NCBI GenBank assembly: GCA_021299385.1
Contig: JAJTGZ010000016.1
Coordinates: 1-44,995 of the forward strand
From: Phycisphaeraceae bacterium
Lineage (GTDB): Bacteria; Planctomycetota; Phycisphaerae; Phycisphaerales; UBA1924
DNA: 44,995 nucleotides
Reading direction: 5' to 3'
Part shown: positions 1 through 44,995 of the stretch, piece after piece
Layout of the letters: each line of letters starts with the position of its first letter
Numbering within the stretch: the stretch's first letter is position 1
Made by a program: the position numbers and the translations under genes
Notes under the pieces: model-generated
Told to the model about the DNA's origin: nothing
The model's input: the letters and a program-made list of their open reading frames with translations, nothing else
Databases searched by the model: none

Positions 1-134
1 TCTAGTCAAGCCTCCCCAACCCTGGCACAACTCTTAATCGCACCACTCCAACGCACTTACACAACCACGCCACTCCCCCCACCGAGCCCGGCTGCTAACC
101 TCTACCACTCAAGTTCTTCCCAAGGAGCCGGCAG

Positions 135-1721
135 ATGACGACCCCATCAACCCCCACCCACAACCACACCTTCGGCCAGCGTCTGCTCAACGGCATCGAA
201 GCAGTCGGCAACAAGGTCCCCCACCCCGTTCTCCTCTTCCTCATCCTCATCATCATCGTTGTCATCGCCTCGGCCGTGCTGCAACTCTTCGATGCCTCGG
301 CCACGTTCGAGAGGATCAACACCGATACCCACCAGGTCGAGACACAGACCCAGCCCGTACGCAGCCTCCTCTCCGGCGAGGGCGTCCGCTTCATGTTCAG
401 CTCCCTGGTCCCCAACTTCCTCGGCTTTGTCGCCCTCGGGCAGCTCGTCGCCGCGATGCTCGGCGTCGGTGTCGCCGAGGAATCCGGCATGATCAACGCC
501 ATGATCCGCAAGCTCGTCAGCGTCGCACCACGCTGGATTCTCTGCTACTTCATCGTCTTCGTCGGCATCCAGTCGAGCATCGCCAGCAACGCCGGGTACC
601 TGGTCCTGATCCCACTCGCCGCCGTCGCCTTCCGCAGCGTCGGGCGCCACCCCCTCGCCGGCCTGGCCGCCGGGTTCGCCGCCGTTGGGGGCGCCTTCAG
701 CATCAACATCTTTATAACCCCCACCGACGCCGTGCTCGTCGAACTGACCAACGACGCCATCCACATCATCGACCCGACCGCCTCGATCAAGCTCACCTCC
801 AACGTCTGGTTCAACATCGCCTCCTCACTGTTCCTTACTGTCATCATCACCCTGGTAACCGAGCGCATCATCGAGCCGAGGCTCGGCAAATACACCGGCA
901 CCGAACAGGCCGACAAACCCGCCGACGCCAAAGCCGACGCCAAAGCCAAGGATGGTGCCGCCAACACACCCTCACCCGCCGACGAGGCACGCGGCCTCCG
1001 CTACGCACTCTTTGCCCTCCTGGGCGTAACGGCCCTGATCTGCCTGCTCACGCTCCCGCCCGGCGCGCCCCTCCGCGACCCCGCCACCGGACAAATCATC
1101 GGCAACACACCCTTCATGGACGGGCTCATCGCCATGATCATGCTCGTCTTCCTCGCCATGGGCACCGCCTTCGGCTTCGGCGCGGGCACCTTCAAAGACA
1201 TCGGCGACGTCATCAAGGCCATGCACAAGACCGTCGTCGGCCTCAGCGGCATGATCATGATGCTCTTCTTCATCAGCCAGTTCGTCGCCTACTTCAACTT
1301 CAGCCGAATCCCCACCTTCCTGGCCATCTCCATGTCCGACACCCTCGAAGGGATGAATGTCGGCCCCTTCTTCCTCCTCATCGGCTTCATCATCGTCATC
1401 GCAATCTTCAACATCTTTATGACCGGGGCCATCGGCAAGTGGGCCATGCTCGCACCCGTCTTTGTACCCCTGCTCATGCGCCTGGGCGTTGACCCAGAGG
1501 TCGTCCTGGCCGCCTACCGCGTCGGCGATTCACCCACCAACACCGCTACGCCCATGCTCTCGATGTTTGCACTCATCCTCGGCTTCTTCCAGAAGTACGA
1601 CAAGAACGCCGGCATCGGAACCGTCTTCTCCACGATGATCCCCCTGGTCCTCTGCATGCTCATCTCGTGGACCCTCTTCTTCAGCGCGTGGTACTGGCTG
1701 GGCATCCCCTTCGGCTTCTAA
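135..1721 (+). CDS. AbgT-family transporter (p-aminobenzoyl-glutamate type)
   Basis: This 528-residue polytopic membrane protein matches the AbgT family, whose members import p-aminobenzoyl-glutamate or export antifolates using the proton gradient. The N-terminus (a short polar stretch, then a helix after the motif KVPHPVLLFLILI) and the C-terminal motif GDSPTNTATPMLS, followed by two closing helices, are typical. Length is close to the usual ~510. A charged, Ala/Lys-rich loop around residues 255-285 separates two groups of helices. The start is supported by AAGGAG at 122-127, seven bases before the ATG. It is a single-gene unit here, and the next gene is convergent. The substrate cannot be told from sequence. 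Confidence 0.9.
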   Translation: MTTPSTPTHNHTFGQRLLNGIEAVGNKVPHPVLLFLILIIIVVIASAVLQLFDASATFERINTDTHQVETQTQPVRSLLSGEGVRFMFSSLVPNFLGFVALGQLVAAMLGVGVAEESGMINAMIRKLVSVAPRWILCYFIVFVGIQSSIASNAGYLVLIPLAAVAFRSVGRHPLAGLAAGFAAVGGAFSINIFITPTDAVLVELTNDAIHIIDPTASIKLTSNVWFNIASSLFLTVIITLVTERIIEPRLGKYTGTEQADKPADAKADAKAKDGAANTPSPADEARGLRYALFALLGVTALICLLTLPPGAPLRDPATGQIIGNTPFMDGLIAMIMLVFLAMGTAFGFGAGTFKDIGDVIKAMHKTVVGLSGMIMMLFFISQFVAYFNFSRIPTFLAISMSDTLEGMNVGPFFLLIGFIIVIAIFNIFMTGAIGKWAMLAPVFVPLLMRLGVDPEVVLAAYRVGDSPTNTATPMLSMFALILGFFQKYDKNAGIGTVFSTMIPLVLCMLISWTLFFSAWYWLGIPFGF

Positions 1722-1745
1722 GAGGCTGCTTCATAACCCGGTGGC

Positions 1746-1762
1746 GCGGGCTTCCAGCCCGC
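1746..1762. repeat. GC-rich palindrome downstream of the transporter gene
   Basis: GCGGGCTTCCAGCCCGC is a perfect seven-bp inverted repeat with a three-base loop, 24 bases after the transporter stop codon. The same core recurs near 21751, 27644, 38047 and 38080. It could form a hairpin at the 3' end of the mRNA, but there is no T-run to make it an intrinsic terminator. Confidence 0.6.
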
Positions 1763-1803
1763 AGCTTTGGATTTCTGATTCAGCCCCTAAGCCCCCCCAA
1801 CCC

Positions 1804-2814
1804 TCAACGCTCACCCTCCCGCACGCTCGTAAACGTCCGCACACCACCGCTCCGCACATACCGCACCTCACCCGTCCGGCTCTCGCTCCCGTCCGGCGAG
1901 ACCAAAATCAGCACGATCGAATAACGGTCCCGAGACTGCACCGTCACCACCTGCTTCTGGCTGAACATCTGCCCCCCAGGCGCGGCAAACTGCCCCACCA
2001 GCGTGAACACTCCCGTCGAGTCGTTAAACGTCCCCGCCGAGGTGATCGCGCTCGTCGAGAGCGTGTCCATCCACGTCGAGATAAACCGCTGCTGCGCGTT
2101 GTCAAAGCCCAGGTAGCCAATCCCCGCAAACGCCCCGAGCGCGGGCATGTTCCCGGAATACTCCTGCCGAAGCCAACGCTTGCCCAGCGTCCAGGTCGTC
2201 GTCATCGTCCCCGTCGCCGTCGCCGGCGGCTCCCCCGGCCCGGTGTCAAACTTCCCCTCAACGCTCCACGTGCCCGCAAAGACGTCCAGCAGCGCGTGCG
2301 CCGCCGAGGGCCGCGCCAGTTGCTGCCACACCGGCACCTCGCCCGACGCTCCACCAGCGTCGCTCTCCACGCCCGCGCCAATGTCAGCGCCCACGTTCAT
2401 CTTGCCGTCGATTGCACCCTCACCAACAACGCCCTGATCCGCCAGACCACCCGCGACCCCACGCACCCCACGCACCCCGAGGTTTTCATCCTTGCTCTCA
2501 CCCCGCCCCGGCTTGCTCGTCGGCAGCAGCTGCGCGATCGTCTCGCCGAGCAACCCCCAACGCCCCTTGCCCGCGCCCTGCAGCTCCGGGGCACCCCTGG
2601 CCGGGCCAACCGCAGCACGCTCAGTTGGCGCGGACGCGCCCGATGCCACCTTGGCCTGTGCCACCAGCAACTCCATCTCCCGCACTTCCTGCTCGATGGC
2701 CTCGCTCGGCGTATCGGCGACAACCTGCAGGCCAAACGCCGCGGCAGGCCCGCAGGCCAACCCCAACGCCACACCCAACAAAGATGCGATAAAGATATCG
2801 TTGGCTGATCGCAT
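1804..2814 (-). CDS. Secreted DUF1579-family protein
   Basis: This 336-residue protein starts with a signal peptide (hydrophobic stretch ending near GPAAAFG) and a linker of about 150 residues rich in Gly, Glu and Ala. The C-terminal ~170 residues match the DUF1579 family: LGKRWLRQEYSG, then GIGYLGFDNAQQRFISTWMD. DUF1579 proteins are lipocalin-like beta barrels of unknown ligand, and the usual form is about 180-200 residues, so the extra N-terminal region is unusual. The ATG has a GGGAG sequence seven bases upstream. It is convergent with the transporter gene. No enzymatic function should be assumed. Confidence 0.8.
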   Translation of the reverse strand: MRSANDIFIASLLGVALGLACGPAAAFGLQVVADTPSEAIEQEVREMELLVAQAKVASGASAPTERAAVGPARGAPELQGAGKGRWGLLGETIAQLLPTSKPGRGESKDENLGVRGVRGVAGGLADQGVVGEGAIDGKMNVGADIGAGVESDAGGASGEVPVWQQLARPSAAHALLDVFAGTWSVEGKFDTGPGEPPATATGTMTTTWTLGKRWLRQEYSGNMPALGAFAGIGYLGFDNAQQRFISTWMDTLSTSAITSAGTFNDSTGVFTLVGQFAAPGGQMFSQKQVVTVQSRDRYSIVLILVSPDGSESRTGEVRYVRSGGVRTFTSVREGER

Positions 2815-2982
2815 GGGTCTGCTCCCGATTCGTCCGCACGGCCATCCCGTGCCGACCCACTTCGCTTATCGGCCATCGACTACCCCTCCTAAAGCCACCC
2901 CACGCACCAATCTACTTTCCCGCTCAACCCACCCGCGATACACACCCCATCGGTACGTTGAGAATCACAACAAGAGCCAAAC

Positions 2983-3268
2983 ATGCACGCACTCATCCTC
3001 CTCATATTCCTGACCTTTCTTCCACCCGCACCCACCCCCCAGACCCCCAACTTCACCCGCGCCGCGGACTACTCCACCAAACTCGTCGGCCAGGCCGTGC
3101 TCGTCCAACAAGGAGGACAAGTTATCTTTGAACGCTACGACAATAACTGGTCCGCAGACGCACCCCACCCGCTCGCCAGCGGCACCGAAAGCTTCACCGG
3201 CGTCGCCGCATGTTTGCCGTGCAAGACGGCCTGCTCACACTCGACGAGCTCGCCGCCGACCCACCAGT
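2983..3268 (+). pseudogene. Broken beta-lactamase-family serine hydrolase fragment
   Basis: The reading frame opens with a signal peptide (MHALILLIFLTFLPPAP) and then reads like the N-terminus of a secreted class C-type serine hydrolase (VLVQQGGQVIFERYDN, then PLASGTESFTGVAA). At about 3209 one base is missing: the continuation MFAVQDGLLTLDELAADPP lies in the next frame, starting at 3210. The catalytic SxxK motif reads SGTE, so the lysine is also lost. Homology stops at about 3268, where a dispersed GC-rich repeat begins; the rest of the ~400-residue enzyme is absent. The frame that continues to 3405 is not meaningful. This is a decaying remnant. Confidence 0.75.
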
Positions 3269-3291
3269 GGGGAGGGGCAGGGGTGGGGTTG
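3267..3291. repeat. Truncated copy of the CCCCTCCCC palindromic repeat
   Basis: AGTGGGGAGGGGCAGGGGTGGGGTT belongs to the family described at 4269-4307, in reverse orientation. It is preceded by CCACC, as in the variant copies at 17471 and 43765 that carry CCAGAA-GTTCTGG in the loop. It sits at the point where the serine hydrolase remnant loses homology. Confidence 0.6.
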
Positions 3292-3401
3292 GCAACCTTA
3301 AACGCACGACAATCATTGGCGATCAATAAATCCACCCCTGCATATCCGCACGCCCCCCGAGCGGGCACTATGCTCCCGCGTCGTCCACGCAGGAGGCACC
3401 C

Positions 3402-4232
3402 GTGACCATGATCCGCACAGAACGCTCCCAGGCCGGCTCGGCCGACACACTCAAGGCACGCTACCTCGCCGTGCTCGCCAACATCGACTCGGCCGCACGC
3501 CGCAGTGGCCGCACGGGCAAGGACATCCTGCTCGTGGCCGTCAGCAAGTACACCGGCTTAGACCAGATCCGCGAACTCGTCCAGCTCGGGCACCGCGACT
3601 TTGGCGAGAACCACGTCCAGGCCCTGACCCAGCGCGCCGCGGCCCTCGACGAGTTCTTCACACGCACCAAGGCGCTGCCCGTGCTCAAGACCGCCGCGGG
3701 CGATGCGCAGGCCCCGATCCGTTGGCACATGATCGGCCGCCTACAGCGCAACAAGGCCCGGCGTGCCGTCGAGCTCTGCCGGCTGATCCACTCGGTCGAC
3801 AACGCCCGCGTTGCCGAGGACGTGCAGATCGCCGCCAACAAACTCGGCAAGACCACCGACGTGCTCTTGCAGGTCAACACCTCCGGCGAAGAGACCAAGA
3901 CCGGCATCGCCCCCGCCGCCGTCATGCACATGCTCGACATGCTCGAAACCATGATCAACGTCCGCGTTCGCGGGCTGATGACCATGGCCCCGCACACCAG
4001 CACCGACCCCGCCGCCGCCCGGCTGACGTTCATCCGCCTGCGCGAACTCTTCGAGGAAGCACGCCGCATCGGCGCGGGGGGGGAGCATTTCAACATCCTC
4101 TCGATGGGGATGTCCGACGACTACGAGGTAGCAATCCAGGAAGGCGCCAACCTCGTCCGCATCGGCTCGGCAATCTTCGGCCCCCCGACGCACACCCCCG
4201 ATGAGTCGGAAGAGTCCGACAGCGACGAGTGA
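3402..4232 (+). CDS. yggS: YggS/PROSC-type PLP-binding protein
   Basis: This 276-residue protein has all the marks of the YggS/PLPBP family, which binds pyridoxal 5'-phosphate and buffers its level without known catalysis. Lys49 in LLVAVSKY is the PLP lysine, followed by GENHVQ, WHMIGRLQRNKAR, LLQVNTSGEETKTG, VRGLMTMAPH and the phosphate-binding end LSMGMSDDYEVAI...VRIGSAIFG. It is a single-domain TIM barrel with a short acidic tail. A strong AGGAGG (3391-3396) lies five bases before a GTG (3402) and eleven before an ATG (3408); either may be used. A run of eight Gs near 4076 encodes GG in a loop. Confidence 0.95.
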   Translation: MTMIRTERSQAGSADTLKARYLAVLANIDSAARRSGRTGKDILLVAVSKYTGLDQIRELVQLGHRDFGENHVQALTQRAAALDEFFTRTKALPVLKTAAGDAQAPIRWHMIGRLQRNKARRAVELCRLIHSVDNARVAEDVQIAANKLGKTTDVLLQVNTSGEETKTGIAPAAVMHMLDMLETMINVRVRGLMTMAPHTSTDPAAARLTFIRLRELFEEARRIGAGGEHFNILSMGMSDDYEVAIQEGANLVRIGSAIFGPPTHTPDESEESDSDE

Positions 4233-4268
4233 TGAGCGATGAGTTGTGAGTGTGCATCCGGTTTTTTC

Positions 4269-4307
4269 AGAACCCCTCCCCCGAGGGGAGGGGCAGGGGT
4301 GGGGTTG
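4269..4307. repeat. GC-rich palindromic repeat, family 1
   Basis: One of at least eight copies in the window. The shared core, in the opposite orientation, reads AACCCCACCCCTGCCCCTCC followed by CCTCGGGGGAGGGGTT. The CCCCTC/GAGGGG arms form a hairpin and the first part is single stranded. The other copies lie near 3267, 4472, 17471, 19092, 21928, 27821 and 43765, all outside intact genes. Confidence 0.75.
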
Positions 4308-4471
4308 ATCCCGGCTGTTCACTCACAGCAAGCACAACCGACGCGAGCACAAACCCATCAGAAGATGTTCGCGGAGGTCGCGGAGGTCGCGGAGGGGAAA
4401 TCGAGGAACGCGGAGCAAAGGCCGGGGTTGGCTTCTGTGGATCACCGGTTTATGTCGTGCGTCCGAAGTGG

Positions 4472-4510
4472 TGAACCCCACCCCTGCCCCTCCCCTCGGG
4501 GGAGGGGTTC
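4472..4510. repeat. GC-rich palindromic repeat, family 1 (opposite orientation)
   Basis: A full copy of the repeat at 4269-4307, inverted relative to it and about 165 bp away. The paired copies could fold into a larger stem at the convergent end of yggS and glmS. Confidence 0.75.
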
Positions 4511-4717
4511 GGCACAAACATTGCCGATCTCCGCCGCTTTGCGCGGACCCCCACGGCGACGTGTACAGCCCCGCTGGCGCGTCCGTTGCCGGGAGGGTCC
4601 AGATGTCCACCCGAGCCTGCCGAATGGCTCCTGAGCCATGCTGGTGCATCTCCACCTTTGATCACAACCGCGCGGAGTTACACACACCACGATCGCCCAC
4701 TTATTGCGCGCCTCTCG

Positions 4718-6550
<1,833 letters not shown>

Positions 6551-6885
6551 AGGAGCATCCTTGATCCAAAGGCCCGGCGGTCTGGCCCAGGCCCGGTCTG
6601 GTTGGTCTATCGACCGGCGGGGCGGGGGGAGTGGAGGTGGGCTGAGGTGCCGGGGGTTTGGGGGAGGATATGCGGGGGTGGGTAGGGGTGCTTTCGGTGG
6701 GGTGGGGGTGGTGGATGCCGAGGTTGCCCAGATTGACATTGGGAGAGTTTATTTGTGCGGATTGTTGGACAAAGTGGTGAAAAACCCTTGCCGGGCGGGG
6801 GTGGAGGGGGTAGATTGGTGTATCCATGTGCCCGGCCTGGTGGCCGGGGTGTGTGGAGAGTGGGCGGAAGCCCGGGGAGGTAGAG
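6551..6885. other. Divergent intergenic region between glmS and the repeat-protein gene
   Basis: This 335-bp gap contains the upstream regions of two divergent genes. The glmS side is G-rich on the plus strand and has no recognisable gene. The other side holds the promoter at 6788-6816 and a GC hairpin CCCGGCCTGGTGGCCGGG near 6832-6849 in the 5' leader of the repeat-protein mRNA. Confidence 0.6.
6788..6816 (+). promoter_or_regulatory. Sigma-70-like promoter of the repeat-protein gene
   Basis: TTGCCG at 6788 and TAGATT at 6811 are separated by exactly 17 bases. A transcript starting near 6823 would have a leader of about 63 bases with a hairpin, followed by a GGGGAGG Shine-Dalgarno at 6874-6880. 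Confidence 0.55.
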
Positions 6886-7968
6886 ATGACTTGGAAGCAG
6901 TTTTGTAGCGTGGTTGCGTTTGCGGCCGTTTCGACCCTGACCACCGCCGCGCGTGCGCAGTGGACCGTCACCAACCTCAACCCGGCGGGATCGACGCAGT
7001 CTTATGGCTACGCCGCGAGTGGTGGGCAGCAGGCGGGGGTTACCACTCTGGGCGGGCTGAGCCGCGCAAGCCTTTGGAGCGGTACATCGGCCACATGGGT
7101 CGATCTCAGCCCCGCGGGATCGGACTATTCCGTTGCCTATGCCATGAGTGGCGGGCAGCAAGCGGGGCAAGCCGGGGTTGGCGGGGTGCTGCGCGCGAGC
7201 CTGTGGAGCGGCACCGCCGCCTCGTGGGTAGATATCCACCCGGCGGTCGCGGACTATTCGGTAGCCCTTGCCATCGGCGGGGGGCAGCAGGCGGGGTATG
7301 CCAACGTGGGCGGGGTGCAACGCGCGAGTCTATGGAGCGGCACGGCAGAGTCGTGGGTTGATCTCAACCCGACTGGATCGACGAATTCCGCTGCATGGGC
7401 TATCAGCGGCGGGCGGCAGGTAGGGAACGTTCAAGTAGGCGGGTTACCCCACGCGAGCCTATGGAGCGGCACGGCTGAGTCGTGGGTCGATCTCAACCCG
7501 GCGGGATCAACGGCTTCTCAAGCCCTTGCCTTCAGTGGGGAGCGGCAGGCGGGTGGTGCCCAAATTAGCGGGGTATACCGCGCGAGCCTGTGGAGCGGGA
7601 CAGCCGAGTCGTGGGTCGATCTCAACCCAACGGTCTCTACGGGGTCATTGATCTATGGTGCCAGCGGCGATCAGCAGGTGGGGTACGCCCAAGTGAGCGG
7701 GGTGACCCGGGCGAGCCTGTGGAGCGGGACGGCCGACTCATGGGTCGATCTCCACGCCTTCTTGCCGGCGGGATTCTCCTACAGCTTTGCTCAGGGCATC
7801 TCCAGTGATGGCGTGAACACGTATATCGCGGGCTATGGCCGCAACACCTTAACCAATCTTGACGAAGCCCTCCTCTGGACGCGGCCCATCCCCACCCCCG
7901 GCGTGGCCGGGTTGTTGGGTTTGGGTGGGGTGGTGGCGTTGCGTCGTCGGCGGGGTGTGGGGCGGTGA
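6886..7968 (+). CDS. Secreted seven-repeat protein with PTPG-type C-terminal sorting tail
   Basis: This 360-residue protein starts with a signal peptide (MTWKQFCSVVAFAAVSTLTT, cleavage near ARAQ) after a GGGGAGG ribosome binding site. Residues ~25-320 are tandem 43-residue units with the pattern ASLWSGTAxSWVDLNPxGS ... SGGQQxG. The first lacks its front half and the last lacks its back half, so strand exchange would give seven units, as in a closed seven-bladed beta propeller. The end, PTPGVAGLLGLGGVVALRRR, is a short PEP-CTERM-like tail common in planctomycetes: a proline motif, a membrane helix, then arginines. It probably anchors the protein for export or surface sorting. The ligand is unknown. 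Its last 136 bases overlap the opposite-strand SWIM frame. Confidence 0.8.
   Translation: MTWKQFCSVVAFAAVSTLTTAARAQWTVTNLNPAGSTQSYGYAASGGQQAGVTTLGGLSRASLWSGTSATWVDLSPAGSDYSVAYAMSGGQQAGQAGVGGVLRASLWSGTAASWVDIHPAVADYSVALAIGGGQQAGYANVGGVQRASLWSGTAESWVDLNPTGSTNSAAWAISGGRQVGNVQVGGLPHASLWSGTAESWVDLNPAGSTASQALAFSGERQAGGAQISGVYRASLWSGTAESWVDLNPTVSTGSLIYGASGDQQVGYAQVSGVTRASLWSGTADSWVDLHAFLPAGFSYSFAQGISSDGVNTYIAGYGRNTLTNLDEALLWTRPIPTPGVAGLLGLGGVVALRRRRGVGR
7065..7760 (+). repeat. 129-bp in-gene tandem repeats
   Basis: Direct repeats of 129 bp (43 codons) begin with a conserved GCGAGCCTGTGGAGCGG-like block at about 7066, 7195, 7324, 7453, 7582 and 7711. They are regular in length and diverged in sequence, which suggests old duplication kept by structural constraint. 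Confidence 0.8.
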
Positions 7969-9119
7969 GGGTTTGATCGCCGGTGGTTTGGTGGTGAGAT
8001 GGATCGACAGTGGATGTTGTGTGTTGGAAGTTCGCTGATGAGGTCGTAGCAGGTCGCCAGCAGGCCGACTAGGGGGAAGCGTGCGCCGGTGCTGGCGTCG
8101 AAGGGGCTTGGGCCGAGTCGGCGGAGGAGCGGGTGCGTCACGGCCGGGGGTTGCATGGAGAGGTCGAGGTCTTTGAGTGTGCCGGGTGCGGCCCAGAAGG
8201 TGTCGAGGCATTGGTCGAGCGGGGTGCTGGGCAGGTCGCTGATGCCGGGCAGGCGGGGGAGGTAGGCGGGGACGGGGCGTGTTGCGGGGGCCTGGCCGGC
8301 GATGGAGCTGCTCTTGGGGCCGGTGGCGGCGCGGCGGAGGCGGAGTTCGTCGAGGAGCTGCTCGCGGCCCATGCCGCGGAGCTGGAACATAAGAAATGTG
8401 TCGATGCCCAGGCGTTCGCCGACGACGGCCATGACGCAGGCGACGTGCTTGCACCATCCTGGCCCGGCGGTGCCGCCTGGGCCGCAGAGGCCGCAGGTGC
8501 ATGAGACGGTCAGGTCGGGCTGCTCTTGCGGAAAGAGGCGCAGGCGGAGTGGGCTAAAGAGGTCTTCGACGTTGGGTGGCACGTCGCCGGCGAGGAGGCC
8601 GGCGAGGTGGCGGGCCTCGTCGAGCATGGTGCTCAGGACCTTGTCCCACTGCTCGGCCGTGAGGACGGGGAGCGTTACGTGGACCTGGTAGGGGTAGGGC
8701 ATGCGCCCTTGGACGTTGGCGGTGATGGTGCCGGGGGAGATGGATAGATCGCTGGTCTGCCCGCTGCGTGCATAGGCGAGTCCCTCGGCCATGGCGTTGG
8801 CGGCGGCGAGGTCTTCGACGAGTCGCATCCAGCGTTGGGTGGCCCAGGCGTTGCTGACGGGGCCTGCTTTGCTGGTGAGTTTGATGCCGCCGCGGACTTT
8901 GCGGGGGTGTGTGCTGGGGACGGGGGCGCGTGGGACGTACTGCCCGGGGAGCACGGGGCGGACCTGGGCGGCGGCCTGGAGGGACATGCCTGGGAGCTCG
9001 CCGCGGGTGTTGGGGGGTGGGGGGGGAGTGGGGGCTTGGGGTGCGGGAGCCGGGGCCGGGGCCGGTTTCTTTTTGTCGGCGGGGGTGGGCTTGGGTGGAG
9101 TGGGTTTGGGGTTGGTCAC
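7833..9119 (-). CDS. SWIM zinc-finger protein, partner of the SNF2 ATPase
   Basis: This 428-residue protein carries a SWIM motif near residues 205-225: CTCGLC, then GWCKHVACVM, giving the CxC...CxH zinc ligands. SWIM domains bind nucleic acid or protein and are often encoded next to bacterial SNF2 ATPases. The N-terminus is a long Pro/Ala/Lys-rich linker, and the middle (MRLVEDLAAANAMAEGLAYA, then VQGRMPYPYQVHVTLP) is typical of this partner family. The GTG start overlaps the SNF2 stop as GTGA, indicating translational coupling. The last ~60 residues are Pro/Arg/His-rich and overlap the end of the convergent repeat-protein gene, so they may be read-through past a lost stop codon rather than a real domain. 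Confidence 0.8.
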   Translation of the reverse strand: MTNPKPTPPKPTPADKKKPAPAPAPAPQAPTPPPPPNTRGELPGMSLQAAAQVRPVLPGQYVPRAPVPSTHPRKVRGGIKLTSKAGPVSNAWATQRWMRLVEDLAAANAMAEGLAYARSGQTSDLSISPGTITANVQGRMPYPYQVHVTLPVLTAEQWDKVLSTMLDEARHLAGLLAGDVPPNVEDLFSPLRLRLFPQEQPDLTVSCTCGLCGPGGTAGPGWCKHVACVMAVVGERLGIDTFLMFQLRGMGREQLLDELRLRRAATGPKSSSIAGQAPATRPVPAYLPRLPGISDLPSTPLDQCLDTFWAAPGTLKDLDLSMQPPAVTHPLLRRLGPSPFDASTGARFPLVGLLATCYDLISELPTHNIHCRSISPPNHRRSNPHRPTPRRRRNATTPPKPNNPATPGVGMGRVQRRASSRLVKVLRP

Positions 9120-12100
9120 GCTTGGTCCTCCACGCTGGCGATCGAGTCGGTCTCGACGGCGTCTGGGCGGAGTGTGAGCACCTCTCGGAGTTGGACCAGT
9201 GAGAGCTCGGTGAGCCAGCCCTCGCCCGAGCCGATGACGCTGTCGGCGAGGTTGCTTTTGCTCTCGATCATCTGGTCGATTTTTTCTTCGAGTGTGCCGG
9301 CGACGACGAACTTGTGGACCTGGACGGTGCGTGTCTGCCCGATGCGGAAAGCGCGGTCGGTGGCCTGGTTTTCGACGGCGGGGTTCCACCAGCGGTCGTA
9401 GTGGAAGACGTGGTTGGCGGCGGTGAGGTTGAGGCCGATGCCGCCTGCTTTGAGGCTCAGGACGAAGATGGGCGCGGTGCCGTCGGAGCGTTGGAAGCGT
9501 GCGACGAGGGCGTCGCGGTCCTTGGCGCTGGTGCCGCCGTGGAGGAGGAGGACCTCGCGGTCGAGCTCGTGGCGGAGCATGGGCGCGAGCATCTCACCCA
9601 TTGCGCGGAACTGTGTAAAGACCAGGGCCTGGCCCTCGGCGGCGACGACCTCGTCGAGCATCTGGACGAGGCGGGTGGCCTTGCCCGACCGCGCGGCGGG
9701 GGCTGGGCCGAGGGGGGCGATCGGTGCGCCCTCTTCGTCGAGGTCTTGGCGGAGGTATTGCAGGGGGTGGTTGCAGATTTGTTTGAGTTTGGTGAGGCCG
9801 GCGAGGATGACGCCGCGGCGTGTGATCCCCTCGGCGGCCTCGGCCTGCTGGAGCATCCCCTTGACGACCTGCTCGTAGAGGCTGGCCTGCTCGGGGGTGA
9901 GGTAGCAGAACTCTTTGCTCTCGACTTTTTCGGGCAAGTCTGCGATGACCAGTGGGTCGGTCTTGAGCCGGCGGAGGACGAAGGGCTGGACGAGGGCGCG
10001 GAGTTGCTTGCCGCGTGCGGCGTCATTGAACTTTTCGATCGGGGTTGCAAACTTGGTGCGGAAGTCGTGGACGGTGCCCAGGAGTGTGGGGTTGAGGAAG
10101 TCCATGATCGACCAGAGTTCGGTCAGGCGGTTTTCGATCGGTGTGCCGGTGAGGGCGATGCGGCGTGGTGCGTCGATGGCGCGGACGGCCTGGGTCTGCT
10201 TTGCGGCGGGGTTTTTGATGTTCTGGGCTTCATCGAGGGCGACGCGGTGCCAGCCGATGGCTTCGAGCTCGGCGCGGTCGCGGTGTGCGAGGGCGTAGGT
10301 GGTGATGACGAGGTCGGCGTTGAGTGCGGCGTCTCGGAGGGGCTGGCCGAGTTTTCGTTCGGGGCCGTGGTGGATGTAGACGCGGAGTGAGGGTGCGAAG
10401 CGCTTGGTCTCGCGTGCCCAGTTGCCGACGACGCTCATGGGGACGATCAGGAGGCTGGGGCCGAGGTGTACGGGACCAGCACCGGCGGCGAGGTTGTTTG
10501 CGGCGAGGCGTTCGTGCAGGAGCATGGCCAGGAGCTGGATGGTTTTGCCCAGGCCCATGTCATCGGCGAGGCATGAGCCGAGGCCGAGGCGGTCGAGGAA
10601 GGCGAGCCAGGAGAGTCCCTTTACTTGGTAGGGTCGGAGGCTGCCGACGAAGCCTGGGGGGGCGTCGAGCATCGGCATGGTGAAGGATTTTTGGCTCTCG
10701 CTGGTGCCTGTGGTGGCGAAGATGCTCGCGGCCCAGCCGGTGGCCTCGATGCCGGTGACGGGCACGCTGGCCGAGCGTGGATCGACGCCGTAGGCCATGC
10801 GGAGGGCGCGGCCGATCTCGATCTGGCCACCTGGGTTATCGCGGAGGAATCCGACGGCGGCCTTGATGTCCTCTGGTCGGACCTCGACCCACTTGCCACC
10901 GACGTAGACGAGCGGGCTTTTGAGGGTGGCGAGGCGTTGGAACTCGTCGATGCTCAGGGTGTTCTGTCCCAGTGAGATTTGCCACTTGTAGTTGACCAGC
11001 GCGTTGAGGCCAAAGTGTGGGCCGATGGGTGATGCGCCGGGCGCGGTGGGTGTGGGGTCGATGGATTCGGGCGAGTCGAGTTTGAGTCGGACGCCCAGGC
11101 GGGCGGCGGGGGAGTCCCACCAGGTGGGGGCGAGGACGCCGAAGCCTTGTTCGAGGAGGAGTTGACGGTGCTCGCGGAGGAACTCATAGGCCTGTTGGGT
11201 GGACAGGGGCAGTTGTGCCGGCTCGGCGTCGCCGAGGGCTTTTTCAAGGGGTTTGTAGACGCGTGCGGCGCGGCCGAGCTCGGCGAGCAGGAGTTCTTGG
11301 GGTGCGTCGATGCGTCGGCCTGCGACCATCGCGCCGTCGGTGGGTAGGATCCAGATATCGGCGGCGGCGACGGTGGAGGCGGGGTTTTCGATGGACTGCA
11401 GGAGCAGCTGGAGGTTCCAGGTGGTGGCCTCGGTCGGTTCGAGGACGCCTGGGATGTCCGGGAGGTTGCGTGGCTCGACAACCTTGAGGCAGAGCCTCCA
11501 CCCGGCGTCGGCGGAGCGTTGATCGAGGCCGCCGATCCAGCCGCGGACGCGTTTGAGCATGTCTGCGCGGCGTGTGCCCAGGGCGTTGACGGCGTCGGGC
11601 GAGCCGAGGAGGCCTGCGAGCCAGGTTACGTGCGGGTCTTGCTGGGCTTCGTCGGTGCCGGTGTTGTGGCGGTTTTGGAGTGTGTCGGCCATGGTCTCGC
11701 GGACCATGATGGCGCGGGCGCGGGCGTCGGTGGCGTGGACGAGGAAGTCTTCGAGCACGGCCCATGGCTCGTGCCCGAGTGCATCGACGGGTGCGCGGGC
11801 GGCCGGTGGGAGGGCGCGGAGGAGTGCGCCGGCGCGTGTGGCGACGGCCTCGTCGGCGAGCCAGGGCTGCCAGAGGCCGCGGACGCCCCCGCCGAGGTCT
11901 TGGACGAGGGCGGGTACGAAGCGCTGCTGTGCCAGGAGCCACTGTGCGAAGTGGTCGGCGGCGATGAAGAAGTCCAGCCCGGGGCCGGGGACGAGGCCGT
12001 CGGTCTGGTGCTCGATGGCTTCGCGGACGGTGAAGGTCCCGTCGAGTGCTTGCAGCGACTGCGCGAGCATGTGCATGGGCAGGCGGATGGCCGGGACGGG

Positions 12101-12415
12101 GATAGCTTCGAGGAGGATCGGTGCGGCCTCATGCTCGACGTGCCCGAGGGCGTGCGCGGCACGTGGGCTGGGGATGGGTATGAAGTTGCCCGACTCGGTC
12201 GTGTGCACGGGCAGGCGGAGGATGATCTGGGCCTGCTGGCACCCGGCGATGGCGTCGGGTGGGAGGATGGGTGGGAGCAGGTCGACGAGGGCCTGGTGCG
12301 AGGCGGCGAAGGGGTGTGTGGGGGTAGGAGTAGGGGTGGTGGTGGTCGGTGGAACTTCGGCCCAGAGGTGGAGGGCACCTGCGGTCCAGTTGGCGTGCAG
12401 CACGACGGTGGACAA
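9116..12415 (-). CDS. SNF2-family DNA-dependent ATPase (HepA/RapA-like)
   Basis: This 1099-residue protein is a bacterial SNF2 ATPase. The N-terminal ~500 residues are the long variable region usual in this subfamily. The ATPase core follows: motif I DDMGLGKTIQ (about residue 620), motif II DEAQ in VALDEAQNIKNP (about 728), motif III LTGTPIENRL, then helicase C-terminal motifs LVFTQFRAMGEM, SLKAGGIGLNLT and NQATDRAFRIGQTRTVQVHK. Such enzymes translocate on double-stranded DNA and remodel bound proteins such as RNA polymerase; the specific target here is unknown. A TTG start is proposed, with GGAG ten bases upstream. It lies just downstream of tRNA-Lys and ends coupled to the SWIM gene. Confidence 0.9.
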   Translation of the reverse strand: MSTVVLHANWTAGALHLWAEVPPTTTTPTPTPTHPFAASHQALVDLLPPILPPDAIAGCQQAQIILRLPVHTTESGNFIPIPSPRAAHALGHVEHEAAPILLEAIPVPAIRLPMHMLAQSLQALDGTFTVREAIEHQTDGLVPGPGLDFFIAADHFAQWLLAQQRFVPALVQDLGGGVRGLWQPWLADEAVATRAGALLRALPPAARAPVDALGHEPWAVLEDFLVHATDARARAIMVRETMADTLQNRHNTGTDEAQQDPHVTWLAGLLGSPDAVNALGTRRADMLKRVRGWIGGLDQRSADAGWRLCLKVVEPRNLPDIPGVLEPTEATTWNLQLLLQSIENPASTVAAADIWILPTDGAMVAGRRIDAPQELLLAELGRAARVYKPLEKALGDAEPAQLPLSTQQAYEFLREHRQLLLEQGFGVLAPTWWDSPAARLGVRLKLDSPESIDPTPTAPGASPIGPHFGLNALVNYKWQISLGQNTLSIDEFQRLATLKSPLVYVGGKWVEVRPEDIKAAVGFLRDNPGGQIEIGRALRMAYGVDPRSASVPVTGIEATGWAASIFATTGTSESQKSFTMPMLDAPPGFVGSLRPYQVKGLSWLAFLDRLGLGSCLADDMGLGKTIQLLAMLLHERLAANNLAAGAGPVHLGPSLLIVPMSVVGNWARETKRFAPSLRVYIHHGPERKLGQPLRDAALNADLVITTYALAHRDRAELEAIGWHRVALDEAQNIKNPAAKQTQAVRAIDAPRRIALTGTPIENRLTELWSIMDFLNPTLLGTVHDFRTKFATPIEKFNDAARGKQLRALVQPFVLRRLKTDPLVIADLPEKVESKEFCYLTPEQASLYEQVVKGMLQQAEAAEGITRRGVILAGLTKLKQICNHPLQYLRQDLDEEGAPIAPLGPAPAARSGKATRLVQMLDEVVAAEGQALVFTQFRAMGEMLAPMLRHELDREVLLLHGGTSAKDRDALVARFQRSDGTAPIFVLSLKAGGIGLNLTAANHVFHYDRWWNPAVENQATDRAFRIGQTRTVQVHKFVVAGTLEEKIDQMIESKSNLADSVIGSGEGWLTELSLVQLREVLTLRPDAVETDSIASVEDQA

Positions 12416-12432
12416 GGGGTAGAAGCTCCGTG

Positions 12433-12453
12433 CCTGGCCCGGTGTGGGCCAGG
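12433..12453. other. Hairpin between tRNA-Lys and the SNF2 gene
   Basis: CCTGGCCC and GGGCCAGG form a perfect eight-bp stem with a five-base loop, just after the tRNA 3' end on the minus strand. There is no T-run after it in that direction. It could protect or guide 3' processing of the tRNA precursor if tRNA and SNF2 mRNA are one transcript. Confidence 0.45.
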
Positions 12454-12458
12454 GAAAA

Positions 12459-12531
12459 TGAAGGCGGTGGGACTCGAACCCACGACCAGCGGATTAAAAG
12501 TCCGCTGCTCTACCAACTGAGCTACGCCTTC
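12459..12531 (-). tRNA. tRNA-Lys (anticodon TTT)
   Basis: Read on the minus strand, the gene begins GAAGGCGTAGCTCAGTTGG, has the anticodon arm CGGACTTTTAATCCG, and ends GGGTTCGAGTCCCACCGCCT plus TC and the discriminator A. The acceptor stem pairs GAAGGCG with CGCCTTC, all seven pairs intact. CCA is not encoded: T residues follow the discriminator base, so CCA must be added after transcription. It lies 74 bases after rdgB and 43 before the SNF2 gene on the same strand. Confidence 0.97.
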
Positions 12532-12605
12532 GTGCGTGATCCATAAACGCAGCGACCCTCGGGCGCGGGAGTGTGCCAGCGAGCGAGGTTGTTTGAGCGG
12601 GGACA

Positions 12606-13304
12606 TTAGGCGTTGTTGCGGCCTTGGGCTTGGGGCGTGTTTGGTTGGGTGCTTTGGGCGAGGCCGAGGTGGATGAGGCGTTGGAGCATTCGTTGCGCGG
12701 CGATGGCGCGGTGGCTGATGCGGTTTTTTTCTGATGGTGGTAGTTGTGCGCTGGTGCGTTGATAGTCTGGTGGGAGGAGCAGGAGTGGGTCGTATCCGAA
12801 GCCGTGGCTGCCTCTGGGGACGTTGGGTGGTGTTCCGATGCGGCCTGGGAGTTCACCTTGGGTGGTTGCGAGGATTTGCTGATGGGGGCCTGGTGTTGCC
12901 AGGGCCATGGTGCAGACAAAGCGTGCGGAGCGTAACTCGTTGGGGGTGTTTGCGAGGTGTTCTAGGAGTGTGGCGTTGTTGCGTTCGTCGCGTTGTTGGC
13001 GTGTGGCGCCGTCGTCGTGGCCGAGGGTTGCGTAGTGTGAGCTGATGACGCCCGGCGCGCCGTTGAGGGCGTCGACGACGAGGCCGGAGTCGTCGGCCAG
13101 GGCGTTGTGGCCTGTGGCATGTGCGTAGGCGAGGGCCTTGATTTTGGCGTTCTGGGCGAAGGTGTTGCCGGATTCTGCGGGTTCGGGGAAGGGTGAGCCG
13201 GGGAGGTCGTCGAGGCCGAGGAGGCGGATGCCCGCCGGGGCGAGGATGGCGCGGAGTTCGAGGAGTTTGTGGGCGTTGGCGGTGGCCAGGACGATGGTGG
13301 TCAT
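12606..13304 (-). CDS. rdgB: XTP/dITP pyrophosphatase (RdgB/HAM1 family)
   Basis: This 232-residue enzyme hydrolyses non-canonical purine nucleoside triphosphates (XTP, dITP) so they are not built into DNA. Family motifs are clear: MTTIVLATANAHKLLELRAI at the start, FAQNAKIKALAYA, LADDSGLVVDALNGAPGVIS, GRIGTPPNVPRGSHGFGYDP and the C-terminal SEKNRISHRAIA. Length is slightly above the usual ~200 because of a polar, Gln/Pro-rich tail. The ATG is only 24 bp from the TolC-family start on the other strand, so its promoter must lie in or over that gene's first codons. It is followed by tRNA-Lys. Confidence 0.95.
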   Translation of the reverse strand: MTTIVLATANAHKLLELRAILAPAGIRLLGLDDLPGSPFPEPAESGNTFAQNAKIKALAYAHATGHNALADDSGLVVDALNGAPGVISSHYATLGHDDGATRQQRDERNNATLLEHLANTPNELRSARFVCTMALATPGPHQQILATTQGELPGRIGTPPNVPRGSHGFGYDPLLLLPPDYQRTSAQLPPSEKNRISHRAIAAQRMLQRLIHLGLAQSTQPNTPQAQGRNNA

Positions 13305-13314
13305 GGGAGTGGGG

Positions 13315-13320
13315 TAATGT
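13315..13320 (+). promoter_or_regulatory. -10 box close to the tolC-like start (leaderless type)
   Basis: TAATGT ends eight bases before the ATG at 13329, with no convincing Shine-Dalgarno for that ATG. A transcript would begin at or within two bases of the start codon. The alternative is initiation at the ATG at 13317, which has GGAG seven bases upstream. Confidence 0.45.
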
Positions 13321-13328
13321 TGGGTTCG

Positions 13329-15092
13329 ATGAGCAGAGCAAGCAAGTATGTGCCTGGGCCGGGTTGTGCGTTGGTGCTCGCGGTGGCGTTCGCGTGCGTG
13401 GGGGGTTGCGCGTCCCCTTTGCACGAGGGGAGCGGGGATGATATTCGCAAGAGCATCCTGGCGGCGCAGCAGCGTGAGCTGGCGGTGGTCAAGGAGCAGG
13501 GGAGCGTGCCGCAGTCGGTCAGTGCGGTGAGCGAGGCGATCGGTCTGAGCCCGGCGATTTTGGCGCAGCTGGAGAAGATCAGCGGGCCGGGCAGTTACGA
13601 GGCGTTGGCGTTAAAGCTGGGGCCGAGTTTGTCGGGCGGGGAGCTTGAGCGAGCGGACGTAACGCTCTCGCGGAGCGTGATGACGACGGTTGCGAACAAC
13701 CTGACGGTGCAGTTTGCCCGGCTGGCGCCCGGGCTGAGCGAGGCGAGGCTGATCGCGGCCGAGTCTGCGTTTGATTGGACGCTCTTTGGCAGTTCGAGCC
13801 TCGCGCAGGTGGACCAGGCGCGTGTGCGGTCGAGCGCTTTTGACTCGCCGGCGGACCAGCGGCGTGAGGGGCTGCTGACGCTTGGTCTGCGTAGGCGGAT
13901 GGAGTCGGGTGGTGGGTTGACGCTGCAGCAGTCGGTGCAGCGGATCGACAACAACTCGCCGAGGGTCAACAGCGACCCGAACCCATCCAACGCGGTGAAC
14001 ATCACGGCACAGATCGACCAGCCGCTCTTGCGGAACTTTGGCTCGGAGGCGACGCTGGCGGAGGTGCGTCTGGCGGCCAATGCCGACCGCGACGCGGTGC
14101 AGCAGCTCAAGGCGACATTGGTGCAGCAGGTTGGGGACACCGAGTCGGCGTATTGGGAGCTGGTGCGTGCGCACGGGGAGCTGAAGATCGCCCGGCGTTT
14201 GCTGGAGCGCGGGCAGGAGACGCGCGACACGCTGCGCAAGCGGCAGAAGTCAGCCGAGGACGTGCGGGCGAGCCAGCTCTCTGACGCGGTGGCAACGGTG
14301 GAGGCCAGGCGAGCGGACGTGATCCGTGCGGCCTCGTCGGTGAGGCAGTCTAGCGACAGGCTCAAGCAGTTGATGAACGACCCGAACGCGCCTGTGATCA
14401 GCGAGGTGGTGCTGGTGCCGACGGACGCGCCGGTGGCCGAGGCGTTGACGTTCACGCTGGCGGACATCGTTACGACGGCGCTGGCCGAGCGTGCGGAGGT
14501 GCAGCGTGCGATCCTGGCGATCAGCGACAGCGCGATCCGCCAGCAGCTGGCCGACAACGCGCGCTTGCCGCTGCTGGACATGCGGTTGCAGGTGCAGGTG
14601 TCGGAGTTGGACGGGAACATCGACTCGGCGTATGGCCAGCTGATCGACACGAACTATGTCAACTACCTGGTGGGGCTGAACTATGAGCAGCCGATCGGCA
14701 ACCGTGGTGCCGAGGCGGCGTACCGGGGTCGGATGATCGAGAACATGCAGGCGCAGTTGACCTATCGCGAGGTGGTGCAGCGGATTTTGCTGGAGGTCAA
14801 GACGGCGTTGCGTGGTGTGGTTACCAGTTTCACGCTCATTGAGCAGAGCCGGGCGACGCGGATAGCCGCGGCGGAGAACCTGCGGACGCTTGAAGTCGAG
14901 GAGAAGACGACGCAGAACCTCACGCCCGAGTTTTTGGACTTGAAGTTGCGTCGTCAGCAGGCGTTGGCGAGCGCGGAGTTGTCGGAGCTGGCGGCGTTAA
15001 CGGAGTACAACGCCGCGCTCGGGCGCCTGCACGCGGCGATGGGGACGGCGCTGAAGCGGAACCAGATACGCTTTGAGGTCGAGTCGGAGTGA
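13329..15092 (+). CDS. TolC-family outer membrane efflux lipoprotein
   Basis: This 587-residue protein has a lipoprotein signal (hydrophobic ALVLAVAFACVGGC, lipobox VGGC) and two outer-membrane efflux repeats, predicted to be long coiled helices with short beta segments, as in TolC/NodT proteins. Typical stretches are QVDQARVRSSAF, TAQIDQPLLRNFGSEATLAE, VQQVGDTESAYWELVRAHGE and LRTLEVEEKTTQNLTPEFLD. Such trimers form the exit duct of tripartite pumps, but no inner-membrane or adaptor gene is adjacent. The ATG at 13329 follows a -10 box by eight bases; an in-frame ATG at 13317 is an alternative. asnB follows on the same strand after 85 bp. Confidence 0.88.
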   Translation: MSRASKYVPGPGCALVLAVAFACVGGCASPLHEGSGDDIRKSILAAQQRELAVVKEQGSVPQSVSAVSEAIGLSPAILAQLEKISGPGSYEALALKLGPSLSGGELERADVTLSRSVMTTVANNLTVQFARLAPGLSEARLIAAESAFDWTLFGSSSLAQVDQARVRSSAFDSPADQRREGLLTLGLRRRMESGGGLTLQQSVQRIDNNSPRVNSDPNPSNAVNITAQIDQPLLRNFGSEATLAEVRLAANADRDAVQQLKATLVQQVGDTESAYWELVRAHGELKIARRLLERGQETRDTLRKRQKSAEDVRASQLSDAVATVEARRADVIRAASSVRQSSDRLKQLMNDPNAPVISEVVLVPTDAPVAEALTFTLADIVTTALAERAEVQRAILAISDSAIRQQLADNARLPLLDMRLQVQVSELDGNIDSAYGQLIDTNYVNYLVGLNYEQPIGNRGAEAAYRGRMIENMQAQLTYREVVQRILLEVKTALRGVVTSFTLIEQSRATRIAAAENLRTLEVEEKTTQNLTPEFLDLKLRRQQALASAELSELAALTEYNAALGRLHAAMGTALKRNQIRFEVESE

Positions 15093-15177
15093 GATTTTCT
15101 TTGATCTATGCCGTGGCCGTGCGGGCGCTGGACTGGATTTTACTGATACCTCGGCCCTCACCCTTGGGTCCATCCTT

Positions 15178-17193
15178 ATGTGCGGCATAGCCGGCATCTT
15201 GCGTGTGAGCACCCGTGGCGACGCGGGGGTGCGGCCTGCGCGTGTGGCGATCCCCGAGGCGTGGCTCGATGCGTTGGACGCGAGCATCGCCCAGCGCGGG
15301 CCCGATGGGCGTGGGAGGTTCCGTGATCGGGGTGTGCGGGGCGATGGTGCGGCGGTGGATGTCGCGTTGGTGCAGCGGAGGTTGTCGATCCTCGACCACG
15401 CCGGGGGCCGGCAGCCGATGCTTGCGACGGATGGTGGTGGTGCGGATGTGGGTGGTGGTGAGTTGTTTCATGGTCCATTGGCGCCGGCGGAAGCATGGTG
15501 CGGGTACGAGCGGGTGCGGAGCGGGCGTGGGTTGGTCGCGGTGGTCTTTAACGGGTGCATCTACAACCACCGGGCGTTGCGTGCGGGGCTTGTGGGGGCG
15601 GGGCATGTGTTTGCCAGCGACCACAGCGACACGGAGGTGTTGCTGCACGGGTGGCGTGCGTGGGGTGCGGGGCTTGGGGGTGAACTGGACGGGATGTTTG
15701 CGTATGCCGTGTGGGATCGTGCTGCGGGTGTGCTGGCGCTGGCGCGGGACCAGGCGGGTGAGAAGCCGATGTACGCGAGCGTCTTTGCGCACGATGGTGA
15801 TGAGGTGCTGGCCTTTGGGAGCAGTTGCGCGGGTGTGGCGCGTGTGATGCGGCTGGCGGGTGTGCCGGTGGTGGTTGATGCGGTGGGCGTGGGGATGTGG
15901 CTCAAGCACGGGTATTGGCCCCGGCTGCCGGTGAATATCTCGGAGGTTGTGCCTGGGGCGACGCATGTGTTCTCGGCGGGGGCGTCGGCGGCGCACGCGC
16001 TGGCCAAGCCGGCGCGTGTGCTGGTGCCCGCCGGGTTTGGCAAGGAGCACGACCGTGGGCCGATCTCGGCGGCGGAGGTGCAGAGCCTGTTGCTGGGGGC
16101 GGTGCATGGCAGGCTGGATGCCGATGTGCCGATCGGGTGTTTTCTATCGGGCGGGGTAGATTCATCGGTCGTCGCGGCGGTGGCGCAGCGGGCACTGGCG
16201 CAGTCGGGGCGGAGGCTTTTGACGTTCCACGTGGCGATGGCTGAGAGCAGGATGGATGAGTCGCCGTATGCGCGGATGGTTGCTGCGCACATCGGCAGTG
16301 AGCATGTGGAGTTGACGTGCAAGCCCTCGGCGGCGGGGGATTTGGTGGGGCTGATCGCGCAGTTGGGACTGCCGTTTGGGGATAGTTCCTTGCTGCCGAC
16401 GCACTGGGTGAGCGTGGCGGCGCGGGAGCGCGTGGCCGTGGCGCTGGGGGGTGATGGTGGGGATGAACTCTTCGGCGGGTACCAGCGTTACCAGGCGAAC
16501 GAGGCGATGGCGCGGGCGCGCTGGTTGCGGCCGGTGGTGCGTGCCATGCCAGCCAGCTTGGTGGGGATGCTCGGCGGGAGTGCGGGGAGGGTTGCCACGG
16601 CGTTGCGGAACCATGGGTATGACGATGTGCTGACGATTTTCCGCACGCCGCAGGTGGAGGGGTTGCTGGGGGCGGGGCGTGCGCGGGAGTTGCTGTCGGC
16701 TGGGTACGCGGGGCGGGATGTTGGGGGCGATGCCCGGCACGATGACTTTGCGGTGTATTTGCCGGGGAATCTGATGCGGAAGGTGGACACGGCGAGCATG
16801 GCCGTGGCGCTGGAGGTGCGTGCGCCGCTGCTGGAGCGTGGCGTGGTTGGGCGTGCGCTGCGGGCGACGCTGGGGGAGGTTTATGCCGGGCAGGGGCGCA
16901 AGGGGTTGCTGCGGCAGGTGGCGCGGCAGATGGTGCCCGCGGCGGCGATCGACCGCAAGAAGATGGGCTTTGGTGTGCCGATGGGGCGGTGGGTGCGCGA
17001 GGACTTTGCCGGCCTGCGCACGCTGCTGAACGAACGCCTCAGCGAGGCCGACCCTTGGCCCGGCGTGGGCATCGACAAGGCCGCGGCGATGAAGATGCTG
17101 CGCGAGCACGACGAACGCACGCGCGACCACGGGCAATGGCTGTACATGCTGCTGGTGATGAGCCTGTGGGCGGGTGGGTTGGCGCGGGGGTGA
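15178..17193 (+). CDS. asnB: Asparagine synthase (glutamine-hydrolysing)
   Basis: This 671-residue enzyme is of AsnB type, making asparagine from aspartate, ATP and glutamine. MCGIAGIL puts the catalytic Cys2 at the N-terminus. The glutaminase domain has RGPDGRG, QRRLSILDHAGGRQPM and DHSDTEVLLHGW. The synthetase domain has the pyrophosphate loop FLSGGVDSSVVA (~residue 322) and GDGGDELFGGYQRY. Two oddities: about 35 extra residues lie between the glutamine-binding motifs, and the usual NGEIYN reads NGCIYN, with Cys127 in place of the glutamate that contacts the substrate amino group. No Shine-Dalgarno is evident. It could instead modify another carboxylate, as some AsnB relatives do. Confidence 0.9.
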   Translation: MCGIAGILRVSTRGDAGVRPARVAIPEAWLDALDASIAQRGPDGRGRFRDRGVRGDGAAVDVALVQRRLSILDHAGGRQPMLATDGGGADVGGGELFHGPLAPAEAWCGYERVRSGRGLVAVVFNGCIYNHRALRAGLVGAGHVFASDHSDTEVLLHGWRAWGAGLGGELDGMFAYAVWDRAAGVLALARDQAGEKPMYASVFAHDGDEVLAFGSSCAGVARVMRLAGVPVVVDAVGVGMWLKHGYWPRLPVNISEVVPGATHVFSAGASAAHALAKPARVLVPAGFGKEHDRGPISAAEVQSLLLGAVHGRLDADVPIGCFLSGGVDSSVVAAVAQRALAQSGRRLLTFHVAMAESRMDESPYARMVAAHIGSEHVELTCKPSAAGDLVGLIAQLGLPFGDSSLLPTHWVSVAARERVAVALGGDGGDELFGGYQRYQANEAMARARWLRPVVRAMPASLVGMLGGSAGRVATALRNHGYDDVLTIFRTPQVEGLLGAGRARELLSAGYAGRDVGGDARHDDFAVYLPGNLMRKVDTASMAVALEVRAPLLERGVVGRALRATLGEVYAGQGRKGLLRQVARQMVPAAAIDRKKMGFGVPMGRWVREDFAGLRTLLNERLSEADPWPGVGIDKAAAMKMLREHDERTRDHGQWLYMLLVMSLWAGGLARG

Positions 17194-17544
17194 GCGGGGG
17201 ACGAGTTGTGTACCTGGGGGAGAAAATTAGTTTTACTCCAGAGGCCCCGAGGAACCAGAAGGGGAGTCTACTCAGAGGACGGAGGGGCAGAGGGTTAGTG
17301 GCAGAGTGGGAGAGTGGCAGAGTTGCAAAGTGGCAAAGTTGCAGAGTGGCAGAGTTTTTTTGTGGGTGGCTTTGGTGGCCGCAAGGATCATTCCCGGCAT
17401 TTACTCCGCGTCCCTCCGCCAACCTCCGTGCCCTTCGCGAACCTCTTGTTTTAATGTTCTTGGCGTTGGCCAACCCCACACCTGCCCCTCCCCACCAGAA
17501 TGTTCTGGGGGAGGGGTTCTGATGCAGGAGCGTCGAATAAATTA
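17194..17544. other. 351-bp gene-free region with simple repeats
   Basis: No gene is seen between the convergent ends of asnB and the Mrp-type gene. From about 17300 to 17355 the DNA is a degenerate tandem array of AGAGTGGC/AAGTTGC units of roughly 10 bases, ending in seven Ts. A GC-rich family 1 repeat with an altered loop lies at 17471-17519. Confidence 0.65.
17471..17519. repeat. GC-rich palindromic repeat, family 1 variant
   Basis: Same arms as the copy at 4472-4510, but the centre reads CCAGAATGTTCTGG, a second palindrome, in place of CCTCGG. The copy at 43765-43813 has the same loop with AACGTT, so this is a distinct subfamily. Confidence 0.7.
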
Positions 17545-18474
17545 TTAGTTAATCGTCAGCGTCGGCGTGCGTTGGGGGGCTTTGAAGTCGCTGAGGGCGA
17601 CTTGGCCTTGGAGGTTGGTGCAGAGTGTGTCCAGGGCGTTTGCCAGTGGGGTTTGGCCTTGGAAGTTGGCGCTCGGGTTGCCCAGGTCGCTGTTCTGGCG
17701 GAGGGCCATGGTGATGGGCACGGCACCGAGGAAGGGGACGCCGGTGCGTTGGGCCATGAGTTGCGCGCCGCCCTTGCCGAAGATGTCGTATTCCTTGCCG
17801 TCGTCGGCGATGAAGCAGGACATGTTCTCGACGACGCCGAGGATATCGATGTTGAGTTGCTGGAACATGCGGAGTGCGCGGAGTGCGTCGTCCTGGGCGA
17901 CGCGCTGCGGCGTGCAGACGACGACAGCGCCTGTGAGTTTGAGGAGTTGCGCCATCGTGAGGGCCACGTCGCCGGTGCCTGGGGGGAGGTCGATGATGAG
18001 GTAGTCAAGCTGGCCCCATTGGGTTTGCTCGACGAGTTGCTTGAAAGCGCCGTGGGCCATAGGTCCGCGCCAGATGAGGGGCTTTTCGGGGTCAACGAGT
18101 TTGCCGATGGTCATGGCTTTGATGCCGTGGACGTAGAAGGGCTGGAGCATGTTGCCCAGGAGGTTGGCGGCGAGGGCGTCGAGGCCGAGCATGGTGGGCA
18201 GAGACGGGCCGTAGATATCGCCGTCGAGGAGCCCGACGGCGTGGCCACGCTGTGCGAGGCCGACGGCGAGGTTGACGGCGATGGTGCTTTTGCCGACGCC
18301 ACCTTTTCCTGCGCCGACGGCGATGACGTGCTTGACGCCCGGCAGGGGGGGGGCTTTTTGCTGCGGCGGCTGCGGGCGGGGGGCTTGGGTGGTGGGGTTG
18401 ATCTGGGGGAGTGGGACGGGTGCGGCCGGCTTGGGGGGTGTGCCGGGGGGGGTGTTGATCGGTTCGGTGGTCAT
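17545..18474 (-). CDS. Mrp/NBP35-type P-loop ATPase
   Basis: This 309-residue protein belongs to the Mrp/ApbC group of iron-sulfur cluster carriers. The deviant Walker A is VGAGKGGVGKSTIAVNLA, followed by GLLDGDIYGPSLPTMLG, IDLPPGTGDVALTMAQ and NPSANFQGQ near the end. Two family features are missing. The N-terminal MIP18-like domain is replaced by a ~45-residue Pro-rich segment. The cluster-binding CxxC is absent: the site reads NMSCFIADDGKEYDIFG, with one Cys. Cluster transfer is therefore uncertain. The ATG is preceded by TAAACT at an eight-base distance and no Shine-Dalgarno. Two runs of C (nine and eight bases) lie in the first 45 codons. Confidence 0.85.
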   Translation of the reverse strand: MTTEPINTPPGTPPKPAAPVPLPQINPTTQAPRPQPPQQKAPPLPGVKHVIAVGAGKGGVGKSTIAVNLAVGLAQRGHAVGLLDGDIYGPSLPTMLGLDALAANLLGNMLQPFYVHGIKAMTIGKLVDPEKPLIWRGPMAHGAFKQLVEQTQWGQLDYLIIDLPPGTGDVALTMAQLLKLTGAVVVCTPQRVAQDDALRALRMFQQLNIDILGVVENMSCFIADDGKEYDIFGKGGAQLMAQRTGVPFLGAVPITMALRQNSDLGNPSANFQGQTPLANALDTLCTNLQGQVALSDFKAPQRTPTLTIN

Positions 18475-18482
18475 GTTGCCGG

Positions 18483-18488
18483 AGTTTA
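18483..18488 (-). promoter_or_regulatory. -10 box eight bases before the mrp-type start
   Basis: On the minus strand TAAACT is followed by eight bases and then ATG, with no Shine-Dalgarno in between. This spacing would start the transcript at or next to the initiation codon. Confidence 0.5.
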
Positions 18489-18519
18489 GGGGTCCGGCGG
18501 GGTCGGGCTGGCGAGGATG

Positions 18520-18525
18520 TATACT
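18520..18525 (+). promoter_or_regulatory. -10 box of the ssb promoter
   Basis: TATACT lies about 48 bases before the ssb start; no clear -35 is seen. The mRNA would have a leader with GGAGG at 18563-18567, so this gene is of the leadered type, unlike the divergent mrp-type gene 99 bp away. Confidence 0.5.
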
Positions 18526-18573
18526 TGGCCTGAGGGCGCACGAACCCGCACTTGCCCTCACTGGAGGCGATCG

Positions 18574-19050
18574 ATGGCTGGAAGCTTCAACAAGGTGATC
18601 CTGCTCGGCAACCTGACGCGCGACCCGGAGGTGAAGTACACACCCTCGAACCTGGCGATCTGCAAGTTGGGCCTGGCCGTCAACCGGCGTTACACGACGG
18701 CGGATGGGCAGAAGCACGAGGAGGTGACGTTTGTGGATTGCGACGCCTTTGGGAAGACAGCCGAGACGATCAGCAAGTACCTCAAGAAGGGGCGGCCGGT
18801 CTTTATCGAGGGGAGGTTGAAACTCGACCAGTGGGAGAAGGATGGTCAGAAGTTCAGCAAACTCAAGGTGGTGGTGGACACCTTCCAGTTCGTCGATTCC
18901 GCCCAGGGTGGCGGCGGCGGCGGTGGTGGTGGGGGGGGAGGTGAGGTCGAGGGGGATGATGACGGCGGGCGGCCGCAGGTGAAGACGAGGCCGGCGGGTC
19001 GGCCCGCGCCGGCGGCGCCGGAGATCAGTGAGGAAGACATACCGTTCTGA
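18574..19050 (+). CDS. ssb: Single-stranded DNA-binding protein
   Basis: This 158-residue protein is a bacterial SSB: an N-terminal OB fold of ~110 residues (FNKVILLGNLTRDPEVKYTP, then GRPVFIEGRLKLDQWEKDGQ), a flexible linker with a run of twelve glycines and acidic residues, and the C-terminal partner-binding tip SEEDIPF. It coats single-stranded DNA in replication and repair and recruits repair enzymes through the tip. The ATG has GGAGG six bases upstream. It is transcribed away from the mrp-type gene. Confidence 0.97.
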   Translation: MAGSFNKVILLGNLTRDPEVKYTPSNLAICKLGLAVNRRYTTADGQKHEEVTFVDCDAFGKTAETISKYLKKGRPVFIEGRLKLDQWEKDGQKFSKLKVVVDTFQFVDSAQGGGGGGGGGGGGEVEGDDDGGRPQVKTRPAGRPAPAAPEISEEDIPF

Positions 19051-19091
19051 TGTGGGGTGGATTACCCTGGATTTTCATACTTGGCGTGAGC

Positions 19092-19129
19092 GAACCCCAC
19101 CCCTGCCCCTCCCCTCGGGGGAGGGGTTC
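19092..19129. repeat. GC-rich palindromic repeat, family 1
   Basis: A full copy of the repeat described at 4269-4307, located between the convergent ends of ssb and the thiolase gene (105-bp gap). Confidence 0.75.
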
Positions 19130-19155
19130 CAGATTGGGAAGATCGGGGATTTTGG

Positions 19156-20367
19156 TTAGACTTCGATGACCATCGCGACGGCGTTGCCCCCGCCGAGGCA
19201 GAGGGCCACGACGCCCCGTTTGCCCCCGGTGCGGATGAGTTGGTGGATGAGGGTGACGAGGCAGCGTGCGCCGGAGCCGCCGATGGGGTGGCCCAGGGCG
19301 ATGGCGCCGCCTGCGACGTTGACTTTTTCTTCGGGGATGCCCGCGGCGTGGATGTTCTGGAGCAGTTGTGCGGCGAAGGCTTCGTTGAGCTCGAACAGGT
19401 CGATGTCGGTCAGTTTGAGCCCTGCTTTGGCGACAACGGCTGGGACGGCCAGGCCCGGGGCGGTGAAGATGTCTTTGGGCGCGACGCCGCTGGTGTGGTA
19501 GGCGAGGACTTTGGCGAGGGGTTTGAGGCCGAGTTTTTCGGCCTTGGCGAGGGAGGCAACGGCGACGGCCGCGCCGCCGTCGGAGATTTGGGAGGCGTTC
19601 CCGGCAGTTACGGTGCCGTCTTTCTCGAAGGCGGGTCGGAGTTTGGTGAGGGATTCGATGGTGGTGTCGCTGCGGACGCCCTCATCGGCTGATACGCCGG
19701 GGGATTTTTTGTCGAAGGTTTGCTCGCCGGTGAGGGGCTGTATCTCGGCGGTGAAGTAGCCGGACTTTTGTGCCTGTGCGGCGAGGGTGTGGCTGCGGAG
19801 AGCCCAGCGGTCTTGCGCGTCGCGGGTGATGTTGTGCTGCTTGGCCGTGTGGTCGGCGCTGCTGCCCATGAGGCAGGACTCGAACGCGCAGCGGAGGCCG
19901 TCGTACTGCATGTGGTCCTCGAAGGTTGTGGGGCCGAACTTGGGCGCGCCCGCGCCGTCGCGGATGCGTGCGAAGTAGGGGGCGGCGGTCATGTTCTCGA
20001 ACCCCCCAGCCAGGACGAGTTGGTTGTCGCCGGCCTTGATCGACTGTGCGGCGAGCATCACGGCCTGCAGGCCTGAGCCACAGACCTTGTTGATGGTCTG
20101 GGCGCTGGTGGTGTTGGGCAGGCCGGCCTTGAGCGCGGCTTGGCGTGCGGGGTTCTGCCCGAGGCCGGCTTGGAGGACGGAGCCCATGATGACCTCATCG
20201 ACGTGCCCGGCAAGGGCTTCGTCCTTGAGTTTGGGCACCTGGGCGAAGAGGCCGGCGATGGCGTAAGAGCCCAGCAGCGGGGCGTGCACGCCCTTGAGGC
20301 CGCCGAAGAACCGGCCGACGGGTGTGCGCTTGGCGGCGAGGATGACGGGTGTGGAGTCGGTGGGCAT
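19156..20367 (-). CDS. Acetyl-CoA C-acetyltransferase (thiolase)
   Basis: This 403-residue enzyme is a biosynthetic-type thiolase, joining or splitting acyl-CoA units. Residues around the acyl-accepting cysteine read [14 protein letters not shown]. The C-terminal half has ELNEAFAAQ, the histidine motif [16 protein letters not shown] and the second cysteine in [12 protein letters not shown]. Length is that of the acetoacetyl-CoA thiolase group, but the true chain-length preference is unknown. The start [20 protein letters not shown] is typical; no strong Shine-Dalgarno is visible. It is divergent from pgk (159 bp) with no fatty-acid or hydroxybutyrate genes adjacent. Confidence 0.93.
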
Positions 20368-20512
20368 GGGGTGTGCTCGGGGGGTTGGGGGTGACTTGGG
20401 GGGAGGTATTCATAGCCCGTCGGCTGGGGATGGTGGGGTAGTAAGGAGCTCGGCAAGGGGGCGGGGTTGGGGGCGGGTCTGCACGTCGGCACCGGGCGGT
20501 TTGTTGGGACGC

Positions 20513-20518
20513 TATCCT
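20513..20518 (+). promoter_or_regulatory. -10 box eight bases before the pgk start
   Basis: TATCCT, eight bases, then ATG, and no Shine-Dalgarno. The nuoH gene has the same hexamer at the same distance. Confidence 0.5.
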
Positions 20519-20526
20519 GCGTTCCT

Positions 20527-21738
20527 ATGGCCAAGAAGACAATCGCGCAGATCGAAGTGTCGGGCAAGCGTGTGCTCTGCCGGGTTGATTTCAATGTCCC
20601 GATTGATGAGGGGGTGATCGGGGACGATCGGCGGATCCGCGAGGCGTTGCCGACGCTGCGGAGCGTGCTGGACCGGGGCGGGAGCCTGGTGCTGATGAGC
20701 CACCTGGGCAGGCCGGAGGGGAAGGGGTATGAGGCGGTCTATAGCCTCAAGCCCGTGGCGGCACGGCTTGGGGAGTTGCTCGGGCGGCAGGTGCAGTTTC
20801 CGAGCACCGACTGCACCGACGCGGCGAGCTCCGCGGCGGTGGCGGCGCTCAAGCCCGGCGAGGTGCTGCTGCTGGAGAACGTGCGGTTTGCCAAGGGTGA
20901 GAAGAAGGGTGAGCCGGCGTATGCCGCGGCACTGGGTGCGTATGGGCATATCTACTGCAACGACGCCTTCGGGACAGCGCACCGGCAGGATGGGAGCATG
21001 TACGCGGTGGCCAAAGAGATGAAGGCGAACGACAAGCCGTGCGTTGCCGGGCTGCTGCTGGACAAGGAGCTGCGTTACCTCGGCGGTGCGCTGGCGAAGC
21101 CCGCACGCCCATTTGTTGTGGTGCTCGGGGGCGCGAAGGTGAGCGACAAGATCGCGTTGATCGAGAACATGCTGCCCAAGGCGGACCAGATTCTTGTTGG
21201 GGGTGCGATGGCGTACCCGTTCCTCAAAGCGCAGGGCAAGCAGATCGGCTCCTCGCGTGCCTCCGATGAGGACGTCGCGGCGGCCAAGGGGCTGCTGGAC
21301 CTGGCGGGCAAGGCGCGGTGCGAGTTGTTTTTGCCCGAGGACCACGTCTGCTCGACGGTCTTTAGCCAGACCGAGGGTGAGAAGAAGATCTTTGACCACG
21401 CCATCGGCGAGGGGTTCATGGGCCTGGACATCGGGCCCAAGACGCAGGTGCGGTATGCGCTGGTCATCAAGAAGGCCAAGACGGTTGTTTGGAACGGGCC
21501 GATGGGGGTCTTTGAGTGGGCAAGTTTCCGCGTCGGGACGCAGATCGTGGCGCAGGCGATGGTTGATGCGACCAAGGGTGGGGCGGTGTCGATCGTGGGT
21601 GGTGGGGACAGCGCGTCAGCGGCGGAGATGCTGCACTTAGCCGGGGGGTTCTCGCACGTGAGCACGGGTGGTGGTGCGAGTTTGGAGATGCTCTCGGGCA
21701 AGCCGTTCGCGTCGGTGGAGTTGCTGGACGGGGCGTGA
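20527..21738 (+). CDS. pgk: Phosphoglycerate kinase
   Basis: This 403-residue glycolytic enzyme transfers phosphate between 1,3-bisphosphoglycerate and ADP. Landmarks in order: RVLCRVDFNVP, RIREALPTL, LMSHLGRPEG, LLLENVRFAKGEKK, CNDAFGTAHR, VVVLGGAKVSDKI, and near the end VWNGPMGVFEW and IVGGGDSASAAEMLHLAGG. All standard substrate residues are present. It has no Shine-Dalgarno; a TATCCT box eight bases before the ATG suggests a leaderless mRNA. No gap or tpi gene is adjacent, and its stop is followed within a few bases by a composite inverted-repeat element. Confidence 0.98.
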   Translation: MAKKTIAQIEVSGKRVLCRVDFNVPIDEGVIGDDRRIREALPTLRSVLDRGGSLVLMSHLGRPEGKGYEAVYSLKPVAARLGELLGRQVQFPSTDCTDAASSAAVAALKPGEVLLLENVRFAKGEKKGEPAYAAALGAYGHIYCNDAFGTAHRQDGSMYAVAKEMKANDKPCVAGLLLDKELRYLGGALAKPARPFVVVLGGAKVSDKIALIENMLPKADQILVGGAMAYPFLKAQGKQIGSSRASDEDVAAAKGLLDLAGKARCELFLPEDHVCSTVFSQTEGEKKIFDHAIGEGFMGLDIGPKTQVRYALVIKKAKTVVWNGPMGVFEWASFRVGTQIVAQAMVDATKGGAVSIVGGGDSASAAEMLHLAGGFSHVSTGGGASLEMLSGKPFASVELLDGA

Positions 21739-21740
21739 GT

Positions 21741-21963
21741 GGGCTGCCGCGGGCTTGCAGCCCGCGAGGCAAGACATTTCACCACAGAGGCACAGAAGCA
21801 CCGAGAAAGGCAGATGCTTGAGGTTTGTCATTCCTGCACACCCCATGCATCTCTCTTCTCTGTGCCTCGGTGTCTCTGTGGTGAAATCTATTTCTGTGCA
21901 GGTTGGAAGCCTGCAGCACCATGAGACAACCCGACCCCTGCCCCTCCCCTCGGGTTAGGGGTT
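21741..21963 (+). repeat. Composite inverted-repeat element, copy 1
   Basis: An element of about 220 bp starting just after the pgk stop. In order: hairpin CGGGCTTGCAGCCCG; arm beginning TTTCACCACAGAGGCACAG; a loop of about 65 bases; the complementary arm ending CTCTGTGGTGAAAT; hairpin GCAGGTTGGAAGCCTGC; and a family 1 GC-rich repeat at 21928-21963. The copy at 27637-27858 has the same parts in the same order, and even its loop is similar. No open frame of interest lies in it. Confidence 0.75.
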
Positions 21964-21981
21964 ATGCATGGGGACGATTGG

Positions 21982-22374
21982 TCAAAGGGTCTTCCATGCC
22001 GCTGGGACGTTGCCGTGCTCGGCTCGGATGGTTGATTTGATGCCGCCGCGGCCTTTGAAGTGGGCGATGACCTGGAGCCAGGTGGGTTTGAGTGTGCGTG
22101 CGAGGTCGTCGCGGATGGCGTTGGTCACGGCCTCGTAATAGATGCCCTGGTTGCGGAAGGACTGGTAGTAGAGTTTGAGGCTCTTGAGCTCGACGCACCC
22201 GTGCTTGCCGGCTTTGGTTTGTGAGGTGGCCGGCTGGTAACGCAGGACGATGGTGGCGAAGTCGGGGTGGCCGGTTTTGGGGCAGACGCTGGTGAACTCG
22301 TCGGAGGTGTGCTCGATGACAAACGGCAGGGCGCTGGGGGTTGGGAAGGTTTCCAGGAGTTTGCGGTCGGGCAT
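21982..22374 (-). CDS. queF: NADPH-dependent 7-cyano-7-deazaguanine reductase
   Basis: This 130-residue protein is a short (type I) QueF, reducing preQ0 to preQ1 in queuosine synthesis. EFTSVCPKTGHPDFATI contains the thioimide-forming Cys31 and the catalytic Asp38; CVELKSLKLYYQSFRNQGIYYEAV is the NADPH/substrate signature. Homology begins at MPDRKLL, so the long open frame upstream is not used. TACACT ends five bases before the ATG and no Shine-Dalgarno is visible, so the mRNA may be leaderless. It is divergent from comF with about 50 bp between starts. No other queuosine gene is in the window. Confidence 0.95.
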   Translation of the reverse strand: MPDRKLLETFPTPSALPFVIEHTSDEFTSVCPKTGHPDFATIVLRYQPATSQTKAGKHGCVELKSLKLYYQSFRNQGIYYEAVTNAIRDDLARTLKPTWLQVIAHFKGRGGIKSTIRAEHGNVPAAWKTL

Positions 22375-22379
22375 GGGTG

Positions 22380-22385
22380 AGTGTA
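22380..22385 (-). promoter_or_regulatory. -10 box five bases before the queF start
   Basis: TACACT on the minus strand, five bases, then ATG. It lies only 28 bp from the comF -10 box on the other strand, so the two promoters overlap. Confidence 0.4.
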
Positions 22386-22413
22386 GTTCGAGCGGGCAAA
22401 GGGGGTGGGCGGG

Positions 22414-22419
22414 TATGCT
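22414..22419 (+). promoter_or_regulatory. -10 box six bases before the proposed comF start
   Basis: TATGCT, six bases, then GTG at 22426. If this is the promoter, the in-frame GTGs at 22405 and 22420 cannot be the start. Confidence 0.45.
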
Positions 22420-22425
22420 GTGGGC

Positions 22426-23346
22426 GTGCGTACCGGCCCGTTCATCTGGCCCCCGAGACCGACTGAGGCGGCACCTCTTGGGGGTTCGGCACCCTCGGCG
22501 GGGAGTGGTGTTGGCGGGAAGGTTGGCCGGCTGCGGGGCCTTGCGCGTGTGGTGGAGGATGAGTTTCTGGATGTAACGAGCCAGCCGCTGGCCGATCGGT
22601 TGGTTGGAGCGGGCCTCGGTGTGGATGCCGGTGGTGCGTATTGCTGGCGGTGCGGGTACAGCATCGGGGTGTTTGAGAGTGATGGTGGTGGGTGCGGGCG
22701 TTGCCGGGGGATCAGGCAGCCTTGGGGTCAGACTGTGCGTCTGGGGGCGTATGTGGGGGTGTGGGCGGGGTGCGTGCATGAGGTGAAGTACACGCGGTTT
22801 GGGCAGTTGGGCCATGAGTTGGGTGTGCTGCTGGGCCGGCGTTTGGCGCGGCGACTTGTGGATGCCGGGGTGGATATGCAGCGCGTGCTGGTGGTGCCTG
22901 TGCCAACGAGTTTGCGACGGCGTTTGTCGCGTGGGATTGACCACCCGCGTGTGATTGCCGGGGGCGTGGGGAGGGGGCTGGGTGTGGGGACGGGCGTGCG
23001 TGTGCCGGTGATTTCTGTGCTCGGTCGCAAGCACCGGCCGAGCCAGACGAGTTTGCCGGCGTCGGAGCGGCAGGTGAGTGTGCGTGGGACGATGTCGGTG
23101 TCGAGGGCTTCGGCGTGGTGGGTGCGGATGTGCAGGCCGGGCGTGGAGCGTCGCCTGCGCGCGGGGGCGACGGTGGTGCTGGTGGATGATGTAACGACGA
23201 CGGGCGCGACGCTGCGGGAAGCCTGCCGGGCGCTGCGGGTGTGGGCGAAGTCGGCAGGGGTGGGGCAGTTGCAGGTGGTTTTGGGGGTGGTGGCGGTTAC
23301 TGAGGAGCGCCGGGGTGGGGTTGAGAAGGGGCTTGATGGAGTTTGA
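22426..23346 (+). CDS. ComF-family phosphoribosyltransferase-like protein
   Basis: This ~306-residue protein has the ComF architecture. A four-cysteine zinc site (YCWRCGYS ... GCGRCRG) lies near residues 73-95. A phosphoribosyltransferase fold follows, with VPVPTSLRRRLSRGIDHP, RKHRPSQTSLPASERQVSVRG and the PRPP loop TVVLVDDVTTTGAT. In competent bacteria ComF acts in DNA uptake; elsewhere its role is unknown, and no competence genes are nearby. The N-terminal ~70 residues are unlike the usual ComF start, and the initiation codon is uncertain (GTG 22426 by promoter position, or GTG 22405). It is divergent from queF. Confidence 0.82.
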   Translation: MRTGPFIWPPRPTEAAPLGGSAPSAGSGVGGKVGRLRGLARVVEDEFLDVTSQPLADRLVGAGLGVDAGGAYCWRCGYSIGVFESDGGGCGRCRGIRQPWGQTVRLGAYVGVWAGCVHEVKYTRFGQLGHELGVLLGRRLARRLVDAGVDMQRVLVVPVPTSLRRRLSRGIDHPRVIAGGVGRGLGVGTGVRVPVISVLGRKHRPSQTSLPASERQVSVRGTMSVSRASAWWVRMCRPGVERRLRAGATVVLVDDVTTTGATLREACRALRVWAKSAGVGQLQVVLGVVAVTEERRGGVEKGLDGV

Positions 23347-23443
23347 TTGTATTTTGTTAGGATTTGGTAGTGGGGCGGATGGTCAGAAGGTTGCGCGGGG
23401 GTGAAAACGGGAAGATTTTTGTGGTCAAGTTTGTGGCGTGGGC

Positions 23444-23471
23444 TTGACGTGGTTGGGGGATGGGGTATGAT
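23444..23471 (+). promoter_or_regulatory. Promoter of the 16S rRNA gene
   Basis: TTGACG (23444-23449), a 16-base spacer and TATGAT (23466-23471) form the best sigma-70-type promoter in the window. Transcription would start near 23478, about 400 bases before the mature 16S. The 100 bp upstream is less GC-rich than the rest of the window. Confidence 0.75.
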
Positions 23472-23477
23472 CCCCTC

Positions 23478-23883
23478 CCACGCACAAAAGTATCGACGCG
23501 GGTCGAACAATGTGCGGGGGCCTGCGTAACGCGGGTCTGATGTTTGAAAAGTGAGCAGTTGGGTCGTCCGCGAGGTTGTGCGGCTCGGCAACGGGGTCAC
23601 GCCCGGGTCTCTAACCGAGGCCAGCCGAAGTCGAATCCAAGGTGTCTGCTTTCACAGGCAGGCAGCTGGACGCAACTCGTGACGATATTTAGAAAGTAAC
23701 CCTTTTTAGTATCTTGAGTTCAGCAAAAAAGACCGCCTTCTAGCCGAGGGCGGTGCCTGTGGCATTTCGGGTTAAACCGTGGTGTTGCAGGAAAGACCGG
23801 CAGTTCATGAAGAATGACTGTTCACAGGTCATGCTCTCGTTTCGCAGCTTTCTATGGGCTTTTGCCTGTAGTGCAACGAAAAA
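23478..23883 (+). other. Long 16S rRNA leader
   Basis: About 400 transcribed bases precede the 16S. The segment 23553-23566 (GAGCAGTTGGGTCG) is exactly complementary to 25485-25498 beyond the 16S 3' end; three more pairs form after a one-base bulge. This should be the RNase III-type processing stem. Between the stem and the 16S lies an ACCGCC/GGCGGT hairpin (23732-23754) preceded by six As. TGCTTTCACA near 23647 is only a weak boxA-like match. No tRNA or open frame is credible here. Confidence 0.65.
23725..23754 (-). terminator. Terminator-like hairpin on the antisense strand of the rRNA leader
   Basis: Read on the minus strand, an ACCGCC...GGCGGT stem is followed by CTTTTTT. No minus-strand gene ends here, so if active it would stop transcripts antisense to the rRNA. 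Confidence 0.4.
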
Positions 23884-25373
<1,490 letters not shown>

Positions 25374-25484
25374 GATTCCTTAGACCAGACCATCAGAGCG
25401 ATCTGATACTGGTTCGTCAGCATAATCTCGTCTGAAGACCGCCCGTCGGGACTTCAGATACCCGGCACGCAAGTGCCGGTCAAG

Positions 25485-25498
25485 CGACCCAACTGCTC
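25485..25498 (+). other. 3' half of the 16S processing stem
   Basis: CGACCCAACTGCTC is the exact reverse complement of 23553-23566 in the leader. It ends 12 bases before the terminator stem, so the whole rRNA transcript is closed by this helix. Confidence 0.7.
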
Positions 25499-25510
25499 TA
25501 CTGATAACGG

Positions 25511-25547
25511 CAAGGCCCGGTGCGCAAGCATCGGGCCTTGTCTTTTT
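25511..25547 (+). terminator. Intrinsic terminator of the 16S transcript
   Basis: A 13-bp stem (CAAGGCCCGGTGC with GCATCGGGCCTTG, one G-U pair) closes on a GCAA tetraloop and is followed by TCTTTTTT. It ends transcription before any 23S could be reached. Confidence 0.9.
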
Positions 25548-25652
25548 TGGCCCCACCAGGCACAATCGTGCCTGCTCCTCTCCTGCCGGTTGGGGCCCGT
25601 ACCATTGCCCCGGCAAGACCCGTGCTTGCCACGCACGGGGAAAGGGGTCGTC

Positions 25653-26897
25653 GTGAAAAACTACGCTGGTTTCAATCTGCTCGCCTGGCTCGGCTCGTGC
25701 GCGGTGGTTGTTGCACTCGCCGGCTGTGGCGATCGGGAAACAGTTCAGAGCACGCCGGCCCCGGCCCCGGCGCAAACCCCGATGACCCCGGCTGAGATGT
25801 ATGCCAAGGAGAAACTCCAGGAGTACCGCGCGGCCAAGAACGACGACGAGGCTTGGGAGGTCTTTGCGGCAGCCTGCACGGCGAACACCCTGACTGATAC
25901 CGAAGCCAGGGCATCAGTGGCTCCCATGATCAGCGATGGGTGGGAGAGTTGGCCCCTTCCTGGTAAAACGCAGCCTCCAGCATCCGTTGCGGCACGCCAG
26001 CGGCAGGACCCGATCTTTAATAGATTTGCATTAGTGTACGCGGCGGGCTTCCCCGACGCGTGGGGTGGAAAATCTATGCGGATGTCGCTGATCCGTTATA
26101 TGTTAGTCAGAGACCGGGTGCGTGCTGGCCTTGGAAAACTCGAGCCGCATGAGCGCCAGATGGTAAAAGACGAGATGGTTGAAGCGTGTCAGCAGGGTAT
26201 CTATCGCCAAACTGTGGACTTTTGCACAGAGGTCAACAACTGGGATGGCTGGGAGCCAGCCGAGCGTCAGGAGTTTGCGAGGATGTTTCTCGTCAGCACA
26301 AACTTTACCGGCTTTGATAAGAAGTTACTCGGGCGTGATGATGACGGCCTCGAAGAGATGATGCGGGATGAGGTGCTCAAGCGGTGGTCAGCAGACCGAA
26401 CCATCCTGGTGCACACTATACCTCGCTTGAACAGTCGTAATGACACTAATCTCCTCCCCATCCTGTTGTCGATGAAGCAGGACATCGAGCAGAACGGCGG
26501 CGCCTGCGGACAAGTACCCTGTGCGGGGTTGTTGCCATTTCTAAGCCGGGAGATTTGGCGAGCCCAGATGACGATCGCGGATCGTGCAACGCTCATTGAC
26601 GTGCTCGAGAACGAGGTCGAGGGGTCCAGGGCATACGGGTACGGCCGGGGTGATGAAATGCGTCTGGTCGTCTGCGAGCGCCTGTTGGCCGCTGGGGTTC
26701 CACCGAAGAAAGTCAGGAAATCTTTTCTGACATATGTGGCAAAGCTCAACCCGTCCAATCCGCCTAACGCGGCATGGTCTAGGCCTGTGCGGAGCCTTGC
26801 GATCCTCAAGAGACGCCTCATCGATCTCGGCGTGTTGGGCGACAACGATCTGCCCGGCGTTCAGGCACCAAGGGCTTTACCCAGGATTGAAGAATAG
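25653..26897 (+). CDS. Lipoprotein of unknown function
   Basis: This 414-residue protein begins at a GTG with AAAGGGG six bases upstream and has a lipoprotein signal ending LAGC (hydrophobic FNLLAWLGSCAVVVALAGCGD). A short Pro/Ala linker (TPAPAPAQTP) follows, then a mostly alpha-helical, charged body with no recognised family motif. Four cysteines in the body (YRQTVDFCTEV, GGACGQVPCAG, LVVCERLL) could form disulfides. The coding sequence is less GC-biased at third positions than its neighbours. The alkyltransferase frame follows after seven bases. No function is proposed. Confidence 0.75.
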   Translation: MKNYAGFNLLAWLGSCAVVVALAGCGDRETVQSTPAPAPAQTPMTPAEMYAKEKLQEYRAAKNDDEAWEVFAAACTANTLTDTEARASVAPMISDGWESWPLPGKTQPPASVAARQRQDPIFNRFALVYAAGFPDAWGGKSMRMSLIRYMLVRDRVRAGLGKLEPHERQMVKDEMVEACQQGIYRQTVDFCTEVNNWDGWEPAERQEFARMFLVSTNFTGFDKKLLGRDDDGLEEMMRDEVLKRWSADRTILVHTIPRLNSRNDTNLLPILLSMKQDIEQNGGACGQVPCAGLLPFLSREIWRAQMTIADRATLIDVLENEVEGSRAYGYGRGDEMRLVVCERLLAAGVPPKKVRKSFLTYVAKLNPSNPPNAAWSRPVRSLAILKRRLIDLGVLGDNDLPGVQAPRALPRIEE

Positions 26898-26904
26898 ATA
26901 ACCG

Positions 26905-27630
26905 ATGGCCGAAGTCCTCTCCACCACCGGCTTTGCCTCCCCATCGGGCTACCGCGATGCCTTCGCCAGTATCTTTGGCAACAGCGAGGGTACTGCCCGC
27001 CTCGGCGGTGTGATGCCGGTGATCTTTGCGAGGTGGATCGACACCCCGATCGGCGCGATGCTCGCCCTGGCCGATGATGCCGGGTTGCGGGTGCTGGACT
27101 TTGTTGACCGCCGGGGGCTTCCTCGGCAGATCGTGACGATCCGGCGTGTGCTCGCGTGCGCGGTCGTGCCGGGGGAGCACGCACAGTTGGATGCCGTCGA
27201 GCGGGAACTTGGGCTGTACTTTGCGGGCAAACCCTCGGCGATCACGACAACCTCGCACCAGGCCGGCCTTGAGGCAAAGGTGGGGGGGATTGTGCTGGCT
27301 CCGATCGGGCCTGGTGGGACGCCGGGGGGCTCGGCGTTTCAGCGTGCGGTGTGGGGTGAACTTCGGCGGATCCCGAGCGGGCGGACGCGGAGTTACGCCG
27401 AGCAGGCGCGGGCGGTTGGCAAGCCGCTGGGGGTGCGTGCCGTGGCGAGGGCGAATGGGGAGAACTTCCTGAGCCTGATCATCCCTTGCCACCGCGTGAT
27501 CGGTTCGGACGGCTCGATGACGGGCTATAGCGGCGGGGTTGCCCGCAAGCGGTGGCTGCTGGAGCATGAGGCGAAAATGGCCGGGGTGAGCGTGGCGGGG
27601 TTGTTTGCTGGTGTTGGAGTGGGGGGATAG
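26905..27630 (+). CDS. Methylated-DNA--protein-cysteine methyltransferase with HTH remnant
   Basis: This 241-residue frame ends in a full alkyltransferase domain: FQRAVWGELRRIPSGRTRSY (DNA-recognition helix), then ANGENFLSLIIPCHRVIGSDGS with acceptor Cys195, which takes the methyl group from O6-methylguanine. The first ~25 residues (VLSTTGFASPSGYRDAFASIFG) look like the last helices of an AraC-type helix-turn-helix, as in Ada-like AraC-alkyltransferase fusions, but the rest of the regulator is missing. There is no Shine-Dalgarno at 26905. Translation may start at MPVIFARWIDTPIG (27013), leaving a plain Ogt-type enzyme. Confidence 0.88.
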   Translation: MAEVLSTTGFASPSGYRDAFASIFGNSEGTARLGGVMPVIFARWIDTPIGAMLALADDAGLRVLDFVDRRGLPRQIVTIRRVLACAVVPGEHAQLDAVERELGLYFAGKPSAITTTSHQAGLEAKVGGIVLAPIGPGGTPGGSAFQRAVWGELRRIPSGRTRSYAEQARAVGKPLGVRAVARANGENFLSLIIPCHRVIGSDGSMTGYSGGVARKRWLLEHEAKMAGVSVAGLFAGVGVGG

Positions 27631-27636
27631 GTGTGG

Positions 27637-27858
27637 GTGGTGCGGGCTTGCAGCCCGCGCGGAAAGACAATTCACCACAGAGGCACAGAGGCACCGAGAA
27701 AGACAATGCTTAATGCATGTCTTTCCATCACAACCCCTGCATCTCTCTTCTCTGTGCCTCCGTGCCTCTGTGGTGTAATCTGTTTGCCGTGCAGGCTGGA
27801 AGCCTGTATAACCGAGAGACAACCCCACCCCTGCCCCTCCCCTCGGGGGAGGGGTTCT
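27637..27858 (+). repeat. Composite inverted-repeat element, copy 2
   Basis: Same order of parts as the copy at 21741-21963: hairpin GCGGGCTTGCAGCCCGC, arm AATTCACCACAGAGGCACAG, loop, arm ending GCCTCTGTGGTGTAAT, hairpin CAGGCTGGAAGCCTG, then a complete family 1 repeat at 27821-27857. It starts a few bases after the alkyltransferase stop, in the same orientation to the gene as copy 1 is to pgk. Confidence 0.75.
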
Positions 27859-27897
27859 TATGCGGCATGAACCCACTGCCGGAGTCAGCGGAACCTG

Positions 27898-30800
27898 TCA
27901 AAGTTCGGGCGCGAAGCCGCGGCGCATGGTGTTTTCGCAGATGGCGCGTGGGACGACGAAGTGGTGGAGGTAGTTGTCGCCGCCCGCTTTGCTGCCGACG
28001 CCGGACATTCCGAAGCCGCCGAAGGGTTGGCGGGCGACGAGCGCGCCGGTGATGCCTCGGTTGATATAGAGGTTTCCGACGCGGAAGGCGCGTTTGGCGA
28101 GTTCGAGGTGGGCGGGCTTGCGGGTGTAGACGCCGCCGGTGAGTTTGTAGGGCAGGGCGTTGGCGATGCGGAGGGCGTCGTCGAAGGTGTGCGCGTGGAG
28201 GATGGCCAGGACGGGGCCGAAGATTTCTTCGCGTGCCAGTTCGTGCGTTTGCGGGACGTTCCAGAAGATCGCCGGGGGGACGTACGCACGGCTGGCGGCG
28301 GCGACGTTTGCCGGCAGGGTCAGTTGGTGGTTCGGCAGGCCGTCGGCCTTGGCGCGTTGAATAAACCCGTTGATTTTGGCGGCGGCGTCGGCGTCGATGA
28401 CGGGGCCGACGTCGGTGCCGGGGTGGGCGGGGTCGCCGATGGTCAGGGCGTTGGTCGCCTCGACGAGGCGTTGGCGGACGTGGGTGATGGCTGGGCCGTT
28501 TGGCCCGGCGGGGTCAACGACGATGAGGCGCGAGAGTGCCGAGCACTTCTGGCCTTGGAAGGCGAAGGCCGAGTGCCTGGCGGCGAGCACAGCCTCGTCG
28601 AGGTCGGCGCTGGTGTCGAGGATCATGGCGTTCTTGCCCCCCATCTCGCAGACGACGTGCTTGACGTGCGATGGGTAGATCGGCTCTGCGAGCCGATCCG
28701 GATCGGCTCGGAGAGCCGATCTACCCAGAGTCGGTGCCGAGGCGTTCAAGATGTCTAGGCCGACGTCGCGCGAGCCGGTGAAGGCGATGAGGGTGGTGCG
28801 TGGGTCGCGCACCAATGCCGCGCCGGTGGTTTCGCCGGGGCCGGGGCAGAGTTGGAGGATGCGTGTGGCGTCTGCGCCGATGGCCTGTTGGAGGATGTCG
28901 GCCATCACCTTGGCGATGCCGGGCGTTTGCTCGGCGGGCTTGACGACGACGGTGTTGCCTGTAACGAGCGCGGCGACGGTCATGCCGCAGCAGATGGCCA
29001 GGGGGAAGTTCCAGGGTGAAATCACGACGGCGACGCCGCGCGGCTCGTGGAGCTGCTCGTCGAGCTCGCCGACGAACCGGCCGATGCGTTGTGGGAGGAA
29101 CATCGGCACGGCTAGGCGGGCGTAGTACTCGCAAAAGTCGATCGCCTCGCAGGTGTCGGCGTCGGCCTCGCGCCAGGTTTTGCCGGCTTCTTTGAGCATG
29201 ATCGCGCTGAGTTCATCGCGGCGTGCGCGCATGGCCGAGGCGGCACGGATGAGCACCTGGGCACGCTCTTGGATCGGCCGTTGCCGCCAAGGCTCAAAGG
29301 CTTCGGCGGCGGCGTCGATCATCCGTTTCGCGTCGGCGGGGGTGTTGTCGTTGGCCACGGCGGGCACGCGCGCGTCGGCAACGGCGCGGGCGAAGGCCTC
29401 ACGCGTTGCTTGCTGTGCAAAGTCGCGGAATGGTTCGTTGTAGAACGGGCGGAGCGTCAACCCCGGCACGTTTACGCCTGGCGTGAGCATGTGCCGTTCG
29501 GGGGCGCGGGCGAGGTTGCTGGCCGAGGGCTCGGCGGTTTTGATGGTGTTGGCGTCGCCCGTTGCTGGGCCCGGTGTGGGGAAGGCGTGCTCGTGCGGGC
29601 TGGCGAGCAGTTGCGCGGTGTCGGCGTTGTCAAGGAACCCGGCCTTGAGCCAGCTCTCGTTGCTGGTGTTCTCCAGCAGCCGGCGGACGAGGTAGGCCAT
29701 CCCGGGGATCATCTGCCCGACGGGGACGTACTCGCGGACGCGCAGGCCCATCTCAGCCGCGGCGTGCTTGAGCTGGTCGGCCATGCCGTGGAGCATCTGC
29801 AGTTCGAGGGTGTTGCGTGGCAGCGAGCGCGCCTCGCACCCGGCTAGGGCCGAGGCGATCGAGCGGGCGTTGTGGCTGCCGAGTGCGAGTTTGACGCCAC
29901 CTTGGCCGGGTGCGCGCGGGGTGTGGTCTAGGAGGATGCCGGCCATGCGCTCGAAGCAGGCGTCGGTTTGTTTCTTTGTTGGCCAGACGGGCGTGGGCCA
30001 GCCGCGCTGCTCGGCGTTGATGGTCTCGTAGTCCCAGTAGGCACCCTTGACCAGGCGCACGGTTACCACCCGCCCGGTCTGCTTGGCCCACCGGCAAATC
30101 CGCAGCGCATCGTCAGCCCCGCTCTGGAGGTATGCCTGCATTGCCAGCCCACCCTCAAAGGGCACCTGCGTGCAGCAACGCTCGAAGAGTTCGAGCGTGA
30201 GGTCCTTGAGGGCATACTGCTCCATGTCAAAGTTGATGAAGACCCCTTTGGCGTGCGCGGCGTGCAGGATCGGCACCAGCCGCTTCATCAGGTCCTTGAT
30301 CGAGCCTTCGGTGTCGATCGCGTCGCAGCGGGCGCTGAGCGCGCTGACCTTGACGCTCACGTTGGTGCGTGGCACGGGGCCGAGGTGGTCGCTCTCGAGG
30401 CGCGGGTCGGGCTTCCACCCGGCGACCTGGGCGGGGAGGTTGTTGATCAGGTCGAGGTATTTGGCCTGGTAAGCATCGGCCTCGGCATCGCTAAGGCACG
30501 CCTCGCCGAGGAGGTCGACGCTGAAGGCGATGCCGTCGTCCCAGAGGGCACGCAGGTTGGGCAGTGCGCTGGCCGCGTCGGTGCCGGCGATGAACTTGCC
30601 GGCCATGGATTCGATCTGCTTGCGGATGGTGCCCACGGCCAGGCCCTTGGCAAGTTTGCCTGCTGAGAGTGCCGCAGCGATCGGCGCGGGGACCGTAACG
30701 CCCGGCTGGGTGAGGTAGTCTTGCAGGTGGTCGTAGATATCCTCGGCATCCTTGAGCACGGGGAAACAGTCGACGAAGCGGAACATCTGGACCTTGAACA

Positions 30801-31017
30801 GCGGGTCCTTCATGCTCCAGTTCATCAGCGCGTCGGAGTAGAACGCCGAGGAGAGCAGGCCGCTTTTGTGCCTGCGGGCGAGAGTCAGCAGCTCGGTGCC
30901 CAGTTGCACGACGCGCTCTTGGCTGCCCTGACCCGCAAGCGCGGCGGGCGCGCCCGCAACGGGTGCTGGGGCGAAAGTTGTGCTCGATGCGGATGACTTT
31001 TTGCCTAACCAACCCAT
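27898..31017 (-). CDS. putA: Bifunctional proline dehydrogenase / glutamate-semialdehyde dehydrogenase
   Basis: This 1039-residue enzyme oxidises proline to glutamate in two steps, with FAD then NAD. The PRODH domain (roughly 90-480) has NVSVKVSALSARCDAID, GVFINFDMEQYALKDLT and RLVKGAYWDYETI. The aldehyde dehydrogenase domain (520 to the end) has VISPWNFPLAI, FTGSRDVGLDI, Glu791 in VCEMGGKNAM and catalytic Cys825 in FQGQKCSAL, the usual 34 residues apart. There is no N-terminal ribbon-helix-helix, so it is a short PutA that cannot self-regulate. Residues 765-782 (GRSALRADPDRLAEPIYP) are encoded by an inserted palindromic repeat. AAGGGG lies eight bases before the ATG. Confidence 0.96.
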   Translation of the reverse strand: MGWLGKKSSASSTTFAPAPVAGAPAALAGQGSQERVVQLGTELLTLARRHKSGLLSSAFYSDALMNWSMKDPLFKVQMFRFVDCFPVLKDAEDIYDHLQDYLTQPGVTVPAPIAAALSAGKLAKGLAVGTIRKQIESMAGKFIAGTDAASALPNLRALWDDGIAFSVDLLGEACLSDAEADAYQAKYLDLINNLPAQVAGWKPDPRLESDHLGPVPRTNVSVKVSALSARCDAIDTEGSIKDLMKRLVPILHAAHAKGVFINFDMEQYALKDLTLELFERCCTQVPFEGGLAMQAYLQSGADDALRICRWAKQTGRVVTVRLVKGAYWDYETINAEQRGWPTPVWPTKKQTDACFERMAGILLDHTPRAPGQGGVKLALGSHNARSIASALAGCEARSLPRNTLELQMLHGMADQLKHAAAEMGLRVREYVPVGQMIPGMAYLVRRLLENTSNESWLKAGFLDNADTAQLLASPHEHAFPTPGPATGDANTIKTAEPSASNLARAPERHMLTPGVNVPGLTLRPFYNEPFRDFAQQATREAFARAVADARVPAVANDNTPADAKRMIDAAAEAFEPWRQRPIQERAQVLIRAASAMRARRDELSAIMLKEAGKTWREADADTCEAIDFCEYYARLAVPMFLPQRIGRFVGELDEQLHEPRGVAVVISPWNFPLAICCGMTVAALVTGNTVVVKPAEQTPGIAKVMADILQQAIGADATRILQLCPGPGETTGAALVRDPRTTLIAFTGSRDVGLDILNASAPTLGRSALRADPDRLAEPIYPSHVKHVVCEMGGKNAMILDTSADLDEAVLAARHSAFAFQGQKCSALSRLIVVDPAGPNGPAITHVRQRLVEATNALTIGDPAHPGTDVGPVIDADAAAKINGFIQRAKADGLPNHQLTLPANVAAASRAYVPPAIFWNVPQTHELAREEIFGPVLAILHAHTFDDALRIANALPYKLTGGVYTRKPAHLELAKRAFRVGNLYINRGITGALVARQPFGGFGMSGVGSKAGGDNYLHHFVVPRAICENTMRRGFAPEL
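28673..28726. repeat. 54-bp palindromic element inserted in frame in putA
   Basis: The two 27-base halves, beginning GGGTAGATCGGCTC and ending GAGCCGATCTACCC, are reverse complements at 26 of 27 positions. The length is a multiple of three, and the frame used avoids the TAG in GGTAG. The same core CGGCTCGGAGAGCCG occurs twice at 43202-43249. The encoded 18 residues have no counterpart in the usual ALDH pattern before EMGGKN. Confidence 0.85.
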
Positions 31018-31089
31018 GCGCCATGCCCCTTGCCGGTGGTGCTGAGGGCCAACCGGTCGCGTGCCCGATCATGCCTGGGCACTGTAGAG

Positions 31090-32124
31090 GTGCGCTGGCT
31101 CGGCGTGGGCAAGTCAGCCCCGCTAGCGTTCGGGGTTATCACCCAGGCCCTTGTCATCACGGTTGGCACCTTTGACGGCGTGCACCGCGGGCACGCGGCG
31201 CTGGTTGCACGCGCACGCGAGATCGCCTCGGCAATGCAGGGGCGGGTGCTGGCGTTGGTCCTGGACCCGCACCCATTGACGGTGCTGCGCCCCGAGGCCG
31301 CCCCCGCTCGGCTGAGCACGTTTGCGCAACGCCGGGTGTGGCTGCACGAGGCCGGGGCTGACCTGGTCGAGCGTATTGACCCGGCCGGTGGCGTGCTGGC
31401 CCTGTCGCCCGAGGCGTTTGTTGATCGCGTGATAGCCGGGTATGGGGGTCTGGGCCAGGTGCGGGCGTGGGTGGAGGGGCCAGACTTTCGCTTTGGCAAG
31501 GCCCGCGCGGGGGACAACGCGTTGCTGGCGCACCTTGGTGCAAAGCTCGGCTTTAGTGCCCAGGTTATCGAGCACATGGGTGTGGCGCTGAGCGACCAGC
31601 AGATCGTCGCGTGCCGGAGCGACACGATCCGCTGGCTGCTGGGCCACGGGCGCGTCTTTGATGCCGCGGGTGTCTTGGGCCGGTGGTATGAGTTGCCCGG
31701 CACAGTCGTCCCGGGCGACCGGCGCGGTCGGACCATCGGCGTGCCGACGGCGAACGTGCGCACGGAGCTTGCGCCGCCGGCGCCGGGTGTATATGCCGCG
31801 CTTGCGAGGCTTGACGATGCCCGCGTCTTTGTGGCCGCGGTGAACGTCGGGCCGCGCCCGACGTTTGACCGGCCCGCAACGATCGAGGCGCACCTGATCG
31901 GCGCGAGCCCCACTCAGCCAGACCAACCTTGGCGGGCTATCGAGGGCCTGGAGGAGTATGGGTGGGGGGTGTCGATCCAGTTCCTCTCGTACCTGCGCGA
32001 CACGATGCGGTTTAGCACTGTTGCCGGCCTGCGCGAGCAGCTCGGGCGCGATATCCAGCGTGCCCAGCGCTCGGCGAGCCTTCTGGCACCATCACCAACG
32101 CCCACCTGCGGACCAAGACCATGA
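31090..32124 (+). CDS. ribF: Bifunctional riboflavin kinase / FAD synthetase
   Basis: This ~344-residue enzyme phosphorylates riboflavin to FMN and adenylates FMN to FAD. The N-terminal nucleotidyltransferase domain has VGTFDGVHRGHAALV and FVDRVIAGYGGLGQVRAWVE; the C-terminal kinase domain has GRTIGVPTANV, PGVYAA and AAVNVGPRPTF. The start is uncertain: GTG 31090 gives the usual short segment before the first motif, while a TTG at 31030 would add 20 unrelated residues. It is divergent from putA, an FAD enzyme, and its stop overlaps the next start as ATGA. No FMN riboswitch was recognised. Confidence 0.93.
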   Translation: MRWLGVGKSAPLAFGVITQALVITVGTFDGVHRGHAALVARAREIASAMQGRVLALVLDPHPLTVLRPEAAPARLSTFAQRRVWLHEAGADLVERIDPAGGVLALSPEAFVDRVIAGYGGLGQVRAWVEGPDFRFGKARAGDNALLAHLGAKLGFSAQVIEHMGVALSDQQIVACRSDTIRWLLGHGRVFDAAGVLGRWYELPGTVVPGDRRGRTIGVPTANVRTELAPPAPGVYAALARLDDARVFVAAVNVGPRPTFDRPATIEAHLIGASPTQPDQPWRAIEGLEEYGWGVSIQFLSYLRDTMRFSTVAGLREQLGRDIQRAQRSASLLAPSPTPTCGPRP

Positions 32125-33185
32125 GCGACTACACATCCAACGCCACCCCGCAAGCAATCGCCGCGTTTATGAAGGCTCAGACCTCGCTGGTCATCCTCAC
32201 GCACGCCAAGCCCGACGGGGACGCGCTCGGCTCAGCGTTGACGGTGCTGCGCGTAGCCGAGCACATCGGCATCGATGCTCAGGCGTGGTTCGTCGGGCCT
32301 TTCCCGGCGTGGCTCGGGTTCTTTGCCGGCTCTTCTGCCGTGTGCAAGCTTGGCGGTGATAGCCCGAGCATCCCCGACTTTGACCCCAGCGGGATCGTGA
32401 TCGTTGATACCGGCGCGTGGTCGCAGCTCAAGCCACTGGATGCGTGGCTCAAACCCCGCACCGGCCGGGCTGTCGTCATCGACCACCACCTGCACGGGCA
32501 GGGTGATGTCGCCCACCTCCGGCTGGTTACACCCGCCTCGGCCAGTTGCACCGAGGCGCTCGCGCCGGTCGTCGATGAACTGCTCGGCGTGCCGGGGCGG
32601 GCTGCGCTACCGATTGATATTGGCACGCCGATGTATCTCGGGCTGGCGACGGACACGGGTTGGTTCCGCTTCAGCAACACGACTGCGGACACCTTCGAGC
32701 TGGCCGCTCGGCTGGTCAATGGGGGCGTCGATCACCCGGCGATCTACCAGGCCGTCGAGCAGCAGCAAGCACCCCTCCGCCCGAGGCTCTTGGGACTGGC
32801 CCTTGCATCGCTGACGTACGAGCACGGCGGTCGCGTGGGCGTGATGGCCCTGCGCGATGCTGACATGCGAGCGCTCGGGGCCATAGGCGAGGATACTGGG
32901 GGCTTTGCCGAGCCTGTGCTGGCGGTGCAGGGCGTGCAGGTTGTTGCCACGCTCACCGAGATGCCCGCGCAGCCCGACGGCACCCCGCTGGTGAAAGTCT
33001 CACTGCGCAGCAAGCCCGGGCCAGAGGCGATCGATGTCGCGGCCATCGCCAACAAACTCGGCGGCGGCGGGCACGCCCGCGCTGCGGGGATCAAGCTGCA
33101 CCTGCCCTTGCCGGAGGCGATCGAAGCGATCACGAGCGCCTTGGATGGATACCCCGGACCTACGGGCCGGTCGGCTAGCCCCTAA
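32121..33185 (+). CDS. DHH/DHHA1 phosphoesterase (NrnA-like)
   Basis: This 354-residue protein is a DHH-family phosphoesterase of the NrnA type, which degrades very short RNAs and/or 3'-phosphoadenosine phosphate. Metal-binding motifs are complete: THAKPDGDALGS, IVIVDTGAW, VVIDHHLHG (the DHH) and LGLATDTGWFRF. The C-terminal DHHA1 domain ends with GGGGHARAAGIKL. It overlaps ribF by four bases (ATGA), so translation is coupled; ribF and DHH genes are often near each other in bacteria. It could alternatively act on cyclic dinucleotides, as related DHH proteins do. Confidence 0.92.
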   Translation: MSDYTSNATPQAIAAFMKAQTSLVILTHAKPDGDALGSALTVLRVAEHIGIDAQAWFVGPFPAWLGFFAGSSAVCKLGGDSPSIPDFDPSGIVIVDTGAWSQLKPLDAWLKPRTGRAVVIDHHLHGQGDVAHLRLVTPASASCTEALAPVVDELLGVPGRAALPIDIGTPMYLGLATDTGWFRFSNTTADTFELAARLVNGGVDHPAIYQAVEQQQAPLRPRLLGLALASLTYEHGGRVGVMALRDADMRALGAIGEDTGGFAEPVLAVQGVQVVATLTEMPAQPDGTPLVKVSLRSKPGPEAIDVAAIANKLGGGGHARAAGIKLHLPLPEAIEAITSALDGYPGPTGRSASP

Positions 33186-33191
33186 GCCACC

Positions 33192-35807
33192 TCACCCGCG
33201 CATGGCCGCGAGCAACTCCCTGGGTTGCCGCCTGAGCAGCCCGAGTGCGGCGGGCATTGCCGCCAGCAGCGTGATTGCCGTTACCGTCAGCACCGACCAC
33301 CCGATGGCGTCCCATGGTGGCCGGATCGGTAGTTCGATGCCGATCGACGAGGCGGTTACGTTCTGCCCCCCCCAGGCCCCTTGCAGGCCCAGTGCGGTGC
33401 CCAGGATGGCGGCGGCGAGGGCAATGAGGAGCCCCTCGCCGAGGATCAGTCTGGCGAGCATCCCTCGTGAGCCGCCGCTGGCGCGGATGACGCCAAACTC
33501 AAAGGAACGCCCCCGCACCGAGGCGATGATGACGTTGGCAACGCCAAGGCAGGCAACGAGCATCGCGCCGACGGCCACGAGTGCAAAGACGCGCAGCGCG
33601 CCCTGGATGGTCCCGCGGATCTCCGCCTTCATCGCCACGGCCGTGCCACCGGCGAGGATGCCCGTGCCGGGCAGGTTGCGGATGGCCCGCATGGTCTCCT
33701 CGGCGTTCCCGCCGGGTGTGAAGGCGATCTGCACGAGATTGATCGCCTCGCTGCCGAACCGGCTGCGCAGGTCTGCGCGCGTTCCGAAGACGGAGTTGAC
33801 GGCCTGGTCGACGTAGTTCTCACCGATATCAAAGAACTTGCTGGCGATGTCCAGGCCCGGGCTGGTTACGACGCCGACGATTGTAAAGTCGTGCCCGACG
33901 CCGTTGTGCGTCAGCGTGATTTTGTCGCCCAGGCCCATCCCGCGCGTAACCATAAACTCGCGTGCGACAAGCACCGCGCCGCCCGCTTCGAGGGCCGCCG
34001 AGGCTGTTGCTACGTCCCCCTGCAACCACTGCAGCTTGGTCATCGCAAAGAAGGGCTCGGGCTCAAAGGCCAGGAAGGTGGTGCGGTACTTGGTCAACCC
34101 CTCGATCCCAAAAGCGTCGGTGCCGACGTTGAGCAGCGTGATGGCCGTCGCCCCTTGCACGCCCGGCACCTGACGGACCCGCTCGGCCAGGTCGGGCTTG
34201 AGGTTCAGCCCGGTAACAAACGCGTCGGGGAACTGCACACCCTCAAACCACCTGTCCAAGATCCCCCGCCCGTTGGTCCAGATCGAGACCATCAGCGCAA
34301 GGCCGAGCATCATCGACCCGGCGGTCAACCCCGATCGCACCGGCGTGCGCATCAGCCCGCGCGTCAGGAGCACCCCCGGCACCCCCAGCACCCGCGCCAC
34401 CACGCCGCCGAGCAACCACGTGGCCGTGAATGTAACGGGGATCGAGAGCAAAAAATAACCCGTCAACAGCGAGGGCACACCGATCGGTGCGTAGAGCCAG
34501 AAGAACCCGCTCGGGTCGCTGGGGCGGTGCAGCACGATCAACGCCTGCACCATCACCAGCGAGGCGCCGGCGAGCAGGCAGATCACAATCGTCCGCCCGC
34601 GCACAGGGCGCGCACGCGAGGCCAGCCCCGCCATCGGGCTGACGCGCGACGCCGCCCACGCGGCATACCCCGCACCACCCATCCCCGCCAGCACCGACCC
34701 GACCACACCCGCGGCAACCCCGCTCAGTGAGAGCACAAACCCCGCTGGCAACTGCTCGGGGAACATCTTGACGAGCACCCACGAGCCGGTGATCCCCGCC
34801 GGCACGCCGATGCACGCGCCCAGCAGCCCGACGATCGCGCCAGTGAGCAGTTCACCGGCGGCCAGCTGCCCGCGCGTCGCCCCGACGGCACGCAGGATGG
34901 CCAGCTCGCGCAGGCGTTCACCGACCGCCGAGGTCATACCCGTTGTGATGATGAACGCGCTGGCCAGGAAGGCCAGGATCGAGGCGAGCGTCAGCGCTGA
35001 TTCTCCGCCGCGCTGGCTGGCGTAGAAGCCCGAGGTGATCTTCTCCGTCGGCTGCAAGAGCAGCCCCTTGGGCAGGGCGGCCCGGCGATCTGAGACGACC
35101 TGCTCGGCGCTCTGGCCCGGAGCGAGCAATACGTCTACCTCGTTGACCTCACCGGGGCGGTCGACCGCCGCGCCGATGACGGCGATATCACCATAGACCG
35201 GCAGGATGTTCTTGAACAACCCCGACAGCGCCGGGGGCTGCGCGATGCCGACGACAACCAGCCGTACCGGCGAGCCGAACCGCTGCACCTCAAGCACATC
35301 GCCGACGCTGGCGTGCAGCTGCTCGGCCACGCGCTGGTCGAGCACAACCTCACCCGGCGCACCCTCGGCCGGGATGCCCGCCATGAGCCACCGCCCCGCC
35401 GAGAGTTTCAACGGTCGCAGGGCTTCCTCGGCAACGGGGTCAACGCCATAGGCGATCACACGGATGCTCCGCGCCGGGCCGCCCTCTTTGCCCAGCGAGA
35501 GGGCCAGGCCATCGATCAGCCTTGGTGCGACGAGCTTGGCCTCGGGCCAGGCGCGCGCCGCACGCACGACCTCGAGGTCAAAGCCGACCTTCGCCGGGTT
35601 GACGATCCGCACGTCCGCCGCGCCGACCGCAGCGAGGACGCGCTGGTTCAGCCCCTCGTTGAGCGAGGCGATGCTGCATCGGATCGCCACCACCAGTGCG
35701 GCACATAATGCCACACACCCGACGAGCAGCGCCGTGCGCCCGCGCCTAGCCAATAAGTTGCTGATAGCGAGCCGCCACCAGGGAGGCATTCCCCTTTGCG
35801 CCGTCAT
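33192..35807 (-). CDS. ABC transporter permease, two FtsX domains (MacB/LolCE type)
   Basis: This 871-residue membrane protein has the arrangement of a duplicated FtsX permease. An N-terminal helix (TALLVGCVALCAALVVAI) is followed by a large periplasmic MacB-like domain, a first FtsX unit (~290-430), a second periplasmic domain and a final three-helix unit ending PAALGLLRRQPRELLAAMRG. Such permeases use ATP to drive extracytoplasmic work, for example on lipoproteins, peptides or cell-wall enzymes; the substrate cannot be inferred. The proposed ATG has GGAG seven bases upstream and lies 62 bases inside the ATPase gene, so the two are coupled. The 3' neighbour is convergent. Confidence 0.88.
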   Translation of the reverse strand: MTAQRGMPPWWRLAISNLLARRGRTALLVGCVALCAALVVAIRCSIASLNEGLNQRVLAAVGAADVRIVNPAKVGFDLEVVRAARAWPEAKLVAPRLIDGLALSLGKEGGPARSIRVIAYGVDPVAEEALRPLKLSAGRWLMAGIPAEGAPGEVVLDQRVAEQLHASVGDVLEVQRFGSPVRLVVVGIAQPPALSGLFKNILPVYGDIAVIGAAVDRPGEVNEVDVLLAPGQSAEQVVSDRRAALPKGLLLQPTEKITSGFYASQRGGESALTLASILAFLASAFIITTGMTSAVGERLRELAILRAVGATRGQLAAGELLTGAIVGLLGACIGVPAGITGSWVLVKMFPEQLPAGFVLSLSGVAAGVVGSVLAGMGGAGYAAWAASRVSPMAGLASRARPVRGRTIVICLLAGASLVMVQALIVLHRPSDPSGFFWLYAPIGVPSLLTGYFLLSIPVTFTATWLLGGVVARVLGVPGVLLTRGLMRTPVRSGLTAGSMMLGLALMVSIWTNGRGILDRWFEGVQFPDAFVTGLNLKPDLAERVRQVPGVQGATAITLLNVGTDAFGIEGLTKYRTTFLAFEPEPFFAMTKLQWLQGDVATASAALEAGGAVLVAREFMVTRGMGLGDKITLTHNGVGHDFTIVGVVTSPGLDIASKFFDIGENYVDQAVNSVFGTRADLRSRFGSEAINLVQIAFTPGGNAEETMRAIRNLPGTGILAGGTAVAMKAEIRGTIQGALRVFALVAVGAMLVACLGVANVIIASVRGRSFEFGVIRASGGSRGMLARLILGEGLLIALAAAILGTALGLQGAWGGQNVTASSIGIELPIRPPWDAIGWSVLTVTAITLLAAMPAALGLLRRQPRELLAAMRG

Positions 35808-36495
35808 CGTGTTGCTCCGGAACGTCAAAGGAACCGGTGATCGCCCCGTCTAAGAGCACAAAGACACGCCGGCAGTGTGCCGCCGCGGCTGGCTCGTGGG
35901 TAACCATCACCACCGTCGTCTGCTGCTCGCGGGCGACGCGCCCGAGCAGCGACCAGAGGGCCTCGGCGTTCTTGCTGTCCAAGGCCCCCGTCGGCTCGTC
36001 GGCAAGCACCAGCGCGGGGCGGTAGAGCAGCGCCCGCGCGATCGCCACGCGTTGCTGCTCGCCGCCCGAGAGTGAATCGGGCCGGTGGCTGGCCCTGTGG
36101 CTGACGCCGAGGCTTTCGAGCAGTTCCATCGCGCGAGCCCGGATGACCGCCGGGTCGTCCCCGCCCAGCAGCCCAGGGAGCTCGGCGTTCTCTAGCGCCG
36201 TCAGCGTCGGCAGCAGGTTGAAGGCCTGGAAGACGATCCCGACCCGCCGCCGGCGGAAGTCCGTCAGGGCACGCTCGCTGAGCTGGTCGATCCGCTCGCC
36301 GCCGATGGTAATCGTCCCGCCGTCGGGCTTGTCCATCGCCCCGAGCAGGTGCAGCAGCGTGGTTTTGCCCGAGCCGCTGGCGCCCATAATCGCATAAAAC
36401 CCCGGCCCGTCGATCGACATCGACGCCCCGCGCAGGGCCTGGACCACCCGCCCGCCGGCGGTGTAAGACTTGTTCACATCATCAACGTTCAGCAT
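35746..36495 (-). CDS. ABC transporter ATPase (LolD/MacB family)
   Basis: This 249-residue ATPase has Walker [17 protein letters not shown]-loop region [19 protein letters not shown], signature [16 protein letters not shown], Walker [13 protein letters not shown] and the switch histidine in VVMVTHEP. The sequence [15 protein letters not shown] is typical of the LolD/MacB group that pairs with FtsX-type permeases. It is the first gene of a two-gene minus-strand operon with the overlapping permease. No outer-membrane or periplasmic adaptor gene is adjacent. It is divergent from nuoH (114 bp). Confidence 0.95.
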
Positions 36496-36595
36496 GAGGT
36501 TCGCATCGCAGCCGAGGAGGGCGAACCGTATGGCCCCCGCCCGCCCAACGCAAACTCCCCACGCAAACCCCCCACCAACCCTTCGCGCCCCCGGC

Positions 36596-36601
36596 TATCC
36601 T
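36596..36601 (+). promoter_or_regulatory. -10 box eight bases before the nuoH start
   Basis: TATCCT, eight bases, then ATG, with no Shine-Dalgarno. Hexamer and distance are the same as for pgk. Confidence 0.5.
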
Positions 36602-36609
36602 CGCAGCTT

Positions 36610-37995
36610 ATGGATATCCCCAAGCCCGACTTCGTAACCGCGCAGTTCCTCGTCAACGCCGCGACCATGGTGATTGTGGTGCACATCATCCTCGGCTTCG
36701 TTGGCATCGCCCTGTGGCTGGAACGCAAAATCTCCGCCTGGATGCAGGACCGCATCGGCCCCAACCGCGTGGGCCTTGACCTGGGCCTGCCCGCGCTGGC
36801 CCTGCTGGGCAAGCAGGACTACAAACGCAAAAACCCGGGCATCCGCGGGCTGCTGGGCCTGGGCCAGTCCGCCGCCGACGGCATCAAGATGCTCCTCAAA
36901 GAAGACTTCATGCCCAAGGGGGCCGACAAGGTCATGCACTTTGTCGCCCCGGGCCTGGCCGTTGTCCCGGCTCTGCTCGCCTTTGCCGTGATCCCCTGGG
37001 GTGGGCAGTGGAGCATCTCAGAGTTTACGATCCCGGTGCTGCACTGGGTCGTGCCGGCGCAGACGGTAACGGTCGCCGCGGCGAACATCTCCATAGGCAT
37101 CGTCTACGGCCTGGCTGTTGCCGCCCTTGGGGTCTATGGCCTGGCGCTCGGCGCGTGGGCCAGCAACAACAAATACTCGTTCCTGGGCGGCCTGCGCGCC
37201 ACCAGCCAGATGCTCGCCTATGAAATCCCGATGGGCCTGATGTTCTTGGTCGTGCTGCTGACCGTCGGCAGCCTGATGCCCACGGACATCATCAAGTACC
37301 AGGTCCAGCACGGGTGGCTCATCGTCGCGCAGCCCCTCGCGGCCGTCATCCTCTTCATCGCCATTCTCGCCGAGACCAACCGCGCCCCGTTCGACAACGC
37401 CGAGTGCGAGAACGAGCTTGTCGGCGGCTACCACACTGAGTTTAGCTCGATGCACTTTGGCCTTTTCTTCCTGGCCGAGTATGCGCACATCATCACCGGG
37501 TGCGCACTGTTTAGCGTCTTGTTCCTGGGGGGGTACCACCTCCCGTTCATCCCCGCCCTCAGCGGCGTGCCCGCCGAGAGTTTCTGGATCGTGCTGCTGA
37601 AGTTCGCCGTGCTCTTTGGCAAGGCGGTGGCGCTGGTCTGCTTCGTGATCGCGATCCGCTGGACGATCCCGCGGATGCGTTTCGACCAGATCATGCAAGT
37701 CGGCTGGCAGGGGTTGATCCCGATCTCGCTGGCGTTGGTGCTGGCGACGACGCTGATGGTCTTCTTCGGCCTGACGCAGTGGTGGCAACTGGCGTTGATC
37801 AACGTCGCGCTTGGTTTGTCCGTCATCGTCGTCCAGGGCATCCTCCCCGCCACGGCCAGCAACAAACGCACCCCCTTGGCCGGGTCGCGATATAGCCCCT
37901 TGGTCCAAGACGGCCCGGTGATCACCCGCCCAACGCTGCCCGCCGCCCTAGCCGACGACCCGAGGCAGACCTTGACGCCTAGCTCGGCGGGGTGA
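36610..37995 (+). CDS. nuoH: NADH-quinone oxidoreductase subunit H
   Basis: This 461-residue membrane protein is complex I subunit H (ND1), which helps form the quinone channel. Conserved pieces are [80 protein letters not shown] and [16 protein letters not shown]. It is long (bacterial NuoH is ~325-350). About 25 extra residues with a [10 protein letters not shown] segment sit in the loop after GPNRVG, about 18 extra lie before the third helix, and there is a polar C-terminal tail. It stands alone; no other nuo gene is in the window. Confidence 0.95.
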
Positions 37996-38000
37996 GCGCG

Positions 38001-38096
38001 GTGGGGCAGGCATCCCAGCCTGCCTATTCCGGTGGGGCGGGCTTCCCAGCCCGCCTGCCTACTCCGGTGGGGCGGGCTTCCCAGCCCGCCTGCCTC
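38001..38096. repeat. Three tandem GC-rich palindromes (family 2)
   Basis: Three adjacent units of ~30-36 bp, each beginning GTGGGGC and centred on GGCTTCCCAGCC (first unit GGCATCCCAGCC), lie just after nuoH. The arms differ between units in a compensated way (CAGGC/GCCTG against CGGGC/GCCCG), so the hairpin itself seems conserved. Confidence 0.75.
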
Positions 38097-38131
38097 CTTG
38101 CCTAGCATCCACCGGTCTCACACGCCCAAGG

Positions 38132-38395
38132 GTGTCATGTCCACGTCAGGAGAGGGAACTCATCCCCCCCGACGGCCCCCTGGCACCCTACATCTCGGTC
38201 AACCCCGGCCGGATGCACGGCGAGCCATGCTTCAAGGGGACTCGGGTACCCATCCAGACCCTCTTTGACCATCTTGAAATGGACGATGGGCTGGGGGACT
38301 TCTTGGCCGTCTTCCCCAACGTTTCGCGCGAGATGGCCGTGGCGGTCATCGGGCTGGCCTCGCGCGGCCTGCTTGACGGGCTGCGCAACCTGTGA
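38132..38395 (+). CDS. DUF433 protein (antitoxin-like), orphan
   Basis: This 87-residue protein is a DUF433 member: ISVNPGRMHGEPCFKGTRVPIQTLFDHLE followed by FPNVSREMAVAVIGLA is the family pattern, with a winged-helix-like fold. DUF433 genes are often paired with a PIN-like DUF5615 gene as a proposed toxin-antitoxin module. No such partner follows: the next gene is on the opposite strand. The GTG start is weakly supported. The gene is flanked on both sides by the same GC-rich palindrome family (38001-38096 and 38416-38443). Confidence 0.85.
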   Translation: MSCPRQERELIPPDGPLAPYISVNPGRMHGEPCFKGTRVPIQTLFDHLEMDDGLGDFLAVFPNVSREMAVAVIGLASRGLLDGLRNL

Positions 38396-38415
38396 AGCTC
38401 CGGTCTCCTCGAGTA

Positions 38416-38443
38416 TGGTGGGGCAGGCTTCCCAGCCTGCCTG
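38416..38443. repeat. GC-rich palindrome, family 2
   Basis: GGTGGGGCAGGCTTCCCAGC followed by CTGCCTGT is a fourth copy of the units at 38001-38096, on the other side of the DUF433 gene. Confidence 0.7.
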
Positions 38444-38448
38444 TGTCT

Positions 38449-40266
38449 CTACTCCCCACCCCGCACCAACCCCTGGTCCCACCCGCGTGTATCCAGCACC
38501 ACACGCCCCGGCTCGACCTCCCACGGCAACTGCGGGCGCGGCCAGCTTGCACGTCGGCCAGTGCCGTCAACGATCGTCCAACCCACTCGCACGCTCCCGT
38601 CCGGGTCGATCACATCCGCAGGGAGATCCACGATCACCGACCAACGCTCTGCGCTCAGGGCAAACCTGCCGGTCGCCTGGCCCGCGGGCAGGCTTGTGAG
38701 CTTCCCCTGGCTTGTCGCTGTCGCCACCAGCGTGCTCCGCCCGGGGGTGCCGAGGTAGATCGCGACACTCTGGCGGTCCTCCGGCCCGGCCAGGGGGGAC
38801 TCAAAGACCAATCTCACCTGCCCAGTCTCCGGGTCCACCATCGCCAAACCCGAGGCACCCAAACGGGGGGTTGGCACGCCGAGCTGGAAGCCTGCCATCG
38901 TCCAATCCTCCATCGCCGGGCCGATCGGCACCCCAGGCGGGCGCATCGGCACCGGGCGTAGGGCCAGGTTTGCCGGGAGTTCGGCGTCGCCGAGCTGCAC
39001 GCGCATGCCCACCCCCTCGGCGGCGGCCTGGGCCATGCTCTCGGGGTCGGGCTGCGGGCGGTCCTGGCGCAGGGAGATGCTCAGGGTTTGCCCTTGCCCC
39101 TTTTCCAGTGCCGTAAGATCGGCTTTGACAAGCACTTGCGTGTCATCGGGGGTGATTTTCGGGACGGCTGACTTGCCGAGGGTCAGGACCCCTAGCCGGC
39201 CCATGGGTTGGTCTGTGTTCCCGTCGCGTCCCCCGGCGTCGTCGATCGTCCAGACCACCCCGTCGGGGGCGCCTGCTGTGCCAAGCCACCCGGAGACGCG
39301 CTCGATGATCTCCCGCCGGGTTGGGTTGCCCGTCAGGACGAGCTCGAGCAAAGTCCCGAGGGCAATTTGGTCGGCCCAGATGGGCACGCGCACGCTCAGG
39401 CCACCTTGGAGGGGGAGTTGGGCGGTTTGCAGCAGCCGCTCGGCCGTGCGCTCGGCGAGGGCGCGGTCGGCCGACGCTATGACCGCGATAGCCGAGGCGA
39501 CGGCACCCTCAGCCGAGGTGCTCCAGACGCGCAGGGCCTCGGGCTGATCGGTGGCTTGGGTTGGCGTGGCCATCTCCTGCTGGCCGCGGAGCAGGCGGAG
39601 GCGCCATTCGTCGCCAGGCCAGGGGGATGGAGTTTGTCCTGGGGTTAACGGGGGCATTCGCGAGGCGACTTGCCGAAGGATGGCCAGGCCCGCCTGCATG
39701 TCGCGCAGGGGGATGAACAGGACCTTCTTGGACTTGGGCTCCCATGTGCCCAGGGCCACGCCTTGCCGATCACCCTGGATGGGTGTACGGATGGGGGAGT
39801 CGGGAGCGGCCTGGATCAGGCCGAGCGTCAGGGTGCCGAGGGGGCCACTGTCAGGGGGAGTCCCGGCAGCATCGGCCGAGCGCAGCACCCATTGGCGTGG
39901 GGTGTTGAAGATCCAGTGGTCGATGGGGGAGCGCTCGGGCATGGTCGCCGGGGTGATGTCAAAGTGGTGCAGCGACAACGGGAGGTCGACCCCGCTGGCT
40001 TGCACGCCCGTTGCACCTTCGAGCATGAAGATGGCCGGTCCGGTGGGGGGGATAAAGACCAATACGGGCTTGCTGCTCTGGTCTGGGCTTTGTTGCTGGG
40101 CCGCACTTTGGGGTGCAACTTGGCTTGGTTGCCCTTTGGCAGTTGCAGTTGCGCCAAGGGGCGTTCCCAGCGCGATGAGCAAGCTCCAAAGGCCGCCGGC
40201 AACACCCTTGCGGGTGGATTGTGGGGATATTGGTCGTAAATCTAAATAGTAAGCAACCGGTTTCAC
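38449..40266 (-). CDS. Secreted protein of unknown function
   Basis: This 605-residue protein starts (GTG) with a basic segment and a signal-like stretch (GGLWSLLIALGTPLGATATA), then a Gln/Ser/Pro-rich linker. The body alternates beta-rich and helical segments and has no motif I recognise. The final ~110 residues (RFALSAERWSVIVDLPADVI, RVGWTIVDGTGRR, SWPRPQLPWEVEPGRVVLD) resemble the end of a DOMON/CBM9-like beta sandwich, which would suggest ligand binding, but this is only an impression. It is divergent from the CBM48 protein gene, and both could be linked to glycan metabolism. No catalytic residues can be named. Confidence 0.7.
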   Translation of the reverse strand: MKPVAYYLDLRPISPQSTRKGVAGGLWSLLIALGTPLGATATAKGQPSQVAPQSAAQQQSPDQSSKPVLVFIPPTGPAIFMLEGATGVQASGVDLPLSLHHFDITPATMPERSPIDHWIFNTPRQWVLRSADAAGTPPDSGPLGTLTLGLIQAAPDSPIRTPIQGDRQGVALGTWEPKSKKVLFIPLRDMQAGLAILRQVASRMPPLTPGQTPSPWPGDEWRLRLLRGQQEMATPTQATDQPEALRVWSTSAEGAVASAIAVIASADRALAERTAERLLQTAQLPLQGGLSVRVPIWADQIALGTLLELVLTGNPTRREIIERVSGWLGTAGAPDGVVWTIDDAGGRDGNTDQPMGRLGVLTLGKSAVPKITPDDTQVLVKADLTALEKGQGQTLSISLRQDRPQPDPESMAQAAAEGVGMRVQLGDAELPANLALRPVPMRPPGVPIGPAMEDWTMAGFQLGVPTPRLGASGLAMVDPETGQVRLVFESPLAGPEDRQSVAIYLGTPGRSTLVATATSQGKLTSLPAGQATGRFALSAERWSVIVDLPADVIDPDGSVRVGWTIVDGTGRRASWPRPQLPWEVEPGRVVLDTRGWDQGLVRGGE

Positions 40267-40381
40267 CGATCAGAGCGTAGAACACTGTGGCAGTGTGTGC
40301 GCGGATATTCGTGCCTGCCATATGCGTTCCAACCAGGTGTCCCAGTGCGTTGACGGCGCTGGGAGTGAAGGAGTCTTGGCG

Positions 40382-40699
40382 ATGGTTACGCACCTTCCCG
40401 ACGGTCGCACGCTTTTCAAGGCCTTTTTGCCACACGCGGCACAGGTCGAGCTCATCGGCACCTTCACCGGGTGGAAGCGAAAGCCCGCGGCGATGCAGCG
40501 GCACGAGATGGGTTGGTGGTCGTGCGCGTTGCCGATCCCTGCTGGTGAGCATGAGTTTTGCTACCTGGTTGACAGCTGCACGTACCTGGCCGACTATGCC
40601 GCGCACGGGGTGCATCTGGTGCCGAGTGGGCAGTGGCTGTCATCGCTGCGTGTGCGCAGTGATGAGCCGGCCGAGTCGCTCAAGGTTGTGCCGGCGTAA
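40382..40699 (+). CDS. Stand-alone CBM48-like glycogen-binding domain protein
   Basis: This 105-residue protein is a single carbohydrate-binding module of the CBM48 / AMPK-beta / isoamylase N-terminal kind: LFKAFLPHAAQVELIGTFTGW, then MGWWSCALPIPAGEHEFCYLVD. Such modules normally precede a glycoside hydrolase domain in glycogen-branching or debranching enzymes; here no catalytic domain follows. AAGGAG eight bases before the ATG sets the start. It may bind glycogen and act as a targeting subunit, but no partner gene is adjacent. Confidence 0.82.
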   Translation: MVTHLPDGRTLFKAFLPHAAQVELIGTFTGWKRKPAAMQRHEMGWWSCALPIPAGEHEFCYLVDSCTYLADYAAHGVHLVPSGQWLSSLRVRSDEPAESLKVVPA

Positions 40700-40728
40700 G
40701 AGGCTGGTTGGGAAGTCTGGCACTGGTT

Positions 40729-40797
40729 GGTGCCGCAGGCCTGTGGCCTGTGCACAGATGCCTGCATGATCCGCACAGGCGGGAGGCCTGTGCCACC
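40729..40797. repeat. GC-rich inverted repeat upstream of nadB
   Basis: Two facing segments, GCCGCAGGCCTGTGGCCTGTG and CACAGGCGGGAGGCCTGTGCC, carry nested palindromes (AGGCCT, GGCACAGGCC). They fill the gap between the CBM48 gene and nadB and lie just before the nadB -10 region. Confidence 0.65.
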
Positions 40798-40826
40798 GTT
40801 TGTTTGATACGGGGCCACTACTATTG

Positions 40827-42581
40827 ATGGTGCAATCGCTCTTTGACAAGCGTCGGTATCTGATCCCGTTCCGGTCGTCGTTGTTGCCGCAGATTTTTTG
40901 CGACACGCTGGTGATCGGCGCGGGTGTTGCTGGGCTTCGTGCGGCCATCACGTCGGCGGGTCATGGTGAGGTGATTTTGCTGTGCAAGGACGAGCCGCAG
41001 ATTTCCAACACGGCGTGGGCGCAGGGTGGGATCGCTGCGGTAACCGACGCGGGGGACACGACGGCCAGCCACATCCAGGACACGCTGGTTGCGGGTGCGG
41101 GTTTGTGCGACCCGGGGATTGTCAAGTTGGTCGTTGAGCAGGGGCCGGCGCGGATCGCCGAGTTGCTTGAGTGGGGGATTCGGCTGGACCGGGACGTGGC
41201 CGGGAAACTGATGCGGGGGCTTGAGGGTGGGCACTCGGTGGCGCGGATTCTGCACGCCGACGGGGACGCGACGGGGCGTGAGTTGTACCGGTGCATGTGG
41301 GACAAGTGCGTGCAGACGCCTGGGATTCGCCGGTTTACGAGGTGTTTTTGCCTGGACCTGCTGACGCCGACGGACCAACCGGGCGCGCCGGTGATGGGCG
41401 CGATCACGCACCACCCCAAGCACGGCTTGCAGGTGATCTGGGCGAAGTCGACGATCCTGGCCTCGGGTGGTGCTGGGTTGGTGTATCGAGAGACGACCAA
41501 CCCGCGCACGGCGACTGGGGACGGGATCGCCGCGGCGTTCCGGGCGGGGGCGGTGCTTGCGGACATGGCGTTTGTGCAGTTCCACCCGACGTGCCTGTAT
41601 CTGGCCGGTGCGCCGCGATCGTTGGTTACTGAGGCGGTGCGTGGCGCGGGTGGGTATCTGGTTGATGAGGGTGGGAACCGATTTATGACCGACGTGCACC
41701 CGCAGGGGGAGCTTGCGCCGCGCGACGTGGTTACAAAGGGGATTGTTGAGCATCTTCATAAGACCGGAGGCTCGCGCGTCTATCTCGATGCCCGGCATAT
41801 CGAGGGGTTTGCCGAGCAATTCCCGGGGATCGCCCAGATGCTGCGCAAGTATGAGATCGACCCGAGCCGGGACAACATCCCGGTGCACCCGGCACAGCAC
41901 TACACGATCGGGGGTGTGCTGGCCGACGCGCAGGGAAGGTCGAGCGTGCCGGGGTTGTATGCGGTCGGTGAGGCGGCCTGCTCGGGGCTGCACGGGGCGA
42001 ATCGGCTGGCGAGCAACAGCCTGCTGGAGGGGCTGGTCTTTGGGCACATCGCGGCGCAGGCGGCCAAGGAGCGGGCAACTTCGGCGAGTGCTGGCGTGCG
42101 TAATGGGAGCGATGGGTCGCACGGCGGCGCGGGGTGGGAGGGTGCGGCACGGCAGGCGCCGGTGCCGATTGTCTCGGATATCCGCCCGAGCGACTCGGGT
42201 GAACTGGACCTAGAAGACGTGGAGCGGTCGCTGCGGAGCGCGATGTGGAAGAACGTGGGGATCGAGCGGACGGGGACGCGGCTGGCCTCGGCCGAGAACA
42301 TGATCGACTTCTGGGGGCGGTACACACTGGATAAGATTTTCGATGACCCGCGCGGGTGGCAGATACAGAACATGCTGCTGGTGGCGCGGCTGATTGCGCA
42401 GTCGGCGATTGCGCGCAGGGAGAGCCGGGGGTGCCACTGGCGCGACGACTTTGCCAGCCCGAGTGCCGAGCTGGTCGCGCACGACTGCTGGAGCCGGCAC
42501 AGCCAGGGGCCGCTGCTGCGGCCGATCAGGCCGCAGGGGCAAGCGGCAGTGGGGGACTCAAAGGTGGCGGTCAAGACATGA
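40827..42581 (+). CDS. nadB: L-aspartate oxidase
   Basis: This 584-residue flavoprotein oxidises aspartate to iminoaspartate, the first step of NAD synthesis. The FAD fold starts TLVIGAGVAGLRAAI, followed by NTAWAQGGIAAV, ATGDGIAAAFRAGA, VQFHPTCLY, LVTEAVRGAGGYLVDEGGNRF and HYTIGGVLADAQGRSSVPGL plus YAVGEAACSGLHGANRLASN. It is distinguished from succinate dehydrogenase by its stand-alone context and NadB-like spacing. TACTAT at 40819 is only two bases before the ATG and five before an in-frame GTG (40830), which could be a leaderless start. Its stop overlaps the next gene as ATGA. No nadA or nadC is adjacent. Confidence 0.94.
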   Translation: MVQSLFDKRRYLIPFRSSLLPQIFCDTLVIGAGVAGLRAAITSAGHGEVILLCKDEPQISNTAWAQGGIAAVTDAGDTTASHIQDTLVAGAGLCDPGIVKLVVEQGPARIAELLEWGIRLDRDVAGKLMRGLEGGHSVARILHADGDATGRELYRCMWDKCVQTPGIRRFTRCFCLDLLTPTDQPGAPVMGAITHHPKHGLQVIWAKSTILASGGAGLVYRETTNPRTATGDGIAAAFRAGAVLADMAFVQFHPTCLYLAGAPRSLVTEAVRGAGGYLVDEGGNRFMTDVHPQGELAPRDVVTKGIVEHLHKTGGSRVYLDARHIEGFAEQFPGIAQMLRKYEIDPSRDNIPVHPAQHYTIGGVLADAQGRSSVPGLYAVGEAACSGLHGANRLASNSLLEGLVFGHIAAQAAKERATSASAGVRNGSDGSHGGAGWEGAARQAPVPIVSDIRPSDSGELDLEDVERSLRSAMWKNVGIERTGTRLASAENMIDFWGRYTLDKIFDDPRGWQIQNMLLVARLIAQSAIARRESRGCHWRDDFASPSAELVAHDCWSRHSQGPLLRPIRPQGQAAVGDSKVAVKT

Positions 42582-43159
42582 AGCACCTGCCCTTGTTGCT
42601 GTTGTTGCTGTTGTTGCTGGCGTTGACGGGGTGTGAGCAGTCGCGTGAGATTTCGTACAAGACGCCGCTGGACCGGGTGCCCGGTGCGTCGCGGAGTGAT
42701 GCGTCGCTGGCCAAGCAGGGGCAGCAGACGCCGGTTGAGGCCGCACGGGCCAAGCGTGAGGAGCTCAGCAAGAAGGACGAGCGTGGGCGGGAGGTGCTGG
42801 TGCTCGAGTCGCCGCACCAGGCGATATTTAATCTTGGCCGGCTGCTCAATGACCCGGCGAGCGACGGGATGCTGCTAGAGCAACTCATCAGCGAGACGAC
42901 CAAGAAGCGGATGGTCGCCGACGGGGGCACGCCGGAGGACGCGGTGGTGTTTTTGCGTGAGAACACGCAGGACATCCAGGACCTGCTTCGGCGGATGCCC
43001 TTTGCCGAGCAGAGCATGGACGTGAGCATGGAGAAGCAGGGGGGCGGGGTGTACTGCTTCCGCTTGCGGAAGGGGCCTGCGCGCGGGCTGCGGTATGACA
43101 GCGTCTGGCTGGCGCTGGAGAATGGGAAGTGGAAGTGGGTGTGGGTGACGGGGCCGTGA
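42578..43159 (+). CDS. Small lipoprotein coupled to nadB
   Basis: This 193-residue protein has a short signal made almost entirely of leucines (MKHLPLLLLLLLLLALTGC), with lipobox LTGC. The rest is polar and helical (KREELSKKDERGREVLVLE, QLISETTKKRMVADGG), ending in a probable beta segment (YDSVWLALENGKWKWVWV). I recognise no family. The ATG overlaps the nadB stop by four bases, so it is translated with nadB, although a membrane lipoprotein has no obvious link to NAD synthesis. The leucine run is encoded by near-perfect nine-base repeats of CTGTTGTTG. Confidence 0.78.
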   Translation: MKHLPLLLLLLLLLALTGCEQSREISYKTPLDRVPGASRSDASLAKQGQQTPVEAARAKREELSKKDERGREVLVLESPHQAIFNLGRLLNDPASDGMLLEQLISETTKKRMVADGGTPEDAVVFLRENTQDIQDLLRRMPFAEQSMDVSMEKQGGGVYCFRLRKGPARGLRYDSVWLALENGKWKWVWVTGP

Positions 43160-43201
43160 GGCGCGGGGGTTGATAGGCAATATATAAGGAAGCAAAGACG
43201 C

Positions 43202-43249
43202 CCGGCTCGGAGAGCCGGGGTAGCCGGGTCGGCTCGGAGAGCCGACCTA
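43202..43249. repeat. Tandem CGGCTCGGAGAGCCG palindromes (family 3)
   Basis: Two hairpins, CCGGCTCGGAGAGCCGG at 43202-43218 and GTCGGCTCGGAGAGCCGAC at 43229-43247, lie after the peroxiredoxin gene. Its last bases CTAC, read on the minus strand, give the GTAG that supplies the TAG stop codon of that gene. The core is the same as in the putA insertion. Confidence 0.7.
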
Positions 43250-43714
43250 CACGGAAGCCTGCTGGATTACGTGTACCGCCCGTGAGGCGTGCTCTCGTGC
43301 GCGTAGTTGGGAGATGAAGACCATTCGGACCACGCCTGCCGGGTCGATGACGTAGGTTGCCCGCCCGGGGAGCAGGCCCAGCAGGGAGCGGGGGACGGTG
43401 AAGAGTTTGCGAAGCGAGCCGTCGGCGTCGCTAATGAGGGGGTAGGGGAGGGCGTGCTTGGTGGCGAAAGCGCGGTGCGAGTCGTCGGAATCACCCGACA
43501 CGCCGAGGATGACGGCGTGCAGTCTTGAGAGCTCGGCAAAGCCATCGCGGAAGGCGCACGACTGTGCCGTGCATCCTGGGGTGAAGTCGCGGGGGTAGAA
43601 GAAGAGCACGACCCATCGGCCGCGGTGGGCCGAGAGTGTGAAGGGGTCGCCGGCGTGGGTGTTGCGTGTGAAGTCTGGGGCGGGGTCGCCGGGGGAGAGT
43701 GGGTGGGGGGGCAT
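43247..43714 (-). CDS. Peroxiredoxin, BCP/PrxQ type
   Basis: This 155-residue thiol peroxidase has DFTPGCTAQSCAFRDG, with peroxidatic Cys48 and resolving Cys53 five residues apart as in two-Cys PrxQ/BCP enzymes. VLFFYPRDFTPG, GVSGDSDDSHRAFA and ATYVIDPAGVVRMVF complete the family pattern. It reduces hydrogen peroxide and alkyl hydroperoxides with thioredoxin-like donors. The start is set by homology. TACCAT ends six bases before the ATG and no Shine-Dalgarno is seen. The stop codon lies within the family 3 palindromic repeat. Confidence 0.93.
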   Translation of the reverse strand: MPPHPLSPGDPAPDFTRNTHAGDPFTLSAHRGRWVVLFFYPRDFTPGCTAQSCAFRDGFAELSRLHAVILGVSGDSDDSHRAFATKHALPYPLISDADGSLRKLFTVPRSLLGLLPGRATYVIDPAGVVRMVFISQLRAREHASRAVHVIQQASV

Positions 43715-43720
43715 GTGGGG

Positions 43721-43726
43721 ATGGTA
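43721..43726 (-). promoter_or_regulatory. -10 box six bases before the peroxiredoxin start
   Basis: On the minus strand TACCAT is followed by CCCCAC and the ATG. The spacing fits a leaderless transcript. Confidence 0.45.
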
Positions 43727-43764
43727 AGTGAGATGGGTAGTACGTGCTGTGCGAACGAAGTGCC

Positions 43765-43813
43765 CAACCCCACCGCTGCCCCTCCCCGCCAGAACGTTCT
43801 GGGGGAGGGGTTC
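43765..43813. repeat. GC-rich palindromic repeat, family 1 variant
   Basis: The copy with the inner palindrome CCAGAACGTTCTGG, matching the variant at 17471-17519. It lies between the peroxiredoxin and Gfo/Idh/MocA-like genes. Confidence 0.7.
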
Positions 43814-43845
43814 TCGATGCACCGTCTTGCACGTGCGTGGGTCTT

Positions 43846-44910
43846 TTACGCGCCGGCGAGTTTGAGCATGGTGGCGGGGCTTTCGGGTTCGCCGGTGCGT
43901 GATGAGAGGAGGGCTGCTTGTGCGGTGGCCAGCAGGCGGGGGTAGTCGAGCTGGTTCATCTGCCCGGCACCGGTGCTGATGTAGTTGTTGATCTGGGTGG
44001 TGAGCATGGAGAGCCAGAAGGCCTCGGGCATCTGGGCGGGGTCGAGGGTGGGCAGTTCGGTGGCCTGGCCTGGGGCGTCGATGTTGTTGCCGTCGGCGTC
44101 GAGCCAGAGGAGGCGGTCGTCGCTGATGGAGACGCGTCCGTTGGCGCCGAGCACGGTCGCCTCGATGGTGTAGCGGCCGGCGCGGTTGCTCACATGCAGC
44201 GAGGCGGCGGTGCCGGCGTCGTAGACGAGTGTGGCGCAGATATCCCCGTGCAGGTCGCGGAGCGACTGGCCCGGCAGCGCGTGCAGGGGCCCGGCCTCGG
44301 TGCCCGTGTACGCCGCGAAGACCGACTCGGGGACGCCGAGCAGGCGGTGGGCCAGGTCGATGGCGTCGAGCAGGCGAGCGCCGAGGGTGCCTGCGCGGGC
44401 GGGGCCAACGACAGAGATGCGGACGCTGCGCACGCGGCCGAGGTGCTCGAGGACTTCGCCGAGGTCGAGCACACGGGGTGCCAGGCGGGCGAGGGGGAGA
44501 TACTCGCACCAAGCCCCGGGCAGGCCGCGCGCGGGGCCGGTTGGCGTGCTGGCGGCGTGGCCGATCTCGGCGAGTTGCACGAGCGCGCCGGGCAGAGGTT
44601 CAAGGGTAACGACCTTGACGCCCCGGTCGCGAGCGGCGTCGAGTTCCTCGGCGTCTGTGCGCGACATCGTGCCGGGGCCGGCGAATGCACCGGGGGAGGC
44701 GATGAGCACAAGTCCCTCGGTGGCCGTGGCGATCGCGGCACGCAGGTCGGTGGCGGCGGGGACGTTCAGGGCCTGTGCGACGGCGGTGCCGAGGGTTGGT
44801 TCGGGGCAGCCCGCGTGCGTGATGTCGAGGTTGGCAGTCTCGGCCAGGTGGCGAACGGCCCCGACCTGGTCGGGAGTCAGCCACGCAATCGTCGGCGTCG
44901 GTCGCTGCAC
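43846..44910 (-). CDS. Degenerate Gfo/Idh/MocA-family protein
   Basis: This ~354-residue protein has the Gfo/Idh/MocA layout: an N-terminal Rossmann-like half and a C-terminal alpha/beta half (RVSISDDRLLWLDADG, QINNYI, LLATAQAALLSSRTGEPESP). The nucleotide-binding GxGxxG is not visible at the start (PTIAWLTPDQVGAVRHLAET), and the catalytic EKP motif reads LEPLPG. It may therefore be non-enzymatic or use another cofactor mode. GTG 44910 is preferred because TACCCT ends six bases before it; an in-frame TTG at 44958 would add an unrelated 16 residues. No sugar-metabolism gene is adjacent in the window. Confidence 0.75.
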   Translation of the reverse strand: MQRPTPTIAWLTPDQVGAVRHLAETANLDITHAGCPEPTLGTAVAQALNVPAATDLRAAIATATEGLVLIASPGAFAGPGTMSRTDAEELDAARDRGVKVVTLEPLPGALVQLAEIGHAASTPTGPARGLPGAWCEYLPLARLAPRVLDLGEVLEHLGRVRSVRISVVGPARAGTLGARLLDAIDLAHRLLGVPESVFAAYTGTEAGPLHALPGQSLRDLHGDICATLVYDAGTAASLHVSNRAGRYTIEATVLGANGRVSISDDRLLWLDADGNNIDAPGQATELPTLDPAQMPEAFWLSMLTTQINNYISTGAGQMNQLDYPRLLATAQAALLSSRTGEPESPATMLKLAGA

Positions 44911-44916
44911 GGGTGG

Positions 44917-44922
44917 AGGGTA
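44917..44922 (-). promoter_or_regulatory. -10 box six bases before the Gfo/Idh/MocA-like start
   Basis: TACCCT, six bases, then GTG on the minus strand, without a Shine-Dalgarno. Confidence 0.4.
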
Positions 44923-44984
44923 GAACCCAGCGGGGACCCCCGCCGGTATACTCAGCAAGACCTGCCCGAGCCGGAGCGACCGTC

Positions 44985-44995
44985 ATGCGTAGCGA
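44985..44995 (+). CDS. Start of a gene cut by the window end
   Basis: An ATG follows CCGGAGCG by six bases, and TATACT at 44947-44952 could be its -10 box. Only three full codons are visible, so the product is unknown. Confidence 0.35.

Follow-up and report, generated by a model that had tools for sequence, protein, structure and literature searches.

The peroxiredoxin gene studied here carries at its 3' end a GTAG-tagged tandem of REP units placed in TAG phase, and the gene ends on the TAG (amber) codon of that tandem, about where proteins of its family usually end; we give this reading a probability of roughly 85%. The window, i.e. the whole stretch of DNA that was analysed (44,995 nucleotides), is contig C7 of genome G000 (2,626,756 bases, or 2.63 Mb, in 111 contigs; 95% complete), which belongs to the order Phycisphaerales. 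On the minus strand, positions 43247..43714 hold the gene for a BCP/AhpC-TSA peroxiredoxin of 155 amino acids, whose coding frame (43714..43250) matches Pfam PF00578 at 1.2e-36 with a complete domain, and whose best match in the PDB is the BCP homologue 3drn (8e-28). Residue 152 of this protein corresponds to position 154 of 156 in PRK09437 and to position 144 of 148 in the PrxQ model. The gene ends ...CAG GCT TCC GTG TAG GTCGGCTCTCCGAGCCGACC..., and its stop codon (43249..43247) lies inside the GTAG tag of the palindrome (43250..43247), just as the first-pass annotation had held in stating that a repeat provides the stop of this gene. A convergent gene on the plus strand (42578..43159), lipoprotein-like by eye, stops 42 nt from the repeat pair.

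The whole element occupies positions 43201-43253 and consists of two hairpins in tandem, both on the minus strand. Unit A (43227..43253) starts with the YGGGTAG tag, present here as CGTGTAG and hence with one change relative to the consensus, followed by the stem GGTCGGCTC-TCC-GAGCCGACC; the final three pieces of the peroxiredoxin frame come from it, namely the third base of a Ser codon, GTG for Val, and the stop TAG. Unit B (43201..43226) is composed of CGGCTACC and the stem CCCGGCTC-TCC-GAGCCGGG, where other copies have GGGTACCCCGGCTCTCCGAGCCGGGC. The stems of units A and B span 43227-43247 and 43201-43219, respectively; the interval of 43202-43249 initially given for the repeat was nearly correct but one base short on each side, as the element begins at 43201 and conserved 5' bases extend to 43253. 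Together, the two units fold at -36.6 kcal/mol (z -3.2; two of 200 shuffles were equally stable), and in the folded peroxiredoxin copy the last G of GTAG is base-paired. In a simple scan for terminators, unit B resembles one when read on the minus strand, although its T tail, CGTCTTTGCT, is weak (2 sites in 600 bases versus 0.3 expected), and an Rfam search of the window at gathering thresholds returned 16S rRNA and tRNA only.

The element is a member of a large repeat family. The sequence CGGCTCTCCGAGCCG occurs in 56 exact copies in the genome (29 forward, 27 reverse) versus a single one for a reversed-letter control, and GTAGNNCGGCTCNNNGAGCCG has 53 matches (28 + 25) versus none; it is this genome-wide count that rules out a chance match, not the count in the window, where the bare 13-nt core with at most two mismatches was found seven times versus 3.6 expected, an unremarkable figure since six of 100 shuffles reached it. 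The alignment of the 56 copies reads YGGGTAG(G/A)TCGGCTCTCCGAGCCGA(C/T)C with a downstream tail that fades, and the directional consensus, YGGGTAGRTCGGCTCTCCGAGCCGAYC, is accompanied by almost no conservation upstream of the Y; GTAG is intact in 49 of the 56 copies. Same-direction A+B tandems are found at four places, namely at the peroxiredoxin (L013), at L034 (with a different spacing), at L038 (whose second unit is a variant) and at L049, and besides these there are opposite-orientation pairs of the family in putA and on contigs C4, C67 and C72. A second palindrome, AACCCCACCCCTGCCCCTCCCC...GGGGAGGGGTT, lies 27-87 nt downstream of 22 of the 56 copies in the same orientation (in four further cases it has the other orientation, and in one it lies upstream), which suggests that what moves may be a composite. 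Among 61 genomes, GTAGNNCGGCTCNNNGAGCCG was present in seven (53 matches in G000 itself, 18 in G024, 10 in G005, 7 in G036, 6 in G027, 3 in G011 and 1 in G015), and an exact match was absent from the other 54, which include three others of the same genus. The window also holds repeats of other kinds: two composite repeats of ~240 bp (21742-21981 and 27635-27874; 84-89% alike for the greater part) flank the 16S rRNA gene (23884-25367), and an array with a 129-bp period (7021-7762) comprises five registers with 67-74% identity to the reference copy.

The genes around all 56 copies were called with a home-made hexamer model, for which the window and 20 stretches served as training data. The TAG of the element is the stop codon of a called gene in five cases: a GNAT acetyltransferase (L001), the peroxiredoxin (L013), a UbiA family protein (L017), an asparaginase (L027) and RadA (L047). 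The Gly encoded by the GGG of the element is the C-terminal residue in four of these five capped proteins, and their matches run to near the model end (115/116 for GNAT, 240/250 for UbiA, 289/309 for the asparaginase); that of RadA reaches residue 448 of a chain of 452. At 16 further copies, a count that leaves out the second units of the tandems at L013 and L027 and includes L045 with its lost TAG, the stop codon of the facing gene starts 7-41 nt before the TAG, and at three more (L032, L034, L035) it starts 61-95 nt before it. A distance below 7 nt is incompatible with the consensus, as no stop codon can arise within YGGG; in G027 (L191), a relative in which Y is A, a stop starts 6 nt before the tag. 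When the same gene model was applied to 27 copies in six other genomes, two called stops emerged, both of them in G011 and in short frames (201 and 282 nt) called by a model trained on another genome; at six copies the facing gene stops 6-57 nt ahead of the tag, and others are located inside called genes.

Sense copies whose TAG is silent by phase are present inside putA (L011), carB (L037) and an aldehyde dehydrogenase gene (L003). The putA gene (27898..31017, minus strand; proline dehydrogenase plus aldehyde dehydrogenase) contains an inverted, REPIN-like pair of the same family in frame (28672..28727, minus strand) with its TAG out of phase; GGGTAGATCGG is read there as GGT AGA TCG inside a frame of 1039 amino acids, and GGTAG is indeed harmless in this frame, as originally proposed. 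Three REP copies lie within the open frame of carB (L037:3619-7371, G000:C67) and an inverted REP pair within that of the aldehyde dehydrogenase gene (L003:1-1440, G000:C4). In the antisense reading, GSESRPT appears in the C-terminal tails of an ABC-transporter ATPase (L042) and of topoisomerase VI B (L040); orientation counts as well as phase. As to the further proposal that phase lets one and the same element either extend or cap a protein, phase does decide: the TAG is silent by frame in the putA, carB and aldehyde dehydrogenase copies and caps five genes elsewhere. At gene ends, none of the 56 copies has a called sense gene that stops in the 200 nt following its tag, so lengthening of a called gene by a sense copy is not seen there. 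Two candidates for frames +1/+2 that run through the element at gene ends, in L041 and L018, have low coding scores (12 and 6, respectively), and neither was called as a gene; L029, with a positive score of 31 in the TAG frame, was dropped, its frame not being called.

Use of the tag as a stop codon is in weak excess over chance. Eight genes reach the GTAG edge with no earlier stop, five of them in TAG phase (binomial P ~0.09, calculated by hand), and the five caps compare with 3.5 expected if sense insertions are equally likely up to 60 nt on either side of the stop. Under the same assumption one third of 21 sense insertions would lengthen the gene, versus 0 of 21 found (P ~2e-4, hand calculation), although an in-frame TAG defines the gene end by construction. 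Selection against lengthening fits the 0/21 count under that assumed equal likelihood of insertion.

We suggest that one REP copy inserted into, or arose by growth at, the extreme 3' end of the peroxiredoxin gene, where its phase puts the TAG of its conserved leading GTAG in frame, so that the gene now ends there. Because this TAG falls about at the normal end of the family, the peroxiredoxin is intact save for its last one or two codons. Across the genome, sense copies near or in called genes are found in one of three positions: directly downstream of a stop, as the stop itself with TAG in frame, or inside the gene with TAG silent. We infer that a RAYT transposase carried out the insertion and that the copies are tolerated through selection; the hairpins probably also serve as 3'-end RNA structures, as has been proposed for REPs generally.

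A search for relatives of the peroxiredoxin gave a match at 110 loci, some of which share a contig; in 81 of them the alignment extends at least to residue 143, and leaving out the window's own protein gives 80 relatives. The C-terminus lies within five residues of residue 155 in 56 of these 80, and none of the 109 relative loci has this element at the stop. The idea that the repeat shaped the end of this peroxiredoxin is not supported, and the orthologue comparison by which the first-pass annotation proposed to refute it, a same end without the repeat, largely came out so. In other words, the repeat gives the stop without visibly moving the end, as relatives and family models end there. The core pattern CGGCTCNNNGAGCCG occurs anywhere in two of the 109 loci, at neither of them at the stop: in L121 it lies ~2 kb from the peroxiredoxin relative, and in the G012 relative it is contained in an inverted pair of palindromes whose stem differs and which begins ~10 nt past the stop codon (L077:1396-1464). 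None of the relatives found (best ~63% identity) is a close empty-site orthologue that would show the insertion event or the former stop codon. That a longer peroxiredoxin was truncated by the repeat is very improbable: the closest relatives (L053 and L054; ~63% identity) do extend 3 and 8 residues further, and a few residues may have been lost, but the shared end of most relatives, the complete Pfam domain and the family models that stop at this place argue against it.

We also regard it as quite improbable that the TAG was there beforehand and that the element inserted beside it, the target supplying the stop. IS200/IS605-type enzymes insert beside short target motifs, and GTAG does lie at the border of the element; yet the tag is found in 49 of 56 copies, most of them not used as stops, so GTAG belongs to the element, and of the 81 peroxiredoxin frames (own included) TAG terminates 14, TGA 34 and TAA 32. 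A real possibility, although we place it somewhat below even odds, is that the elements are kept behind genes as transcription terminators or stabilisers of mRNA 3' ends, the TAG overlap being a by-product of close packing. The convergent genes flanking the repeat, the stability of its hairpins, the terminator-like unit B and the second palindrome downstream of 22 of the 56 copies would suit such a role; the weak T tract, the copies inside genes in both orientations, and the 54 of 61 genomes, three of the same genus included, without an exact match to the pattern do not. We favour a REP copy whose insertion phase makes its own TAG the stop codon.

As regards the transposase, a PF01797 profile search of the genome gave three matches: a free IS200-like gene (L162), and domains held in frame by leuS (L224, 1221 aa) and valS (L163). 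None of the three is flanked by exactly this REP family in the 95% complete genome. With NF047646, the NCBIfam model for REP-associated tyrosine transposases (cut-off 80 bits), the valS insert scores 92.3 bits and the leuS insert 78.5, just under; with Pfam Y1_Tnp (cut-off 23), the leuS insert scores 20 in a protein scan and 23.9, over the cut-off, in the genome search. The palindromes around the leuS insert, GGGTACCC-CCACGC-TCC-GCGTGG, follow the same plan as the REP family at the peroxiredoxin end, a link that is only a resemblance. It is rather unlikely, despite the shared GGGTA-stem-TCC-stem plan, that the capping REPs are mobilised by a RAYT transposase residing in frame inside an aminoacyl-tRNA synthetase gene, here leuS. 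If so, transposase and repeats would both persist through coding-compatible phase, silent inside genes and with TAG at their ends.

The RAYT-type (PF01797) domains found in frame within LeuRS, ValRS and RdgB are more striking than the stop-codon effect and merit a separate study. In leuS (L224:2007-5669, G000:C88) and six other loci (L207, L209, L211, L215, L217, L218) the domain occupies the same loop, and in valS (L163:1-2085, minus strand, G000:C87) and ten others (L205, L208, L210, L216, L219, L220, L221, L223, L246, L271) it sits at one site, in 11 genomes. The distance separating conserved motifs was determined for each synthetase in its 30 top-scoring loci plus the RAYT-bearing loci already known, a sample that leans towards inserts because of this addition. 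The LeuRS gap comprises 219-276 aa with HxH in seven genomes of the family, and 14-35 aa without it in 20, one of the same genus included (five loci unmeasured); the ValRS gap comprises 244-327 aa with HxH in ten genomes and 39-95 aa without it in 17 (seven loci unmeasured), and the eleventh genome with a ValRS insert is G020. Two unlike insert subtypes, in different genera, are found at the ValRS site, which hints at repeated insertion there. The subtype of G005, G043, G044 and G047 (G005 tested) scores 29.2 bits with Y1_Tnp and has no match to NF047646. An RdgB/HAM1-like nucleotide pyrophosphatase gene likewise holds the domain in frame in L206 (G020:C13) and L213 (G017:C14), the G017 insert scoring 85.7 bits with NF047646. 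The seven LeuRS sequences form one group (support 100/99) in a tree built from 16 embedded sequences out of 20 gathered. This tree omits four sequences, those of the other subtype, as well as free RAYTs, a clear one of which was lacking in many of the 20 stretches fetched. Four palindromes of the type GGTGGGGC(A/G)GGC(A/T)TCCCAGCC(T/C)GCC in the window (38000-38442) resemble those beside the valS-embedded domain. In the literature searched, we found no report of aminoacyl-tRNA synthetases with an in-frame transposase domain; PMC3733652 does mention three species whose tRNA synthetases contain REPs.

The family described here is a new REP family with an effect known since 2013, as Di Nocera, De Gregorio and Rocco (PMC3733652) already describe GTAG REPs as elements that 'often provide' a gene with its TAG stop (a passage that names TAG opal) and that also occur inside ORFs. 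According to the same text, the GTAG REP super-family, reported from Planctomycetes among others, shares with the present repeats a palindrome of 20-40 bp with GTAG at one end, many copies, paired units, a location mostly just downstream of genes with some copies inside ORFs, and TAG as a stop; our family likewise consists of a short many-copy palindrome with a GTAG end, downstream and intragenic location and opposite-orientation pairs. It differs in its stem, GTCGGCTC-TCC-GAGCCGAC, which does not appear in the portions of PMC3733652 considered, in its tandem A+B pairs, and in the unlike second palindrome downstream of many copies. Closeness of REPs to stops is also documented for E. coli, where the excerpt of PMC12306157 gives 446 of 4,072 predicted REPs as lying no more than 15 nt from a stop. 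The REP/RAYT system of Nunvar et al. 2010 (PMC2817692) has, in the part considered, the same plan of GTAG plus hairpin, and its Thioalkalivibrio REP, GTAGGTCGGCCTTCAGGCCGAC, is very similar to the family here, whereas our genome has two RAYT-type domains inside leuS and valS with other palindromes beside them. Rickettsia palindromic elements, as outlined in PMC3733652, are likewise palindromes in frame inside genes of known function, but their tag is CGTC instead of GTAG, which sets our family apart from them. The present analysis extends the GTAG REPs by a family from Phycisphaerales, counts how often the tag is used as a stop codon, and provides a hint that sense insertions lengthening a protein are missing at gene ends while capping ones are tolerated.
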